From assembly GCF_032925565.1 (NCBI RefSeq), contig NZ_CP136708.1, forward strand, positions 2,108,001 through 2,172,000: DNA of 64,000 nt, given 5' to 3'. Shown here in pieces: positions 1 through 64,000 of the stretch. The DNA is from Alteromonas sp. CI.11.F.A3. Lineage in GTDB: Bacteria; Pseudomonadota; Gammaproteobacteria; Enterobacterales; Alteromonadaceae. Under the pieces are notes generated by a model. The model was not told where the DNA came from. It did not search any database and was given only the letters and a program-made list of their open reading frames with translations. Each line of letters begins with the position of its first letter. The first letter of the stretch is position 1. Position numbers and translations under genes: made by a program.

Positions 1-277
1 CGAATGCCATACCAGCAGTTGCTAATGGGTTTTCGATAGCATACTTACGTACACCAGAAGATTGCCATTTTTGCTCAGCTAAACGTTTTCGTTCAGACAT
101 ATTGTCGGCAGAGCGACTTGCAGTATTTCGAATATTGTCCTCAGCTACGGCTGCACTATCGGCCAGTTTATCAACTGACGAATGAAGTGTTTCTTTTAAC
201 TGATCCGTGACTGGGTGACTAGGCTCGGTTACGCTATTCGCTTTCGCTGTTTTTGGCGTAGTAGTTTGTGTTGCCAT
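1..277 (-). CDS. DUF883-family (ElaB/YqjD-like) protein, partial
   Basis: The 5' part of a leftward gene that runs off the left edge; 92 codons are visible. The start ATG (275-277) follows a strong TAAGGAGAG ribosome binding site. The visible protein has a Thr/Ala-rich N-terminus, a charged amphipathic helical region (about residues 25-75) and then an ENPLATAGMAF stretch. That stretch is typical of the turn before the single C-terminal membrane helix in the DUF883 family. Known family members (ElaB, YqjD) are inner-membrane proteins that bind ribosomes in stationary phase. The membrane helix itself lies outside the window, so the assignment rests on the N-terminal half and the ENPLA motif. 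Confidence 0.7.
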   Translation of the reverse strand, partial: MATQTTTPKTAKANSVTEPSHPVTDQLKETLHSSVDKLADSAAVAEDNIRNTASRSADNMSERKRLAEQKWQSSGVRKYAIENPLATAGMAF

Positions 278-531
278 AGTACTCTCCTTAAGTTTGCTAG
301 ATTGCACATAAGAAGTTGCAACGGTTGTACCAATATTGCAATTTGTTTAGGCTGCTGTTTTTAAAGGTTTTTATTCTTTCCTTAGCGTTGAAGTTAATTC
401 TAAAGTTAAATTCAACGTAAGAGTTTCAAGGTAGGCCGTGTAATTATTTCGTAATTATTTCATGGTGAACAAACTGGGTGGCGTAAAAAGTTAGCAATTT
501 ATGGTAACTAACTTAGCCTGGTGGCGTCTTG

Positions 532-2529
532 TTAAGACACCACACTAATTAAATCTTCTTTACTAACAGGCTTTAGAAGTGACTGACTCACGCCTAAATG
601 CTTCATAGTATCTTTATCCGGCTCGTTGCCACTCACAATAACCAGTTTCGCTTTAGGTTGAATTTGATTCAACTCGGCGGCTAGGTCATATCCATGGTAA
701 TCAGGAAGCGTTAAATCCATCAATACATGGTCAAATACCACTTCGTTCATACGCTCGATAGCATCCGCGCCCGTATTTGCCGTAATGACATCATGGCCTT
801 GATGAACTAAAAATAATTGCAATAACTCTGCAGCATCCTCATCATCTTCTATTACTAATACTTTCTTTGAAGTCGGTTGAGGTTGAGTGCATTGGGTGAC
901 TGTTTTAACGGTTTCTATTTTTGACACGGCTGGTCCTTGAGAGCGCACCAAATATTGGTCGAGCACTTCAGTAAGCGCTGCTCGTTCAATAGGTTTACCA
1001 ATAACATTATTAAATCCGTCATCCATTAAAGACTGTTTTAATCCTTTACGGCTAGCGGCTGTGACGGCCACAACAGGTACGTTGCTCTTGTGTCGCCTAA
1101 TTGCATGAAGCGCTTCAATGCCATTCATTACAGGCATATGGATGTCCATTAACACTAAATGAAAGGGGTCGTTATCTTCTTCGGCTTGTAGTACTGCCTC
1201 TAACGCTTTAACCCCGTTTTCAGCATAAGCTACAGTAGCGTGACATTGACTGACTAAATGCCCTGTTAAGCGACGAATTTCACGAATATCATCAACAATT
1301 AGTACTTTGCCGGTAACTTGTAAATCCAAATTGTTCGATTCTGTTTTGCTAGGTGGCTTAAGCGTAAGATGTGTACGACTTTGCTCACTAATATCACCAG
1401 GGTCGATGGAAAATGAAAATCGACTGCCTTTGCCAAACACGGAATCAACACTAATGCTACCACCTAGCTTAGTGACAAGCTCACGGCTTATCGCTAAACC
1501 TAATCCAGCTCCGCCATGGTTCGCGCGCATAATATCTTCGATTTGTTCGAAAGGTTGAAAAATTTTATCTAGCTTATCTGGTGGCATGCCAATACCAGTA
1601 TCTTCAACAATAAAGTGTAATCGCTCATTCGTTTTGCCAGGCGCGGGTGGACGAATCTCTACTGTAACCGTAATTTTTCCGGTATCGGTAAATTTTACGG
1701 CATTGCTGACTAAATTGATTAACACCTGGCGCAAACGGGTAGGGTCAGTTTTAACCACTTCTGGAATCTTGGTTTCTGCAATAACGTCGAAAATAAGATC
1801 TTTATCTTTGGCGGCCAATCGCATCAATGAGTGAATATCAGTGAGGAAAGGGCTTAAATGTACCTCTTTGATATTCAGCTCAAGTTTGTCTGCCATAATG
1901 CGAGACATATCCAACAAATCATTTAACAAGCTTAGTAAATGTTTTCCGTTGGAATGAATAATAGAAAGCTCTTGCGCGAGAGGATCATTACCTTTGTCGT
2001 CTAATAGTAGTTCTGTATAACCTAGAATAGACGTAAGCGGGGTGCGAAGTTCGTGACCTAAGTGGGCCAAAAACTTATCTTTCGCTTTATTTTGCTGTTC
2101 AACTTTATGTCTTTCTAATCGTTCGTTTTCTATCTCTCGTCGAACCATGGCGTAACGAATGGTTCGCATGAAACGTGGCGACTCAATTTCTGTTTTTTGT
2201 AGGTAATCGGCTGCACCTGCTCGCATTACCAATTCGTCAACTTGAGAGTCTGACTGACCAGTTAGAATAACAACAGGGAGGTTGAACTGATTCGATTTTA
2301 GTACTTCCAACACATCTACTGCGTTTTCAGCACCTAGCAAATAATCGAGTAAGCACAAGTCGAAATTTCGACGCTGTAACGCGTCTATGGCGTCAGCACT
2401 GTTGGTTACCCAGGTAAGCTGGAAACGGGGTTCTTCACATTGAAGTAAATAATCCGATGTTAGGAAATAATCATCTTCGTCATCTTCAATCAGTAAAACC
2501 CGGATAACTTCGGTCACTGTGCGCTCCAT
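532..2529 (-). CDS. Hybrid sensor histidine kinase/response regulator (REC-HisKA-HATPase-REC-REC)
   Basis: A cytoplasmic 665-residue hybrid kinase with no membrane segment. An N-terminal receiver (phospho-acceptor Asp62) is followed by a HisKA domain with the H-box HELRTPL (His159), then a HATPase_c domain (N-box around 270-282, G1 DTGIGM, G2 GGAGLGLA). Two further receivers follow (Asp462 and Asp605). The input is probably phosphotransfer to the first receiver rather than direct sensing, because no sensor domain is visible. It is the last gene of a leftward signalling cluster, 147 bases after the single-domain receiver. A short imperfect hairpin covers its stop codon (about 521-546). The specific stimulus cannot be read from sequence. 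Confidence 0.93.
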   Translation of the reverse strand: MERTVTEVIRVLLIEDDEDDYFLTSDYLLQCEEPRFQLTWVTNSADAIDALQRRNFDLCLLDYLLGAENAVDVLEVLKSNQFNLPVVILTGQSDSQVDELVMRAGAADYLQKTEIESPRFMRTIRYAMVRREIENERLERHKVEQQNKAKDKFLAHLGHELRTPLTSILGYTELLLDDKGNDPLAQELSIIHSNGKHLLSLLNDLLDMSRIMADKLELNIKEVHLSPFLTDIHSLMRLAAKDKDLIFDVIAETKIPEVVKTDPTRLRQVLINLVSNAVKFTDTGKITVTVEIRPPAPGKTNERLHFIVEDTGIGMPPDKLDKIFQPFEQIEDIMRANHGGAGLGLAISRELVTKLGGSISVDSVFGKGSRFSFSIDPGDISEQSRTHLTLKPPSKTESNNLDLQVTGKVLIVDDIREIRRLTGHLVSQCHATVAYAENGVKALEAVLQAEEDNDPFHLVLMDIHMPVMNGIEALHAIRRHKSNVPVVAVTAASRKGLKQSLMDDGFNNVIGKPIERAALTEVLDQYLVRSQGPAVSKIETVKTVTQCTQPQPTSKKVLVIEDDEDAAELLQLFLVHQGHDVITANTGADAIERMNEVVFDHVLMDLTLPDYHGYDLAAELNQIQPKAKLVIVSGNEPDKDTMKHLGVSQSLLKPVSKEDLISVVS

Positions 2530-2676
2530 AAAACATTTAGCCGTAAAACTTAGCGCTGAATAACCAGCACTTTAAAACATTACGGCCCTAATAATTAGCG
2601 CCGTACAACTTGAGTAACACTTTATTGAGCCCATCAATATTGACTCATAACACGTTAAATCGGATGAAAAGGGCGA

Positions 2677-3129
2677 TTAATCGTGGGGCAATTCTACAAA
2701 CTCAATCCAGTAGCGACCTAGCGCGCGCATAAGCTCGACAAGTCCCTCGAAATTCACAGGTTTGGTGATATAGGAAGCACAGCCTAAATCGTATCCGCGA
2801 AGCATGTCTTCTTCTTCTTTGGAGGTAGTAAGAATGACTACTGGGATCCCACGTAGTTTAGGGTCAGTTTTCAATTCTTGCAGCGCTTCTCTGCCGTCTT
2901 TACGTGGCATGTTAAGGTCTAACAGAATTAAGCTAGGGCGGGGGAATTTGCTGGCATCTGTGTATTTGCCTTCATGACGTAAAAATTCGAGTAATTCCAC
3001 GCCATCTTCAACACAAAATAAGTTGTTTAACACACGGCTTTCTTTCAGTGCGTCTACGGTTAATAGACGATCGTCCTCATCGTCATCTGCCATAAGGATA
3101 TTAATAGGTTGGGATTGTTTACGCGTCAT
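2677..3129 (-). CDS. Single-domain response regulator (Rcp1/CheY-like)
   Basis: A 150-residue stand-alone receiver. The acidic pocket (ADDDEDD), the acceptor Asp in LILLDLNMP, the Thr/Ser switch in VILTTS and the conserved Lys in TKPV are all present. There is no output domain. The length and the RKDGREAL loop resemble Rcp1-type regulators that pair with phytochrome-like or CHASE3 kinases. The chosen ATG (3127-3129) has GGAGAT about 7 bases upstream and overlaps the kinase stop codon by 11 bases, which implies translational coupling. An ATG 15 bases further upstream is possible. It is the likely phosphotransfer partner of the kinase encoded immediately upstream. Confidence 0.9.
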   Translation of the reverse strand: MTRKQSQPINILMADDDEDDRLLTVDALKESRVLNNLFCVEDGVELLEFLRHEGKYTDASKFPRPSLILLDLNMPRKDGREALQELKTDPKLRGIPVVILTTSKEEEDMLRGYDLGCASYITKPVNFEGLVELMRALGRYWIEFVELPHD

Positions 3130-4633
3130 GTGTGGTATCTCCATTATTATTTAGAGAGCCAAATGGCTCGCTGTTTGTTGGCAGAAGGATAGTAAAGGTT
3201 GCGCCTTCTCCTGGCGAGCTTTTTGCCGAAATTTGACCATTGTGCCGCTCAACAATGCGTCGACATACCGCTAGTCCGATCCCCGTTCCTTTATATTCGC
3301 TTCTTCCGTGTAAGCGTTGAAAGGGGGCAAAAATCTTTTCTGCAAAACCTTGCTCAAAACCAATACCGTTGTCTGAGATTTGAATTTTAATCCAGTCATA
3401 TTCATCAGCTAACAATATGTCTTTCATGTCAGAATCACTAGGCGGGGTAGCGGTAATTTCAATAAGGGGTTCTTTGTCGGCGGTTTGAAATTTTAGCGCG
3501 TTAGACAGCAAGTTTAGAAACAGCTGATCAATTTGTGATTTGTCTGCGCGAATAGTCGGAATGTCCTGCACAATCACTTTGGCGCCTTTTTCTTCAATAG
3601 CTATTTCTAAGTCGCCTAACACGCCATCGATAACCTCACTAACGTTTACCTGTTCAAAATCTTTACCCCGTGTAGACACGCGAGAAAAAGACAAAAGATC
3701 AGATATCAACATAGACATACGCTCTGCCGCATTAAGCATACGGGCGAGAAAGTCTTGCCCACGTTCGTCCATTACATCTTTATAGCCCGAGTCTAATCGA
3801 TTACCAAAGGCGCGAATTTTCCGAAGTGGCTCTTGCAGATCGTGAGACGCTACAAAAGCAAAATCCTCGAGTTCTCGGTTACTGCGGGCTAACTCATCTG
3901 AATAAATACGTAATTCTTGGGTTCGTTCTGAAATTTTATGCTCTAGGTCTTCATTAACATCTACAAGCGTATCTTTGTGTTTTTCATTTTCTCGAATGTT
4001 GGCTTTTAACAACAAGAAAATCGAGATAATAAGAAACAGGGTGGTACCTGAAGAAATTAATAAAGTATTCACTGAGTCACGTCTTAGCTTCATTAAACTG
4101 GCTAAGTGCGTACCTTGAATATCCCTTTCAGAGGAATCGATGCGCTCGAACATATTTTCGAAGTCGTTGTATAAATCTAGACCTCTGTCACTTTCAAGCA
4201 ACGTGAAGGCTTGCTCTATATCACCTACTCTTACTAGCTCTACAATTCGCACCATACCGTTAATTTTAACGCGAGTAAGGGCGAGTAGCTTTTCTATCCG
4301 CTCTGATTGTTCCGGCAAATCAGACGCCAAAGCACTCACTTCAACTTCATCAGCAAGGGCAGTAAAGTTATTCAGTGTTTGTGTGTACTCCTCCAGATAA
4401 GCTTCATCTTCAGTAAGAAGGAAACCACGTTGACCTGATTCGGCGCGCAAAACGGCCACGTGCAGCTTGTTTACTGCACTTATTACGCGACTGGTGGTAA
4501 ACAAGCGCGCTTCTAGGGCCGATAAGTCATCAAGGGTTTGCACCACATAAAATGAATTCGCAGTAATAATAGCAATCACGAATACCACCATGATTACCCA
4601 GCTGTATAGCGAAGACAAAACTTTGTTTAGCAT
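3119..4633 (-). CDS. CHASE3-domain sensor histidine kinase
   Basis: A 504-residue membrane kinase. A first membrane helix (about 11-31) precedes a periplasmic all-helical CHASE3 domain (about 35-175) with the typical ESGQRGFLLT signature. A second helix (about 190-211), a coiled linker, a HisKA domain with SHDLQEPLRK (His264) and a HATPase_c domain with DNGIGF and GTGIGLAV follow. This is the layout of phytochrome-type kinases that lack photosensors. The start is taken at the ATG four bases after the stop of the preceding small gene. A longer frame starting 27 bases upstream would overlap that gene. The 3' end overlaps the receiver gene, so the two are probably coupled. Confidence 0.9.
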   Translation of the reverse strand: MLNKVLSSLYSWVIMVVFVIAIITANSFYVVQTLDDLSALEARLFTTSRVISAVNKLHVAVLRAESGQRGFLLTEDEAYLEEYTQTLNNFTALADEVEVSALASDLPEQSERIEKLLALTRVKINGMVRIVELVRVGDIEQAFTLLESDRGLDLYNDFENMFERIDSSERDIQGTHLASLMKLRRDSVNTLLISSGTTLFLIISIFLLLKANIRENEKHKDTLVDVNEDLEHKISERTQELRIYSDELARSNRELEDFAFVASHDLQEPLRKIRAFGNRLDSGYKDVMDERGQDFLARMLNAAERMSMLISDLLSFSRVSTRGKDFEQVNVSEVIDGVLGDLEIAIEEKGAKVIVQDIPTIRADKSQIDQLFLNLLSNALKFQTADKEPLIEITATPPSDSDMKDILLADEYDWIKIQISDNGIGFEQGFAEKIFAPFQRLHGRSEYKGTGIGLAVCRRIVERHNGQISAKSSPGEGATFTILLPTNSEPFGSLNNNGDTTHDA

Positions 4634-4637
4634 TACA

Positions 4638-4862
4638 TCAATCCAATAATGTGTCGCCAAAATCTGAAGTCATTTCAGAAAGGGAGTCACTGCAGTCTTT
4701 AGCACTGGAAATTATTTTATCCAATGCTGCCATCGCTTTTTGGGCGGGAACTTCACCATTAAGCGCCATTTTTACCAATTCAGCTTGCATCGAAATGCGA
4801 TTCAGCGGTTTGCGTGCATCGTGTACATAGGTGCTCAATCGGGCAAACTCATCTTCAGTCAT
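4638..4862 (-). CDS. Solitary HisKA/DHp-like small protein
   Basis: A 74-residue acidic helical protein. Its VHDARKPLNRI segment (His14) resembles the H-box of a histidine kinase dimerisation domain, and a second amphipathic helix follows (about 40-68). There is no ATPase domain. It lies in a tight operon, 18 bases after the sigma-54 regulator and 4 bases before the CHASE3 kinase. It could serve as a phosphotransfer intermediate or as a dimerisation competitor. Both roles are inferred; what is seen is the H-box-like motif, the two-helix pattern and the gene context. Confidence 0.7.
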   Translation of the reverse strand: MTEDEFARLSTYVHDARKPLNRISMQAELVKMALNGEVPAQKAMAALDKIISSAKDCSDSLSEMTSDFGDTLLD

Positions 4863-4880
4863 AACTTTTGTCCTGCCTTA

Positions 4881-6212
4881 CTAGTCTTCTTTGACCAAAT
4901 CGCCATATGCGTGAAGTCGGTTGTATAGGGTCTTGGTACTTATGCCCAGCATGTCAGCGGCCATGGTTTTATTCCCATTAACCTTCTCAAGCGTGGCATA
5001 AATAAGTTCCTTTTCAACATCTTCAATAGTACGTCCTGCTTGAAGTGCTGGTGCTGTACTTTGTTTTTTAGCAAAAGGCGATTCAATCGTTTTAGGAAGC
5101 TCTATGACCTGTTTTGTCGGGTCGCTCATAATAGCAGCACGATGAACAAAGTGGCGTAATTCACGAACATTACCTGGCCAATCGTAGGCTTGTAACGTGT
5201 TTAGCTGACTTTCTTGCCAACTAAATTTAGAGCCATTATCTTTATTAAACTCTTCAATAAAGGTTTTTGCTAATAAAGGAATATCTTCTTTGCGTTCGCG
5301 CAAAGTGGGTATGGTGATTGGAAACACCGCAAGTCTGAAATAGATATCTTCACGCAGCACTTTGCTTTGTGCTATTTCTTCCATGGTTCGGTTGGTCGCT
5401 GACACTACGCGGCAGTTAACCGGAATAGTTTTAGTACCGCCAACACGGATAACCACTTTGTTTTCCAATACGCGCAGTAAGTTTGGCTGCATGTCGATAG
5501 GCATTTCAGTGATTTCATCTAAGAACAAACATCCGCCCTCAGCTTGTTCGAAAACACCTTCTTTACGGCCAACAGCGCCTGTAAATGCGCCTTTCTCGTG
5601 GCCAAATAATTCACTACCAATCAATTCTTTTGAAAAGGCACCGCAGTTAGTCACTACGTAAGGGCCTTCACTTTGTGAAGCGCGGTGAATGGCGGCTGCA
5701 ACTACCTCTTTCCCTACACCACTTTCGCCAAGTAGCATAACGTTCGCACTTGTTCTGCTTACTCGTTCAATTAATTTGTAGAGTTCTCTCATTGGCGCAG
5801 ATTCGCCAATAAGCAAGTCGAAATGCTTTTCGATTTTTTCGCTGGTATCTTCAGCAACTTTAGGTTTCCCCGTTAATACTGCTTCAATGTCTTCACGTTG
5901 AATAGGCTTAACAAGGTAATCAATATTGGGGCCGCATAAACCTTTAATGACACCCTTTACCGATGGGTGCCCAGTAATAAGGGTAATGCGTGGACGTTTG
6001 GGAAGTGCGTTAAGTTCATCGAACAAGTGTGCACCGCTGCCATCAGGCAACATGAAATCAAGTAATATATGATCAAAGGTTTCTTTCTTTAACCAGTCTC
6101 TCGCTTCACCTAATGTGGCAGCAGTTAGGACTTCGTGACCGAGAAACTCAATAATAGTGCAGGCCACCTCGGTAAACTCGGCATCATCATCTACAAGCAA
6201 AACAGTTAACAC
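4881..6212 (-). CDS. Sigma-54-dependent response regulator, NtrC family
   Basis: A 443-residue activator with three domains. A receiver (about 1-118) has acceptor Asp52. The AAA+ sigma-54 interaction domain (about 133-370) has Walker A GESGVGKE at 162-169, an intact GAFTGA loop at 208-213, Walker B GGCLFLDE and the WPGNVREL motif. The C-terminal Fis-type helix-turn-helix (about 398-436) reads NKTMAADMLGISTKTLYNRL. Such proteins remodel sigma-54 RNA polymerase at -24/-12 promoters after phosphorylation. It is the first gene of the leftward signalling cluster, so the kinases behind it are candidate partners. A good sigma-54 promoter lies 312 bases upstream on the other strand, in front of an ExoD-family gene. 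Confidence 0.94.
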   Translation of the reverse strand: MLTVLLVDDDAEFTEVACTIIEFLGHEVLTAATLGEARDWLKKETFDHILLDFMLPDGSGAHLFDELNALPKRPRITLITGHPSVKGVIKGLCGPNIDYLVKPIQREDIEAVLTGKPKVAEDTSEKIEKHFDLLIGESAPMRELYKLIERVSRTSANVMLLGESGVGKEVVAAAIHRASQSEGPYVVTNCGAFSKELIGSELFGHEKGAFTGAVGRKEGVFEQAEGGCLFLDEITEMPIDMQPNLLRVLENKVVIRVGGTKTIPVNCRVVSATNRTMEEIAQSKVLREDIYFRLAVFPITIPTLRERKEDIPLLAKTFIEEFNKDNGSKFSWQESQLNTLQAYDWPGNVRELRHFVHRAAIMSDPTKQVIELPKTIESPFAKKQSTAPALQAGRTIEDVEKELIYATLEKVNGNKTMAADMLGISTKTLYNRLHAYGDLVKED

Positions 6213-6371
6213 TTGAATATCCCTTTTTTATTGACCAACCACTTCCTGATAGCTTGTCTCAGCACATTGGGTGGGTAAGTTGACCAGATTTTATAATTAT
6301 TTGTGCATTATTACATTCAAACGTAGACGTTGTCGCATTCATACTCAACTTTGGTTGAATAAGGCAGCAAT

Positions 6372-6407
6372 ATCTTGGGGCTGACCTCAAGATGCGATCC
6401 TCGCATC
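6372..6407. promoter_or_regulatory. Paired palindromes, candidate enhancer (UAS)
   Basis: Two adjoining inverted repeats. ATCTTGGGG and CCTCAAGAT are spaced by 4 (one mismatch, 6372-6393). GATGCGA and TCGCATC are spaced by 3 (perfect, 6391-6407). They lie about 120-150 bases upstream of the -24/-12 promoter, the usual distance for NtrC-type enhancers. Binding by the neighbouring regulator is inferred. Confidence 0.5.
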
Positions 6408-6524
6408 ATGTAAAAGAGGGCTAGCTAAATATAATCCACACACTGACATATCTTTAGCTGATAAAGCACATATTGTGCCGATTGCTACCAGAAAAGCGCA
6501 AATTTGAACGCTGACCCACTTCAG

Positions 6525-6540
6525 TGGCACAGTTATCGCA
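6525..6540 (+). promoter_or_regulatory. Sigma-54 (-24/-12) promoter
   Basis: TGGCAC followed by AGTTA and TCGCA. The GG and GC dinucleotides are separated by exactly 10 bases, and the -24 element matches consensus fully. It faces the ExoD-family gene, whose start codon is about 250 bases downstream. A family regulator that works with sigma-54 is encoded next door. Confidence 0.7.
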
Positions 6541-6790
6541 TTATTAATCTCATAGTAGCTTTGTAACCGAACGCAAAAATTCAGCGCTTGTGCGTATTTT
6601 TCTGAAAAATTTATCTCAGATTTTTACTTACGGGTCAGCGCAAAATATAAGCGTTATGTACGGTGATACTACTGAATTAATTTAATTTTTGATGGAATAC
6701 CCAAAGCGTATTGCGCTTCGCTATCACCCAAGACGCATAGGTTTCAATGGAAATTAGGCATAAGCCTTAAGCCATAAATAGGGAATAAAA

Positions 6791-7396
6791 ATGTTTGAGG
6801 AAACTGGCGCAAGGTCAATGACACTTTATGAGTTGTTGGGCAAGATGCAGCCCAAAAACACCACCGACGTCATGGCGTTTTCGGAGTTCTGGAATGCCAT
6901 GGAAAAGAGGGGGTTTGGACCTATGTTGGCTTTGCCTGCGTTTATTGCAGCAACCCCCATAGGTGCCATTCCTGGTGTACCTACCATAACCGGTGTGACA
7001 ATTTTACTTATCGCAATGCAAATTTTACTCGGTCGCCGTCATCCGTGGCTTCCTGCTACCATTATGAAAATTGAAATGGACGCCGATCGAATTGAATTTT
7101 TGGTTAATAAAATGAAACCTGTGGCGGTGCGATGTGACCGATTCTTAATGCCACGGTGGTTTTTTATGCGCCAGCCTGTGTTTCGCTCATTGATTGCACT
7201 TAGCTGTGCGGCGTGTGGATTGTTGATGGTGCCACTAGAATTAGTACCCTTTATGGGGTTAATACCGGCGTTTGCGGTATTGATTATGGCTATAGGTATG
7301 GCAACGGATGACGGCGCTGTAGCACTCTTTGGGCTATCCATTGCTCTATTTGGTTTCTTGTATGGCGGCCAACAGATAGCATTAGGGATTGGGTAA
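6791..7396 (+). CDS. ExoD-family exopolysaccharide synthesis protein
   Basis: A 201-residue membrane protein of the ExoD family. It has an N-terminal cytoplasmic region, two hydrophobic helices around the PAFIAATPIGAIPGVPT segment, a basic central region, then two to three C-terminal helices (about 133-200). Family members affect exopolysaccharide production in rhizobia, but their biochemical role is not settled. The ATG has GGGAATAAAA upstream. The long leader contains a strong -24/-12 promoter, so expression probably depends on sigma-54 and an NtrC-type activator. The stop codon lies inside the first unit of a 16-bp tandem repeat. Confidence 0.85.
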   Translation: MFEETGARSMTLYELLGKMQPKNTTDVMAFSEFWNAMEKRGFGPMLALPAFIAATPIGAIPGVPTITGVTILLIAMQILLGRRHPWLPATIMKIEMDADRIEFLVNKMKPVAVRCDRFLMPRWFFMRQPVFRSLIALSCAACGLLMVPLELVPFMGLIPAFAVLIMAIGMATDDGAVALFGLSIALFGFLYGGQQIALGIG

Positions 7397-7483
7397 CTTA
7401 AGCATTGGGTAAATTAAGTATTGGGTAAATTAAGTATTGGGTAAACCAAGCGCTGGCTAAACTTAATATCGGGCAAATTAGAT
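7388..7483. repeat. Six-copy 16-bp tandem repeat
   Basis: Six consecutive 16-base units based on ATTGGGTAAATTAAGT. The second and third units are identical, the first and fourth nearly so, and the last two are more diverged. The first unit includes the 3' end of the ExoD-family gene. No hairpin is formed. Slipped-strand duplication is the simplest origin. Confidence 0.85.
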
Positions 7484-7577
7484 ATTCGTTAGATACCCGA
7501 GTTCTTGCTTTTTAGGCTTTGCGTTAAGTACAGCTTAGCTATAACACTTTGCTTTAATTAAACTGCCACAGCTTATG

Positions 7578-8513
7578 CTATCGATGCAGAGACTCTATGC
7601 ATTGATCAAGCATGCCATCAGCAGAGGGAAGCTGCATCGATTGATATCTAAGTTCACCGATAAAGCTTCTTGCTGCGGGCCCAAGGCCGTCACCATCTTC
7701 AAATGTGAGATAAAGCATAGCGCGACGCAATCCACTGTTGCTATCAATAGGAAGCGGAAGCAACAGCCCTTCTTCTAATTCTTTTTTAATGATAGCGATA
7801 GGGAGCCAAGCAAACCCAAGCCCTTGAGAAATCATATCTACCGAGGTTCTAATATGGCTCACCGTCCAGCGCTGCTCGGCGCCAAGCCAACCTGCATCAA
7901 CTTTACGTTCAGCCGATGAATCTCTTACTACTATTTGACGATGCGACTTTAGATCTTCTAACGTTAACGCGCGGTCAAGTGCGTGCAGAGGATGATCGAC
8001 ATGTGCCACCGCGGCAAAGTCTATCTCGCATAAATCTTCACTGAATCCGCCGGGGTAGGGGAAAGGTGAAATCGCGATATCGACATTACCACTATCAAGT
8101 AGGGAGTTTGCCCCGCTTAATACGGTTTCTTCAATTTCGATACGTAGCAGCGGGAACTCTTCAGACACTTTGCTCAGTACGTTATAGAGTAAGTCTGATG
8201 GAAAAATAATATCAACGGCGATACGAAGAAGAGTTTCAGTTCCCGCTTGTAAACTAGCCGCTACCGCTTCTAACTTTTGAGCTTCATTTAAAACGAACGC
8301 TGCTCGACGATACATCAACTCCCCTTGAGGAGACAGTTTTACCTTGCGTCCACTGTTTTCGAACAACACAACGCCAATGGCATTTTCTAATTTTTGAACC
8401 GCGTGATGCACACTAGACTGGCTTTTGTGAACCAATGCGGCAGCTTGATTGAAGCCTCCAGCATCTACCACAGCTTTAAACATGCGCCATTGTTCTAACG
8501 TAGATTTTAACAT
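7578..8513 (-). CDS. LysR-family transcriptional regulator
   Basis: A 311-residue LysR-type regulator. The N-terminal winged helix-turn-helix (about 1-62) contains FNQAAALVHKSQSSVHHAVQ, and the effector-binding domain of the periplasmic-binding type covers about 92-290. It sits alone on the minus strand, so neither a divergent target nor an operon partner reveals its effector. The 3' end is close to the converging ExoD gene and its repeat tract. Family membership is clear; the regulated pathway is not. Confidence 0.9.
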   Translation of the reverse strand: MLKSTLEQWRMFKAVVDAGGFNQAAALVHKSQSSVHHAVQKLENAIGVVLFENSGRKVKLSPQGELMYRRAAFVLNEAQKLEAVAASLQAGTETLLRIAVDIIFPSDLLYNVLSKVSEEFPLLRIEIEETVLSGANSLLDSGNVDIAISPFPYPGGFSEDLCEIDFAAVAHVDHPLHALDRALTLEDLKSHRQIVVRDSSAERKVDAGWLGAEQRWTVSHIRTSVDMISQGLGFAWLPIAIIKKELEEGLLLPLPIDSNSGLRRAMLYLTFEDGDGLGPAARSFIGELRYQSMQLPSADGMLDQCIESLHR

Positions 8514-8585
8514 CGCGAGCTCTAATTGATTATTCTGTCACTGTATAGAGCGGTTATACCACAAGCGGCCAGAGGCTGTCAGCGC

Positions 8586-8936
8586 TTATGCGTCGGTGGC
8601 TTGCTTAATATCGCCTATTGAACAGGTTACCACGCTCACATTGTCATACCCCATGTTCATTAGCTGTTCGGCTGCCAATTTAGCGCGAATGCCCGAGGCG
8701 CAATGAATATAGATTGGAAACTTGGCATCTTTACATTTTTCGATAACTTTCATTTCGAGCACGCCACGAGGAATATTTAATGCGGCTTCTACAGGGCTAG
8801 ATGCAGCCTCGGCGGGCTCACGAACATCAAGTAATAAACCATGATTAGAAGATATTTCCTGCATCGCTTCTTTAGCCGTAATACAACGCAGCGGGAAAGG
8901 GATATTAGCGAGTCTAGTAGTGATATCAATTAACAT
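8586..8936 (-). CDS. Rhodanese-like sulfurtransferase domain protein
   Basis: A 116-residue single-domain rhodanese. The DVREPAEA motif and the active-site loop HCASGIRA with its catalytic Cys are present. Rhodaneses move sulfane sulfur between persulfide donors and acceptors. The start is placed at the ATG preceded by AAGGTG; a frame extending 21 codons upstream is possible but has no good ribosome binding site. It is transcribed away from an ArsR-family repressor of the persulfide-sensing type, which suggests a small reactive-sulfur response module. A palindrome lies in the shared promoter region. Confidence 0.88.
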   Translation of the reverse strand: MLIDITTRLANIPFPLRCITAKEAMQEISSNHGLLLDVREPAEAASSPVEAALNIPRGVLEMKVIEKCKDAKFPIYIHCASGIRAKLAAEQLMNMGYDNVSVVTCSIGDIKQATDA

Positions 8937-9062
8937 TAAAACACCTTGAAAAATAATGATGAGTTTACTATATAAGGAAATTGCTATGTTTTCTAGCACG
9001 TATTTTCATTATATATTTTATAAAAAAATGACATTGAGTTTTGGCGTTCGCCGCTATAGTAG

Positions 9063-9076
9063 TATACTTTAGTATA
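9063..9076. promoter_or_regulatory. Candidate operator between rhodanese and ArsR genes
   Basis: The inverted repeat TATAC-TTTA-GTATA lies in the AT-rich divergent region, about 50 bases before the repressor gene. ArsR-family repressors usually bind such short AT-rich palindromes. Binding here is inferred from position and symmetry. Confidence 0.5.
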
Positions 9077-9124
9077 AGAAGGCGGGTTGGTAGCTCGTCT
9101 ACGTAAATTTAAAAGTGAGTTGTT

Positions 9125-9460
9125 ATGACTGATAATCTAGCCGTTGATAATCTATCTGTAGATACGAGCGAAATGGCTCAATATACAATGGAAGCTGAGC
9201 TTTATCTAAAGCAGTTGGCGAATAAAACCCGTTTAATGGTTTTATGCTCTTTAGTGGACAAAGAGCTATCTGTAACCCAAATGTTAGACCATGTAGACGT
9301 TTCTCAGCCTGTGATTTCACAACATTTGGCCCTATTAAGAGAATCTAAGATGGTGGCCACACGCCGGGACGGACAAACCATTTACTATCGACTAGCCGAC
9401 GAAAGAGTGAAGCAAACCATTGGTCTGCTCCACAAGTTTTTTTGCGCGCAGAACGATTAA
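9125..9460 (+). CDS. ArsR/SmtB-family repressor, SqrR/BigR-like persulfide sensor
   Basis: A 111-residue winged-helix repressor. The recognition helix is near VSQPVISQHLALLRES and the wing reads RRDGQTIYYRL. The metal-site residues of classic ArsR are missing. Cys41 (in MVLCSL) and Cys107 (in KFFCAQ) are present at the positions of the two regulatory cysteines of SqrR/BigR proteins, which form a polysulfide bridge and release DNA. The gene is divergent from a rhodanese, which fits control of sulfide and persulfide metabolism. Family membership is certain. The sensing mechanism is inferred from the two cysteines and the neighbour. Confidence 0.88.
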   Translation: MTDNLAVDNLSVDTSEMAQYTMEAELYLKQLANKTRLMVLCSLVDKELSVTQMLDHVDVSQPVISQHLALLRESKMVATRRDGQTIYYRLADERVKQTIGLLHKFFCAQND

Positions 9461-9530
9461 CCTTAGTTGACGTAAATCTAATTTACTCAAAGGCAGTTAA
9501 TCGCTCTTGCTCAAATGCTACTCGACTTAG

Positions 9531-10274
9531 CTAGACAAGCTTCGCATTCGCTATCAACGCCTCTACGTATGCAATATCACCCAACTTATCAAGGTCAACT
9601 TCCGGTCTAGCCATCAATCCCTCGTGGGTGAGGTTGACCGAGACATTATGAGAAGACCAATCGATACTTTTGATGTCTGAGGGCAGTACCGCCAGCTTTT
9701 TACCACCCGGTAACCAGTTGTTTGTATCTACCACTAACAACTGAATTTTCCAGCCATCAGTATCAAACACAAAATCGCTAATATGCCCAACGTTGTCGTC
9801 TTGGGTTGCCACTTCGTAGCCACTAACCTCGCCACAAGCTCTTAAGTGATTCTCAGGTTTATTATCTAACTCTTCTTTACCCATGGCTGCTAGCTCAGGA
9901 TCGGCTAGTTCATTTGGGTGAGCGAAATCGCCCCACGCGCCTGGGCCAATCCAGTAATAGCCATAACCAAAGTAACGAAACAGCGTTTCTTCGAACTCTC
10001 TTGAAACCGGTTTGTGCTCGTCAATTGATGGGCTGTTTTTAAGCGTGTCTGCCGTCATGGAAACATCAACGGTTTCTTCTTCCTGATCAACACGGGTCAC
10101 CGAGATAGGTGAGATCACCACTTTCCTGCTAAGAGGAAGCCACGTATTCGTATCGGCAACTACGTACCTAACAACGAAATCTTTATCGTCGAAAAGTATG
10201 TCTCGTACGCCGCCTATGTCCTTATCGGTAGCATGAATTGAAAAATGTTTAATCTGTTTATATGACACCATCAT
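9531..10274 (-). CDS. PRC-barrel domain protein (tandem)
   Basis: A 247-residue soluble protein with two PRC-barrel repeats. The first covers about residues 4-80 and the second about 145-220. Each repeat contains the matched pattern VADTNTWLP or VVDTNNWLP. PRC barrels occur in RNA-processing and photosynthetic reaction-centre proteins; double-barrel versions are common stress-related proteins of unknown role. The start at 10274 has AAAGGAGG about 7 bases upstream. An in-frame ATG 63 bases earlier lacks such a site. It is a single gene with no clear operon partner. Confidence 0.88.
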   Translation of the reverse strand: MMVSYKQIKHFSIHATDKDIGGVRDILFDDKDFVVRYVVADTNTWLPLSRKVVISPISVTRVDQEEETVDVSMTADTLKNSPSIDEHKPVSREFEETLFRYFGYGYYWIGPGAWGDFAHPNELADPELAAMGKEELDNKPENHLRACGEVSGYEVATQDDNVGHISDFVFDTDGWKIQLLVVDTNNWLPGGKKLAVLPSDIKSIDWSSHNVSVNLTHEGLMARPEVDLDKLGDIAYVEALIANAKLV

Positions 10275-10493
10275 CGCTGCGCCTCCTTTGCCTTCAGGCT
10301 TGGGTAATTCATTAGATATTGTTCTACTATTTTCCAACAGCGTGGTTTGCGTAAAATAGCAATTTCACAATGCTAAGTTATTAATATAGAACCATCTGTT
10401 TGAAAATTACAAATATGCAAAGATTTGTTCGGGCACAATCTAGATATGGATCAACAAACAGAAGAATAGCGAGGGAAATATCACAAATATAGG

Positions 10494-10523
10494 CAACCAG
10501 CCCGATTTGCTCTGGGCTGGTTG
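10494..10523. terminator. Hairpin between PRC-barrel and MaoP-like genes
   Basis: A perfect 10-bp stem, CAACCAGCCC and GGGCTGGTTG, with a 10-base loop. It lies just after the stop of the leftward MaoP-like gene. No long U tract follows on either strand, so it may be a weak terminator or an mRNA 3' stabiliser. Confidence 0.6.
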
Positions 10524-10543
10524 TTAGTAGGTCGAATGCAAAA

Positions 10544-10903
10544 TTAGGCTACATCGAATGCTTCATCGCTGTAATCTTCATCGTAATCCGATTGGTTACT
10601 CGCAGCGCTGCTATGCAATGTGTAGAAGTGTTTCTTGCCTCGAGATAAGCGTACGTACTTGGCCCAAGTGCGCTCTACAGCGTTTTCAGCTTCCACTTTA
10701 CCACTAATAAAGTCTAGAAAATGAAGCTCATCATCTGTCTCTGGTGATAGCTCCCCGCATTCTAGTGCCAGTAGGGTCTTTCCATAACCGGTTAGTATAT
10801 CTGCTTCACCAATACTGAAGTCGCCAGATTTTCGAAAGCCATAAGGAAATTTTTGTCTGTCTATAAAAGGTTTTTGAGAAACGCGAATTGATAAATTTTT
10901 CAT
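10544..10903 (-). CDS. maoP: MaoP/YifE-like DUF413 protein
   Basis: A 119-residue protein aligning with E. coli MaoP (YifE) over most of its length. Shared features include the YPRGF-like segment FPYGFRKSGDF, a central acidic helix, and the motif RTWAKYVRLSRGKKHFYTLH. A variable acidic tail follows. MaoP organises the Ori macrodomain in E. coli with the maoS site. The HdfR gene lies divergently nearby, as in E. coli, which supports the call. The start is set at the MKNLSI methionine to match the family; an ATG 15 bases upstream is the alternative. Confidence 0.85.
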   Translation of the reverse strand: MKNLSIRVSQKPFIDRQKFPYGFRKSGDFSIGEADILTGYGKTLLALECGELSPETDDELHFLDFISGKVEAENAVERTWAKYVRLSRGKKHFYTLHSSAASNQSDYDEDYSDEAFDVA

Positions 10904-11291
10904 GGTTGTACCCAGCATTGAGTTGTCTTCAAGCGAACTTTTAAGACAAAAGAATCAGAACATAAAACAAAACATTTTTTTCTTCTCAATAAAAAATTTT
11001 GTTGGAAAATATAACGCGCAAAAATGTACAAATTTATAGGGTGTGAAAAGCGTGGTTTTGCAAATATCGCTTCTTTCTAATTTGTTTAAGTTATTGATAA
11101 TTAATTGTTTTTATGGTTTTCTAGATGTGGCAATGAAAAAGCGCTCAGGTCTAGGAGGATTGAGGCAACGAAGCGAATTACATGACCAAAACCCACTACA
11201 AAAAATTATTGTCGCAACGATGATAAAAATTCGTTTTCTATTTTTGGTGCCAAGATAATAATGACGAAGTGGCAATAACCTAGAGATAGAC
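10904..11291. other. Intergenic region upstream of maoP-like gene
   Basis: 388 bases, very AT-rich on the left, probably holding the maoP-like promoter. No convincing gene was seen. A 71-codon frame on the plus strand at 11043-11258 has no ribosome binding site and no recognisable features. Confidence 0.6.
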
Positions 11292-11459
11292 ATGAGTAAA
11301 GACTATCGTTACCAAAGTGAAGAATTGGACTCGGTAGAAGAGGAAGACTTTCACACCAAGAAGGTGGGCACTAAGCGCCACCAAAGCGTAAAAAATAAAC
11401 AGAATCGTGACTTACAACGTCGAGAAAAACAGCGCCGTTTAATGCACGAAGGCAGTTGA
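11292..11459 (+). CDS. Small highly charged protein (55 aa)
   Basis: A 55-codon frame that reads as a real gene. An acidic N-terminal third (EELDSVEEEDF) is followed by a strongly basic C-terminal half rich in Lys, Arg and Gln (KNKQNRDLQRREKQRR). A strong terminator begins 25 bases after its stop. No membrane segment or cysteine is present. The composition resembles small basic nucleic-acid-associated proteins seen near hdfR-type loci, but no function can be assigned. Confidence 0.6.
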   Translation: MSKDYRYQSEELDSVEEEDFHTKKVGTKRHQSVKNKQNRDLQRREKQRRLMHEGS

Positions 11460-11484
11460 TACGCTTCTTAGTTGAAAATAAATA

Positions 11485-11524
11485 CAACGCACTGCTTTAA
11501 TAGCAGTGCGTTGCTGTGCTTTTG
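11485..11524 (+). terminator. Rho-independent terminator
   Basis: An 11-bp stem, CAACGCACTGC and GCAGTGCGTTG, with a 7-base loop, followed by a T-containing tail. It ends the small charged-protein gene and lies just upstream of the HdfR-like gene. Confidence 0.7.
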
Positions 11525-11587
11525 TGTTTACATGCCGTATTATCTGTGACAGTTTACAATCACTTATTTATCGGTTTTGTAAGAAGC

Positions 11588-12424
11588 ATGGATATACGCT
11601 TTCTCACCACATTTATTGAAGTTGCAAAAACCCGACATTTTGGCAAAGCAGCTGAAAATCTTTATCTAACGCAATCTGCGGTAAGTGCGCGGATCAAGTT
11701 GCTAGAAGAATACTTTCATACCACGCTTTTCATACGCCAGCGCAATAGTATTCAGCTAACCCAATCGGGGGAGAAGCTGTTGCCGTATGCACGCCAGCTT
11801 TGCAGTACGCTAAATGAAGCCAAGCAAGAACTGCAAATTCAGTCTTCTGAATATGTGGTGTGTGGGGCAACGCAGTTAGCCAGTGAATTAATGTTGCCTA
11901 CCACTTTAAGTCACCTTCACAACACATTTCCTGATTGGTCTGTTAAAGCAGAAGTACTTTCTCTCGATGGTTTGTCCCGTCAATTGCACGAGCGTGTAAC
12001 CGATTTGGCTTTTTCAACCGAACCGCTAAAGTCAGAAGAAGTTAAAAGTGAAGTGTTATTAGAGAACCAGTTAGGGTTATACCGAATTGGTGAAGGCAGT
12101 GATGTAGTAGACGCGGCAGAGTTTGTGGCCATTGATTGGGGCAGCAAAGCCAGAGATTTATTGCTTACGTTATACCCTCAACTTCGTGATGCTAAATTAC
12201 GTACGAACTCGCTCAACTTAGCCCTTAATAACCTACAATATGAAGGTGGCGTTGCTGTACTTCCTAAAGGAACGGTAAATCAACTTGATCCAACTATCAC
12301 TATTTCACTAATACAGCCTTTAGAAGGTATAACCATGAAAGTTTATCTTCACACCATGAAACAAGTCAGGCGTGTAGGGCTAGAAGCCTTAATTACCAGC
12401 ATATCGACCATACACCCTGCCTAA
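11588..12424 (+). CDS. hdfR: HdfR-like LysR-family regulator
   Basis: A 278-residue LysR-type regulator. Its N-terminus (FLTTFIEVAKTRHFGKAAE, then LYLTQSAVSARIKLLE) closely matches E. coli HdfR, a repressor of flhDC. The effector domain covers about 90-275. The start used gives an N-terminus matching HdfR; the longer open frame upstream (from 11516) overlaps the terminator and encodes a hydrophobic non-family sequence. Proximity to the MaoP-like gene reproduces enterobacterial synteny. Whether it controls motility here cannot be seen. Confidence 0.85.
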   Translation: MDIRFLTTFIEVAKTRHFGKAAENLYLTQSAVSARIKLLEEYFHTTLFIRQRNSIQLTQSGEKLLPYARQLCSTLNEAKQELQIQSSEYVVCGATQLASELMLPTTLSHLHNTFPDWSVKAEVLSLDGLSRQLHERVTDLAFSTEPLKSEEVKSEVLLENQLGLYRIGEGSDVVDAAEFVAIDWGSKARDLLLTLYPQLRDAKLRTNSLNLALNNLQYEGGVAVLPKGTVNQLDPTITISLIQPLEGITMKVYLHTMKQVRRVGLEALITSISTIHPA

Positions 12425-12440
12425 TAGCAAAGAGAAAATT

Positions 12441-12791
12441 ATGACAACTCAACACCCATTATTACAAATGAACGCGTTCGAACGCCTAGAAGCTAGCGTT
12501 GAATTAATTAAAACCTCGGGCAAACTTTTCATTCTTAAAGATGAACATGGTTGCGTGATGTTAACGACAGATGATGAAGATGGCATTCCAGTATGGCCGG
12601 AATCATCTCTAGCTTTGCTATGGGCAACTGAAGATTGGTCAGACTGTGAAGCAATGGAAATTTCTACCAAAGACTTTCTTACCAAATGGGTGGGCGGCAT
12701 GACGCAAGATAACCTTACGGTTATGGTTTGTCCGGTACCAGGAGAGGAGGGTGAAGTGATGGAACCAGAGGAATTTGCACAGCAAATTTAA
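12441..12791 (+). CDS. DUF2750 domain protein
   Basis: A 116-residue acidic soluble protein, likely cotranscribed with the HdfR-like gene 16 bases upstream. Features typical of DUF2750 are the GCVMLTTDDEDGIPVWPE segment, the WSDCEAMEIS stretch and the FLTKWVGGM motif. The family is widespread in marine gammaproteobacteria and has no assigned function. Its start ATG is preceded by AAAGAGAAA. No signal peptide or membrane helix is visible. Confidence 0.82.
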   Translation: MTTQHPLLQMNAFERLEASVELIKTSGKLFILKDEHGCVMLTTDDEDGIPVWPESSLALLWATEDWSDCEAMEISTKDFLTKWVGGMTQDNLTVMVCPVPGEEGEVMEPEEFAQQI

Positions 12792-12856
12792 TGATCCCAT
12801 CATTTGATTTTAGCGTTTCAATATTAACGGATTATTATGATTGAAGAGGAGCTACC

Positions 12857-13087
12857 ATGTTTACTGAACAACCGACTATGAACAGTTTGTTTGAACAGTT
12901 AGGGCTAGATAGTAGCGATGAAGCGATAGACAGTTTTATTGAAACGCACAAAGGATTAAATAAGAGCCAACATATTTTCGAAGCGCCGTTTTGGTCTGAA
13001 AGCCAAGCGGCTTTCTTGAAAACGGCTATTGAAGATGACGCTGATTGGGCTGAAATTATCGACCAACTCAACGTACGTTTGCATTAG
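12857..13087 (+). CDS. DUF2789 family protein
   Basis: A 76-residue protein with the DUF2789 layout: a LFEQLGLDSSDEAIDSFI helix, the APFWSESQAAFLK motif and the C-terminal DDADWAEIIDQLN. Start ATG with GAGGAG 7-9 bases upstream. Function unknown. It converges on the YceH-like gene and the two stop codons overlap by four bases (13084-13087). Confidence 0.85.
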   Translation: MFTEQPTMNSLFEQLGLDSSDEAIDSFIETHKGLNKSQHIFEAPFWSESQAAFLKTAIEDDADWAEIIDQLNVRLH

Positions 13088-13737
13088 TCGCCTGACGATA
13101 AATCATTAATTCTTGATTCTAAATCGGCAAGGGTGGCTTTTACTTCTAGTAAAGCCGCCTTTAGTGTTTCAACGGTATCAGCACTTTCGCTTGTGCTTTC
13201 ACTTTCACCATTATTGTTATTCGCATTTGGCTGACAAAATGTATGGTTGTAGCGTATCTCTCTTTTACCCGACTCTCTTGGTAGTGAGTAAATAAGTGCA
13301 TCTGGCTGGTAAGCAAGTAAGCTGCTGATGGTTGCTTCTACATCGCTGATATCAGCAAATTGCGCTAAACGCTGGCATCGGCCTCGCAATTCACCGGGTG
13401 TTTGAGGGCCGCGCAGTAAGAGTTCAGTAATAATGGCCTGCTGATGATCGCTAAGTTTTATATCTCCAAATTCGGTATTACAAAAACGGTGGGAATATTT
13501 GTCTACTCGGCTACCATAGCCTGATGAAGCTTGAACAATTCGTTTACCTTTCAATCCATCAAGTATTTTAATGACTTCGTCTTCGGTTAACTGAGTGACA
13601 GGTAATCGGTTACTTTTTTGGTTACATCCATTGGTGAGCGCATTAAGCGATAACGGGTACTGTTCGGGCGTAGTCACCGACTTTTCAAGTAGTACACCAA
13701 TAACACGTGCTTCCATATCAGATAAAGTCGTGGTCAT
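13084..13737 (-). CDS. YceH-family (DUF480) protein
   Basis: A 217-residue protein of the YceH/DUF480 family, with tandem winged-helix folds. Visible family signatures are ARVIGVLLEKSVTTPEQYPL at the N-terminus, the GCNQKSNR motif, FCNTEFGD and LLLRGPQTPGELRGR. A low-complexity Asn/Ser/Glu linker (about 165-185) precedes a C-terminal coiled coil. The molecular role of the family is unknown; E. coli yceH lies near mviM and flagellar genes. A single gene, convergent with the DUF2789 gene. Confidence 0.9.
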   Translation of the reverse strand: MTTTLSDMEARVIGVLLEKSVTTPEQYPLSLNALTNGCNQKSNRLPVTQLTEDEVIKILDGLKGKRIVQASSGYGSRVDKYSHRFCNTEFGDIKLSDHQQAIITELLLRGPQTPGELRGRCQRLAQFADISDVEATISSLLAYQPDALIYSLPRESGKREIRYNHTFCQPNANNNNGESESTSESADTVETLKAALLEVKATLADLESRINDLSSGD

Positions 13738-13840
13738 GATAAATATTCGGTCTTTAAGTATTTACGTATGAAAGTATAGTAACAACTCTCATGGAAGTTT
13801 TATATTCTAACCTGAAAGCAGTTAAAGGAGTGGTTAAGGT

Positions 13841-15211
13841 TTGATAACGCCGAAAAAAGAGGAGCTTTGGTTTTTGCCGTTAGGGGGAACTGGGGAAATA
13901 GGCATGAACCTGAACCTGTATGGGCATGATGGCAAGTGGTTGATGGTAGATTGTGGCGTGTCGTTCGATGAACCGCTTATACCTCCTTATCGCTATACTG
14001 GCACAACCAAGCAAACCCATCACAGGGTGGTGGCGCCAGATCCCACCTTCATTGCGGCGCAAAAGGAAAATATTGCCGGCATTGTTATCACCCATGCGCA
14101 TGAAGACCATGTAGGCGCATTGCCGTATTTATGGGCGCGTTTTCAGTGCCCCATCTATACCACTTCTTTTACTGCCGAAGTATTACGTCGTAAACTTGCG
14201 CAAACCAAATTAGTTAATAAAGTACCCATAGTAGAGATAGCCTCTGAGCAAACGCTGACATTAGGGCCCTTTGATGTGAGCTGGTTATCGGTAACCCACT
14301 CGCTGCCCGAACCTTATGCGTTAAAAATAGCCACGTCAGCGGGCACGGTTTTACATACTGCCGACTGGAAAATCGATGCGCAGCCAATTACCGGTAAGCC
14401 TTTTGACAGTAATACCTATCGCGCACTAGGAGATGAAAACATTCTTGCTATGGTTGGAGATTCTACCAACGCAACAAAACCAGGTTTTTCTATCTCTGAA
14501 CGCAATTGCTACGACGGTTTGTTAAGCACAGTTAAACCACTGCAGGGCAGGGTCGTTGTGACGTGCTTTGGCAGTAATATCGCGCGATTAATTACCCTTG
14601 CTAGGGTGGCCCAAAAAACCGGGCGTTATATTGCTTTGTACGGGCGCTCACTTATCAATATGTACAGCATTGCCCGCCAACAAGGAATCTGGCCTGTAGA
14701 CTTGCCCGTGGCAGATGCGTTTCATTTAGGCTACTTGCCACCATATGAAGTGCTCGGCGTGGCAACTGGCAGTCAGGGAGAGAAAAATACCGCCCTTTCT
14801 CGCATGGCCAATGACAGTCACCCTCATTTGCAGCTAGACAAAGGGGACACTGTTATTTATTCCGCTATTGCCATACCGGGTAACGAAGACAGTATTAAGC
14901 GAGTAAACAGTGTGCTTAGTGCTAGAGGCGTTAAGGTCATAATGAGCGAAGATAGCCAACTGCCCATTCATGCAAGCGGACACCCATGCGCTGAAGAACT
15001 CAAACTCATGTATCACTGGGTAAAACCTCAAATTGCTATTCCTGTGCATGGCGAAGAGGTGCACCTTAAAGCTCACGCCATGATTGCTAAAGAATGTGGT
15101 GTAAAAAAACACTATGTGGGGCAAAACGGTGACTTGTATCGGCTAGCGCCTCAACCAAGCATTCGACGGCAAGTTATTAATACTGGGCGAATTCCTGTTC
15201 AACAAGATTAA
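13841..15211 (+). CDS. Ribonuclease J-like beta-CASP metallo-beta-lactamase protein
   Basis: A 456-residue metallo-beta-lactamase fold nuclease. The zinc motif HAHEDH (residues 85-90 region) is followed by later ligands in THSLPEP and HTADWK, then the GDSTNA segment, a beta-CASP region with HASGHPCAEE, and PVHGE. This order matches RNase J, a 5' exonuclease and endonuclease of RNA. It is about 100 residues shorter than Bacillus RNase J, which suggests a reduced C-terminal domain. The frame opens with TTG (13841), with AAAGGAG about 10 bases upstream. RNase J is uncommon in gammaproteobacteria, where RNase E dominates. Confidence 0.85.
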   Translation: MITPKKEELWFLPLGGTGEIGMNLNLYGHDGKWLMVDCGVSFDEPLIPPYRYTGTTKQTHHRVVAPDPTFIAAQKENIAGIVITHAHEDHVGALPYLWARFQCPIYTTSFTAEVLRRKLAQTKLVNKVPIVEIASEQTLTLGPFDVSWLSVTHSLPEPYALKIATSAGTVLHTADWKIDAQPITGKPFDSNTYRALGDENILAMVGDSTNATKPGFSISERNCYDGLLSTVKPLQGRVVVTCFGSNIARLITLARVAQKTGRYIALYGRSLINMYSIARQQGIWPVDLPVADAFHLGYLPPYEVLGVATGSQGEKNTALSRMANDSHPHLQLDKGDTVIYSAIAIPGNEDSIKRVNSVLSARGVKVIMSEDSQLPIHASGHPCAEELKLMYHWVKPQIAIPVHGEEVHLKAHAMIAKECGVKKHYVGQNGDLYRLAPQPSIRRQVINTGRIPVQQD

Positions 15212-15323
15212 TAAAGTTTAACGCAAGCGCGACTCAGTAACTTAATGGTACTGGCTGCAATTTACTCAAACATTCTGATACACTATAAAAAATAATAATA
15301 ACGATTCATTCATACGAGTTGTC

Positions 15324-18300
15324 ATGCGCTGGTACCTAATCTCAGTTTTATTTGCTGTTTGTTTCGTTAGCACTGTTAGCTACGCTGAGTCTCCCCGTCT
15401 TTCAAATCCAGTATTCCAATCGCTGTCCACTAAAAATGGGCTTCCACAAGATGTTGTGAACGATATTGCGATAGATAAAGATGGCTTTGTATGGATAGCC
15501 ACTGATGGCGGCGTGGCGCGATGGGATGGCGTAAGAACAAAAATTATAAAGGGTCCCAACGACCTTTTCGTCAATGCTTCAATAAACAAAATTAGCTTAG
15601 AAACTGACAAAGCACTGTGGATAAGCACATACGCATCGGGTGTTTACCGCCTTGATTTCAGCACCCAAGCTATCACCAAACAAGTGGCATTACCGTTTTC
15701 AACCCAAGAAGATTGGTTTCAGGATGTGAGTCAGTTTTATTGGCAAGATGAAGCTACCTTGTTTATTGCCATGCCTGAACAAGTTGTCCGTTTTGATACT
15801 CACACCATGTCTTACGAGACGGTTTTCACACTAAGTGACGAACTCATTGCACAACGGCATTTCATTCGAGATATTATCGTTGTAGACGGCTGGCTATTAC
15901 TGGCCACCAGTGATGGATTAGATGCGCTCGATTTATCCAACGCTGATGCAAAAACCGTTTCCGTTAATTACCTGAGTGGCGTTGAGCCCGATGTTGATAA
16001 CCTAAACACTAAATTTCTGATGCACGACACGGAAGGTAGGATTTGGGTAGGTACGGTTAATGGGCTATTTCAAACCACGAAAGTTGAATTATTGTCTCAT
16101 GTGGGTAGCGATAAGCCCTCGGGGTTCCAGCAAATAGTCAGAAGCCGCAATATCTGGACGATGGAACAGCGTGACGACAACGCATTTTGGTTTGGCACCA
16201 ACGAAGGTCTATTTGAATTACAACTTAGTCAAAACAAGTGGCTAAGTGAACACATCCTTGAGCCTCATAACGGCAGAACCGAGCTCTCTAACAAACGCAT
16301 TGTTGATATTGAAACCGATTATGCTGGTAATTTATGGTTAAGTTCGGTTTACGCGGGGGCATTGTATTTTGGCGTAAAAAGCGCCGAAATTTATGCTATT
16401 CAAAACAACCGAAATGACAAGAGTACCACCCTAAGTGATAGTGTGGTTTGGTCTCTAACCCAAACCGATAAAGACGTGTTATGGATTGGTACCGAAAACG
16501 GGTTGAATCGATTCAACCTCAAAGCGCGCACATCGGAACAATTCATTACCTCTGATAGTGAATTTGTGGCCGAAAGAGAATGGCTAATTGAAAAGTTAGT
16601 TCCCACAGGCGATGGCAGGTTGTTTGTGCAAACTTACATGGGGATCCGGTTGTTCGACCCCAGTACAGGAAAATTATCCATACCACCATTGCAATCATCG
16701 TTTGATAGCGATGTGTTCAATGCGTGGAATTCAAGTATTACTATAGGCGCTGACGGCGACTTATATTTTGTCGGTAATCATTACTACCGCTACAACTTAG
16801 AAGCGGAAAAATTAGATATAATCGATTTGGACGAGGATATCTTCGATATTAATTTTTCCATTGGCTTTTTAGGTGCCTCTCCTTATCACGATAACCGTCT
16901 GTTTCTCGCCATGGTTGGCGGTCTATGGTTGGTCGACACCAATACCTTAGAGCATGAGTTGGTATATCGCTTTTCAGAAAAACAACGCGCTAATGAGCGT
17001 TCGATAACGTCGTGGGTTATCGATAATACCGGTGTATTGTGGCTAGCTTTTAGTGGTTATGGGTTATTCGGTGTAGATGCCGATACCTTTGAACCGCTTT
17101 ATAAATTAAACGAAAGTAACTTGCTGCTCTCCAACATCGTTTACGGCTTACAAAAAGACAGTAACGGGGATATTTGGTTTAGTTCGCATTCTGGACTGCA
17201 CCGATATTCGCCAGCCTCAGCGCAAGTACAAAACTTTATTTACGGCCGAGAATTATCAGTGTCGGAGTTTAATCAAGGGGCATCACTTGAACTTATTGAT
17301 GGGCGTCTCGCTTACGGCTCAACATCAGGTGTTGTGGTTTTCTCTCCCGCGTTGCTCAAACAAATTGGCAGCAATTCGAACCTCGTTTCCAGACAAACAG
17401 CAATTACTGATGTGAGTGTCGATTCACGTGAGCTTATGCTCCCATTAGGCAATCTAAACGGGCAGAATATCAGTTTAGATTATCAAGACTACGGAATGAC
17501 TATCCATTTTTCATCCTTGTCGATGAATGGAGTAGGTAAAGCCAAGTATCACTACACCTTATTGCGCAACAAACAAGTGGTTAGTGATGGCGTGTCAGAA
17601 GACGATAAAATTACCTTAACTAACTTAGAGCCAGGCCGTTATCACTTTACCGTAGGCCCTCTTGCCAGCAGTGTAGAATATACCGTTTTACCCGCCACGT
17701 TAACGTTTGATATGCCTTATGTCCCGTGGCGCTCGCCCTTTGCCTATGCAATGTATTTCACCTTGATACTACTGATGATTATTGCGTACGTGGTTTCACG
17801 TCAGCGTCATTTACATCGACTCCAAAAAGCGCAGCAGCAAGCGTTACTTTTCAACGATGCGTTTCGCCAAACCCGCGACTGGGTGCTTATTTTTGATAAA
17901 AATAAAGTACCTGTAGCTGCAAACCCCGCATTTGAAAACGTATTTGATTTTAACGCCAAAGAATCGTTAGCAAAGCAGATTGACAGGCTTTTCACTCGTT
18001 ACCCTACATTGGAATGGCAGCTATCTGGTAAGCTCAGTGATCTCAAAGGGGGAGAGTTCTGGAAGGACGAAGCAATTATTGAGGGTGCTGACACTAAGCA
18101 GTACGACGTACTTATAGATATTAGTGCCGTTAAAGGAAGTGAAAAAAGCAACGAAGCTGACCATTATTTGCTAGTAGTATCGGACATTACTGAACAAAAA
18201 AATGCGGAACGGAAACTGCTTAAATTAGCTAATTATGATGGTTTAACAGGGTTAGTTAATCGCAGTTTGCTGCTGGACAGATTAGAACATGCCATTGCAG

Positions 18301-19505
18301 GCGCGCGTCAACAAAACACTCATGTAGCAGTATTGTTTGTTGATCTGGACCGCTTTAAAGGTATTAACGACTCACTTGGCCATGATTATGGCGATAAGCT
18401 ACTTAAAGTGGTGGCAAATCGGATGCGTAATCTAGCCTCTGATGCAGGTACCGTAGCGCGTTTGGGCGGCGACGAGTTTGTGATTGTTATTGAAGATATG
18501 GAAACCACCGATGGGCTTACTTCTTTTGTGGCGCAGTTAATCGAGTCGGTTGAAACACCTATTTCGCTGGCTAACGAAGTGCTTCGAGTATCATGCAGTG
18601 TGGGTATTGCCTTTTACCCCGACGATGCCACAGAGCCCGCCGAGCTTATCAAACAAGCCGACGTGGCCATGTATTCTGCAAAGAAAGACACCCTGAGTGG
18701 TTTCACATACTTCACAAAAGACATGAACGACAGAGCGAAACATAGGCTCATTACAGAAAACTTGATAAAGCGGGCTTATTCAGAAAAAAGTTTCTTTAAT
18801 CACTATCAGCCCATTATTAATACTCACGACAAAACCACCATCGGGGTTGAGTTGTTATTGCGTGGTGAGCTAGATGGTAACCCTATTTATCCAGACGTAT
18901 TTATTCCCGTTCTAGAAGAGCTAAGGTATATCATTGAGGTGACTCGGGCGGCCATGCGTAGGGCTGCCGAAGATTTAGCTATTTGGTATGAAGAGGGTTT
19001 TAAAGGGTTTGTTTCAATAAATTTATCTGCTCTTCATTTTAAAACCGAATTTGATTTAGAGGGTGTTTTTTCCTTGCTAGAAGAATTCAATCTGCCAAAA
19101 GAAGCGTTTCGTTTTGAAATCACGGAAGGTGTATTAATGGATGATAGCGACAATGCGCTGCGTCAAATCGAGCGCTTCGTTGATGCAGGATTCATTCTAG
19201 CGTTAGATGATTTTGGCACAGGGTACTCGTCACTAAGTTATCTCAAGCGTTACCCGCTATCGGTACTCAAAATTGATAAAAGCTTCGTTAACGATATGGC
19301 ACCAGGCAATGCTAACGATGCTTTGGTGTCGACCACAATAACCCTCGCAAGTAGTTTGAATATGTTAAGTGTTGCTGAGGGCGTAGAAACCGAAGAGCAG
19401 GCGTTGAGTTTGTCTGAAAAAGGATGTGTGTTACATCAAGGCTACTTTTACGCTAAGCCTATGCCGAACGGTGAACTTTCCTCCTATCTGTTTAAGCAAT
19501 GGTGA
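15324..19505 (+). CDS. Propeller-sensor GGDEF-EAL c-di-GMP protein
   Basis: A 1393-residue membrane signalling protein. A signal peptide (about 1-21) leads a periplasmic two-component-regulator propeller (repeated WIGT/WFGT/LWLSS strands, about 35-690). A Y_Y_Y-type domain (about 700-800), one membrane helix (about 804-830), a PAS-like region (about 840-960), a GGDEF domain with intact RLGGDEF (1048-1052) and an EAL domain follow. The EAL domain keeps ExLxR (Glu1176), the Asn in INLSA, EITEG, DDFGTGYSS, LKIDKSFV and AEGVE. Both c-di-GMP synthesis and hydrolysis are therefore possible. The ligand is unknown. A single gene. Confidence 0.92.
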   Translation: MRWYLISVLFAVCFVSTVSYAESPRLSNPVFQSLSTKNGLPQDVVNDIAIDKDGFVWIATDGGVARWDGVRTKIIKGPNDLFVNASINKISLETDKALWISTYASGVYRLDFSTQAITKQVALPFSTQEDWFQDVSQFYWQDEATLFIAMPEQVVRFDTHTMSYETVFTLSDELIAQRHFIRDIIVVDGWLLLATSDGLDALDLSNADAKTVSVNYLSGVEPDVDNLNTKFLMHDTEGRIWVGTVNGLFQTTKVELLSHVGSDKPSGFQQIVRSRNIWTMEQRDDNAFWFGTNEGLFELQLSQNKWLSEHILEPHNGRTELSNKRIVDIETDYAGNLWLSSVYAGALYFGVKSAEIYAIQNNRNDKSTTLSDSVVWSLTQTDKDVLWIGTENGLNRFNLKARTSEQFITSDSEFVAEREWLIEKLVPTGDGRLFVQTYMGIRLFDPSTGKLSIPPLQSSFDSDVFNAWNSSITIGADGDLYFVGNHYYRYNLEAEKLDIIDLDEDIFDINFSIGFLGASPYHDNRLFLAMVGGLWLVDTNTLEHELVYRFSEKQRANERSITSWVIDNTGVLWLAFSGYGLFGVDADTFEPLYKLNESNLLLSNIVYGLQKDSNGDIWFSSHSGLHRYSPASAQVQNFIYGRELSVSEFNQGASLELIDGRLAYGSTSGVVVFSPALLKQIGSNSNLVSRQTAITDVSVDSRELMLPLGNLNGQNISLDYQDYGMTIHFSSLSMNGVGKAKYHYTLLRNKQVVSDGVSEDDKITLTNLEPGRYHFTVGPLASSVEYTVLPATLTFDMPYVPWRSPFAYAMYFTLILLMIIAYVVSRQRHLHRLQKAQQQALLFNDAFRQTRDWVLIFDKNKVPVAANPAFENVFDFNAKESLAKQIDRLFTRYPTLEWQLSGKLSDLKGGEFWKDEAIIEGADTKQYDVLIDISAVKGSEKSNEADHYLLVVSDITEQKNAERKLLKLANYDGLTGLVNRSLLLDRLEHAIAGARQQNTHVAVLFVDLDRFKGINDSLGHDYGDKLLKVVANRMRNLASDAGTVARLGGDEFVIVIEDMETTDGLTSFVAQLIESVETPISLANEVLRVSCSVGIAFYPDDATEPAELIKQADVAMYSAKKDTLSGFTYFTKDMNDRAKHRLITENLIKRAYSEKSFFNHYQPIINTHDKTTIGVELLLRGELDGNPIYPDVFIPVLEELRYIIEVTRAAMRRAAEDLAIWYEEGFKGFVSINLSALHFKTEFDLEGVFSLLEEFNLPKEAFRFEITEGVLMDDSDNALRQIERFVDAGFILALDDFGTGYSSLSYLKRYPLSVLKIDKSFVNDMAPGNANDALVSTTITLASSLNMLSVAEGVETEEQALSLSEKGCVLHQGYFYAKPMPNGELSSYLFKQW

Positions 19506-19772
19506 ATGAAGCGTACTAATTTAAGTGCGCCGTTATCTTCTAAAATGGTGGAATAATAGGTATTTGCTTAAAATTAACGCGTATTAGATCATCATAGAAG
19601 TTAAGTCTAAACTATAAGAAATCTAAATTGCAGGCGCTACGCCACGTCATTCATCGCATGAAATGTAAACGTCCGTTTAAAAAGCTTGTTATTCATCTGA
19701 AAATAAGGCTTATTAGAGATCTGTGAAATGATTGTAAAAATAAGCTACATTATAACAACATATGAGTGACCT

Positions 19773-21452
19773 ATGCCGCTAGACATGACAGCAAACGCAA
19801 ACAGCACTGAAGTGATTAAATCGCCATTAAGTATGTTGTACCACTGGGAGCAAACCAGTGGGGACGACGTTTTCCTTACTCAGCCTGTTAATGGTGAATA
19901 TCAAGATTATACGTGGAAGCAAGTGGGTAACCTTGCTCGCCGCGTAGCGAAACGACTTGAAGAAATGGCATTGCCTGCAGGCAGCCGTATCGGTATTTTT
20001 TCGAAAAACTGCGCCGAATGGTTTATTGCCGATTTAGGTATAATGATGGCAGGGCACGTCTCAGTGCCGATTTTCTCTACTGCCGGACCTGACACCGTAC
20101 AATACGTTCTCAAGCACGCCGACGTTCAATTATTGTTCGTAGGTAAGTTAGACAATACTGCAGAGCAAGTAGCGTCTATTCCAGCTGAATACAATACTGT
20201 TGCCTTTCCCTATCCGAATATTGATACCAAGCAGCAATGGAAAGAGTTTATTGATTGTTCGCCTATAGACGATTCTCCTGTTCAAGATATGAACAGCATC
20301 ATGACCATTATTTATACGTCGGGTAGTACGGGTCAACCGAAAGGGGTAGTACATAGTTATTACACAATCTGCTGGGCTGCACAGCAATCGCTAGAGCAAC
20401 TTGATGTTAACCGTGACGATAGGCTTCTAAGCTATCTTCCTCTTGCTCACATCACTGAGCGTGTGCTCGTTGAATTGGCAAGCTATTACAGTGGCGGTAA
20501 AATTCACTTTGTTGAAACGCTATCGTCGTTCCAACGTGATGTACTTCATTGTGAGCCTACATTGTTTATTTCTGTGCCTCGTCTTTGGACTAAGTTCCAG
20601 ATGGGCGTATTGGCTAAAATGCCGCAGAAAAAACTCGATACCTTACTTAAAATCCCCATTATTAATAAGTTAGTAGCGAAGAAAGTACGTAAAGGTATTG
20701 GTATCGACAGTGCACGTTTATGGGCCAGTGGTTCAGCGCCGTTAGCACCTGCTGTTATTGAGTGGTTTGCTAAAATTGGTGTTTATATCTCAGAAGGTTG
20801 GGGTATGACGGAAAACAGTGCTTATGGTACGAGTAGCGTGCCTTTCCGCCACGACAAAATTGGTTGTATCGGTAAAGCTTATCAGGGCGTAGATGTTCGC
20901 ATTTCAGAAGAAGGCGAGATTCAAGTTAAAGCGCCATGTAACATGCTGGAATACTATCTTGAGCCAGATAAAACAGCAGAAGTTTTCACTGAAGATAAGT
21001 ACCTTCGCACGGGCGATAAAGGTGTTATTGATGCAGACGGTTACGTTAAGATCACCGGCCGATTGAAAGATATTTTCAAAACAGCTAAGGGGAAATACGT
21101 AGCACCAGCGCCTATTGAAGCTAAATTCATGGAAAACCCAATCGTAGAGCAGGTTTGTGTAACGGGAAATAATCTTCCTCAACCTGTGGCTTTGTTGGTG
21201 CTAAGTGAAGATGCGCAAAAGCATGATAAGCCCAGTGTTGAAGCTAGTCTTAAAAAGACTTTCGAACATATCAATGCGAAGCTGGAAAGCCATCAAGTGA
21301 TGGATCGTGTGGTTATCATGAAAAATGAGTGGAGTATTGAGAACGACTTACTTACGCCAACGCTTAAAGTGAAACGCCATGTGCTTGAAGAGCGTTTTGA
21401 CGGTGTAATTCAAGGTGAATACAAAGAAAAATTAGTATGGGTAGATGCTTAA
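19773..21452 (+). CDS. AMP-dependent long-chain acyl-CoA synthetase-type ligase
   Basis: A 559-residue adenylate-forming enzyme. The ATP-binding P-loop IIYTSGSTGQPKG lies near residue 180. SEGWGMTE, the hinge TGDKGVIDADGYVKITGR and a C-terminal Lys motif LTPTLKVKR follow. The order and the LPLAHITERV segment resemble long-chain fatty acid-CoA ligases (FadD/FAA1-like). It would activate fatty acids to acyl-CoA for degradation or lipid synthesis. A second in-frame ATG four codons downstream is a possible start. It ends just before a strong terminator. Exact chain-length preference cannot be read. Confidence 0.9.
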   Translation: MPLDMTANANSTEVIKSPLSMLYHWEQTSGDDVFLTQPVNGEYQDYTWKQVGNLARRVAKRLEEMALPAGSRIGIFSKNCAEWFIADLGIMMAGHVSVPIFSTAGPDTVQYVLKHADVQLLFVGKLDNTAEQVASIPAEYNTVAFPYPNIDTKQQWKEFIDCSPIDDSPVQDMNSIMTIIYTSGSTGQPKGVVHSYYTICWAAQQSLEQLDVNRDDRLLSYLPLAHITERVLVELASYYSGGKIHFVETLSSFQRDVLHCEPTLFISVPRLWTKFQMGVLAKMPQKKLDTLLKIPIINKLVAKKVRKGIGIDSARLWASGSAPLAPAVIEWFAKIGVYISEGWGMTENSAYGTSSVPFRHDKIGCIGKAYQGVDVRISEEGEIQVKAPCNMLEYYLEPDKTAEVFTEDKYLRTGDKGVIDADGYVKITGRLKDIFKTAKGKYVAPAPIEAKFMENPIVEQVCVTGNNLPQPVALLVLSEDAQKHDKPSVEASLKKTFEHINAKLESHQVMDRVVIMKNEWSIENDLLTPTLKVKRHVLEERFDGVIQGEYKEKLVWVDA

Positions 21453-21482
21453 CTCAATAAGTTAGCAGCGTAAATAATGATA

Positions 21483-21514
21483 AAGCCGAGCATATTATTA
21501 TGCTCGGCTTTTTT
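21483..21514. terminator. Bidirectional terminator
   Basis: Stem AAAGCCGAGCATA and TATGCTCGGCTTT with a short loop and T/A-rich flanks on both sides. It lies between the converging acyl-CoA ligase and dUTPase genes and can serve both. Confidence 0.85.
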
Positions 21515-21558
21515 GTAAGTGCAGCTAGGTAAAAGCGAATAGCCCAATGTCAGTTAAA

Positions 21559-22212
21559 TTAGGCTGTGTATCTTGCCTGAAGCCCTTTATACACGTTGTC
21601 ACTGAAATTAGCGTCTGATAGGTTTAAGTCATTCATGACTTCAACCAAATGTTCGTTATCTTCACGTCCTTGCCATTCTTTTTTGTAGGTGCCTTCTTTA
21701 TAACCGTTGTCTTGACGGAAAAAGTTTAGAACGTTTTTGCCCACGTATTGACGATAAAGTTCGTCGGCATGCATATCGCACTGCTCAACAATTTCCATGA
21801 AAAGCGGCACACTAAAACGTTTAGCGGCACAAAGCCCTGTCATCAATTCTAAGTTGTCTAACAGCGATTGCTGTTTTGGTTGGTAGTCTCTACCGTCGAA
21901 AGTAACGGTTACATCACCTAAAGCTAATTGTGCGGCAATGCTTTCAGCAGCAGTACTGACTTCACCTTCAGAATCGATGATGCACGCAGATAGCGCGAAG
22001 TGCCAAATATCGACCAATTCCATTTGCAGTTGTGGCAAATCTTTTTGCTGTGCTTTCCACCATTTCCAGCCGTGGTGTTCAATCGCTTCAACAGATTCCA
22101 CCATAGCGGCTCGCAAATAACCGTAGCCTGCATTAATCCAATCGGGATTAACTTTTGTGTTCATTTTGTCTTGTAGTGCGAGCATGGTGGCAAGTTGTTG
22201 TTGTGTAAGCAT
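21559..22212 (-). CDS. Dimeric dUTP diphosphatase (dUTPase_2, all-alpha)
   Basis: A 217-residue all-alpha NTP pyrophosphatase-like protein. The metal-binding acidic motifs are visible: the ExxE type in MVESVEAIEHHGWKWWK, then LQMELVDIWHF and a later CDMHADELY. This is the dimeric dUTPase family found in trypanosomes, phages and some gammaproteobacteria, distinct from the trimeric Dut. It would hydrolyse dUTP to dUMP and pyrophosphate, keeping uracil out of DNA. A single gene; its stop faces the acyl-CoA ligase terminator. Confidence 0.88.
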   Translation of the reverse strand: MLTQQQLATMLALQDKMNTKVNPDWINAGYGYLRAAMVESVEAIEHHGWKWWKAQQKDLPQLQMELVDIWHFALSACIIDSEGEVSTAAESIAAQLALGDVTVTFDGRDYQPKQQSLLDNLELMTGLCAAKRFSVPLFMEIVEQCDMHADELYRQYVGKNVLNFFRQDNGYKEGTYKKEWQGREDNEHLVEVMNDLNLSDANFSDNVYKGLQARYTA

Positions 22213-22378
22213 TATTATTCCTAAAACGATGTCTTTATCAAATTAAGCGTTACGTTGCGGTAAGCCTAATTTCTAATTGAGGAAATTGTACTGCAATGCG
22301 AAGAGTCAGTGAATGTTTATTGATGACTTATTTAGGGTAATGCTGTTGCAGGTTTAGTCCGAAACACGGGCTGAATTC

Positions 22379-22407
22379 ATGGTGCATAAATGGTGCACCT
22401 GCACCAT
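22379..22407. promoter_or_regulatory. Cluster of three ATGGTGCA half sites
   Basis: ATGGTGCA at 22379 and 22390, then the inverted copy TGCACCAT at 22400. The last two form a perfect palindrome with a 2-base spacer. The sites lie about 100 bases upstream of the -24/-12 promoter and resemble NtrC-type half sites (TGCACC/GGTGCA), though the spacing is not canonical. Confidence 0.5.
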
Positions 22408-22478
22408 TAGTAACCTAAGGAAAGACTTATATAAAACACAGGTTTAATTAAGCTGTTGATTTTATTTGAATTAAAAGT

Positions 22479-22494
22479 TGGCACTTAACCTGCA
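22479..22494 (+). promoter_or_regulatory. Sigma-54 (-24/-12) promoter
   Basis: TGGCAC, five bases, CTGCA. The GG and GC are exactly 10 bases apart and the -24 element is perfect. The expected start is near 22505, just ahead of the structured RNA region and about 280 bases before recC. Confidence 0.65.
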
Positions 22495-22504
22495 AAATCA
22501 TTTT

Positions 22505-22637
22505 TGTTAACTGTGTTATGCAGTAGCGCTAACGTGAATGAGCGCCAGGCAACGCTTATTCACGTTGCTACTGGGTAACCCGTAAACCTTACCCATACAG
22601 GTTTTTCGTGTCCTGAGGCCTGTATGGGTTTTTTTCT
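22505..22637 (+). ncRNA. Candidate sigma-54-dependent small RNA
   Basis: A region of about 130 bases with no open frame. A long hairpin (22519-22572) pairs CAGTAGC with GCTACTG, and AACGTGAATGAGCG with CGCTTATTCACGTT (one mismatch), around an 8-base loop. A rho-independent terminator follows. A sigma-54 promoter with upstream half sites sits directly in front. The layout matches stand-alone sigma-54 sRNAs such as Qrr, CrcZ or NrsZ, but I see no sequence identity to them. Transcription is inferred. A long recC leader is the alternative, though the terminator argues against it. Confidence 0.5.
22591..22637 (+). terminator. Strong rho-independent terminator
   Basis: An 11-bp perfect stem, ACCCATACAGG and CCTGTATGGGT, with a 17-base loop and a run of 7-8 T. 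It ends the candidate small RNA. Confidence 0.85.
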
Positions 22638-22784
22638 TTTTATTGTCTCTTCCTAGTAGTCATCAACTAAACGCTTTCCTTTAATAATATCGCTTAAATC
22701 TGTTTAAATTCAGCTTACCTCTTCATTGAATTACGATACACTCAATATCATAACGCCCGCTGAATACGACAAAGGATTTTCCGA

Positions 22785-25700
22785 TTGCTCGCGCTTTATC
22801 CATCGAACAAACTTGAACACCTCAGCTTCCTTCTTACTACGCTAATCAAGCATCAACCTAATGGCGTTTTTACCCCTGAAACCATACTGGTAGAAAGCCC
22901 AGGCATGCAGCATTGGGTAAGTATGCAACTTGCTAAAGAGCAAGGCGTGGCGATGAACCTTGATTTTCCTTTACCGGTTCGCTTTATGTGGAACACGGCA
23001 AGGTTAGTGTTGGGTAAAGATAAAGTACCTAAGCAGTCGCCTTACCGACGAGAAGTGCTTGCATGGCGCATTGATGCACTTTTACAGGAACCATCTCTAC
23101 AATCTACAACAGCGTTTGAGCAGGTTAATAAATACTGGTTACAAGCGGGAAGTGAGCAAGAGCAGGGCGTACAGCGATTGCAATTGGCAACCGCATTAGC
23201 CGATGTATTCGAGCAGTACTTATTATATCGCCCAGATTGGTTGTTTGCGTGGGAAGAAAACCAGCGCAAAACGAATGATGAGTCTGAAATTTGGCAAAGT
23301 GAAATATGGCGTCATCTAGCCAAGCAAGAACCTTTGCACCCAGCAAGGCTACACCAACTTACCCTTACCGCGTTAAATAACGACGGTCATCTTGAAAGCG
23401 GCGTTAGCGAATTACCCAACCGTATTGTGGTGTTTGCTATTAACACCATGGCGCCGCAGTTGATTGCCTTTTTCGATGCGCTAGCGGCGCACATCGATAT
23501 TCATATTTTTCATTTGAACCCCAGTGTTAATTACTGGGGCGATGCGAAAAGCGATAGCGAACTCGCAAGGCAGCTGCGCATGGACGGGCTAGAGAAATGG
23601 ATGCAGACGGATCAAAGTAACCCGTTATTAGGTAATTTGGGTCAACAGGGCAGAGAGCTTTTTAATTTGCTCACCGATTTAGACACGTTTGAAGTCAGTG
23701 CCTTCGATGCCCCCATTCCAGCTGATAGTGAAAGCGGTGAAATCTTATTACTGAACCAAATTCATAACGATATATTAGAAGCGTTACCGGCAACGCCTTT
23801 CGCAAGTATAAAAAGCACAGAAGCAGACGCCTGTGGAAACACGGATGACAGTGTCACCATTATGTGTACCCATTCAGCGCTACGTGAAGTACAGGTGCTG
23901 CACGATCATTTACTGCACTGGTTATCGCAAGACACTTCACGAACGCCATCTGATGTGCTGGTGATGTGCCCCGCGATAGAAAACTACGCCCCATTTGTAG
24001 ACACGGTATTTCATCGTGTGGGAACCAAAGCGCTAGGGGGCAATGGACCAGTGCGCTTGCCATGTTCTATTGCCGATAGAAGCCCAATGGATGCAGAGCC
24101 TCTTATTGCTGCTTACATGACACTCCTTCATTTGCCAGATAGCCGTTTTGGTGTATCAGATATTGTCGATTACTTGCAACTAGATGCGGTACAAAAGCGC
24201 TTTAGTATTGCGCAAGATGATATTGACCAAATGACAGTATGGCTTAAGCAAGCTCATATTCACTGGGGGTTAGACGGCAGCCACAAAGCCAATGTATCGG
24301 CAGGAGCCACCCATGAAAACACTTACAGCTGGTGGTGGGGAATTAGGCGTTTATTGTTAGGTATGTTAGCGCCTGATAGCGAAGGTATTATCGATGACAT
24401 GCTGACCATTCCCGATGTGGAGGGGCAGTCGACGGTAACTCTAGGTAAGCTTATCCATGTTATCGAGCTGCTTGGCAGATTTGCTACTGAGCTTAATACC
24501 CCGCGAAGCCCGAATGCGTGGGGTGCCGATTTATTAGCACTGCGTGATACCTGCTTTACCCCAACCAAAGAGCAAGAGCACAGCTGGGATCTTATTGCTA
24601 AGGTAGCCGCTGATTTGGCTGCTCGATGTGAAGAAGCAGGTTATACCTACGATTTAAGTTTACGTCAGGTGAGGGAATTACTGCTAAGTCGTTTCTCGTC
24701 TCCCGATGCAGGTAACCACTTTATGACGGGGCAAGTCACGGTGTGTTCTATGCTGCCTATGCGTAGTATCCCGTTTAAAAAAGTGTGCATATTAGGGCTT
24801 AACGATAGCGAGTTTCCTCGTAAGTCTACACCGTTAGGCCTCGATTTAATGGCGGGGCCTGATAGAAGAGTAGGCGACCGTTCCCGTCGTTTAGAAGACC
24901 GCTATCTGTTTTTAGAAGCGATTATTTCGGCCAGAGAAAGCCTGTATTTAAGCTACCAAGGTAACGATGTAAAAAATAACAGTGAGCGTCAGCCTAGCTT
25001 AGTATTGGGCGAATTTCTGGATATGTTAGATACGGGCTATCAGGTAAATATTGGCCATTATTTAAAACATGCGCCATTGCACCCGTTCAGTGAAAGTGCG
25101 TTTACCGGCACACTTCCTAGCTATGAAACGGGCTGGTTGCGCTTAGCCCAATCACTACGTGATGCTGTTTCGACTGCCGCCGAAACCGAAAGCCCTGAAA
25201 TAGAAAGCCCTGAAATAGAAAGTTCACTCACGCCTTTGGCGGTAGACAGCACACCTGAAAACACCAGCTTTCAGTGTATGCAGGTGGCACGCGCGTTTCG
25301 CGACCCACTAGAGTTCTTTTCGCAGCAACGATTAGGGGTAAACTTATCCCAGTCATTCACCTTGTTAGACAATAGCGAACCTTTTGAAACAAATGCGCTA
25401 GTGCGATACCAAGTACTCGATGCTATGTTTTCTTCCAGTGCTTCATTTGATGATGCGAATGCAGCAACCCTTCAGCACAGCGATAGAGTAGTGCAATTCG
25501 CCGCGCTTCGTGGTGATATTCCCAATAACCCTGTGGCTCAAGAGGAGCTAGAGCTGTGGAAGGAAAGCGCGGTAGCCCTTACCCAAGCGATGGGGCCCCA
25601 TGATGCCGAACCTAAACGATCGCAATTTGCAGGCAATCACTTTACCTTTACTGCCAGTGCGCTTGAAGGCGGAAACAGCCTAATGCAGCCGTGCGCAGGT

Positions 25701-26339
25701 AAGGTGAATGATATAAGAGCCTTAGGGTACTTTATGACCCAGCTGGTGTTTAGCGCAAGCGATGAAGTAACACCCCACACTCAATACCCGCTAGATATCT
25801 TTTACTGCGATTGGGTAAAAGGTGAAACCAAGTTAATGAAGCGCACGTTTCCAGCAGTGGACAAAAACACTGCCCGCCAAATTTTGTTAAGTATTGAATC
25901 ATTATTCGTTGGCATATTAAGCGCCCCAACGCCCGTGTATAGCTCATTAATGAGTTCTGTTGTAAGTGGTACTAAGAAATCACCTGGCACCCTTTTGGCA
26001 AACAAAGTCACCTTACCCACATTTCTTGCTAGCCTTGAGGCCCACGGTATACAAGGTATAGAAGATATTGGTGATCAAGGTAGTGTTGATACCGAAAACT
26101 CAGAGGAACTCGGCAAGTCGCTCATACCTGATATACGCGCATTTTTTGCCAGTGATGATGCCCAGCGCATACTTAAAAATTGGCTACAGTCATCGGGGCA
26201 ATTTACCGCTGATATCGCGAGTAACCCTTATGTTAAATGGTTATTTCCTGATGGCGTGAGTTGGGAAGATGTGCCAACCACACACGCATTTTTAGTGTTT
26301 GCTTTGGTCGTTAACATTTCATCAGAGGAGCAGTTATGA
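22785..26339 (+). CDS. recC: Exodeoxyribonuclease V gamma subunit (RecC)
   Basis: A 1184-residue subunit of the RecBCD helicase-nuclease, which recognises Chi sites and organises the complex. The start MLALYPSN matches E. coli RecC MLRVYHSN, which supports the TTG start codon with AAAGGA upstream. LVESPGMQHWVSMQLA and NLDFPLPVRFMWN follow, and the LGLNDSEFPR and EDRYLFLEAIISARE motifs of the inactivated second helicase are visible later. A 15-bp unit is tandemly duplicated at 25188-25217, giving two ESPEI repeats in a variable region. It overlaps recB by 4 bases. The order recC-recB-recD lacks the ptrA gene found in E. coli. Confidence 0.97.
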   Translation: MLALYPSNKLEHLSFLLTTLIKHQPNGVFTPETILVESPGMQHWVSMQLAKEQGVAMNLDFPLPVRFMWNTARLVLGKDKVPKQSPYRREVLAWRIDALLQEPSLQSTTAFEQVNKYWLQAGSEQEQGVQRLQLATALADVFEQYLLYRPDWLFAWEENQRKTNDESEIWQSEIWRHLAKQEPLHPARLHQLTLTALNNDGHLESGVSELPNRIVVFAINTMAPQLIAFFDALAAHIDIHIFHLNPSVNYWGDAKSDSELARQLRMDGLEKWMQTDQSNPLLGNLGQQGRELFNLLTDLDTFEVSAFDAPIPADSESGEILLLNQIHNDILEALPATPFASIKSTEADACGNTDDSVTIMCTHSALREVQVLHDHLLHWLSQDTSRTPSDVLVMCPAIENYAPFVDTVFHRVGTKALGGNGPVRLPCSIADRSPMDAEPLIAAYMTLLHLPDSRFGVSDIVDYLQLDAVQKRFSIAQDDIDQMTVWLKQAHIHWGLDGSHKANVSAGATHENTYSWWWGIRRLLLGMLAPDSEGIIDDMLTIPDVEGQSTVTLGKLIHVIELLGRFATELNTPRSPNAWGADLLALRDTCFTPTKEQEHSWDLIAKVAADLAARCEEAGYTYDLSLRQVRELLLSRFSSPDAGNHFMTGQVTVCSMLPMRSIPFKKVCILGLNDSEFPRKSTPLGLDLMAGPDRRVGDRSRRLEDRYLFLEAIISARESLYLSYQGNDVKNNSERQPSLVLGEFLDMLDTGYQVNIGHYLKHAPLHPFSESAFTGTLPSYETGWLRLAQSLRDAVSTAAETESPEIESPEIESSLTPLAVDSTPENTSFQCMQVARAFRDPLEFFSQQRLGVNLSQSFTLLDNSEPFETNALVRYQVLDAMFSSSASFDDANAATLQHSDRVVQFAALRGDIPNNPVAQEELELWKESAVALTQAMGPHDAEPKRSQFAGNHFTFTASALEGGNSLMQPCAGKVNDIRALGYFMTQLVFSASDEVTPHTQYPLDIFYCDWVKGETKLMKRTFPAVDKNTARQILLSIESLFVGILSAPTPVYSSLMSSVVSGTKKSPGTLLANKVTLPTFLASLEAHGIQGIEDIGDQGSVDTENSEELGKSLIPDIRAFFASDDAQRILKNWLQSSGQFTADIASNPYVKWLFPDGVSWEDVPTTHAFLVFALVVNISSEEQL

Positions 26340-29300
26340 GCTTTTCTAACCGTGAAGCATCCACAAGTACTTTGTCTACAAGAGCCTCGTCCACAAAAGA
26401 AGCCCAATTGCTAAACGTGCCAGCCATGCCATTAAAAGGACGGCATTTAATTGAAGCCAGTGCGGGCACGGGTAAAACCTATAACATCACTCGTTTATAC
26501 TTACGCTTATTGTTAGAGAAAAAACTTAACGTAAAAGAGATTTTGGTGATGACCTTCACCAAAGCGGCCACCGAAGAAATTAAAGGCCGTGTGGCCAAAA
26601 CGCTACGAGAAGCCACCGCGTTTTGGGAAGCGTGTTTGGAAGTCGATGACTCTGATACAGGTGTTAGCAGTACAACTGATGAGAATGACAATAGCGCTCT
26701 CGGTTTAAATGAAAACACTGACTTAGCTGCGCTATTAAACAGTACCGATCCTGTTTATGCCCATTTATATCGGGCCTGTTCACCTAAAGACAGTTTGGCT
26801 CTGCTAAAAGCCGCGCAACTTGAACTCGATGATGCATCTGTCTTTACTATTCATGGCTTTTGCCAGCATGTGATTGGGCAATTAGCGTTTAACAGTGGTT
26901 TTGCAATGGCGCTGAACTTAAGTAAAGACACTAGCGACCTTTATTTGCAAGCGGCGCAAGATTGGATAAGAAAAGTCTCGCAGAATGAAGCCGACTTCAT
27001 GTTGTTGGCTGAACAAGGCTGGCATGTGCCAGAGAGCCTATTAAATGAATTTTCTTCAAGTGTAAGAAGCGCACTTACACCGGTTTTGTTAGATGAAGAA
27101 ACCATAGAGAAGGCTTTTACCGCTAGCCTGCACGAAAACGAGAGTACTGCGCCTGCACAGTTTACGTTCCATTTTAATAATATTGTGGATAACGAAACGC
27201 TTATACATGAGCAATTACTTAAAAAGCCTGATCATAAGGCCGTGCGCACGCCTGAACTCGCTGCACTTAAATCTTGGCTTGAAAGCGCTGAATATGAGCC
27301 GTTACCGCCAGAGGGCGCCGCGTTTCTTGATGGCCGCCGGTTTGGACGAAACAAGTCTGGGGTAAAAGAAATTCTTGCGCCTATCAAAGGCTTTGCCGAT
27401 GCCATATTAGCGGCATGCAAAGAAAAGCAAGATAACCTCGATAAAATTCCTGTTTTTACTCTGGTTAACGATGCTATTAGTTTTATTAAAGCCAATGTGG
27501 CGGCGCAAAAGCAGCAACTTGGGGTTATCGATTTTGACGACCTTATTCGTATGCTCGCCGATGAAGTGGTTAAGCCTAATAACAGCTTAGTGCCCGAGCT
27601 TAGAAAGAAATTCCCCGTTGCCTTAATTGATGAATTTCAAGATACCGATGCCAAGCAATACGCTATTTTAGATGCGGTCTACCCCAACGCAGACGCTAGT
27701 GTCGTCGATGTGAATGCTCCAGAAGACACGGGCTTCGAACCCGGCTTAGCTTTCGAAAAAGATGCTGGCGTTGAATCAAGTGCAGGCAAGCGAAACAGTG
27801 ACAACGCGCTACTCATGATTGGCGACCCTAAACAAGCGATTTACCGCTTTAGGGGCGGCGACATTTTTACTTATTTAAAAGCAGGGCAGCAGGCGGATTA
27901 TCGCTGGGTAATGAACACCAACTGGCGTTCGGTGGCCGGCATGGTGAAGGCCTATAACCGGTTGTTTTACGGCGCGCCGGTTCCGCAAACACCTGCGCTA
28001 CAAGAGCCCGACCTACAAGAACCAAGCTCGCATGCGTCAGTTCCAAAAGAGTCTAGCGCTAGAAATGTGTTTGGCTTTAATATTCAATATAATCCGGTGG
28101 AATTTACACCCAAAGCCGCGGCAGCAACGCACCCACTTCACGATCCTAATGCTGAGCGTGATGCAATGAATTACGTGAGTTTTAGTTTAGATGAAAAAAG
28201 TGATGCGAATACGCTGCGTCGTGGGTTAGCGCAGTGGATAGCGCAAGAGATTTACCGTTTGTTTAACGAGGTGACTTTTGTAGATGAAAAGAAACCCGCT
28301 AGGCCAGTAAAACCTGCTGATATTGCCATATTGGTAAAAAACCGTAATGAAGCCTCGGTAATTAAATATGTATTACAGCAACAGGGGTTAGCCTGCGTTT
28401 ACTTAAGCGATAGAAGTAATTTATTTGCTACCCCAGAGGCTAAAGATGTACTGCGATTACTCAATGGCGTGTGGCACAACACTGATACTAGCAAGGTGGC
28501 CTCTAGTTTGGCTTCACCTTTATGGGGATACACTCCGCAAACCCTCGTTAACTTGTTGTATCACGAAGACGATGCGCTATGGGATGAGGCTTACGACAAG
28601 GTCACCTCACTACGTGATATGTGGCTGCAAAAAGGCTGTATGAGCGTATTACTGCACCTGATGCAAGAGAATTACACGCCATATGGTTCTGAAGTAGAGC
28701 GTGCGCTTACTAATTACCAGCATCTAGCGGAAACCTTAGAAAAAGCGGGGGCAACGCATCAGCGCCCAGAGCAGTTACTTGATTGGCTACACAAGCAAAT
28801 TCATCAGCCTGAAAGCGATGAAGAAATGACCCTTAGGCTCGAAAGTGATAGCCAGTTAATACGCTTGGTGACTCAGCATGGCTCTAAGGGCCTAGAGTAT
28901 CCCATTGTGTTCGTCCCCTTTGCTACAGGTTACCGTGATCCAGCGAAAAGCGGAAAGTCTTACTCGCAAATATTTACTTACTACGATGAACAGAGCCAAG
29001 AATTGCAGCTGCAATTGGGCCGCACTAATACGGCAATTGAACGGGTACGCAAAGAGGGCGACGCAGAGGAAATGCGATTAGCCTATGTCGCCGTTACCCG
29101 AGCTGCCCATCGATGTTATATGGGCGTATTGCCATTAGACGGGCATGAAAAAAGCGCCTTGGCCCATGCACTTAACATCAACGACGATGAAGGCCGTGAT
29201 TGGGGCACTATGCTAGACGCCATTGCTAATGAAACCGATGCTCACGCCACTCACATTAGTGCCGATTCGCTAGCGCATGAGTATTCAAGCTTTGACAGCA

Positions 29301-30484
29301 CAGAAGTGGTTGTTCCCTTAAGTACGTTAACTTTTGAAGGGACAAGTAGCGAAGATTGGCGGTTATATTCTTTCTCGGCCATTAGCCGCATGACGGTAAT
29401 GTCAGCAGGCCAAGCAGCAAAAGAGGTTAGCCAAACAGTACACAGCATTCCTGTTATGCAAACAATGCGAGACGAGGAGATAACATCAGATGATGGTTTT
29501 GCGGTTAGCTCGGTTGAGGTTGTTTCTGAGAACCAAATACGCTTTACCTTACAAAAAGGGGCGAGCGCCGGTAATTTACTGCATGACTTACTTGAGCTTA
29601 ACGATTTTTCAGCGCCCAATTGGAATGAAAATGGGGCTGAACTTGCCGTTAGATTTGGGTTAGAGGCATCGCGTACTGAAGATTTATATACCTGGTTAGA
29701 CGAAGTACTGGCTACGCCACTGGGTACAAACCAGTCGCCAAGTCATTTAACCCTGTCGGATCTTTCACTGGGGCAAACCCTTCGGGAAGCGGAGTTTTAT
29801 TTTCCAATGAACGACAGTAAATGGAGTGAACTAAAACACATATTGTTTGAGCATAGAAAGTCTGTGGCAAAGCAGCTTGCATTAGATAACGGTGGCGAAT
29901 CTGATACCAGTTTATCGATATCAGAGGCTCTTCCAGCAGAGCCAGTACCAGCAGCGCCTGTTCCGTCTTTAATGATGTCGGCTCTTGAAGGCATGATGCA
30001 CGGATTTATCGACTTAATATTCACCCATGAAGGTAAGTACTATGTTGCCGATTATAAATCTACGTGGCTGGGCGATAGCGTATCGCACTATATGCCTCAG
30101 GCATTAAACGCCAATAATCAGCATCATTTGTACGACTTACAGTATTTAATCTATTGCTTAGCACTGCACAGATACCTTAAAAATGCCATTGTTGACTATA
30201 CGCCGGAAGCGCATTTTGGAGGCGTGTATTATTTGTATTTACGGGGCATGCACCCAAGCAATAAAAACGGGGAGGGCGTCTTTTTCACGCCCATAGATTC
30301 GGTAACGCTGCAGGCTTTAGATAACTTGTTTTTAGGCCCAGTGATTTCAGAAGACGAGGCTTCATCAGAAGAGACCTCAGCCCAGAAGCCTTTAAATAAC
30401 GAGGCATCAAGCGAAGCGTTTTCAGAAGACAAAGCCTCAAATGGCCCGTCACCCGATGCAGTACAAGGGGAGTTGGACCTATGA
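26336..30484 (+). CDS. recB: Exodeoxyribonuclease V beta subunit (RecB)
   Basis: A 1382-residue UvrD-type 3'-5' helicase fused to a nuclease. Walker A is ASAGTGKT (41-48), with motif II LIDEFQDTD, GDPKQAIYRFRGGD, the HGSKGLEYP motif, and the nuclease catalytic motif HGFIDLIF...VADYKS near the C-terminus. It is about 200 residues longer than E. coli RecB; extra acidic inserts occur after Walker A and in a Ser/Glu-rich tail (last 45 residues). The ATG overlaps the recC stop (ATGA), and its own stop overlaps the recD start the same way, so the three are translationally coupled. Product: DNA end resection at double-strand breaks. Confidence 0.97.
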   Translation: MSFSNREASTSTLSTRASSTKEAQLLNVPAMPLKGRHLIEASAGTGKTYNITRLYLRLLLEKKLNVKEILVMTFTKAATEEIKGRVAKTLREATAFWEACLEVDDSDTGVSSTTDENDNSALGLNENTDLAALLNSTDPVYAHLYRACSPKDSLALLKAAQLELDDASVFTIHGFCQHVIGQLAFNSGFAMALNLSKDTSDLYLQAAQDWIRKVSQNEADFMLLAEQGWHVPESLLNEFSSSVRSALTPVLLDEETIEKAFTASLHENESTAPAQFTFHFNNIVDNETLIHEQLLKKPDHKAVRTPELAALKSWLESAEYEPLPPEGAAFLDGRRFGRNKSGVKEILAPIKGFADAILAACKEKQDNLDKIPVFTLVNDAISFIKANVAAQKQQLGVIDFDDLIRMLADEVVKPNNSLVPELRKKFPVALIDEFQDTDAKQYAILDAVYPNADASVVDVNAPEDTGFEPGLAFEKDAGVESSAGKRNSDNALLMIGDPKQAIYRFRGGDIFTYLKAGQQADYRWVMNTNWRSVAGMVKAYNRLFYGAPVPQTPALQEPDLQEPSSHASVPKESSARNVFGFNIQYNPVEFTPKAAAATHPLHDPNAERDAMNYVSFSLDEKSDANTLRRGLAQWIAQEIYRLFNEVTFVDEKKPARPVKPADIAILVKNRNEASVIKYVLQQQGLACVYLSDRSNLFATPEAKDVLRLLNGVWHNTDTSKVASSLASPLWGYTPQTLVNLLYHEDDALWDEAYDKVTSLRDMWLQKGCMSVLLHLMQENYTPYGSEVERALTNYQHLAETLEKAGATHQRPEQLLDWLHKQIHQPESDEEMTLRLESDSQLIRLVTQHGSKGLEYPIVFVPFATGYRDPAKSGKSYSQIFTYYDEQSQELQLQLGRTNTAIERVRKEGDAEEMRLAYVAVTRAAHRCYMGVLPLDGHEKSALAHALNINDDEGRDWGTMLDAIANETDAHATHISADSLAHEYSSFDSTEVVVPLSTLTFEGTSSEDWRLYSFSAISRMTVMSAGQAAKEVSQTVHSIPVMQTMRDEEITSDDGFAVSSVEVVSENQIRFTLQKGASAGNLLHDLLELNDFSAPNWNENGAELAVRFGLEASRTEDLYTWLDEVLATPLGTNQSPSHLTLSDLSLGQTLREAEFYFPMNDSKWSELKHILFEHRKSVAKQLALDNGGESDTSLSISEALPAEPVPAAPVPSLMMSALEGMMHGFIDLIFTHEGKYYVADYKSTWLGDSVSHYMPQALNANNQHHLYDLQYLIYCLALHRYLKNAIVDYTPEAHFGGVYYLYLRGMHPSNKNGEGVFFTPIDSVTLQALDNLFLGPVISEDEASSEETSAQKPLNNEASSEAFSEDKASNGPSPDAVQGELDL

Positions 30485-32541
30485 TAAACAGTAACGAGTA
30501 TTTAGAACAACTTTTCGGTATTGAAGCAATTGATCGTTTTGTCGCACTGGAATTCGCGTATTGCGAAAGGCTAACTGACGCTGAGCAGGTCATTTGGTTA
30601 CATTTGCTGGTGACGTTGTCATTTATGCAGCGCAGCGGCCACAGTTGCTTATTACTGACTGAAATCGCAGGAACTCGGCTGTTTGTTGAGCCCGAGAGCA
30701 ATCCAGAGAGCGAGCCCGAACTTGAACCCGGCACTGTTATTCAGTCACAAGCAGAACCTGATCCTATAGGATCAAGTACAGATACATCATCTCGCAAATT
30801 AGGCTACGCATTTCCGGGCCTGACCGAAATGATCAGTGTGATTAAAAAGGCACTGGGCAGTGAAAAAGGTGACAAGAATAACAAGCTATTCCCGCTATTT
30901 GTCTATCAATCAGGCAAATTGTACAGCCGCCGCTACTATAACTTTGAACAAGAGATTGCTGCCAGTATTGCAAATAGAACGCATGTAACAGCGCTAAGCG
31001 AAGACGGTCTATCACGGGTTAAGGCGCTATGGCCAGCTATGTTTCCAACTAACACCACTGATGAGCAAGACTGGCAACAAATCGCGGTGGCGAAAAGTTT
31101 AGTGCAGCAATTTAGTGTTATTAACGGTGGCCCTGGCACAGGGAAAACCTACACCGTACTCAGGCTGCTATTAGCGCTGCAAGCATGTAACCAGAATGAG
31201 CGCATAGTACTGGCTGCGCCCACCGGAAAAGCGCAGCAGCGCATGACCGAATCTATCGTGAGTAATTTGGAAACCTTAAGGGGTAAAATTGATGACAACC
31301 TGTTAAACAGTGTACCTACTGATGCGGTTACGCTTCATAGGTTATTAGGATTACGGGAACACACCATTGCTACGCGCTACAATCAGCAAAGCCCGCTTAT
31401 GCTCGATGTGCTTATTGTGGATGAAGCGTCCATGGTTGACTTGGCGCTAATGGCCAGAATTATTCGCGCTTTACCGCCTCATGCACGTTTGTATTTTATT
31501 GGTGATGCCGATCAGCTGCCTGCTGTAGAGCTAGGTAACGTACTTGAGCAACTTGTACACGATAGCGACGAAGCAGAATTTGCCGAAACAGGTATACATG
31601 ACAATAGTCATAGCCTAGGCGCAGTCACTAGTGAGCTACGCCAGCATATCGCCACTCTTTGCCCACATCTGCCTTTGCTGCCCGTGAACGAGAATGCCAA
31701 AACCTGGGTACATACCTTGCAAGCGCCTCAGCGATTTAAAGGGCAGGTGGCTGAAGTTGCTAGCGCTATCCAGGCCGGAAAAAGTAAACAGGCGCTTGAT
31801 GCTATGCATTCGGAGGCTCCCGTAGACAAAAGCCCAAGCGAGAAAAAACACTGGCTACACGATGGTGTATTTATTCAACCTGAAAGCCGGTTTACAACCA
31901 GCGCGTTAAAAAAACTGGCACAAGAAAGCTACGAACCCGTGTTTAAAGCGCAAAGCGCCAAAGAAGCGCTTAGTTTGCTCAATCGCGTGCGATGGTTAAC
32001 CCCAGTTCGAAGAGGCGACATGGGCGTTGAGGGGTTAAATATATTGGTGTTCGATGCAATCAAACACAATATTAAACGCCGAGAAGGTTTTTTCTACCAA
32101 GGCCAACCCATTATGATTGTGAAAAACAATCATCCACAGCGCTTATCAAACGGTGAGGTGGGAATTATCTGGCCTGATACTAACGGTAAACTATTGGCTT
32201 GGTTTGAAACTCAAGATGGCGGCCTACGTTCAATTTCGTTATCTCGGGTGCCTGCGTTTGAAACGGTATTTGCAATGACAATACATAAATCCCAGGGCTC
32301 AGAGTTTAAATACGTGGTGTTGTTACTGCCTAGGCCTGAAAGCGAAAAAGCAGCGGGTTTGTTTCATAGAGGGCTGGTTTATACTGGCCTAACACGGGCG
32401 AAAGATGGGTGTTTGGTTATAGCGAACACCACAACATTTAGCGCAATGGTAGAGCGGCGAGATAAGCGTTTTTCAGGTTTGTCAGAGGCAATTAAAATGC
32501 GTGTGCTAGAAGATGAAGAACGTGTTACCACTCCCAGTTAA
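30481..32541 (+). CDS. recD: Exodeoxyribonuclease V alpha subunit (RecD)
   Basis: A 686-residue superfamily 1B 5'-3' helicase. Walker A GGPGTGKTYT is near residues 215-224. LVAAPTGKAQQR-like LAAPTGKAQQRM, Walker B VDEASMVD, GDADQLPAVE and the C-terminal TIHKSQGSEF and YTGLTRAK motifs follow. It is longer than E. coli RecD (608) because of a Glu/Pro-rich insert near residues 75-100 and a mid-protein insert. It is the fast motor of RecBCD before Chi. The start overlaps the recB stop by four bases. No further gene follows in the operon. Confidence 0.97.
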   Translation: MINSNEYLEQLFGIEAIDRFVALEFAYCERLTDAEQVIWLHLLVTLSFMQRSGHSCLLLTEIAGTRLFVEPESNPESEPELEPGTVIQSQAEPDPIGSSTDTSSRKLGYAFPGLTEMISVIKKALGSEKGDKNNKLFPLFVYQSGKLYSRRYYNFEQEIAASIANRTHVTALSEDGLSRVKALWPAMFPTNTTDEQDWQQIAVAKSLVQQFSVINGGPGTGKTYTVLRLLLALQACNQNERIVLAAPTGKAQQRMTESIVSNLETLRGKIDDNLLNSVPTDAVTLHRLLGLREHTIATRYNQQSPLMLDVLIVDEASMVDLALMARIIRALPPHARLYFIGDADQLPAVELGNVLEQLVHDSDEAEFAETGIHDNSHSLGAVTSELRQHIATLCPHLPLLPVNENAKTWVHTLQAPQRFKGQVAEVASAIQAGKSKQALDAMHSEAPVDKSPSEKKHWLHDGVFIQPESRFTTSALKKLAQESYEPVFKAQSAKEALSLLNRVRWLTPVRRGDMGVEGLNILVFDAIKHNIKRREGFFYQGQPIMIVKNNHPQRLSNGEVGIIWPDTNGKLLAWFETQDGGLRSISLSRVPAFETVFAMTIHKSQGSEFKYVVLLLPRPESEKAAGLFHRGLVYTGLTRAKDGCLVIANTTTFSAMVERRDKRFSGLSEAIKMRVLEDEERVTTPS

Positions 32542-32639
32542 AAGCTCAGACGAAACGCCAGTAGCTAAAACTTAGACGCTAAACGCAGGTAGGTTAACGG
32601 CTCCTGCTCACCTATTTGCGCATGGCTATATGTTATTAA

Positions 32640-33062
32640 TTACACAGGGGTAAAGTAACATAATCCATATTCTTGAATGTCTCTGGGCGTTTTCGCTAGC
32701 AGGTATATGCGAAGCGCCGACGTAAAGCGTAATATTCCATTTTCCGCGCTAATAAATTGTGATGGTAGTGTGGTGGCAGTATTGCCTTTCACATTATCCA
32801 TGCCAAGGGGATGCTGACCTGAACAAATATTAAAATAAACCAATCCCCCCATATCTACCCATCCTAATAAATTGTCAGGTTTAACAATGAAGCTGTCGTA
32901 AGTAAGTAGGTCTGTGTGAAAAGTAATACTCGCACCAAAGACCGGCTTGCTCGCAACCGCAATATCCGCATTACGCGTTAAGCTAAGTTTATACAAGCCA
33001 TGATGTTCGGCACGAATGTCGTGGTTTGTATTGCTGTTGTCTACTAACGAGAGCATACACAC
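32640..33062 (-). CDS. Hypothetical protein (140 aa)
   Basis: A 140-codon frame converging on recD. The predicted product is soluble, mostly beta-like, without signal peptide or membrane helix, and I do not recognise the family. The first ATG and a second two codons on are both possible; neither has a clear ribosome binding site. No frame of similar length competes here, so it is probably real. Confidence 0.5.
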   Translation of the reverse strand: MCMLSLVDNSNTNHDIRAEHHGLYKLSLTRNADIAVASKPVFGASITFHTDLLTYDSFIVKPDNLLGWVDMGGLVYFNICSGQHPLGMDNVKGNTATTLPSQFISAENGILRFTSALRIYLLAKTPRDIQEYGLCYFTPV

Positions 33063-33235
33063 ATTGTCATAATGGTTTAAAGATAGATGTAGTGTGGTTT
33101 ATGTCAGGCAAAATAGCGTTGATATGGATCAAAACGGGCTAAATCTCTCTTTATAGCTTAAGTCCTCGCAAATTATCTGTTTAAAAAATGTACAAATCTG
33201 TTTGTGTGAGCCATACTTATTTATCTTAATTCGAC

Positions 33236-36200
33236 ATGGATGTATGGATTATGCACACAGGCAGACATGAAGCCCTCAAACGTTACAGCCTACTTTTGCT
33301 CATTGCTATTTTGGTGGGCTCTGCATACTACTTTCTTCGAATTCAGCAGAATGAAATTCAGCAAAACCATGGTTACCTGCGGCAGTTAAACGAGGCGGGC
33401 AAGAGCCTACAGCAGTCTATTGATATGCTTTTAACAAGCGTGAAAGAAGAGTTTAAGCCTCAAGAAACTAAAAACGAAAGTGGAAATGAGAGCGAAAATA
33501 GAAATGAAAAGGTCAGTGAGTTTAAAAAGCGTATTAGTTCGAATGAAAACTTTAAACACCTTGTGATAGTGAATAGTATCACTAAAAATGAAGTAGAAAA
33601 TGATGTTAGTACTGAAGAACCCGCCAAGGTCGAAGCAAATAAAGAAAATGGCGAATTTGACGCAAAGTCTCGTATTTTTAAAGTTCATGTAGCGCATAAC
33701 ACGGTAACAGTGCCCATCGCTGACCTTATCTCGAGTCATTTAAGCCCGTTTCCATTGCTTGTCATCAGTGATGAGAATGGAGAGGTCATTGCGGAAAAAA
33801 GACATAGTAATTTCGCGAAAGCGCTATCTGATCTTCGCTTTTCAAACGTAGAAGAATTACTCGGCGAAAAGGAAAATAATGAAACGGGTGCTAAAGGTAA
33901 TCTAAAGGCGAGTGATTCTGTAGATAGGCAAATTGCTGGGCTATACCTTCGGGTTTATCGGCAACCCATTACAATAACTGGCCTAAATGCTGGAGGTACA
34001 GACGATTCGAAGACTCTCTACCTGTTAGCCTTCGTAGAAAAAAAAGAAGTGGTCCTCAATAACCTTAAAATTGGTAACAATACGGCGTTATGGATAGTAC
34101 TTTTTTTAACACTGCTCGTTGCTACACTTCCTATTCTTAAAATTCAATACTGCGCTCCCACCTATAGCTATACGCGTTCTGATGTTACCCAATGTATTTT
34201 AGGATTATTTATTTTACTTGGGGTTGCCACGATAGCGATAAGTGATCAGCTCTTTTTTAGATATTGGCTTCAACAAAAGACGTTAGATTCTGCACATATA
34301 CATAAAATGATAAGTTCAGATTTCGATAAAGAGTTATCGGAACTGTTGCTATTAGATTCTCGTTATTTTAAGAGAAGCCAAAGTGAAGTCATTTCAGGCT
34401 GTGTAGATTCAGGCGGTAGCGAAAAGAGTGATAACGCTACTGGTTTCTTGAATTGCTCACTTATCAATGAGCAATCAGTCGCTGATACCAGCGCTTATTT
34501 TATTGAAAACTGGTTCTTGCTCGGCAAAAGCGGTGTGGTGAGTCGCTATAAAGAGAATAGGCCTGACATGATTTTTCGCCCGCATAAAAACCTCCATAAC
34601 TTTAAAAAAACACCTTTGAATGAACGGGAGTACTACAAACGAGCGTGGAATGAAGGTATGTGGCGCTTAGACACGCAGCTTGTTGGTAAATTTCACTATA
34701 AAACCACAGGGCAAAAAGTTTGCTGTGAACAATTGCTTGAATCCACTAACTCCATACCTCAGCAATTTTTCATTGAACGAATACGCAATATCGATGATGC
34801 AAGGTTTAATAGCCAATTGGTTTTCGAACATATCGATAAAGAAGGTGAAAATGGCACAGGCGAAATAACCAAGCGTATAAGCTCTATAGGTACGCTACTG
34901 ACCAGCTTAAATCAGCGCATAATGCCGAAAAATATAGGGTATGCCGTTATCGACCAAGTGGGGAAAGTGCTCTACCACAGTAACGAAGAGCGAAGTTTAG
35001 TGGAGAATTTCGTGGCTGAAAACGGACACGATTTACAGCTTTTAACGACGCTATCCAACTTACAGAATATAGACGTTTACCAGCCCGCGCAGCTACAGTT
35101 AGATTATCGCGGAGAAGAACACAGCATGGTTATTGGGCCATTGCACTCTACTATACCTGAATGGGCGCTTGTGGTGTTCTACAACCAAGAAGAAGCGTCG
35201 CAAGTTAATATGCTGCTGGTGTTTCTAGCGGTTATCCTTTATTTAATACTTTTAATTCCCTTAGTACTTATAAGCCGATATGTTAGCTCGCAAGGTGTGT
35301 GGGCGCGTTTGTTTCATTATCAGTACGATGATGAAAATAGCACCACATCTAACGCAAACGTCATAGGGGGAGAGCGTAAAACCTATCGCTGGTTGGCCTT
35401 ATGGATTTGGACTGCCTGCGCTATGCAACTTTTCACCATTGGCATTATCGATACCGTTATTCCACGGTTGGCCTTTTTGTCTTTTACGTTAACTTTCATG
35501 CTCATCATTTTGCAATTTATCTTTGTGCCCGTTGAAGTAGAGGGTAAGAAGTTATCATTAAAGGCTTTAGCATGGCGATACGTAAGCACGCCTAGTTTAT
35601 TAGTTCGAATGCCGTTCTTTATTCCGTTGGTTTGCTTCGTCATGCTGTCTTTACTGCTTTTATCGGGAGTTTTCGCAAACACTGAAAACAGCCATGTATC
35701 GCATTCAAACTTCGAGTCGTTACTTTTTCCACTAATCGGAATAGGACTATTTTTGTTTAGTACTTATTTGATGTGGATGAAGTCTGTGCGCGAGGGAATT
35801 GCTGTTCAACCAAATAAAAAGCCCAGTACGTTGTCTGAGCTGAGCAGTCGCGTGCCGAACAGCTACATTTGGTATTTAGCGGGATGTATTTATCTTATTA
35901 CGGTGGTACCTACGGTTATATTAGTGAATAGCGTAAACAGCTACATGCTAGAAGGGCAGGCAACCTTCCAGAACCAACATCTATTAGAGATGCAGCAACA
36001 TGTCTCATTGGAAAGCCAGCAGTATCGAGCATTAATGTATCAAGAGCCATTGAGCTCAAGACAAGGGCTACCCGCTGCTAACCCCGAGATCCCCTTCAAG
36101 ACTATATTCCCAGCATTAGAACGAGAGAATTGGGTAACATTAGATAAAGCTGAAGACTATTCATCGGTATTGAACAACAACACTGATACTTTTATTAACG

Positions 36201-37648
36201 CTATTGTCAGTAGTTTAGCGTTGCAAACGGATTCTGCAGCCGAGTATCGATTCAAAGCGGGTACCGATATAAAAACAACCAGTAACCACATACTCCATTA
36301 CTCTTCACAACGCTTCATGCGAGCATCCAGTGCCTTTTATATTTTACCTGTGCTAATGATTACTGCTGTTTTCGTATTCAGTGTGTTTTGTGCAGCCCTA
36401 TTGCTGATTAGTCGCAAGCTGTTAGGTGAGCATATCTTTGACAGCTATCGCTTGCGCCCGCCCTCTGAAGCAGAAGAAAGCGAGTATATTTGGAAGCAAT
36501 TGACGCCACAAAATTCTACACGTATGCAGGTGCAATTTATCAGTCAACTCAGCCAATCTGACTTAGAAAACGCATTTTTAGCCCACGAACATACAATTTT
36601 CGAGAATAAAGTAGGTGACATTCAAGATTGGCTCACTCGAGTGAAAGAACCCGATTTCAATAAAATAATTAAAATAGATGAACTTGAGAACACGCCAACC
36701 ATTATTTTAAAAGGGCTAAATAAAGCACTGCTTGATCATGCCGAACGGGATGCCGCATTTGAGCTTATTCAAACTCTTCAAAAACACAAGTGTCACTTGA
36801 TATTAGTATCTGAAATGTCGCCGATGCAGTTACTTAGCCACGCCGAGAGCTTCCCTGCGTTTGAAACTGAACATTTACCGAGTAAAAACGAGCTATGGCA
36901 GTGGAGCAAATTACTTCGCAGTTTTTCTATACATTATTATTGGGTGGCCAGTAAGAAAAATACCCTCACCACATCGCCTACCGCCATTTCGGTACTGGCG
37001 CATGAATCTACACATTGGCCCGATTTACTCGATGTGCAACGGGCGTTTTTAGTTTACCACCTAGAAATAAAACTAAAGCGCTCAGCAGAAAATATTGATG
37101 CAGTATTGTCGGCGCTTAATGGCGTTAATGTGACTCACCTAAAAGAGGTGCAACACGCACTTAGACTGGACGATTTCTGGTCTCCTCAGCAAATAGTTGA
37201 GTTTTTTGTTCACCATGCCCGGCCTGCTTATCGCATGCGGTGGGAGCAATGCACAACGAACGAGCGGCTTATTCTGTTACAGCTCGCTCAAGGTGCTAAG
37301 TTAAACCCAGCCAGTGCTGAAATTGTTGGGCATTTACAACGAAGAGGTCTTATTTATCGAGATTGCGGATGGCACTTGGTGAATGAGAGTTTTAGGCAGT
37401 TTGTCATGAGCGCAGAGTCTGCGAAGCACATTGAAGTATGGCTTACAGAAACACGGTCTAGTATTTGGCATAATTTGCGGCCACCATTATTAATGCTGGT
37501 GGGGCTATTATTTCTGTTAGTGATTTTTAGTGCCAATATTGCCTTCGACTCTATCATTACTACATTAGCGGCGGTACTAGGCGTGCTACCCATGCTAATT
37601 ACGAATTTGTCGAGCCTTAGAACATTGGAGATATTGCCTAAGGATTAA
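33236..37648 (+). CDS. Large multi-pass membrane protein with ATPase-like C-terminal region
   Basis: A 1470-residue orphan. An N-terminal helix (about 17-33) leads a Lys/Glu-rich extracytoplasmic stretch, then about eleven more predicted helices (near 283, 318, 660, 725, 750, 790, 830, 880, 1030 and two at the C-terminus). The region between helices 3 and 4 (about 340-655) is extracytoplasmic and looks like a double cache-type sensor. A cytoplasmic block (about 1085-1420) contains TIILKGLNKALL and CHLILVSEMSP strands like Walker B and sensor 1 of AAA/STAND ATPases. A winged-helix-like NERLILLQLAQGAKLN ... NESFRQFV segment follows. No Walker A is visible. Function unknown. It is not in an operon. 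Confidence 0.8.
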   Translation: MDVWIMHTGRHEALKRYSLLLLIAILVGSAYYFLRIQQNEIQQNHGYLRQLNEAGKSLQQSIDMLLTSVKEEFKPQETKNESGNESENRNEKVSEFKKRISSNENFKHLVIVNSITKNEVENDVSTEEPAKVEANKENGEFDAKSRIFKVHVAHNTVTVPIADLISSHLSPFPLLVISDENGEVIAEKRHSNFAKALSDLRFSNVEELLGEKENNETGAKGNLKASDSVDRQIAGLYLRVYRQPITITGLNAGGTDDSKTLYLLAFVEKKEVVLNNLKIGNNTALWIVLFLTLLVATLPILKIQYCAPTYSYTRSDVTQCILGLFILLGVATIAISDQLFFRYWLQQKTLDSAHIHKMISSDFDKELSELLLLDSRYFKRSQSEVISGCVDSGGSEKSDNATGFLNCSLINEQSVADTSAYFIENWFLLGKSGVVSRYKENRPDMIFRPHKNLHNFKKTPLNEREYYKRAWNEGMWRLDTQLVGKFHYKTTGQKVCCEQLLESTNSIPQQFFIERIRNIDDARFNSQLVFEHIDKEGENGTGEITKRISSIGTLLTSLNQRIMPKNIGYAVIDQVGKVLYHSNEERSLVENFVAENGHDLQLLTTLSNLQNIDVYQPAQLQLDYRGEEHSMVIGPLHSTIPEWALVVFYNQEEASQVNMLLVFLAVILYLILLIPLVLISRYVSSQGVWARLFHYQYDDENSTTSNANVIGGERKTYRWLALWIWTACAMQLFTIGIIDTVIPRLAFLSFTLTFMLIILQFIFVPVEVEGKKLSLKALAWRYVSTPSLLVRMPFFIPLVCFVMLSLLLLSGVFANTENSHVSHSNFESLLFPLIGIGLFLFSTYLMWMKSVREGIAVQPNKKPSTLSELSSRVPNSYIWYLAGCIYLITVVPTVILVNSVNSYMLEGQATFQNQHLLEMQQHVSLESQQYRALMYQEPLSSRQGLPAANPEIPFKTIFPALERENWVTLDKAEDYSSVLNNNTDTFINAIVSSLALQTDSAAEYRFKAGTDIKTTSNHILHYSSQRFMRASSAFYILPVLMITAVFVFSVFCAALLLISRKLLGEHIFDSYRLRPPSEAEESEYIWKQLTPQNSTRMQVQFISQLSQSDLENAFLAHEHTIFENKVGDIQDWLTRVKEPDFNKIIKIDELENTPTIILKGLNKALLDHAERDAAFELIQTLQKHKCHLILVSEMSPMQLLSHAESFPAFETEHLPSKNELWQWSKLLRSFSIHYYWVASKKNTLTTSPTAISVLAHESTHWPDLLDVQRAFLVYHLEIKLKRSAENIDAVLSALNGVNVTHLKEVQHALRLDDFWSPQQIVEFFVHHARPAYRMRWEQCTTNERLILLQLAQGAKLNPASAEIVGHLQRRGLIYRDCGWHLVNESFRQFVMSAESAKHIEVWLTETRSSIWHNLRPPLLMLVGLLFLLVIFSANIAFDSIITTLAAVLGVLPMLITNLSSLRTLEILPKD

Positions 37649-38254
37649 CAAATTAAAATAGTAAAAGAATAAAAAATCACCTATTTTTTTTGATCTCGAC
37701 ATGCACCAATATGCACCAAATCACAGCATGATTTTTATCGTATTCGGTGCACTTCAATGAATTTGTGATTTAAGCAACTTGAAAAGGAAATGATGAAAAA
37801 TAAGACCATTGCAACTCATGCTTTTATGCGCCTTTTAGCCCCAATAGTTATATAAAAGCGTGTAATAACTATAACCAGGGTGATAATAACTATGCTGCTA
37901 ATTTAGGCTATTTTCTCTTAACTTCTAAGATAATAGTCAAAACACGAGTGATGAAATTTCGGCACTAATCCCTCTTCTTGCCAGATAACGGGCGACATTC
38001 TATCGTTGCACAATGCCATGTTCCCCTATACCTAAATACCAGAGTTTCACCGCCTTATATGTGGATTCTACGAAAGCTTATGTAAGGAAGAATTAAAAAC
38101 ACAATTTAGCTATTTATGAGCAATGTACATTTTTGAGCATTGCGCGCACTAAATAAGTGCAATGAATTCAGTGGGTTACTTAAAATTCTCACTTGCATGC
38201 CCGCTTGTTACCCATTAGTCTAAAATTCGGTGTACATATAAGGCTTAGTGGCAA
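37649..38254. other. Intergenic region (606 bp) before the Tat aminotransferase
   Basis: No clear gene except a possible 21-codon frame (37790-37855). Two direct copies of ATGCACCAA lie at 37710-37728 and an inverted GGTGCA is about 35 bases on. Small hairpins occur at about 38119-38143 (GCAATG/CATTGC) and 38146-38160 (GCACT/AGTGC). The right end holds the promoter of the aminotransferase gene. Confidence 0.6.
37790..37855 (+). CDS. Possible 21-residue small ORF
   Basis: Opens with ATGATG directly after AAAGGAAA and ends in TAA. It encodes a short basic, hydrophobic-ended peptide with the C-terminus LLAPIVI. The ribosome binding site is the only support; it could be a leader peptide or chance. 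Confidence 0.25.
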   Translation: MMKNKTIATHAFMRLLAPIVI

Positions 38255-39439
38255 ATGAAACAAGAATTAAAAAATAATCCATCAGTTAACTCATCACGTC
38301 GTAAATGGTTAAAGTCAGTTGGTCTAGGTGCTGGCGCAGTTGCGCTAACAGCATGTGTAGACTCTAGCGTTAAAGAACTTAGCGCAGCAGGTATGAAAAC
38401 GGATCATTTTCCTACTGCTACCCCTAATGTGAGTGACGGCCTTGTTCGTTTATCGTCTAATGAAAACGCCTTTGGCCCTTCAGCTAAAGCCGTAGATGCC
38501 ATGCAAGGTGAATTATTCAACTTAGCACGCTACTCAGATGCTACGGTGGATGTGCTTAAAAGCAAAATTGCTGCACAAGAAGGGGTATCTGAAGATCAAA
38601 TTATTGTTACCAATGGATCTTCTCCAATCTTATTTGGTTACGCCGATTGGATTACAAAAAACGGTAATAAACTGGTAACTTCAATGGCTACTTACGAGGG
38701 TGTACCTCGTGGCGCTGAATTCATGGGCGCTGATGTAACTTATGTTCCGCTAGATGCAGATATGAATTTCGATTTAGACGCGATTGAAGCTGCTGTCACT
38801 GAAGACACTACTGCCGTGTATATCTGTAACCCTAATAACCCAACGGGCACAGTGGTAGATGCTGCTAAGCTTACCGCGTTTGCAAAGCGCGTGTCTAAAA
38901 AGGCGCAGGTATTTATCGATGAAGCTTACATCGAAATGTCAGACGCTTATCCTGCTAACGTACAATCAAAGTTAGTGGCAGAAGGGCATGATGTCGTTAT
39001 CTGCCGTACTTTCTCTAAAATTCACGCCATGGCAGGTCAGCGTTTAGGTTATGCCATTTTACCAGCGGAACAAGCTAAGAAGATGGGTGGCATGTTGCGC
39101 ATGGGTGGTGTGAACTACTTAGCATTAGTTGCGGGTATGGCCAGCATGGAAGATCATGCAAACCTAAATACCATGCGCACGCGGGTAAAGGTTGAGCGTG
39201 AGAAGCTAACAGCCGCAGCTGAATCACTTGGGCAGGCTTATGCGAAAAACCCGCAAGGCAACTTCATCTACATGGATACCGGTATGCCACATGACGAGTT
39301 TGCAAAGTTAATGAAAGCGCAAGGTATTAAAGTGGTTGGCCGCACATGGCCTGGCTACGACACATGGTCGCGAATTAGTGTAGGTATTCCTGAAGAAACT
39401 GACGCGTGCGTAAAAGCATTAAAAACAGTGTTAGCATAA
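38255..39439 (+). CDS. Tat-exported lipoprotein aminotransferase (HisC-like, fold type I)
   Basis: A 394-residue PLP enzyme of the histidinol-phosphate aminotransferase type. An N-terminal Tat signal is clear: twin Arg15-Arg16 in SRRKWLKSVG, a hydrophobic segment and a lipobox LTAC (Cys34). After it, the aminotransferase fold shows ICNPNNPTGT, the FIDEAYIE motif and the PLP lysine in RTFSKIHAMAGQRLG. Export of a folded PLP enzyme to the periplasm as a lipoprotein is unusual; the Tat pathway would carry the cofactor. The substrate is unknown, and no histidine gene is nearby. A terminator follows. Confidence 0.88.
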   Translation: MKQELKNNPSVNSSRRKWLKSVGLGAGAVALTACVDSSVKELSAAGMKTDHFPTATPNVSDGLVRLSSNENAFGPSAKAVDAMQGELFNLARYSDATVDVLKSKIAAQEGVSEDQIIVTNGSSPILFGYADWITKNGNKLVTSMATYEGVPRGAEFMGADVTYVPLDADMNFDLDAIEAAVTEDTTAVYICNPNNPTGTVVDAAKLTAFAKRVSKKAQVFIDEAYIEMSDAYPANVQSKLVAEGHDVVICRTFSKIHAMAGQRLGYAILPAEQAKKMGGMLRMGGVNYLALVAGMASMEDHANLNTMRTRVKVEREKLTAAAESLGQAYAKNPQGNFIYMDTGMPHDEFAKLMKAQGIKVVGRTWPGYDTWSRISVGIPEETDACVKALKTVLA

Positions 39440-39484
39440 TGCCGAAAGGTCTTTAAGGCCGGTAAGATATTAGAAAGACTAAAT

Positions 39485-39546
39485 GCTGGTGAATTTGTTG
39501 TTGGCTTAATTGGTTCTAACAACAGCAAAATCACCGGCTTTTTATG
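39485..39546 (+). terminator. Rho-independent terminator
   Basis: GCTGGTGA and TCACCGGC (one G-T pair) form the base of a longer imperfect stem through TTGTTGTT and AACAACAGC, followed by TTTTTA. It lies 45 bases after the Tat aminotransferase stop. Confidence 0.7.
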
Positions 39547-39628
39547 TAGCCTTGATATAGCCTAGACCGACACACATTAGCATTACATACGCTTGTTATT
39601 TATTAATAAGGTTGCGCTCAATTTGCTA

Positions 39629-39892
39629 TTAATGGTGTCGTAATGCGTCAATTAGCTCACCTTTGCTCATGGTTGAGCGACCCGAAATACCGACTTCTTT
39701 TGCTTTGTCGTACAGTTCTTGCTTCGTACGTTCTTCATACTTTTTACTTTCACCACCTTTTTTCGAGGGCGACTGCGCATCGTTGGCTTGCGCATTGGCA
39801 ATTCTGGCTGATTTTTCTTTGCTGTAGCCTTTATCCCGAAGTGCTTCATACGTGTCGTCGTTTTTAATCTGTGCAGCGTGTTGGTTGGCCAT
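39629..39892 (-). CDS. Rho N-terminal-like domain small protein
   Basis: An 87-residue basic protein. The pattern YEALRDKGYSKEKSARIANA, a Gly/Ser/Lys linker and a C-terminal YEERTKQELYDKAKEVGI ... SKGELIDALR segment is common to small proteins annotated as Rho termination factor N-terminal-like or SAP-like. They are abundant and usually stress-related; their function is not established. The start at 39892 has AAAGGAG 9 bases upstream; longer frames lack it. Confidence 0.8.
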   Translation of the reverse strand: MANQHAAQIKNDDTYEALRDKGYSKEKSARIANAQANDAQSPSKKGGESKKYEERTKQELYDKAKEVGISGRSTMSKGELIDALRHH

Positions 39893-40362
39893 GGTTATCT
39901 CCTTTACTCTTTTTCTCATCGGTAGTACCAAAAAAGTCGATAAGATTAATTTAGCCTTACTTTGTATACTTCAACTTGGCAATTTTGGTGCACTGATAGG
40001 TAAGAGGTAATAAGAGTTAATGAGCTAATGTGCGGAATAAACCCCACGTGTTCCTATGTGGCTAGTACCGATCCCTTCATCCATTTGCATACCGAGGGCA
40101 AGGATCTGCGAGGGGGCAGGCATCTTGTTGTTCAAAGGTTAGGAGTGAATAAGACGAAATCTGTTCAAACCTTTACACTTTGTTGGCAATTATCTGCTAT
40201 GCAAAAGATAGGTGAGCATAAGCATGAAGGAATAGGGAGAGTGATAAGACTTAAGGAAAAAAGGCTAACTGAGGAGGGAGATGCAAGTGTGTAAAAAACA
40301 AAAACGCCGCGTGAAAAGTGACTCACAGCGGCGTTTTAAAGACGTAGTGTTATAGCAGTAGA
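39893..40362. other. Intergenic region (470 bp)
   Basis: No convincing gene. An 88-codon plus-strand frame (40028-40294) lacks a ribosome binding site and family resemblance. A terminator at 40301-40340 ends the neighbouring leftward gene. Confidence 0.5.
40301..40340. terminator. Bidirectional terminator
   Basis: Stem AAAACGCCGC and GCGGCGTTTT with a 17-base loop. It lies 23 bases after the saccharopine-dehydrogenase-like gene on the minus strand and has A/T runs on both sides. Confidence 0.8.
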
Positions 40363-41538
40363 TTATTTCTCGACGTTAAACGTAAGCCCTGCTTTTTCAG
40401 TGAGACGAGAAATTAATTTATCGCCCAACGCAGATGCAGGTGTAAAGAATCCGCCAGAAAGTGACACATCTTTACAAAGGCAAAGGGCAGATTCTGAAAT
40501 CATTTTACTGGTTGAGCCATAACCTGGGTCTTTATCACCGGTTACCGATACCGCCAGGGTCTCGCCATTAGTTGCCTCACCAATAAACATAACATCGTAA
40601 AACCCATTTTCACGTTCTTCTTTACTTGGGCCTTCACCCGGCTTAGGGCCACCCTCACCACCTAATGACTTGTCTTGGGCAACGTGGTTCGCCATCGCTT
40701 CGCCTTTCTCGCCCGGGCCAGTAAGCATCATTTCATCATACTGGAAGGCTTTACCGTAGGCGAAGTTCGCCAAGTAGTTAGAACGGTGTACGTTCTTAGT
40801 ATTAATAGCTGCCATAATAAAAGGCGCAGCCCACGAACCTAAAGACTCGTCGTAGTATGGCTTGGTGCCATCGGGTTGTGGGTGACTTTGGTTAGCATCG
40901 GCAAGTGAGAACGGGTTAATAAGTGCAGACATGATTGATTTGTCTTTATGTGCCGCTACCATAGTCGCTTTTAAGCTGGCTGCTGTACCTCCAGAAAACG
41001 TACCCTGCATTTTTCTTACACGGCCTTTAACATATTCAATCGCTGCACCAGTTTGCTTTTTAGCGTGTTCTTGTAAAAAGTGAACGCCCAAATCGAAAGG
41101 TACAGAGTCGAAACCACACGAGAACACAATATTAGCACCAGTCTCTTTTGCTTTGGCTTCGTACTTGTTGATCATCTGGTGCATCCACGCAGGCTCACCA
41201 CATAAATCGGTGTAGCCAGTGCCGTTGTCAACGCAGGCTGAAAGTAGTTTCTCACCGTAAATTTGATAAGGCCCTACAGTGGTCAGTACGACTGAAGTAC
41301 GCTTAGTCAGCACATCTAGTGCTGCGTCGTCATCACCATCTGCAACAATACTTACTACCGCATCGCTAATGCCCAATTCGGCTTTAACATCGGCAAGCTT
41401 AGCTTCGTTGCGACCGGCAACAGCCCATTTTACGCTACTGTCGCTGCCATATTGGCGTTGAAAATACTCAGCTACCAATTTACCTGTGAAGCCTGTGGCA
41501 CCAAAAATTACAACATCAAATTCCCGTTGATCGCTCAT
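40363..41538 (-). CDS. Saccharopine dehydrogenase-like / trans-acting enoyl reductase family oxidoreductase
   Basis: A 391-residue NAD(P)-binding oxidoreductase. The Rossmann motif VIFGATGFTGKLVAEY is at the N-terminus, with VAGRN, TVGPYQIYGEKL, DLCGEPAWM and CGFDSVPFDLGV, which are typical of the family that includes mycobacterial trans-acting enoyl reductases and eukaryotic SCCPDH. A membrane-associated or lipid substrate is plausible but not shown. A single gene between a terminator and an aminotransferase on the same strand. Confidence 0.87.
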   Translation of the reverse strand: MSDQREFDVVIFGATGFTGKLVAEYFQRQYGSDSSVKWAVAGRNEAKLADVKAELGISDAVVSIVADGDDDAALDVLTKRTSVVLTTVGPYQIYGEKLLSACVDNGTGYTDLCGEPAWMHQMINKYEAKAKETGANIVFSCGFDSVPFDLGVHFLQEHAKKQTGAAIEYVKGRVRKMQGTFSGGTAASLKATMVAAHKDKSIMSALINPFSLADANQSHPQPDGTKPYYDESLGSWAAPFIMAAINTKNVHRSNYLANFAYGKAFQYDEMMLTGPGEKGEAMANHVAQDKSLGGEGGPKPGEGPSKEERENGFYDVMFIGEATNGETLAVSVTGDKDPGYGSTSKMISESALCLCKDVSLSGGFFTPASALGDKLISRLTEKAGLTFNVEK

Positions 41539-41766
41539 AAATATCGTGTCCTATTTTATTTTTCATGGAAGACTTATGTGCAACCAATATACGCAATCCA
41601 TCAACCTTAAATTATTTTTTTAGGTAATAATTGAGTATTGATTTGGGTGTGAATACAAATGAAATTCACTACCAGTATAAAATGCGCACTCTTTCTTAAA
41701 TTGATAAAGCAAAATAGATAAAGCAAAACAGTTAAATCGACATAGCTAAAAGCAAAAAAATAACGG

Positions 41767-42975
41767 CTAGCCAGTATATGTTTCAACAAATCGTTTTATC
41801 CGGGCTAAGCCTTCTTTTAACCGGCTTATCTCTGTGGCAAACGATAACCTCACATAACGGGTGGCATTGTGTTCACCAAAGTCATCACCGGGTGTTAATG
41901 CCACATATTCTTCTTCCAATAAACGGTCACAGAATTCAATGGCGGTAAGGCCAGTGGGTTCAATATTGATATACGCATAAAACGCGCCGTCTGGTGTGGC
42001 ATCAATACTCAAGCCCATGTCTGCAATGGCTTGCATCACAAACGTAGCGCGGGTGCGCAATAGTGCTTTCTTCTGTTCACATTGGGCCAGTGATTCTGGT
42101 GTAAAGCAGGCGAGCGCCGCTTGCTGAGCAAGGGTAGAAGGGCAAATAAATAAATTTTGCGCTAATCGCTCCATAACTTGTGTCATGCCTTCGGGTACCA
42201 CACACCAACCTAAACGCCATCCCGTCATACCGAAGTATTTGGAAAAGCTATTAATTACAATGGTATTGTTATGAAGGCTCTCATTCGCCAACACTGTGTT
42301 TAGTGGGGTAGGTTGTTCTGCAGTAGAAGGCGAGCCTTCACGTAAATCTAAGTTTAGGTAAATTTCATCAACAATAAGAAAACCATCGTTTTGCTTACAG
42401 GTTTCACCAATACTATATAATTCATTTTTAGCAATAGCGGTGCCGGTTGGGTTAGCGGGGCTGGCGATGAGGACGCCTTTGGTTTTACTATCCCAGTGGT
42501 GCGTTACATCGTTATGCGTTAACTGAAATTGTTGTTCGCTTGAAGTAGGCACTAATGTAACTTCGCCGCCAAAGGTGTTTAAAAATCGACGGTTACAGGG
42601 GTATGAGGGATCGCCAAGTATCACCTTATCGCCGTTTTCAACTAACGCTGCACTCACTAATAACAAAGCCGCAGATGCGCCAGCGGTAACCACAATGCGC
42701 GAAGCCGGAATATCAACGTTGTGCTGTGTTTTATAGAACTGGGCTATGGCGCTGCGAAGTTCAGGCAAGCCTAGCGCTGAAGTATACGGGTAATCAGCCT
42801 GAGACAGCGACTGCTTCATGGCTTCAACAACCGGTGTGGGCGCGCCAAAATCGGGCTCACCCAAATTTAACCGTATAACATCGTGCCCTTGATTGCTAAG
42901 CGCAGTGGCTTTTTCACCATAGGCCATGGCTAAAAAAGGAGATAGGGTGGTGGCTCGTGTAGCGTACTTCAACAT
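41767..42975 (-). CDS. Class I/II aminotransferase (aspartate aminotransferase-like)
   Basis: A 402-residue soluble PLP-dependent aminotransferase, unlike the Tat-exported one nearby. It shows NLGEPDFGAPTP, the SPANPTGT motif, the DEIYLNLD segment, the PLP lysine in NSFSKYFGMTGWRLGW and the C-terminal RLSFA motif with substrate-binding Arg. It could use aspartate, alanine or aromatic amino acids; sequence alone does not decide. A single gene with its own upstream region. Confidence 0.9.
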   Translation of the reverse strand: MLKYATRATTLSPFLAMAYGEKATALSNQGHDVIRLNLGEPDFGAPTPVVEAMKQSLSQADYPYTSALGLPELRSAIAQFYKTQHNVDIPASRIVVTAGASAALLLVSAALVENGDKVILGDPSYPCNRRFLNTFGGEVTLVPTSSEQQFQLTHNDVTHHWDSKTKGVLIASPANPTGTAIAKNELYSIGETCKQNDGFLIVDEIYLNLDLREGSPSTAEQPTPLNTVLANESLHNNTIVINSFSKYFGMTGWRLGWCVVPEGMTQVMERLAQNLFICPSTLAQQAALACFTPESLAQCEQKKALLRTRATFVMQAIADMGLSIDATPDGAFYAYINIEPTGLTAIEFCDRLLEEEYVALTPGDDFGEHNATRYVRLSFATEISRLKEGLARIKRFVETYTG

Positions 42976-43316
42976 GCTTTATTACAACGTGGGGTGACAA
43001 TGCCCAGTACTATATCAATTGTGCAAACCTAATTACCAACAAAGTCGCCATACCTAATAACAAAAGCAGGTAGCGTTAACGTGTAGTCATTATCAATAGC
43101 GGTGCTAGACGCAATCTTTAATAGCAATGCACACAAGTATTAGTTACCAATGGCTAGGCTAGCACCTCACCTATTAAAAATTCCCTTAATTCACAGTGTT
43201 TTTCGATGAATAGCCATATGCATAATCAATCACTTACGATAGGGTAGAAGAGGTATAAGTTGTGATGATATAAAAAGTAAAATACAGCGTACGCGTTATT
43301 TAAAAGGAAATCAGTC
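42976..43316. other. Intergenic region (341 bp)
   Basis: A divergent region between an aminotransferase and a metalloprotease gene. I see no RNA gene, long repeat or strong hairpin. AT-rich stretches near both ends are the likely promoters. Confidence 0.5.
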
Positions 43317-45782
43317 GTGTTGGTCGAAAACAAACAAGGTAATAAAAAGGCGAAGGGTGAGAAGCCGTTCTCATTTAGCGCTGTTCGGTGGTTAATGATT
43401 GTCGTCGTGTCCGCTTTTTTCGCGACACCGGTATGGGCAGCCTTACCTACTATCAGCGAATTCACCGAAGAGATGTCCGCCAAAGATGGGCTTATCCCCG
43501 TCTATTATGATGATGAAACTGACAAAGTGTATTTATCGATACCCAACGATGAGCAACAGTTTTTATTTCAAAGCAGCTTACCCTACGGTGTAGGCTCTAA
43601 CGACATTGGCTTAGATAGAGGCCAGTTAGGACGCACTCGCTTAATTACCTTCGAACGCTTTGGCAATAAGCTTATGCTGAAGCAGTTAAATACCAAGTAC
43701 CGCGCAGCCCATGGTAGCGCAGCTGAAAAACAGAGTATTAATGAGGCCTTTGCTAGTTCGGTATTAGCCGGCTTTGTCATAGTGGCAAAAAGTGATAGCG
43801 CTAATTTAATCGACTACACACCTTTTTTATTCAGCGATATTCATGGTATCGGCAACCGGTTGTCAGCTAAAAAACAAGGCAGCTTTAAAGCAGACAAAAA
43901 CCGCAGCGGGGTGTATTTACCACGCACAAAGGGTTTTGAGAAAAACACCGAGCTTGAAGCCTTAGTCACATTCGCTGGCAGCAAGCCTGGTAACTATGTA
44001 TCTGATGTCACGCCAGATCCTGAGAACCTTTCCGTACACCTTCATCATTCATTTGTTGCATTGCCTGACGATGGTTATACACCGCGTGCTTATCATCCCT
44101 ACTCAGGGTACTGGAAATTCCGCTATTTTGATTACTCAACGGCAATTAACGAGCCTACTGAGCAGCGTTTTATCACCCGCCACCGTTTAGCCAAGGTATC
44201 ACCACATGCACCTATAAGCGAAGCGGTTGAACCTATTGTGTATTACCTAGACCCAGGTATTCCAGAGCCGGTGATGTCTTCATTGAAAGAAGGCGCAAGC
44301 TGGTGGAACCAAGCTTTCGAAGCAGCAGGCTACAAAAATGCATTCCAGGTGAAAGTGTTGCCTGAAAATGCCGATCCTATGGATGTACGTTACAACGTGA
44401 TAAATTGGGTGCATCGCGCTACCCGTGGCTGGTCTTATGGTTCATCTGTGGTCGACCCTCGCACCGGTGAAATTATAAAAGGCCATGTGACGCTGGGTTC
44501 ACTGCGTGTCCGCCAAGATTATTTAATCGCACTAGGGCTTACCAGCCCATTTTCAGGTGACAATGCGAGTTCGCCAGAACAAGAAGTTATGGCGTTAGAT
44601 CGCATTAAGCAGCTTTCGGCTCATGAAGTAGGCCATACCCTAGGTATAGCGCACAACTTTGCTGCCAGTGAAAACGAAATGGCTTCAGTGATGGATTATC
44701 CACACCCTCGAATTACTTTAAAAGATGGAAAAGTAAGCCTTGAAGGGGCTTATGATAAGGGCATAGGCGCATGGGACAAACACGCTATTGTTTATGGTTA
44801 TCAAGAGTTTGGTTCAACCAATGAAGAAGCCGAAGGCTTGGCTAAGCAAATTGTTAAAACCCGTAATAAAGGGCTGGCGTTTAAATCAGATTCAGATACA
44901 AGAAGCTCTCGTCATAGTTCAGCTAACGGGCACATGTGGGAAAATGGCGCCGATCCGCTAGATGCTTTTGATGAAATCTCTGCGGTTAGACGTCATGCGC
45001 TTGATCAACTGGGAATGGATACCTTAAAGCCCAATGCTAGCTTATCTTCATTGGAGAATGCGTTAGTGCCCATTTATTTACTGCATCGTTTTCAACTAGA
45101 AGCGGTTGCAAAGCAAGTGGGCGGCTTAATATACGAATACGAGCGTAAGGGAGATTACACTACGCCTCAGGGCCAGCAAGACGTAGCGCCACAAGTACAG
45201 CAACGTGCCATGCAGCAGCTTATAACGGCTACTACCGTACCTTATTTAGCTATTCCTGAAGCCGTATTGGCACTTATACCACCCACTGCCTATGGTGACG
45301 ATGTTACCCGCGAGCATTTTCAAGGAAAAATGGGGCTAATGCTCGACCCAGTATCTGCAGCTGCATCTGCCAGTGATTTTGCATTGTCTTTGTTATTGCA
45401 TCCAGAACGTTTAAACCGCTTGGCGTGGCAAAGTAGCCGCACAAAAGAACTCATTGGTGTGGAAGGGCTTGTACGTCAAATATTGAACGTACATTGGTAT
45501 CGTGCGAAACACAAACGCGGCGGTAAAGGGGATTTAGTTGCTACCCGCCTACAATTAGTTGCATTGAATGCCATCATGAAAGCCGCAACGAACCCAGCAC
45601 TAGCGCCTGAAGCTAAAATGGCCATGCACAGTGCTTTGCTTGAGTTTGATGAATGGCTAGATGATGACAGTGACAGAGATGCTGACGAAGTATTGCACAC
45701 GTATTTCGATACTTACTGGAAATCAGGGCACTGGTCTGGCGCGTTTGATGTGAAGCCATTACCTCCGGGGTCACCTATCTAA
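43317..45782 (+). CDS. Secreted zinc-dependent metalloprotease (metzincin-type)
   Basis: An 821-residue exported protease. A signal peptide covers about residues 24-41 (ending PVWA). The zinc motif HEVGHTLGIAH (His436, Glu437, His440, His446) matches the metzincin consensus HExxHxxGxxH, with a Met downstream in SVMDYPHPR. Family resemblance is to the large DUF5117/DUF5118/DUF4953 zinc-dependent metalloproteases. The frame opens with GTG, with AAAAGGAAA 7-8 bases upstream. It probably degrades extracellular or periplasmic protein. A strong terminator follows. Confidence 0.88.
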   Translation: MLVENKQGNKKAKGEKPFSFSAVRWLMIVVVSAFFATPVWAALPTISEFTEEMSAKDGLIPVYYDDETDKVYLSIPNDEQQFLFQSSLPYGVGSNDIGLDRGQLGRTRLITFERFGNKLMLKQLNTKYRAAHGSAAEKQSINEAFASSVLAGFVIVAKSDSANLIDYTPFLFSDIHGIGNRLSAKKQGSFKADKNRSGVYLPRTKGFEKNTELEALVTFAGSKPGNYVSDVTPDPENLSVHLHHSFVALPDDGYTPRAYHPYSGYWKFRYFDYSTAINEPTEQRFITRHRLAKVSPHAPISEAVEPIVYYLDPGIPEPVMSSLKEGASWWNQAFEAAGYKNAFQVKVLPENADPMDVRYNVINWVHRATRGWSYGSSVVDPRTGEIIKGHVTLGSLRVRQDYLIALGLTSPFSGDNASSPEQEVMALDRIKQLSAHEVGHTLGIAHNFAASENEMASVMDYPHPRITLKDGKVSLEGAYDKGIGAWDKHAIVYGYQEFGSTNEEAEGLAKQIVKTRNKGLAFKSDSDTRSSRHSSANGHMWENGADPLDAFDEISAVRRHALDQLGMDTLKPNASLSSLENALVPIYLLHRFQLEAVAKQVGGLIYEYERKGDYTTPQGQQDVAPQVQQRAMQQLITATTVPYLAIPEAVLALIPPTAYGDDVTREHFQGKMGLMLDPVSAAASASDFALSLLLHPERLNRLAWQSSRTKELIGVEGLVRQILNVHWYRAKHKRGGKGDLVATRLQLVALNAIMKAATNPALAPEAKMAMHSALLEFDEWLDDDSDRDADEVLHTYFDTYWKSGHWSGAFDVKPLPPGSPI

Positions 45783-45863
45783 CTTCGCGTTAAAAGCGTT
45801 GAATGTTACGCGTACATTTATCACTAGCAGCTAGAGCGCAACAGCTAGCACATAAACATAAAT

Positions 45864-45906
45864 AAAAAAGCGGCTAACCTAACAGGTTAGCCGCTTTTTT
45901 CTTTTT
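45864..45906. terminator. Bidirectional terminator
   Basis: A 17-bp stem with core GCGGCTAACCT and AGGTTAGCCGC, a 3-base loop and A/T runs on both sides. It serves the metalloprotease gene and possibly the converging hybrid kinase. Confidence 0.9.
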
Positions 45907-45986
45907 TAGTTTAGTTGTTAACTGAGTTCTTAGCTTAGTTTTTAGCTTCGTATCTATTTGTGTTATCAAACTCAACGCTATTTCGT

Positions 45987-46032
45987 CTATTAAGCTAAGT
46001 CTATTAAAGCTATTAAGCTAAGTCTATTAAGG
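45987..46032. repeat. Two-copy 23-bp direct repeat
   Basis: A 23-base unit beginning CTATTAAGCTAAG occurs twice in tandem with one difference near its end. Related shorter pieces of TTAGCTTAG lie to its left. Intergenic, no known function. Confidence 0.75.
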
Positions 46033-46063
46033 CTTTAACTTTGACTTTTTAAGAGCGTCAGGT

Positions 46064-48853
46064 TTAAGCCTCTTTTACAAACTGCTCATTTAATACCTGA
46101 TACAAATATTCTGGCTTAACGGGTTTTACAATGTGTGCATTCATACCCACGGCGAAGCTTTTTTCTATCTCTGTTTGCATGGCGTGAGCTGTCATCGCCA
46201 CAATTGGAACGTCTAATTTTAATTCTTCTCGAATTTTTTGAGCTGCAGTTAACCCGTCCATTACTGGCATCTGCATATCCATTAGAACAAGATCGAAGAC
46301 GTTCTCTTGCTCCAACATTTGCAAAGCAATTAAGCCATTCTCTGCAACACTGACTTTTGCCTTTGTATCGGCTAAAAATAGCTTAGCAACTTTACGGTTA
46401 ATCGCATCATCTTCTACAAGCAGGATGTTTTTCTCAGAAAAATCGGGTGGCACATTGGCATCGCTTTCTAATGTCGCCATTTGAGGTTTACCCTTGGTAG
46501 ACATTTTCAATAAGCAATTCTGCAATGAGCTGCTATTAACGGGTTTTTGCAAATAATATTCCACACCCACCGGGCGGCCAAGGGTCTTAAGTGACTCGAT
46601 ATCATAAGCTGACAGCATCGCTATGTTCGGCTTACCTTGGCTGAACTCTTGGTTAATAATTGATGCTAATTCGATGCCATCAATATCCGCCATTTTCCAA
46701 TCAATAATAATTAAATCATACGGTGCGTTGCTTGCCATAGCGGTGCGCAGATACATTAACGCTTCTTTACCACCAGTGGCCAAGTCTGGGTTTATATTAA
46801 TACGCAACAAGGCTTCCGCTATTGCCTGTCTTGAAAGCATAACATCGTCAACCACCAACACTTTTAAATCGGATAAGGTTAAGTTTCCTAAGCTACCGGG
46901 CTGTGGCATTTGATTATGCTTTTCAACCAACACCGTAAAGAAGAAAGTAGCGCCTTGACCCAGCTTGCTCTCTACCCATATTTCCCCGCCCATTAGCGAG
47001 ACAAGGTGCTTACAAATTGATAAACCTAACCCCGTTCCACCATATTTACGGGTAATCGATTCGTCAGCTTGCGTAAAGGCATCGAACAGCGATTCTATTT
47101 GATTTGTTGATAGGCCAATGCCTGTATCTTTTACTGAAAACTCAAGTAAAACACCGTGTTCAGAGTATTTTTTATTAACCGATACGAACACCATGCCTTC
47201 GTCGGTAAATTTAATCGCATTGCTTAGCAGGTTATTCAGCACTTGCTCAATACGCAGAGCGTCACCAGAGACTTGCAAGGGAACATCTCTTGCCACGTAC
47301 TGTAATAATTCAATACGTTTCTCTCTGGCATTTAACCCGTGCAACCGAATGACTTGCTCAACCAGTTTGTCGAGTTCAAATGCCTCAGATTCAATATCAA
47401 GTTTACCCGCTTCAATTTTTGAAAAATCTAGCACATCGTTTATTACCCCTAGCAGGGTTTGAGACGACTGTTCAATTTGGGTTAAGTTGGTTTTCTGTTC
47501 TTCATTAACGACAGATTTTTGTGTCAGCTTGGTAAGCCCCACTATCGCGTTCACGGGCGTTCTAATTTCGTGGCTCATACGGGCCAAAAATTCTGACTTC
47601 GCGTCGGTGGCTTTTTGTAGATTTAACGCAAGCTCTCGCAATTCTCGCTTCTGTTTAAGTGTGATAACAAACATAAAGAATAAAAGAACAGCTACGCAGC
47701 AAATAGTAACAATGATGTACACTTGAAACGTACTATTTTGTTCTGACAGTTGCTGACTAAGTTCTAATTCAGTAATTTTTTGTATCTTTTGATCGGTTTC
47801 CAAACGTGCTCTATTAAACGCTAATTGCTCTGATTGACGCGTATCAAAAACCTGCTGCTTTAATTCTGAATGTTGTAAAAGAAATTGGTAAGCATCACGA
47901 TATTGGCCTTGAAGTAGCGCAATATTGGCTTGTATCTTTAAGCCTTCATACTGATATTCAGTAATATCTAAATCTTGTGCAATTGATAAGAACTTCAACA
48001 CCGTTTGGGTGGCTTCATCAATACGTTCTAACTTGAGTAAAACCTCTGACCGCAACGCAAGCCCCGCAAGCTCTCGTTGGCGGTGTTTTCCAGTAACTGC
48101 ATACTTTATAATATCTTCAGTAACCGCAAGCGCTTCTTCATGGTTACCTAATTGAAGGAGGGTTTTTGCCAGATAGAAATTTAAGATGGGAGCAAATTTA
48201 TCGGGATCAGTATTTACTTGGTCAATCAATGATTTCGCTTGTTTTATTTCTCCCTTAGCCAACAGGCCCGATACAATAAAACCGTACCCTTGCTCTTCAT
48301 AATAGGCGTTGCCGCGTTTAATTGATTCAGCAACCAGTTGTTCACCTGTATTTATTAGGTTATCTGCCCATTGATTCGATTTCGCATACAAATTTCCTAT
48401 GGCTTGCAGCGTATTCTGTATGTAGGTGGTGTCTAACGACTGATGGATACTCAGGCTATTAAGTAGTAATTCTAATGATTCACCGTATAAATCAAAGAAA
48501 TAAGTTATTATTCCTTGTCGTCTTAACGCTTCGGCAAGTTGCATCTGGTTACCAGCTTCTGTGGCTAGCTTCTTTGCCTGTGTTGCCTTTTCGTAGGCAA
48601 GTTGATAGTTACCCTCCAGAATGTACGAATGACTTTTTAGATTAAGCAAGTGAGCTTCATAGGCTGGAAGGTCTTTGTCTGCTAAATACCTCTCGGCTTG
48701 GGTAAGAAGCTTCTTTGCGAGGGTGGGGTTAACGAATACATTCTTATCGGCAGTTTGTAATACCTTATCAATATCAACCGTTGCGTCTTGAGGAAACACA
48801 GGAAAGCTGGGCAGTGCTAAAAGCACTACCCACAAAAGGCGCAACAATCTCAT
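46064..48853 (-). CDS. TPR-containing hybrid histidine kinase (HisKA-HATPase-REC-REC)
   Basis: A 929-residue sensor. A signal peptide (about 1-21), a periplasmic TPR solenoid (about 30-370), one membrane helix (about 377-399), HisKA with [10 protein letters not shown] (His428), HATPase_c with DTGIGL and GGTGLGLSI, and two C-terminal receivers with acceptor Asp in LIIIDWKM and LVLMDMQMP follow. TPR sensors of this kind are common in Alteromonadales. It is 29 bases downstream of the borosin precursor gene and on the same strand, so it may be cotranscribed with it. What it senses is unknown. Confidence 0.93.
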
Positions 48854-48882
48854 GAAATTATATCCATCTAGCCAGCATCAAC

Positions 48883-49092
48883 CTATTTCGAGTGACTAAT
48901 TTCTAGGTTATCTGCGCCTTCAGCCTCACATCGGCTCTTTATCGCATTAACATCGTTTTTAGCACATATTTGAACATCTTCATCAGATAGACCAAATGCT
49001 TTAGCCGTGCCTTTAGGATCGCTTACATACTGCTGTTTTAACGTCTCATCTTTATCCATAGCGATTAAAAACTTTACCAACAAATCATTCAT
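48883..49092 (-). CDS. Split-borosin RiPP precursor peptide (SonA-like)
   Basis: A 69-residue protein. An N-terminal helical borosin-binding domain (about 1-55) carries LLVKFLIAMDKDE, QYVSDPKG and FGLSDEDVQ, the pattern of Shewanella SonA (LSDFF, YKQNPEA, HGLTDEQIN). The C-terminal core ends DNLEISHSK. Its Leu63, Ile65, Ser66 and His67 fall at the SonA positions, where from memory Leu63 and Ile65 are alpha-N-methylated. A methyltransferase gene of the matching type lies 39 bases upstream. The predicted product is a backbone N-methylated peptide. The family call is supported by both halves; the methylation is an inference. Two cysteines (43, 55) are of unknown use. Confidence 0.85.
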   Translation of the reverse strand: MNDLLVKFLIAMDKDETLKQQYVSDPKGTAKAFGLSDEDVQICAKNDVNAIKSRCEAEGADNLEISHSK

Positions 49093-49131
49093 TTTTTATT
49101 CCTTTATTTTATGTGGTTAGAAATTTAGGTT

Positions 49132-49956
49132 TTAGCCAAATAGCTTTTGTTCAAAAAGGGCAGGGGTTAAATCTAGTTCTGCCATCGATTTCATATCAAA
49201 ATCTGGTAACCCTTTAGAGGGGATAACCAACGTAGTAATAGGTTTTGGTATTACAGCGGCCAAATCTTTAAGTTCAAGATATTCTATTCGAGGTGCGGCA
49301 ATGGGGATAGTAGAGGCTTCATAAACAATAATGGTGTGCTCAGGAGAAAAGTACTTTAACAATTCGTTTCTTAGCTGCGTTAAGCCCGGGTGCGATGCAC
49401 GATTTTTGTTATGCGTGAAATCGGCAATACTGCCAATCTGCCAGATAATCTGCATCATATGAGGATCTAAGGTATATTGCCTTAGCAGAAACTGAGTTGC
49501 CTCATAAGACTGGCATCCATAATGTGCGGGGTCTAGCCCTAAATCTGCTACTAAGCAGTCTTCGGCAGAAATCCCAGGCAGCATTTCGGCGTCATACCCT
49601 TCGCTTTTTAATTGTTTAATGGCCTCATGTGAGGGATTGACAAATACCCCAGGGTGACCATAAAACGCCGCCACCACTTTTTTTCCTGCTTTGACTTCAT
49701 CAACAATGCGTTGGGTCATTTTTTGGTAGGTGAGTGCCCGAGACTTGCCTTGCTCGTAAAGGTGGCGTAAACACACCACATTCGAGTTAATCATTTGCAG
49801 ATTCACAAGCGCTGACTCTGTTACAACGCTCAATACGATATCGGCTGTTTTAAGTAGGCTTTCCGTAATTAAGGTCATTTGGCCAGATACAGTAATACCT
49901 GTACCAACTACTACCAAAGATCCTTTTGATTCTATGTTCATTCCATCCATTTCCAT
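49132..49956 (-). CDS. Split-borosin alpha-N-methyltransferase (SonM-like, TP-methylase fold)
   Basis: A 274-residue enzyme of the tetrapyrrole-methylase fold. The SAM-binding GSLVVVGTGITVSGQ, YGHPGVF and PGISAEDCLVADLGLDP motifs are present, followed by CQSYEATQFL and IIWQIG, as in SonM. In borosin pathways this enzyme methylates peptide-backbone nitrogens of a precursor, here encoded as a separate chain by the next gene. Cobalamin or siroheme methylases share the fold, but no such pathway gene is near, and the SonM-specific motifs argue for borosin. Three Met codons crowd the start (49956, 49950, 49941); the first is used, the last is nearest to the SonM N-terminus. Confidence 0.88.
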   Translation of the reverse strand: MEMDGMNIESKGSLVVVGTGITVSGQMTLITESLLKTADIVLSVVTESALVNLQMINSNVVCLRHLYEQGKSRALTYQKMTQRIVDEVKAGKKVVAAFYGHPGVFVNPSHEAIKQLKSEGYDAEMLPGISAEDCLVADLGLDPAHYGCQSYEATQFLLRQYTLDPHMMQIIWQIGSIADFTHNKNRASHPGLTQLRNELLKYFSPEHTIIVYEASTIPIAAPRIEYLELKDLAAVIPKPITTLVIPSKGLPDFDMKSMAELDLTPALFEQKLFG

Positions 49957-50231
49957 TGAGAGTGGGGTACGTATAGCCTTAATTGAATATAATGGAAAAT
50001 ATATCCATTGTTAATCACTTTGTGGTTATAACCGATATGGTTTTGTCGTAAAGAAAGCGAGTGACTTAACGTTAACATTGATTCGCGCTCATTGGTGACC
50101 CTAAATCTATATTACATGCTGGTTAGTTCCAAACGTTTTATCGTTCAGTTTAAAAATAGTATTGTGCAGTTAGAGCACTAAGTTCTGCATTGCCAAGTGG
50201 TAAGTAACGTTAGTTAATTTAGGGATTTATA

Positions 50232-50531
50232 ATGTTTAAACATGGTGGTATGACGAAAACCAGTTCAGTTATAAAAAGCTCAGCTTTATTTCTAGTGGCA
50301 CTGGGCGCATTGTCCACACTGTCTGCTTGTACGTTTAGTCATGATCCTCGTGCTGAAGCCGAGAAGCCAGTTTGTGTTGCAGTTTTAACGAACAAGCTCA
50401 ATTGCGAGAACGAACCGCTGGCTTATAGTGAAACCAATCCTCATAGTGATTTTGACCAGCAAATGCTTCCGGTCAATCAGCGTGAAGACATGATTGAAAG
50501 TGAGTTGGAAGATAATAGACGCAATCGTTAG
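50232..50531 (+). CDS. Small lipoprotein
   Basis: A 99-residue predicted lipoprotein. A basic N-terminus and a hydrophobic segment lead to the lipobox LSAC (near residue 33), then a short acidic domain with two further cysteines. The ATG has AGGGA upstream; a second start at the seventh codon is possible. It is divergent from the borosin methyltransferase gene, separated by 275 bases. Function unknown. Confidence 0.7.
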   Translation: MFKHGGMTKTSSVIKSSALFLVALGALSTLSACTFSHDPRAEAEKPVCVAVLTNKLNCENEPLAYSETNPHSDFDQQMLPVNQREDMIESELEDNRRNR

Positions 50532-50600
50532 TACCAATATCGCGTTGCATTTACTTTATTATAAAATGCAACGCGCATGGGTTAATCTTCAATAAGCCCC

Positions 50601-51065
50601 TTACGGCTGATAAGGCAATGAAGATTGATGCAAAATAATACGCACTTTGCCATCTTCACATTGCTTAAAGACAAAACTTTTGTTCACAAAGATGTGACTG
50701 TCGTCTTCCCCAATAAAGTGAACATTGCACTGCACAATGGCTAGTTCACCATTTAAAATAAAATTTTCTTTGCTGTACCACACTTTAACCCAAGGCTTAA
50801 GCTTAAAACCGTTGTCGTCGGGGTAGTCGCTGTTTCCACCTACAAAATACGAAAGCGCGCCTTCTTTAGTCGGGCGGAACGTTTGCTGACCAAACGTCAA
50901 AGTAGGCTTAAACAACACATGACCATTGTCATAATCATAGCTGTCAGAAAGTACCTGAAGAGAAAACGCTTGAACGTCTCCACCTTCGGTATGAACTTTT
51001 CCAACTTTTACTACATTGTCGCACCAAGTTTGTAGTGCCGTATGCACCATCTCTTTAGTAAACAT
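50601..51065 (-). CDS. Hypothetical soluble protein, possibly NTF2-like
   Basis: A 154-residue soluble protein. The N-terminal helix, then alternating beta strands ending in KVRIILHQSSLPY, resemble the cone fold of NTF2/SnoaL-like proteins, whose conserved terminal HHSS pattern it echoes. The start at 51065 has AAAGGAG about 14 bases upstream and begins the conserved-looking helix; the longer frame adds 18 basic residues. Enzyme activity cannot be assigned. Confidence 0.65.
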   Translation of the reverse strand: MFTKEMVHTALQTWCDNVVKVGKVHTEGGDVQAFSLQVLSDSYDYDNGHVLFKPTLTFGQQTFRPTKEGALSYFVGGNSDYPDDNGFKLKPWVKVWYSKENFILNGELAIVQCNVHFIGEDDSHIFVNKSFVFKQCEDGKVRIILHQSSLPYQP

Positions 51066-51615
51066 AATGTATACCTCTCCTTTAAAATATCTTTTGTTGG
51101 CCTTAAAGCTGGTTACCAAATTTTAAAACGATTTGGGCATTTGCGCAAAACGCCGGCACCGTTTTCACACTTCGTTACTACATAAAAAACGTCGGGTATT
51201 GATTAATAATTTATGTTTTTGTTATGTGATAATATAACAATTACAGCTTAAAGATTTGGCTACAGTTAGCAATAGTAATTGGAGATAGCTTTTATCTATC
51301 AAGCATTAATGAGCTTCTATTTCATCATCAGTAACACGAGTTAACACAAACAGATTTTTTTATAAATATGTATTGGCATATTAAGGTGCACCCAGTGTGC
51401 AAAATAATAGTTACGGTGCGCTTGCCAACGGGGTAGTAAAACTCGAATAGGCTTTTGAAAGCGCTATAATGGCATTTGAAAGCAAGCAAGTTAGGTTGTG
51501 GAAGGTTAATAGTAGAAGCGGATAACCTTGGCCATTATCGTTAGCTTGCACTTGGCGAAAAAAAGGCGGTAACAGCCGTGCGCTAATAAAGCGTCAACTT
51601 TAAATAAACTGATAG
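51066..51615. other. Intergenic region (550 bp)
   Basis: AT-rich. I see no gene longer than 60 codons with a ribosome binding site, and no strong terminator or repeat. It holds the promoter of the leftward NTF2-like gene. Confidence 0.5.
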
Positions 51616-51894
51616 TTATGATTTCTCGGTTTTTGTCTTGCTATCAACGGTTTTTTTTTCTGCATCGACTCGCTCACTAATATGGCCATGCCTTCGAGTC
51701 ACTTTATCTCGACAACTATGGTATTGTGCTTCGGATTCCTCCCAGCATTGACTTTTATTTCCATCCAAACATTGAGTCAGAACAGCAACTGCCAGTTCTT
51801 TACAGGGAACAAATTCAGCGTTTGTTACCGATGCTGTCACCGAGTGGCAAACAAATACTGTTATCAAAAATAGGTAATGTATTTTAAATTTCAT
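51616..51894 (-). CDS. Small secreted Cys-containing protein
   Basis: A 92-residue protein with a signal peptide (about 1-22) and a short mature domain with four cysteines in the pattern CKELAVAVLTQC and CWEESEAQYHSC, able to form two disulfides, then a charged Lys/Glu tail. The start ATG follows AAATTT with no strong ribosome binding site. No family recognised. Confidence 0.6.
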   Translation of the reverse strand: MKFKIHYLFLITVFVCHSVTASVTNAEFVPCKELAVAVLTQCLDGNKSQCWEESEAQYHSCRDKVTRRHGHISERVDAEKKTVDSKTKTEKS

Positions 51895-52077
51895 ATGAAC
51901 AGCCTAAAAAATTGAAGTCAGTTTTGTTCAGTTTAGTGAGTTTTGCCATATTACAATACAAATAGCGTTTATTGCTAATACGGCTAACGAGGCTAATTCG
52001 TTAATAAACCGACTGAGTTTCTAGTCGATGAGGCAGAACCTGAAATAGGTTCAACCATTATTGTTAGATGTATTTTA

Positions 52078-52809
52078 CTATTTGCCACCAGCAATATCGA
52101 TAAATGATCCTGTCACGTAAGACGCTTCACCTGATAATAACCACGCAATAGCATCAGCAACCTCTTGGGCACTACCACCGCGACCCATTGGGATTTGTGA
52201 GCTAAGGCGATTTACGCGGTCGGGCTCCCCTCCGTCTGCATGAATATCAGTGGCAATGAAGCCAGGGCGAACGCTATTGACTCTAATATCTTGGCCGGCA
52301 AGCTCTAAGGACATACCTGTGGTGAGTGAATCCATAGCACCTTTCGATGCTGCATAGTCTACGTATTCAAACGGGGCACCTGTACGAGATGCAATCGAAG
52401 ATACATTCACAATTGCGCCATCACTTTGAACTTGTTTTACAAAAGCTTTCGAGCAAAGAAAGGCGCTTAGTACATTCGTAGTCAATATTGTTTTGAAGCG
52501 CTCGGCACCGATATCACAAAATGCAGTTTTGGTAAAAAGCACGCCGACATTGTTCACTAGGTGCGTAACAGCGCCGAACTCAGCGTTTACCCTGTTAAAC
52601 ATATTCTGGACCTCTGCCTCCACGGAGACATCCGCTTTATGCGTAACTGCAACGCCGCCGTTGTCATTAATTGAAGTACACAAAGCTTCTGCATGGTTTT
52701 TATTTTTAAGGTAGTTAATGCAAACGCGATAACCTTGTTTAGATAGCGTAAAAGCGGTAGCGGCACCAATACCTCTGCTGGCCCCTGTTATTATTGCAAC
52801 TTTGGTCAA
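52078..52809 (-). CDS. Short-chain dehydrogenase/reductase (SDR)
   Basis: A 243-residue classical SDR. It has the cofactor motif TGASRGIGAA, NNVG for the NAG motif, a Ser in VNVSSIASRTG, the catalytic YAASK, and RVNSVRPGF. The start is taken at a TTG (52807-52809) with AAGGA seven bases upstream; this avoids overlap with the preceding gene, whose frame would otherwise be invaded by 21 codons. Close relatives are 3-oxoacyl-ACP reductase-like or glucose dehydrogenase-like enzymes; the substrate is not apparent. Confidence 0.88.
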   Translation of the reverse strand: MTKVAIITGASRGIGAATAFTLSKQGYRVCINYLKNKNHAEALCTSINDNGGVAVTHKADVSVEAEVQNMFNRVNAEFGAVTHLVNNVGVLFTKTAFCDIGAERFKTILTTNVLSAFLCSKAFVKQVQSDGAIVNVSSIASRTGAPFEYVDYAASKGAMDSLTTGMSLELAGQDIRVNSVRPGFIATDIHADGGEPDRVNRLSSQIPMGRGGSAQEVADAIAWLLSGEASYVTGSFIDIAGGK

Positions 52810-52828
52810 ATTTGGGTCCTTACTAGTC

Positions 52829-53218
52829 TTACGAGGCACTGTAGCGTATCTGAATGGGATTAAACCAACCATAGGTCGATTCAGCGAAGTACTCTTTATT
52901 GTTTACCGCCTTTTTAATAGTAAGTGTTGTATCTGACTCCCACGAAATAATAGGGGCAGCATCGTTAGGGTGCCCATCCATACGAAATATGTTACCAACA
53001 TCATTTTCCAAGGTTTCATCAGTGTCCAAAATAGAAACCTGAGTGCTAAAACCTGTGGTTGCCCCGCAATCTCTTTGAAAGATTACTGCTTTTAGTTCGC
53101 CATTAGGAGACAACGTTTCAGAATAAAAATCGTTACCGCACATATCAGGAAGCCAATTGTAAAAGGTCATGAAAGCGATCACACATATGACAATGGCTAT
53201 TTTTCCAATGGTATTCAA
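52829..53218 (-). CDS. Small membrane-anchored hypothetical protein
   Basis: A 129-residue protein with one N-terminal membrane helix (about 5-22) and an extracytoplasmic beta-rich domain. CGNDFYSETLSPNGELKAVI and the RDCGATTGF motif suggest one disulfide and a fold seen in small DUF proteins beside regulatory genes. It lies 19 bases upstream of the SDR gene and may be cotranscribed. Function unknown. Confidence 0.7.
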   Translation of the reverse strand: MNTIGKIAIVICVIAFMTFYNWLPDMCGNDFYSETLSPNGELKAVIFQRDCGATTGFSTQVSILDTDETLENDVGNIFRMDGHPNDAAPIISWESDTTLTIKKAVNNKEYFAESTYGWFNPIQIRYSAS

Positions 53219-53327
53219 ACGAGAATCCTTTTATGAATTGCGCTTATTTAACGTACATAAAATTCATTCACATTTCGAGCTATTAACGCTACAGCCAGTT
53301 GATGGCTGCTACTCAAAGGGCTAGTTA

Positions 53328-54173
53328 TTATTTACCGTCGACACTTTGAATAAACTGCTTATACAAGTCTTCTGAGGGCACTAACATCTTGTAATTTAGC
53401 AGGTGGTCTAATTCTGGGGAATCAACATGCTTACAGCGAGATAGCTCGTTTTCTGTCATACGTTGGCAGATAGAAACCGCCATAGAAGAGGATGGCCATA
53501 TTTCATCCATTCCCCCCGAATATAGCACAACATTACCGCGAATATTCTCAACTGCGATTGTCGCACTTCCGCCATCATTTCTATTTTCTAAAGATTGAGA
53601 ATATAGGTCTAACAATCCTTCAACAGGTCCAGTTGGGTTGAAGGCAACAAAGGGTAATTCCTTTTCGTTTTGACTCCAGCTGGAGCCAGGTACCGTCTGC
53701 CAATCAGCTAGAATACCCGCCCACACCACAGAACTGGGCGCAATGGCGATTACACGATCAAATACAGTGTCGCGGGACGCAAGCAGCAACGCCAACTCGG
53801 CGCCTTTAGACCAACCAACCAGCGTGATATGTTTTTGTGCGGGGTGTTTTTGTTGAAGCCACGCTGTTGCTTTTTCGAAATAGGCGAGAGGAATTTTCTC
53901 TAATTCTTTGGGAAGTGTAGCGGCTTTAAAATAAGCAACGGCTAATGTTGGGTGACCATTTTCGGCGATGACTTTGGCAAGCTTTGTGGGAATTCCGCCT
54001 TCTGAACCACCAAGCACAATAACCGGCTGCTTGTATGAATTGGCGGGTTGCTGATAATAGTGACCCACAATACCATCTTGCTCAACGCTAAGAATTTGAG
54101 GGGCTGCACTTGAAGTAAATACTGTCACGAACGAGAATAAAAATAGTAAATAATGCTTCATTTCCAATTTCAT
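53328..54173 (-). CDS. Exported alpha/beta hydrolase, BAAT C-terminal type
   Basis: A 281-residue alpha/beta hydrolase with a signal peptide (about 1-24). The nucleophile elbow GWSKGAELAL carries the catalytic Ser, with a later Asp in SGGMDEIWPS and His in ELDHLLNY. This resembles the C-terminal domain of acyl-CoA thioesterase/BAAT proteins. The N-terminal thioesterase domain of that family is absent. Periplasmic export argues against an acyl-CoA substrate; an ester or amide of environmental origin is more likely. The second Met at codon 5 may be the true start. Confidence 0.82.
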   Translation of the reverse strand: MKLEMKHYLLFLFSFVTVFTSSAAPQILSVEQDGIVGHYYQQPANSYKQPVIVLGGSEGGIPTKLAKVIAENGHPTLAVAYFKAATLPKELEKIPLAYFEKATAWLQQKHPAQKHITLVGWSKGAELALLLASRDTVFDRVIAIAPSSVVWAGILADWQTVPGSSWSQNEKELPFVAFNPTGPVEGLLDLYSQSLENRNDGGSATIAVENIRGNVVLYSGGMDEIWPSSSMAVSICQRMTENELSRCKHVDSPELDHLLNYKMLVPSEDLYKQFIQSVDGK

Positions 54174-54360
54174 ATTTTGCTTTACCCTTGATAGCTCTAA
54201 TGCTGAAAATACCCTTAAACCTTAAGCATTTTACAGAAGAATTAAAGGGTTATGATAAAGTAAATCAGCACGGCCTTTTAACAAAAAGGTTTTAGGAAAT
54301 GTTTCCGGCAAAACCCTGTCTCGTACTTTTTATATGCAATATATTTAGTGAATGCTGGCG

Positions 54361-54600
54361 CTACTCTGAGCCAAATATGCCACGAAAAAGGGCGGTAAAT
54401 ACACCTGACATACTGTCTTCTATGGCATCGGTTTCGGGTGAATTCTTTTTAGCGTGCATTACGTTTGATTCTTCTTGTTCTCTTTTTTCTGCGCTAGAAG
54501 ATGCCCCGTCAAGAAAATCACTCACCGTTTTGTTAGAGGTGGATGCGCACCCTGACGAAATGGCTGACGCTATCAAAACGGCGATTAATTTAGTTTTCAT
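54361..54600 (-). CDS. Small lipoprotein
   Basis: A 79-residue predicted lipoprotein. The hydrophobic segment AVLIASAISSGC gives a lipobox (Cys18), and a Ser/Glu-rich short tail ends in FRGIFGSE. Its start has AAGGGAATTAA upstream. A plus-strand frame over the same bases has no signal and is judged a shadow. Confidence 0.65.
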   Translation of the reverse strand: MKTKLIAVLIASAISSGCASTSNKTVSDFLDGASSSAEKREQEESNVMHAKKNSPETDAIEDSMSGVFTALFRGIFGSE

Positions 54601-54656
54601 TTAATTCCCTTATTTTGTAAGTATAAAGCGGCAAAATAGAAGCGCTATAATACGAA

Positions 54657-55097
54657 TCAGCGCCCATATTTGCACCCTAGCTTTAATGTTTCAATCTCAT
54701 TGTTATCTTCGCATTGGTTTATCTCAGCCAAACCAAGATCAATATGCGCCACTATATAACCGTACTCTTTTTTTGAGAGTAAGCCTTGTTTGAATTTTGC
54801 TTTGGCCACTGAATGATCCCATTTTTTGTCACAAGGTGGCTGCGGGATTGAGGTGTTTACGCCAATCAGGTATTCATTCTCATCATCGATAGCATAGCCT
54901 TTAGCAATAAAGTTTTTCGCGCACAAGCTAAGCGCATACTCCACAGCAAATTTATCTACGCTGGGCAAGCCAGTAAACGCTACATCACAGCCTAAATTGC
55001 GCTTGCCACTTTTGTCGGTGTAGTAGAGCTTACCCGTGGTACAGCCACCAATAAATATGAAAATGAGAACGATAAATATAAACTTCAAGTGTTCCAC
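54657..55097 (-). CDS. Lipoprotein of unknown function
   Basis: A 146-residue protein with an N-terminal hydrophobic segment and lipobox IGGC (Cys19), then a compact domain with five further cysteines. It has no recognised family. It is one of a run of small, leftward, low-G+C genes near the distal end of the integron, though no attC separates it from its neighbours. Confidence 0.65.
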   Translation of the reverse strand: MEHLKFIFIVLIFIFIGGCTTGKLYYTDKSGKRNLGCDVAFTGLPSVDKFAVEYALSLCAKNFIAKGYAIDDENEYLIGVNTSIPQPPCDKKWDHSVAKAKFKQGLLSKKEYGYIVAHIDLGLAEINQCEDNNEIETLKLGCKYGR

Positions 55098-55131
55098 TAG
55101 CCTTGTTTATCTAACTAATTCGCCAAGAATA

Positions 55132-55410
55132 TTAACGTGCAATACACTCGCTTTCCTTCAGCGCGATTATTTGTCTTAGGTACTCTGTTCTTTGTATTGC
55201 GGCATTTCCTGTTACAAAGATATTGGAAGCCAATAAAATGGCTAGATAACCATTACCAATAGGGGAGATAAACACGTTGTTGATGAGAATAAAAATTACA
55301 ACGAATAGAAACGCAAAACCGGGGACGTAGTAGGCACGAGAGAATTTTTTCTCTAAGTTCTGAATTTTAGTTATCTTTTGTAAAGCTAATTCAGCATCAA
55401 TATTGTCCAT
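55132..55410 (-). CDS. Small membrane protein, two helices
   Basis: A 92-residue protein. A cytoplasmic helix (about 1-25) precedes two membrane segments (about 28-47 and 53-70), and a basic, charged C-terminus follows. No family recognised. It lies 35 bases upstream of the lipoprotein gene on the same strand. Confidence 0.65.
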   Translation of the reverse strand: MDNIDAELALQKITKIQNLEKKFSRAYYVPGFAFLFVVIFILINNVFISPIGNGYLAILLASNIFVTGNAAIQRTEYLRQIIALKESECIAR

Positions 55411-55736
55411 CTTTTAATAGAACGTTCCTGATTAAATTAACGAGAAATATAACACCCAACTAGCGTTGAGTGGCTACAGCAGATTGTTACAAGACATTTC
55501 ACACACTGTTGATAGTTTCTTTTCCCAACTCTAAAACGTATTTTTTCTCTTAACTCATATTTTCAATTTACTCCAATCCTTGCATCAAAGCCTAACCAGT
55601 TATTAGAGCGCAACTACTTGTGGGCGCGATTAGGGGAGTCGGTAACAGGTAATTACTCCAGCTTGCGGAGCGGATATTTTTTATAGCCAATAGCAACTTA
55701 CTTTTAAATAAGCAGCTATCCTAGATAAACCCATTG
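55411..55736. other. Intergenic region (326 bp) with an attC-like relic
   Basis: No gene. The piece 55447-55492 looks like a collapsed attC site: it starts ATATAAC, continues with ACCC, and ends with GGCTACAGCAGATTGTTA, close to the right arm of the intact sites near 60.7 and 63.2 kb. The hairpin arms are missing. Confidence 0.45.
55447..55492 (-). repeat. Degenerate attC relic
   Basis: About 46 bases. The left end resembles ATATAACACCC and the right end GACTACAGTGGATTGTTA of full sites, but about 65 internal bases are lost. It is probably an old cassette junction. Confidence 0.4.
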
Positions 55737-56195
55737 TCATGCAACTACGCCAAAGATTCGACCTACAACTGCTGTTAATGCCATTGCAAGCGCCCCCCAG
55801 AATGTCACTCTGATTGCACCTACTGTAATAGATGCTCCGCCAACACGTGCGGCAGTAGCACCCAGAGCGGCATTAAGGCCTCTTCCTTCGTATATCTTTG
55901 CAAGTTCTTCTATTTCAGACTCGAAATTCTGTTCCAGCGATTTTTTTTCAATGGCGAGGTCGGCGTTTTCAGTATCTGACTGAGAACTAACCGAAACATA
56001 TTCACCAGCAGCCATAGACATAGCCCCAGCCACTAAACCTGCAGCACCTGCGAGAAGAATCCCATCATGAGAAGTGCTAGCAGCTGCAACGCCAATAATA
56101 AGGCTTGCAGTAGATACAATTCCGTCATTTGCACCAAGTACTGCTGCACGTAACCAACCTACGCGTTGTGAGCGATGTATTTCACTATGAGTCAT
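55737..56195 (-). CDS. VIT-family protein, internally deleted
   Basis: A 152-residue protein of the VIT/CCC1 ferrous-iron/manganese transporter type. The N-terminus is typical (GWLRAAVLGANDGIVST, then GAMSMAAGEYVSVSSQSDTE), and the C-terminus ends in the usual RVTFWGALAMALTA ... GRIFGV. Family members run to about 230 residues. Here the region after YEGRGL (about residue 107) jumps straight to the last two helices, so about 80 residues are missing in frame, including the cytoplasmic metal-binding segment and one or two helices. The frame is intact, yet transport is doubtful. Confidence 0.8.
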   Translation of the reverse strand: MTHSEIHRSQRVGWLRAAVLGANDGIVSTASLIIGVAAASTSHDGILLAGAAGLVAGAMSMAAGEYVSVSSQSDTENADLAIEKKSLEQNFESEIEELAKIYEGRGLNAALGATAARVGGASITVGAIRVTFWGALAMALTAVVGRIFGVVA

Positions 56196-56258
56196 ATATT
56201 TTCTCGATGAATCTTTTTACGGATATCGATTAAACAGCAGGCTAAGACATGCAAACCT

Positions 56259-56561
56259 CTAATCACCATCCGAGCTAATATCTGTATTTCCTGGTGAATT
56301 AACCAAAAGTCCTTTTTCTGGGATATCAGTGTTTAACCCTTTAATTATTCCAAAACCAATTATTGGGCCTATGATCGGAACTAACAAAACCAAAGGCTTA
56401 TGAGCTTTTAATTCACTAATTTTCTGTGCTGTGAATTTGTTTTTCTTTTTATGTTGTAGATTGGATATTACTTTTGAAAATTGAAATAATATCGAGCTTG
56501 CTAGAGCAATGTGCACTAAAAAAACGATTGCTAAAGTTATGACAAAGTTCAAACCATTCAT
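56259..56561 (-). CDS. Small membrane protein, two helices
   Basis: A 100-residue protein with an N-terminal membrane helix (about 5-30), a basic loop (HKKKNKFTAQK) and a second helix (about 56-74), then a polar tail. No family recognised. A truncated attC-like stretch begins right at its start codon on the right, marking it as the last sequence before the recognisable array. Confidence 0.6.
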   Translation of the reverse strand: MNGLNFVITLAIVFLVHIALASSILFQFSKVISNLQHKKKNKFTAQKISELKAHKPLVLLVPIIGPIIGFGIIKGLNTDIPEKGLLVNSPGNTDISSDGD

Positions 56562-56612
56562 TGCATATAGCCTTCAGCGGCCGAAGTGAGTGTGTTGATT
56601 GGGTTGTTATGT
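56562..56612 (-). repeat. Truncated attC site
   Basis: The right portion (GCGGCCGAAGTGAGTG ... GGGTTGTTATGT) is recognisable, but the long hairpin arms are gone. It belongs to the last, leftmost recognisable cassette. Confidence 0.6.
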
Positions 56613-56696
56613 GCGTACAATTTTAAACCTTTTACAAACCCACTTTATAATAAAAATAATCCTAGCTACAAAGTGGATGGTATTTGTTTTAAGTCA

Positions 56697-56885
56697 TTAT
56701 TTATTTGCCCATCGGTAACAATAAAACCACCCGACGGGTGGAATCAAGAAGTTGAGCAAGACGGCGTAAATGGCAACCAACCCGATATTGTCAGCCTTTC
56801 CTTTAGCAAATTTGATGGTAAAGAAAATTACAACTAACGCGAGAATGAATAGTGCTTGTCCCCAAAACGTTGCATTTAGATTCAT
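56697..56885 (-). CDS. Integron cassette: 62-residue membrane protein
   Basis: A short two-helix membrane protein (helices about 8-26 and 36-55) with a basic linker. The start at 56885 has AAGGATTTTT directly upstream; longer frames run into the attC site. No family recognised. Confidence 0.7.
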   Translation of the reverse strand: MNLNATFWGQALFILALVVIFFTIKFAKGKADNIGLVAIYAVLLNFLIPPVGWFYCYRWANK

Positions 56886-56917
56886 AAAAATCCTTATTGA
56901 TGAAGTTCCCAAGAAGC

Positions 56918-57032
56918 ATATAACTTTTAAATAAGGGGCGTAGACGTGTGGGCTAAAATCCGAACGAAGTGAGCAGCCCACATGTTTGCGTCCCAGCCCG
57001 AGCTGCGGGCGAACTTAAATTTTTTGTTATGT
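56918..57032 (-). repeat. attC site
   Basis: About 115 bp, ending GTTATGT. Hairpin arms GTGTGGGCTAAAATCC and GAGCAGCCCACATG; belongs to the COG3904-like lipoprotein cassette, whose stop lies in its right end. Confidence 0.88.
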
Positions 57033-57761
57033 TTCAAACCTATGAAGCATAAATGAATAATTCCCTTTTAATGTAATCCGTTTTATCGCGTTGCGAGCTT
57101 TAGGCTGATATTCGCGCCAATTCCAATGATTGTCTATGAGAATAATTTTCGATATGCCAAATCGTTCTAAATCATCTAAGCTGTAATCCCATCCTATTAA
57201 ATCATTGCCAAAAAGAGATGTTAATTTATCCCACATGGTCATTTCATTTTGTCCGTACACAGTAATAAGATTATCGACTCCTATTCTATGATAAAAAGCA
57301 GCTTCTCTTTTTCTCATTTTGGGTAAATAGCTAGAATAAAATGATTCGTCAGAATCTGTGGTATCCCACTGTTTCTGCCAAGCACTTCCGTGCCACATTA
57401 AAATTGTGTCTTTATGCAAGTATTTAATATTACCTGCGGGTAAAACATAGTTTGCACACGAGGATAAACAGAGATTTTTTATTTCTATATTTAGCTTATT
57501 GCTGTGTATCCACTCACCGAGGTCCATCCCTGCACTAATTTCTCCACCTGAACTTGAAATAATAAGTATTTTTGGCTTTTCCTTTGACTTTTCAAATGCT
57601 TGAAAAATCGCTAAGTTCGAAGACTTAGTTATCGACCCTTCGTATACTAAAACGTCATTTTGGATGCCTACAAAGAAATTGCTTTCTACATCATTTTTTT
57701 CAGCGTCCAACGACGTGCAGGCTACACTCCCTAAAAGAACAAAAATAAAGAGAAATTTCAT
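57027..57761 (-). CDS. Integron cassette: ClpP/COG3904-like lipoprotein
   Basis: A 244-residue predicted lipoprotein (lipobox ending at Cys15). The core has a ClpP/crotonase-like pattern: a strand and turn LIISSSGGEISAG (about 67-77), then NLCLSSCANYVLPAG (about 96-110), and an MWHGSAW segment. This is the layout of COG3904, predicted periplasmic proteins with a Ser protease-like fold. A serine of LSSC is the candidate nucleophile, but the catalytic set is not certain. Its stop codon sits in the attC site to the left. Confidence 0.75.
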   Translation of the reverse strand: MKFLFIFVLLGSVACTSLDAEKNDVESNFFVGIQNDVLVYEGSITKSSNLAIFQAFEKSKEKPKILIISSSGGEISAGMDLGEWIHSNKLNIEIKNLCLSSCANYVLPAGNIKYLHKDTILMWHGSAWQKQWDTTDSDESFYSSYLPKMRKREAAFYHRIGVDNLITVYGQNEMTMWDKLTSLFGNDLIGWDYSLDDLERFGISKIILIDNHWNWREYQPKARNAIKRITLKGNYSFMLHRFET

Positions 57762-57777
57762 CTGACATCCACTTGAA

Positions 57778-57882
57778 ACATAACACTAAGTTTTGGGGAG
57801 CAGGCACGGGGTTATAATCGCGAAGCGGCCCCGTGTTTGCGTCCCAGCGAACGAAGTGAGTGACAATAGCGTTTTGTTATAC
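57778..57882 (-). repeat. attC site
   Basis: About 105 bp, beginning ACATAAC and ending GTTATAC, with a GC-rich hairpin centre (GGGGTTATAATCGCGAAGCGG). Belongs to the zinc-ribbon cassette, whose stop is about 10 bases to its right. Confidence 0.88.
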
Positions 57883-57891
57883 GCAATGATA

Positions 57892-58395
57892 CTACCAACC
57901 ATTGGTAATATATGAAGCAAGGTCAAAAAGTGCGTCTACCTTGTCGCTTCGTCTATGCCAGTTGTCATGTTTATGAGGAAGACCTTTAACTTCGATTCTC
58001 TCGTGTTCTTTCATCAACTCGTGACGAAGAATTGCTCGATCCTTTTCGCTGAGCATCAAAGACTGCAACTTTTCAAGTTCGCCAGTATCCAGCCATATTG
58101 CACCACAACCTGGGCATTCATCTATTTCAACAGCATGTAATGGACTATAGAAACGTCGTAGCATTACTGTGTCTGAGCACACAGGGCAACTTACTCTTTG
58201 CGTAAGATCAGCTACTTCATTATGGAATTGACTTAAATGGTTAGCTAAAGCCTTTCCTCGTTTGTCGCTCGGGCATTCAAAATTTTTGAGAGTTTGATTT
58301 TCTAAAAGTACACCGCCACAAGCTTCACTTACATATACGGATACCCTGCCAACATTGACTTTTTTAAGAGGTGTTTTCGTTCTAGGGCAATACAT
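57892..58395 (-). CDS. Integron cassette: TFIIB-type zinc-ribbon protein
   Basis: A 167-residue protein. An N-terminal single-Cys motif MYCPRT is a degraded first ribbon. The second ribbon is complete: CPVCSDTVMLRR, then ECPGCGAIWLDTGELEKL. This is the zf-TFIIB (PF13453) signature. A helical, charged C-terminal region follows. Such proteins are common in bacteria but uncharacterised; nucleic-acid binding is a guess. Confidence 0.85.
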   Translation of the reverse strand: MYCPRTKTPLKKVNVGRVSVYVSEACGGVLLENQTLKNFECPSDKRGKALANHLSQFHNEVADLTQRVSCPVCSDTVMLRRFYSPLHAVEIDECPGCGAIWLDTGELEKLQSLMLSEKDRAILRHELMKEHERIEVKGLPHKHDNWHRRSDKVDALFDLASYITNGW

Positions 58396-58417
58396 AATTT
58401 ATAAACATCCTTATTGC

Positions 58418-58525
58418 AACTAACACCCCAATAACTGGTAATTTCTTGCTGGCGAAAATGGCGCTGCCGCCAGCGAGGAATTGTCCGAGCACGCCGAGCG
58501 TGCGTTGTTTATTGGCTTGTTAGGC
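58418..58525 (-). repeat. attC site
   Basis: About 108 bp, ending GTTAGGC, with left end AACTAAC. It diverges from its neighbours, with arms GCTGGCGAAAATGGCG and CTGCCGCCAGC. Confidence 0.8.
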
Positions 58526-58852
58526 ATCATTGAGCCTTCGTTTTACAAGGGGGCCAACTAACGTGAGTAAGCTGTAAATAGCTAAACTAAATACACCCAC
58601 CAGTATAAGAGGACCGCTAGATAAGAAAACTAGCATATAAAGAAACTGACCAACAATAGTACCAACATAGATGCTAGCTAACGAAGCGGTTTTAGGGATA
58701 GCAGCTATAAAACCCATGATGATCAAAGATACTGAATAGAATAGAGGGAAAGCATCCCAAGGCTCTACTTCGCCAGTTATATAAGGAGACAAGAACCAAA
58801 CAATTGCGCCTAAAAGTGCTGCAAATATTGCATTTGAAGTAAAATTTTTCAT
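58520..58852 (-). CDS. Integron cassette: membrane protein, four helices
   Basis: A 110-residue hydrophobic protein with four predicted membrane segments (about 6-22, 30-50, 55-78 and 82-103). GGAAGGAAC precedes the chosen ATG; a longer frame reads through the neighbouring attC and is unlikely. No family recognised; small membrane proteins are typical of cassette pools. Confidence 0.75.
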   Translation of the reverse strand: MKNFTSNAIFAALLGAIVWFLSPYITGEVEPWDAFPLFYSVSLIIMGFIAAIPKTASLASIYVGTIVGQFLYMLVFLSSGPLILVGVFSLAIYSLLTLVGPLVKRRLNDA

Positions 58853-58867
58853 TGTTCCTTCCATGGT

Positions 58868-59014
58868 GCCTAATTTTAAGCTAACGGGCAGTGACGGAAT
58901 GGCACAATATGCGAAGCATGCCATTTTGCACCTACCTGATATTTGGTTAGGTGTCTACTTTATAGGGGGAGCTCTCCAGCGAGCCCGCGAGCGAGTTAAT
59001 GCGTTTGTTATATT
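58868..59014 (-). repeat. Composite or diverged attC site
   Basis: Right end resembles a normal site (ATATAAC after GTTATAT, then AACTCGCTCGCGGGCTCGCTGG). The left part ends in GCCTAAT with its own short hairpin AATGGCA/TGCCATT and an internal GTTAGGT. It may be two sites fused by recombination or decay. Confidence 0.6.
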
Positions 59015-59429
59015 TTTTTGCCCTCAACTTTTCAACGAACTGCTCTGTAAATCGAAACCTGCGAACATTTTTCCCGGGCTCCGAATTTTCCGTTACAAAG
59101 CCATGAGACTCTAAGATTGCCACTTGATTTTCCAGACTTGAATGTTTATCAATGTAATAAACAAGATAAGGGGCATCGAAGTTGAACATCCATGAGCTGT
59201 CTAGTAGATAAAAATTCCGGTGATGTATTAAATCTGGATTTTCTAAATCTTCTTTCATCTCTTTCAGTAGTGGAAGGTGCTGGTTCCAAATGTTTTCGAA
59301 AAGAGATGCATCTTGTTTGTTCTTTTCTTTATTTCGTCTCTTATCGGTATATTTATCGGCAAAGTATGTGCCTCCTGCGCCTGTTGCTACACCTATTAGA
59401 AAAGCAACTCCAGTTGTAACTATGTCCAT
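58947..59429 (-). CDS. Integron cassette: membrane-anchored protein
   Basis: A protein of about 160 residues with one N-terminal helix (about 5-22), a basic stretch (DKRRNKEKNK), and a soluble helical region ending with a winged-helix-like FRFTEQFVEKLRAK. The start used follows GGTGACAATT; a GTG three codons upstream is the alternative. The last ~23 residues are encoded by the attC site, so the tail is probably accidental. Confidence 0.65.
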   Translation of the reverse strand: MDIVTTGVAFLIGVATGAGGTYFADKYTDKRRNKEKNKQDASLFENIWNQHLPLLKEMKEDLENPDLIHHRNFYLLDSSWMFNFDAPYLVYYIDKHSSLENQVAILESHGFVTENSEPGKNVRRFRFTEQFVEKLRAKKYNKRINSLAGSLESSPYKVDT

Positions 59430-59445
59430 AATTGTCACCGAAAAA

Positions 59446-59552
59446 TATAACTTCTAGATAAGGGGCGCAGGCATGTGGGGCATAATGGCGAAGCCGCCCC
59501 ACGTGTCTGCGTCCCAGCGAACGAAGTGAGTGAGTTGATTGTGTTGTTAGGC
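59446..59552 (-). repeat. attC site
   Basis: About 107 bp, beginning ATATAAC and ending GTTAGGC. It carries the array-typical arms GGGGCATAATGGCGAAGCCG and GCCCCACGTG. Confidence 0.9.
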
Positions 59553-59570
59553 TTTGCCACTTTAGCTTAT

Positions 59571-59954
59571 TTAAACCTCATGTTGCATAAGCGCCCAATT
59601 TTTATCTTGGTTTTCCATAACGAAACACAATGGTTCCATTTTTTGATTACCTGTAGAGTATGTTGTTACAAAAACACAACCGCCGGACTCTCTAGCTATA
59701 ACACCTGTGACAAGTGAGTTAGCACCTTCAATTCCATACATGCCAATCTTTTTACGAAAATCTTTTGCAATTTTCTTTATAGTTTTTGACTTTGGTGCGT
59801 TGAAATACCAAAAATGCCAAGAGCTCCATCGAATCATAATGCATTTATACTTCTCGTGTTCTTCTTGATTTAGTAGCCGCGCTACAGAATATAAAGACCC
59901 TTGTGGTGTGAAGGATAAAAACTCTTGAATGAACCTAGAAATTTCCTTTTCCAT
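59571..59954 (-). CDS. Integron cassette: hypothetical protein (127 aa)
   Basis: A 127-residue soluble protein rich in aromatic residues (RWSSWHFWYF). No signal peptide or membrane helix, no family recognised. Its stop lies about 20 bases to the right of its attC. Start preceded by AAAATTTCC-like sequence on the coding strand, with no strong ribosome binding site. Confidence 0.65.
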   Translation of the reverse strand: MEKEISRFIQEFLSFTPQGSLYSVARLLNQEEHEKYKCIMIRWSSWHFWYFNAPKSKTIKKIAKDFRKKIGMYGIEGANSLVTGVIARESGGCVFVTTYSTGNQKMEPLCFVMENQDKNWALMQHEV

Positions 59955-59980
59955 TATAAAACCAGTTGCCTATGTGAGAA

Positions 59981-60088
59981 GCCTAACACCTCGCATAACG
60001 GGCACTAACATGGCGCGCATAATAGCCGAAGGCGCGCCGTGTTAGTGTCCCAGCGAACGAAGTGAGCATGTTTATGCGTTTGTTAGGC
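59981..60088 (-). repeat. attC site
   Basis: About 108 bp, beginning GCCTAAC and ending GTTAGGC. Its hairpin arms (GGCGCGC/GCGCGCC) differ from most of the array. Confidence 0.9.
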
Positions 60089-60604
60089 CTTGTCAAAACG
60101 AAGCCACTGAGTTTCTGTGCCTGCTATTGGAACAAAGAACAGTGTTCCAATAGCCCCCTTTTTCTTTGACACAATCAATGAGTCTGATTTGAAGTATAAT
60201 GTAAACTCCCACCATTCTTTTGCTATGGCACCGCCGCTGTTAACAACTGAACTGCGAGCTACAACAAAACCACCATTTTCACACCCTTTGAATTCGGATG
60301 TATTTATACTAAGTGTTTCAACTATTTCGGAATCTAAAAGTAAATCAATGCTTATAGTGCTTGCGGAAGCGACAATCGATACTCTTAACTGATCTGCGAG
60401 ATGACTATATTGAGCATCGGGGACGAGCATTGCTGATAACTTATCATCTCCATACTCAGAAGAGCGTAAACCCTTGTTGCTCACCAATATGGTTTCGTCT
60501 GAACAGTCAGAAAGCAGAGTCCCCCACTCACTAGGATAATCGTCTCTCATTGAACATGAGCCAAGAAATAGAGAAAATAAAATGATCGTCACTGACTTCA
60601 TCAA
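60083..60604 (-). CDS. Integron cassette: lipoprotein (173 aa)
   Basis: A 173-residue predicted lipoprotein with lipobox FLGSC (Cys17). The mature part is beta-rich and ends EWWEFTLYFKSDSL ... RFDKA. No family recognised. Its stop codon is inside the adjacent attC. Confidence 0.72.
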   Translation of the reverse strand: MMKSVTIILFSLFLGSCSMRDDYPSEWGTLLSDCSDETILVSNKGLRSSEYGDDKLSAMLVPDAQYSHLADQLRVSIVASASTISIDLLLDSEIVETLSINTSEFKGCENGGFVVARSSVVNSGGAIAKEWWEFTLYFKSDSLIVSKKKGAIGTLFFVPIAGTETQWLRFDKA

Positions 60605-60609
60605 AATAG

Positions 60610-60723
60610 GCCTAACACCCCACTTAGGGGCAAATACACGTAGGCTAAAATTGGAGCGAAGCGACTGAGCCTACGTGTATTTGTCCCAGCCCGCTTGCGG
60701 GCGACTACAGTGGATTGTTATGC
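60610..60723 (-). repeat. attC site
   Basis: About 114 bp, beginning GCCTAAC and ending GTTATGC. Arms ACACGTAGGCTAAAATTGG and GAGCCTACGTGT, of the longer version. Confidence 0.9.
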
Positions 60724-61166
60724 CTTTTTACACCAAAAAAGCTCCAGATTGAGAATGCGACAACAACCATAAAGAGTAACGCCCCTGCTGAAGTTGATTT
60801 ACCCACAAATTCATTTTGTGAATAAATCTGACTACCGTTTATAGATACCTCTATTACTTTGCCAGAAGTTGGTGAATCTTTGAAATAGCTAAAGGATACG
60901 GATTTACCGATTATTGTGCTTTCTTTCTTCCCAGAGCATCCTGTCCGATAGGCAAATTCTTTAATAACATGAAATTTTGTCTCATCGCCTTTAACTTGAA
61001 AAAATGGCCTTGCGTATTTATCGGTAGGACATTCGGCATAATCAATGCGCTGTGCTAAAAGTGACTCTATTGGTTTCTGTACGGGATCACCGTACATCAT
61101 TTTTACGGAAAGAACTCCGAGCAAAACTAAAAAGACAACTTTAAAAATGAGAACTAATTTTTTCAT
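60705..61166 (-). CDS. Integron cassette: membrane protein, two helices
   Basis: A 153-residue protein with helices at about 4-22 and 126-146 enclosing an extracytoplasmic domain with two cysteines (about 48 and 77). The last codons and the TAG stop are encoded inside the attC site, so the tail reflects its current junction. No family recognised. Confidence 0.7.
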   Translation of the reverse strand: MKKLVLIFKVVFLVLLGVLSVKMMYGDPVQKPIESLLAQRIDYAECPTDKYARPFFQVKGDETKFHVIKEFAYRTGCSGKKESTIIGKSVSFSYFKDSPTSGKVIEVSINGSQIYSQNEFVGKSTSAGALLFMVVVAFSIWSFFGVKRHNNPL

Positions 61167-61175
61167 TTACCTGAG

Positions 61176-61283
61176 GCATAACTTTTAAATAAGGGGCGCA
61201 GACATGTTGGGCATAATGGCGAAGCCGCCCCGCGTGTTTGCGTCCCAGCGAACGAAGTGAGTGACTTGATTTTTTTGTTATGT
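61176..61283 (-). repeat. attC site
   Basis: About 108 bp, GCATAAC to GTTATGT, near-identical to the sites at 61.6 and 63.8 kb. Confidence 0.92.
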
Positions 61284-61298
61284 TCTAAGCCACTGAGA

Positions 61299-61571
61299 TT
61301 ACTCAACACCATTTTTACCGAACGTGTAACCACAATTGGGCCATGTATCATTGGGTAGTTTAAACCGCTTTAACGAAAGCACAACCTGATTTCTTTTACA
61401 CTGTGGACAGAAGTGATTAAGCGAATTTATTAATATTGCTATAGCGAAAACGAAGCTGCCGATATAGAACGGGTTAGTATAAAAAGTCATGCTTGGTGCA
61501 GAAAACTGAAAGCCAACAATACAGACAATTAAAGCTAATAACCAAAGTTTAAATTTTCTGCTTTTATTCAA
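61299..61571 (-). CDS. Integron cassette: membrane protein with zinc-ribbon-like C-terminus
   Basis: A 90-residue protein with two membrane helices (about 8-25 and 35-51) and a C-terminal CPQCKRNQ...NCGYTFGK segment. This resembles a small zinc ribbon missing one ligand. No family recognised. Confidence 0.68.
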   Translation of the reverse strand: MNKSRKFKLWLLALIVCIVGFQFSAPSMTFYTNPFYIGSFVFAIAILINSLNHFCPQCKRNQVVLSLKRFKLPNDTWPNCGYTFGKNGVE

Positions 61572-61592
61572 TTCACTAAATCCATTTAAAGA

Positions 61593-61700
61593 ACATAACT
61601 TTTAAATAAGGGGCGCAGGCATGTGGGGCATAATGGCGAAGCCGCCCCGCGTGTATGCGTCCCAGCGAACGAAGTGAGTGGCTTAATTTTTTTGTTATAC
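61593..61700 (-). repeat. attC site
   Basis: About 108 bp, ACATAAC to GTTATAC, near-identical to neighbours. Confidence 0.92.
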
Positions 61701-62108
61701 GCGTTTTTCAACGAAGTGCATACCCCAGCGGTTTGATGCAGAAAGCATAAAGGCAAAATAAACGATTGAAAATACACAGCCCAAGAATGCTTCACTTCCT
61801 GTTTTAATGAGTAGAGATTTAAAGAAATTCACTATGAGGCAAAACAGAGTTATAAACCAAATTGCTTTTATAACGTTGTCGTAAGTGTGGTTTTTTAGAA
61901 TGCCGCTGTGTTCTTGGAAGCTGAAGAAAAAGCCTGAAAGTTTGCAAGTAAGCCAAGTTAAGAAAAAAGATGAAAATGAAATGAAGATTGCAGCTGCTAT
62001 TTCTTGAGTAAACACGCCAATTAAGAACGCTGAACCACACCAAACTAGTGGTAACTTAAGCCCTAACTTTTGAGTAATGAGAAGATACTTAGGTTTTTTA
62101 AGCTGCAT
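61695..62108 (-). CDS. Integron cassette: membrane protein, about four helices
   Basis: A 137-residue hydrophobic protein with predicted helices near 17-33, 35-58, 80-100 and 107-124. The stop is in the attC site. No family recognised. Confidence 0.7.
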   Translation of the reverse strand: MQLKKPKYLLITQKLGLKLPLVWCGSAFLIGVFTQEIAAAIFISFSSFFLTWLTCKLSGFFFSFQEHSGILKNHTYDNVIKAIWFITLFCLIVNFFKSLLIKTGSEAFLGCVFSIVYFAFMLSASNRWGMHFVEKRV

Positions 62109-62130
62109 TTCTATCCTTGATGCTCATAGC

Positions 62131-62238
62131 GTATAACTTTTCGATAACGGGCGCAGGCACGTGGGGCATAATGGCGAAGCCGCCCTGCGTGTTTGCGTCC
62201 CAGCGAACGAAGTGAGTGACTTAATTTTTTTGTTATAC
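62131..62238 (-). repeat. attC site
   Basis: About 108 bp, GTATAAC to GTTATAC, with arms GTGGGGCATAATGG and GCCGCCCTGCG. Confidence 0.92.
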
Positions 62239-62655
62239 GCCACTTTTTGATTCAATACACTTATTAAGATAGTTAATTAAGCTTTTAATTTGTTGGACTG
62301 TCACGTAACTACCTAGAAAGCCGGTGCTACTGAAATAGAGGAAGCCAAGAATATAAGCTTTAACTTTAAACCCTTTTTCTTCATCATATTTTTTGAAACT
62401 CAGACGAACTGACATAAATCTACTGACTCTTATTTTTATTGTAGCGCGAGGCTTATTAGGGGTTAGTTGGCTTAATTTTTCGACAATTACTTTCAGTCCG
62501 TTAAGGTTACTGGGATCAAACTGTTCTACCGAGTAAGAGCTTTCTCCAGCGCAAAAAATTCTATAACAAAATGAATTTGGTGATTCCTTCGGAGCGCCGA
62601 ATGTGAAAATAGCTGAATCGATCTTAATTCGAGAATATACCTGCTCAAACTGCAA
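62233..62655 (-). CDS. Integron cassette: hypothetical protein (140 aa)
   Basis: A 140-residue, basic, mostly beta-type protein with a weakly hydrophobic stretch near 100-118 (YILGFLYFSSTGFLGSYV). No signal peptide. Its TAA stop lies in the GTATAAC end of the attC. No family recognised. Confidence 0.68.
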   Translation of the reverse strand: MQFEQVYSRIKIDSAIFTFGAPKESPNSFCYRIFCAGESSYSVEQFDPSNLNGLKVIVEKLSQLTPNKPRATIKIRVSRFMSVRLSFKKYDEEKGFKVKAYILGFLYFSSTGFLGSYVTVQQIKSLINYLNKCIESKSGV

Positions 62656-62674
62656 AAACTAAAAACTCCATGGC

Positions 62675-62789
62675 GTATAACGCTAAGCTTTGGGGCGCTA
62701 GCACGTGGGCTAAAATCCGAGCGAAGCGAGTCAGCCCGCGTGTTAGCGTCCCAGCGACCGAAGGGAGTGGCAACAGCGTTTTGTTAGGC
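62675..62789 (-). repeat. attC site
   Basis: About 115 bp, GTATAAC to GTTAGGC. Arms CACGTGGGCTAAAATCC and GTCAGCCCGCGTG. It belongs to a cassette without a sense-strand gene. Confidence 0.9.
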
Positions 62790-63091
62790 GTACAACTGAA
62801 AGTACGCAGCTTTGCTGCCACCACTAGCCAATTAGACCGCGTGTTTAAATTATTAAATTTAAGATAAAACAACCCTGTGCGAAATGCCAGATGTTAACGA
62901 CATCGCTGGATAAAAGAGCGAGTTTAGAAGACTGGTGATGTTGAATGTTGGCGTTTCGGTGTTGATAAAATGCGCGTTGCTAAAGCCGTTGAAACGACCG
63001 AAAAAGCAAGCCGTAAAGACAACCTAGCGAATCAACCTTGTTGCTGGAATGTCACGGCTGAACCTACTTTTGGATGCTGTAAGTAAATGAC
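62790..63091. other. Integron cassette without a sense-strand gene (302 bp)
   Basis: No leftward frame of useful length. A 38-codon plus-strand frame (62970-63086), against the array direction, encodes a Cys-rich tail (CCWNVTAEPTFGCCK). Its reading frame remains open for another 18 codons upstream without a start. It looks like a gene fragment inserted backwards, or a promoter or RNA cassette. Confidence 0.55.
62970..63086 (+). pseudogene. Possible antisense gene fragment, Cys-rich tail
   Basis: 38 codons from ATG to TAA, running opposite to all other cassettes and ending six bases before an attC. No ribosome binding site is apparent. Open frame continues upstream to a TAG. Probably the 3' remnant of a larger gene. 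Confidence 0.3.
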
Positions 63092-63206
63092 GCCTAACAC
63101 CCCGCTTAGGGGCAATAACACGTGGGCTAAAATTTGGAGCGAAGCGACTGAGCCCACGTGTTATTGTCCCAGGGAGCTTGCGACCGACTACAGCGGTTTG
63201 TTATGC
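63092..63206 (-). repeat. attC site
   Basis: About 115 bp, GCCTAAC to GTTATGC, arms ACACGTGGGCTAAAATTTGG and GAGCCCACGTGT. It belongs to the HEPN-like cassette. Confidence 0.92.
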
Positions 63207-63758
63207 GTTGTTTAACCTGTCGATCAACGCTTTTCCATTACGATTTTTAGGTAGTTTTGTAGAACGATAGATTAGCTGATCCGGCTTCACTTTCCCGGAC
63301 TCTATACCTAAATCTCGAACAAAGGAAAAACATTTGACCAACAAAGATGTTAAAGACTTGTAGGTTATATTTGTAGCGAACTTTTTCTTGCGCATATATG
63401 CACTCAAATCATTGTGAGCATAAAGTTTATTTCGAATTTTTTTTAAACCTGTTTCTTTGAAATCAGATTTCAAAGATTCAAGTACCGAATGTATTTCTTT
63501 TGAGTCGGCTTTATCGCTAATACTAACTAAATAATCTAACGTTAAGTTTTTGTCATTCCCAGAAGAAGCAGGATCAAATAGAGCACTTATTCGGCAAATA
63601 ATTTCAAAAAAAAGCGCCTCTTGAAGTTTTGCAAAGCATTCAGGGAAAGTTTTGTTAAGGGAAGCTACCGATTCTTCAGTCCCATAAAGTTCTTCATAGA
63701 GCTCGATCTTTGTTTGTATTTCCGAAATCCTTTTTTCAATTAGGTAAAATTCGTTCAC
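63201..63758 (-). CDS. Integron cassette: HEPN/AbiU2-like protein
   Basis: A 185-residue all-helical protein. An N-terminal coiled region (about 1-60, with EALFFEIICRISALFDPA) is followed by RNKLYAHND, an R-x5-H motif (Arg109 to His115) as in HEPN ribonuclease domains. The overall layout resembles AbiU2-type HEPN proteins, some of which act in phage abortive infection. No separate antitoxin is visible in the cassette. The RNase role is inferred from the motif. Confidence 0.7.
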   Translation of the reverse strand: MNEFYLIEKRISEIQTKIELYEELYGTEESVASLNKTFPECFAKLQEALFFEIICRISALFDPASSGNDKNLTLDYLVSISDKADSKEIHSVLESLKSDFKETGLKKIRNKLYAHNDLSAYMRKKKFATNITYKSLTSLLVKCFSFVRDLGIESGKVKPDQLIYRSTKLPKNRNGKALIDRLNNA

Positions 63759-63773
63759 AGATCCTTCCTAGAC

Positions 63774-63881
63774 GCATAACTTTTAAATAAGGGGCGCAGG
63801 CATGTGGGGCATAATGGCGAAGCCGCCCCGCGTGTTTGCGTCCCAGCGAACGAAGTGAGTGACTTAATTTTTTTGTTAGAA
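63774..63881 (-). repeat. attC site
   Basis: About 108 bp, GCATAAC to GTTAGAA; near-identical to the sites at 61.2 and 61.6 kb. The last base departs from GTTRRRY. Confidence 0.9.
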
Positions 63882-64000
63882 GCCTGCACGCCGTTGTTCC
63901 TTAAGAGGATCGTGTGGATTTACATTACCACCAAATGTTTGTTTATACACTTTGCCTAAGTCTGACGTGATTTCCAACGTTATAAGATAGGGTGAGCCCA
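63876..64000 (-). CDS. Integron cassette gene, partial (3' end)
   Basis: The 3' end of a leftward gene entering from the right; 40 codons are visible, ending in RRAGF and a TAA inside the attC. The visible segment is polar and beta-like (PYLITLEITSDLGKVYKQT). Too short to place in a family. Confidence 0.55.
   Translation of the reverse strand, partial: GSPYLITLEITSDLGKVYKQTFGGNVNPHDPLKEQRRAGF

Follow-up and report, generated by a model that had tools for sequence, protein, structure and literature searches.

Within the window, a 64,000-nucleotide stretch of the Alteromonas sp. CI.11.F.A3 genome, three consecutive genes on the minus strand encode a methyltransferase (M), a small precursor protein (A) and a TPR hybrid histidine kinase (S), separated by 39 bp between M and A and 29 bp between A and S (Table 1). 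An earlier sequence-only reading had described two ORFs here, and both are indeed present on the minus strand (274 and 69 aa). The extent given to the locus in that reading, 48883 to 49956, is borne out for M and A but leaves out S, the third gene of the operon, at 46064-48853. That M, A and S form one operon is well supported by comparison with the layout of related loci.

Table 1 Features of the M-A-S operon and of two related loci. Positions refer to the window unless another locus is named.
Feature	Position	Strand	Description
M	49132..49956	-	ORF, 274 aa; split-borosin-type alpha-N-methyltransferase, TP-methylase fold
A	48883..49092	-	ORF, 69 aa; precursor with SonA-like (LigA-like) N-terminal leader domain, linker and core
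Putative core of A	48886..48909	-	NLEISHSK, A residues 62-69; register with SonA L63/I65
S	46064..48853	-	ORF, 929 aa; TPR hybrid histidine kinase
Predicted signal peptide of S	48788..48853	-	About residues 1-22; N-terminal hydrophobic stretch, end judged by eye
Predicted extracytoplasmic TPR superhelix of S	47834..48781	-	About residues 25-340
Transmembrane helix of S	47660..47737	-	About residues 373-398; hydropathy up to 3.06, K/R-rich stretch after
HisKA of S	47405..47602	-	Residues 418-483; PF00512, E 5e-19
HATPase of S	46928..47266	-	Residues 530-642; PF02518, E 4.5e-29
Two receivers of S	46091..46855	-	About residues 667-775 and 810-921; PF00072, two stretches, limits of the first from motifs
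Promoter-like site	49986..50014	-	Just 5' of M; 10 of 12 consensus positions, consensus match only
Bidirectional terminator-like hairpin	45864..45900	.	17 pairs, 3' of S
Precursor-core remnant	L229, about 2691-2891	-	Ends ..KANRVVSY
Precursor-core remnant	L230, upstream of 1285	+	Ends ..KANRVVSY

Promoter-like sites of the kind found upstream of M are not enriched in the region (6 versus 11.6 in shuffles). The hairpin downstream of S is the strongest of nine terminator-like sites there (4.3 in shuffles) and is likely the end of the operon. A weaker terminator-like hairpin of 11 pairs, followed by a weak T run, lies inside the first codons of S (48808-48832, minus strand), where it possibly acts in attenuation. 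Upstream of the operon, at 50601-51119 on the minus strand, is a gene whose 172-aa product resembles metal-independent carbonic anhydrase (118.5 bits with NF047901, under the cut-off of 350); it was excluded from the operon because a 99-aa ORF on the opposite strand intervenes. No exporter or protease was seen within the M-A-S operon. A PADLOC search for anti-phage defence gave no match for M or A, and a defence reading was dropped since the sole match was weak (E 5.8e-6) and lay over the second receiver of S. The genome is a single contig of 4.66 Mb, and M is 100% identical in Alteromonas sp. MMG017, 95% in A. lipotrueae and 90% in Alteromonas sp. 1_MG-2023.

The best PDB sequence match of M is the borosin enzyme SonM (7ltc_A; E 4.9e-57, 196 bits), and borosin methyltransferases account for 25 of the 26 PDB sequences among the matches listed, including the fused fungal enzymes dbOphM (E 3e-51) and OphMA (E 3.4e-48). 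All of the SonM motifs claimed at the outset (GTG, YGHPGVF, PGISAEDCL, QSYEATQF and WQI) were found. Residues Y67, R73, Y77, Y99, W172 and Q173 are invariant in a 21-sequence alignment, and pairwise alignment to SonM equates the first four with SonM Y58, R67, Y71 and Y93, which are discussed in the available text of PMC8429565. M is thus placed by homology as a stand-alone alpha-N-methyltransferase of the SonM/OphMA family. Pfam PF00590 scores 65.5 bits on M, and some of the 120 relatives listed (of 6675 matches) are publicly named uroporphyrin-III C-methyltransferase or YabN. Siroheme synthase, by comparison, matches M with 22 bits (E 7.9e-4) against the 196 bits of SonM, and the ten NCBIfam matches are each far under cut-off (best 46.7 versus 525); a tetrapyrrole methylase identity was rejected on these grounds. 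In this comparison, fixed beforehand, M is nearer to borosin enzymes than to cobalamin or siroheme methylases.

Resemblance of A to SonA is weak in a single-sequence search (E 0.0097), and the Pfam LigA model scores 19 bits on A, with a cut-off of 25.3. Profile-profile comparison of A with the SonA-like set by hhalign gives a probability of 96.6 and E 5.8e-10 over 65 columns, and relatives of A occur next to M and a kinase in other loci. This evidence, drawn from sequence comparison, identifies A as a separate, adjacent precursor with a borosin-binding leader domain; enzyme and substrate are distinct ORFs, unlike in fungal borosins, as had been proposed. SonA is methylated at L63 and I65, according to the part of PMC8429565 that was available. 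The core residues L63, I65, S66 and H67 of A bear the same numbers as in SonA, which places the C-terminal hydrophobics in the SonA register, and Leu63 and Ile65 are the predicted methylation sites. The two cysteines remarked on earlier, Cys43 and Cys55, are also present in A, and the aligned SonA row contains none. Together with the SonM match, these results uphold the central claim of the sequence-only reading: the M-A pair is almost certainly a split borosin of the SonM/SonA type.

In near relatives, core residues 62-69 read NLEISHSK, NIEVSHSK, NVQIDCSK or MIDISLAK, with positions 63 and 65 always aliphatic. This register is not universal, because another cassette type of the same genus, with 19 precursors ending in TIRVISY or alike, has Arg at residue 63 in its 67-aa form. 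Core types vary widely among cassettes, and 37 of 191 precursors have acidic tails; the precursor profile behind this count was run for eight rounds and had not fully settled (189, then 191).

S combines HisKA, HATPase_c and two Response_reg domains (Pfam), and its kinase motifs are intact, including the H-box (His428) and the receiver motifs. Pfam detected no DNA-binding domain. Together with the signal peptide, TPR region and transmembrane helix, these are the parts of a membrane TPR hybrid histidine kinase, its topology being predicted. Residues 318-417 form one long helix in the structure model. The TPR region has no match under E 0.3 among PDB sequences; its fold was found by structure comparison, where the top matches are eukaryotic LGN, and a TPR fold of the N-terminal region is well supported by comparison.

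The SonM/SonA system of Shewanella oneidensis (PDB 7LTC), a split borosin pathway of type IV, likewise consists of a separate methyltransferase and a helical-leader precursor of about 70 residues, as far as described in the accessible text of PMC8429565. M shares its catalytic residues and A its core hydrophobics at 63 and 65. The differences are three residues fewer in M at the side-clamp loop, the core itself (NLEISHSK in A versus YLVISHGNGD in SonA, with two Cys elsewhere in A) and the sensor partner. At locus L136, M differs from SonM at 20 of 263 positions by eye count (about 92% identity) and the precursor from SonA at 9 of 71 (about 87%), and the next gene encodes a TPR-GGDEF protein in place of the hybrid kinase seen here; window M is 40% identical to this SonM ortholog. 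By analogy, sonA of S. oneidensis would likewise be followed by a TPR-GGDEF gene. TAL-effector chains matching the L136 precursor were set aside as a repeat artefact, as 0 stretches pass alone. The fused fungal borosins OphMA and dbOphMA have a methyltransferase domain homologous to M, whereas enzyme and substrate are separate here. Borosin types IV-X are mentioned in the available portions of PMC11395268 and PMC11285071.

The distribution of M was assessed in three overlapping genome sets, comprising 98 relatives, 394 members of the order and 398 members of the phylum. Matches were obtained in 95 of the 394 order genomes (at E 1e-35), spanning 24 of 114 genera, and in 15 of the 398 phylum genomes. 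The loci surveyed were 194 fetched loci plus the window, giving 200 M ORFs; one listed borosin-grade match (G070:C166) is absent from this set. A GGDEF or kinase ORF lies within 1.6 kb of 170 of these M genes, a count that rests on the GGDEF and histidine kinase domains and not on TPR (126 GGDEF and 44 kinase, or 127 and 43 with locus L147 corrected). The sensor ORF is co-directional with M in 169 of the 170, the exception being on the opposite strand (L133), and a precursor is found within 3 kb of 186 of the 200 M genes. Two controls, both inflated by cassette sensors, give 63/692 and, for GGDEF or histidine kinase domains in genes lying over 2.5 kb away from M, 29/846. The partnership of M, A and sensor persists in relatives with M identities to window M of just 34-50%, and both M-A-S and A-S-M occur as gene orders. 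Thus, conservation of the M/A partnership with a sensor is well supported by these comparisons, although the loci are not independent events, because no more than two switches between kinase and GGDEF are needed on the M tree.

Among the remaining 30 M genes, a TPR-like protein adjoins 22; 18 of these proteins look complete and lack an output domain, and at L043, L150, L177 and L202 the neighbour is short or cut by the contig end. Four others are extra M genes next to a complete cassette (L125, L128, L129 and L152), and four have no TPR neighbour (L060, L121, L223 and L227). In L223 and L227, the M domain lies within longer ORFs (638 and 1174 aa), which are perhaps fused borosins. Two M genes in one cassette or side by side were observed at L125, L128, L129, L077 and L152.

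At the position occupied by S, relatives have a TPR domain that is coupled either with a shorter kinase or with a GGDEF diguanylate cyclase, or that lacks any recognised output. An N-terminal hydrophobic segment is present in 157 of 169 cassette sensors, and PF13424 matches 84 of 106 sampled sensor N-termini (a random 105 of the 168 non-window sensors plus the window, including misassigned ORFs at L054 and L147). In the 18 loci whose TPR protein lacks a recognised output (Pfam was run on three examples), a C-terminal membrane segment is missing from 14 and present in 4; one ORF at L199 has no N-terminal hydrophobic segment, and one at L192 has an internal one. One to three such TPR-only proteins were seen at L168, L174, L178, L179, L181, L182, L187-L190, L192 and L197-L199. 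An exported TPR domain therefore looks like the constant part of the cassettes. At L153, the kinase is attached to a TPR domain that groups most closely with those of the GGDEF type (distance 0.84 versus 4.01). Across 29 genomes with at least two cassettes, M and TPR distances were concordant in 3914 of 4312 triplets (shuffled mean 0.50, maximum 0.73), in a comparison that used a misassigned L147 ORF. M and TPR thus tend to be retained as matched pairs, which points to linked inheritance and not to binding.

The TPR region of S has 33 matches in the 98 relatives, of which 28 adjoin M and five do not (G007, G018, G040, G025:C23 and G002:C14); the first three of these genomes are without borosin-grade M. 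Directly upstream of two orphan TPR kinases, L229 and L230, is a precursor-like tail (..SKANRVVSY) lacking both leader and M (Table 1). Because this remnant stays in place, both look like cassette losses. No precursor remnant was found upstream of a third orphan kinase, L228.

In 32 loci (L062, L063, L065, L109 and 28 others), a gene for a pepsin-like protein lies no more than about 1.1 kb away from M; one of these proteins is a 104-aa fragment, and PF00026 was found in the example tested. Of the 394 order genomes, 43 carry PF00026, 95 carry M and 37 carry both (Fisher 5e-20, uncorrected for kinship, the two counts being taken as the same draw of genomes). The protease is not adjacent to M in some genomes with both, and PF00026 is absent from the window genome and from 14 of 14 control genomes. 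In that cassette subtype, maturation may be carried out by the pepsin-like aspartic protease. In the available text of the shewasin D paper (PMC4814920), no account of genomic context (operon, gene cluster, methyltransferase) was found. In addition, 47 M genes (L062, L121, L125 and others) have a GNAT acetyltransferase gene at most 3 kb away, in some cases between M and A; its product is a possible second tailoring enzyme.

On balance, we lean slightly towards a reading in which the M-A-S operon makes a peptide ligand together with its receptor. We infer methylation, cleavage, exit, binding and signalling of the A product as follows. M would dock on the helical leader of A and methylate the backbone of its C-terminal core at Leu63 and Ile65, and a protease would free the core. 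The freed core would then leave the cytoplasm, with backbone methylation possibly aiding membrane crossing and resistance to proteolysis. Binding of the methylated core to the exported TPR superhelix would be relayed by the membrane helix of S to its kinase and receivers. One binding mode is hard to fit to all cassettes, because the cores differ so widely (acidic tails in 37 of 191, Arg63 elsewhere in the genus). We are a little short of evenly persuaded of the broader proposal that the split borosins of this order are self-made methylated signals with an extracytoplasmic TPR receptor, swappable outputs and, in one subtype, a pepsin-like maturation protease.

Alternatively, the TPR sensor of S could answer an unrelated cue and thereby switch the borosin pathway, and the methylated peptide would be used elsewhere, for example in metal binding or inhibition of competitors. 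Biosynthetic clusters often have their own sensors, which suits a kinase in the same operon, and TPR kinases without M do exist. However, S has no DNA-binding domain, 126 of the 170 sensors have GGDEF outputs, and the 18 output-less TPR loci fit product binding better than transcriptional control; we consider this alternative unlikely. Those same 18 loci, with TPR-only proteins at the same place, and the common use of TPR proteins as scaffolds would suit a TPR domain that helps the peptide to mature and be exported, as chaperone, carrier or docking platform, with signalling secondary or absent. This is rather improbable, given that a GGDEF or kinase ORF adjoins 170 of 200 M genes and that the kinase motifs of S are intact. 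A neighbourhood that merely reflects inheritance from a single ancestral arrangement, or chance, with its genes functionally unconnected, is consistent with the relatedness of the M genes and with the two label changes on their tree, but the neighbourhood is kept at 34-50% M identity and in two gene orders, against a control of 63/692, and we give this explanation very little weight. Finally, a tetrapyrrole (cobalamin or siroheme) methylase beside an unrelated small protein is scarcely credible, despite the PF00590 membership and the public names of some listed relatives, in view of the SonM score, the sub-cut-off NCBIfam matches and the adjacent SonA-like precursor.

If the signal is self-made, the TPR receptors would be the membrane-bound equivalent, in Gram-negative bacteria, of pheromone sensing by Rap/NprR. 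Rap and NprR, TPR peptide-pheromone receptors grouped under the name RRNPP, act in the cytoplasm on imported peptide. S has the TPR superhelix in common with them, at 11-12% identity, but its TPR domain is predicted to lie outside the cytoplasm, joined to a membrane kinase, and its peptide is predicted to be backbone-methylated. S would only work like an RRNPP receptor and is not a member of the group, because the hydrophobic N-terminus and transmembrane helix predict an extracytoplasmic TPR domain. Nor does the likeness indicate a ligand, because TPR folds serve protein binding in general and the best structural matches are LGN. The cassettes are also similar to the RcbA/RcbB operon of Vibrio vulnificus, where a TPR domain controls a GGDEF output and the gene for its partner is adjacent; there, the partner, RcbA, is itself a TPR protein, and forms lacking the TPR gave a diffuse signal in the cytoplasm. 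These points come from the accessible part of PMC12282931, in which no borosin gene was found.

A link between borosins and TPR sensors was not found in the literature covered; it may be in print in subscription papers, preprints or supplements, which lie outside that scope. Within the same scope, no joint mention of borosins with Alteromonas, diguanylate or tetratricopeptide was found, borosins and histidine kinase appear in separate contexts only, and the SonM/SonA locus tags occur in the 2021 paper alone. As of 2021, no type IV borosin pathway had been tied to a final natural product, according to the available text of PMC8429565. Should the TPR sensors prove to be the receptors, what bacterial split borosins do could be tested directly, backbone N-methylation would become a signalling modification, and a set of orphan TPR-GGDEF and TPR-kinase sensors would gain a candidate ligand.
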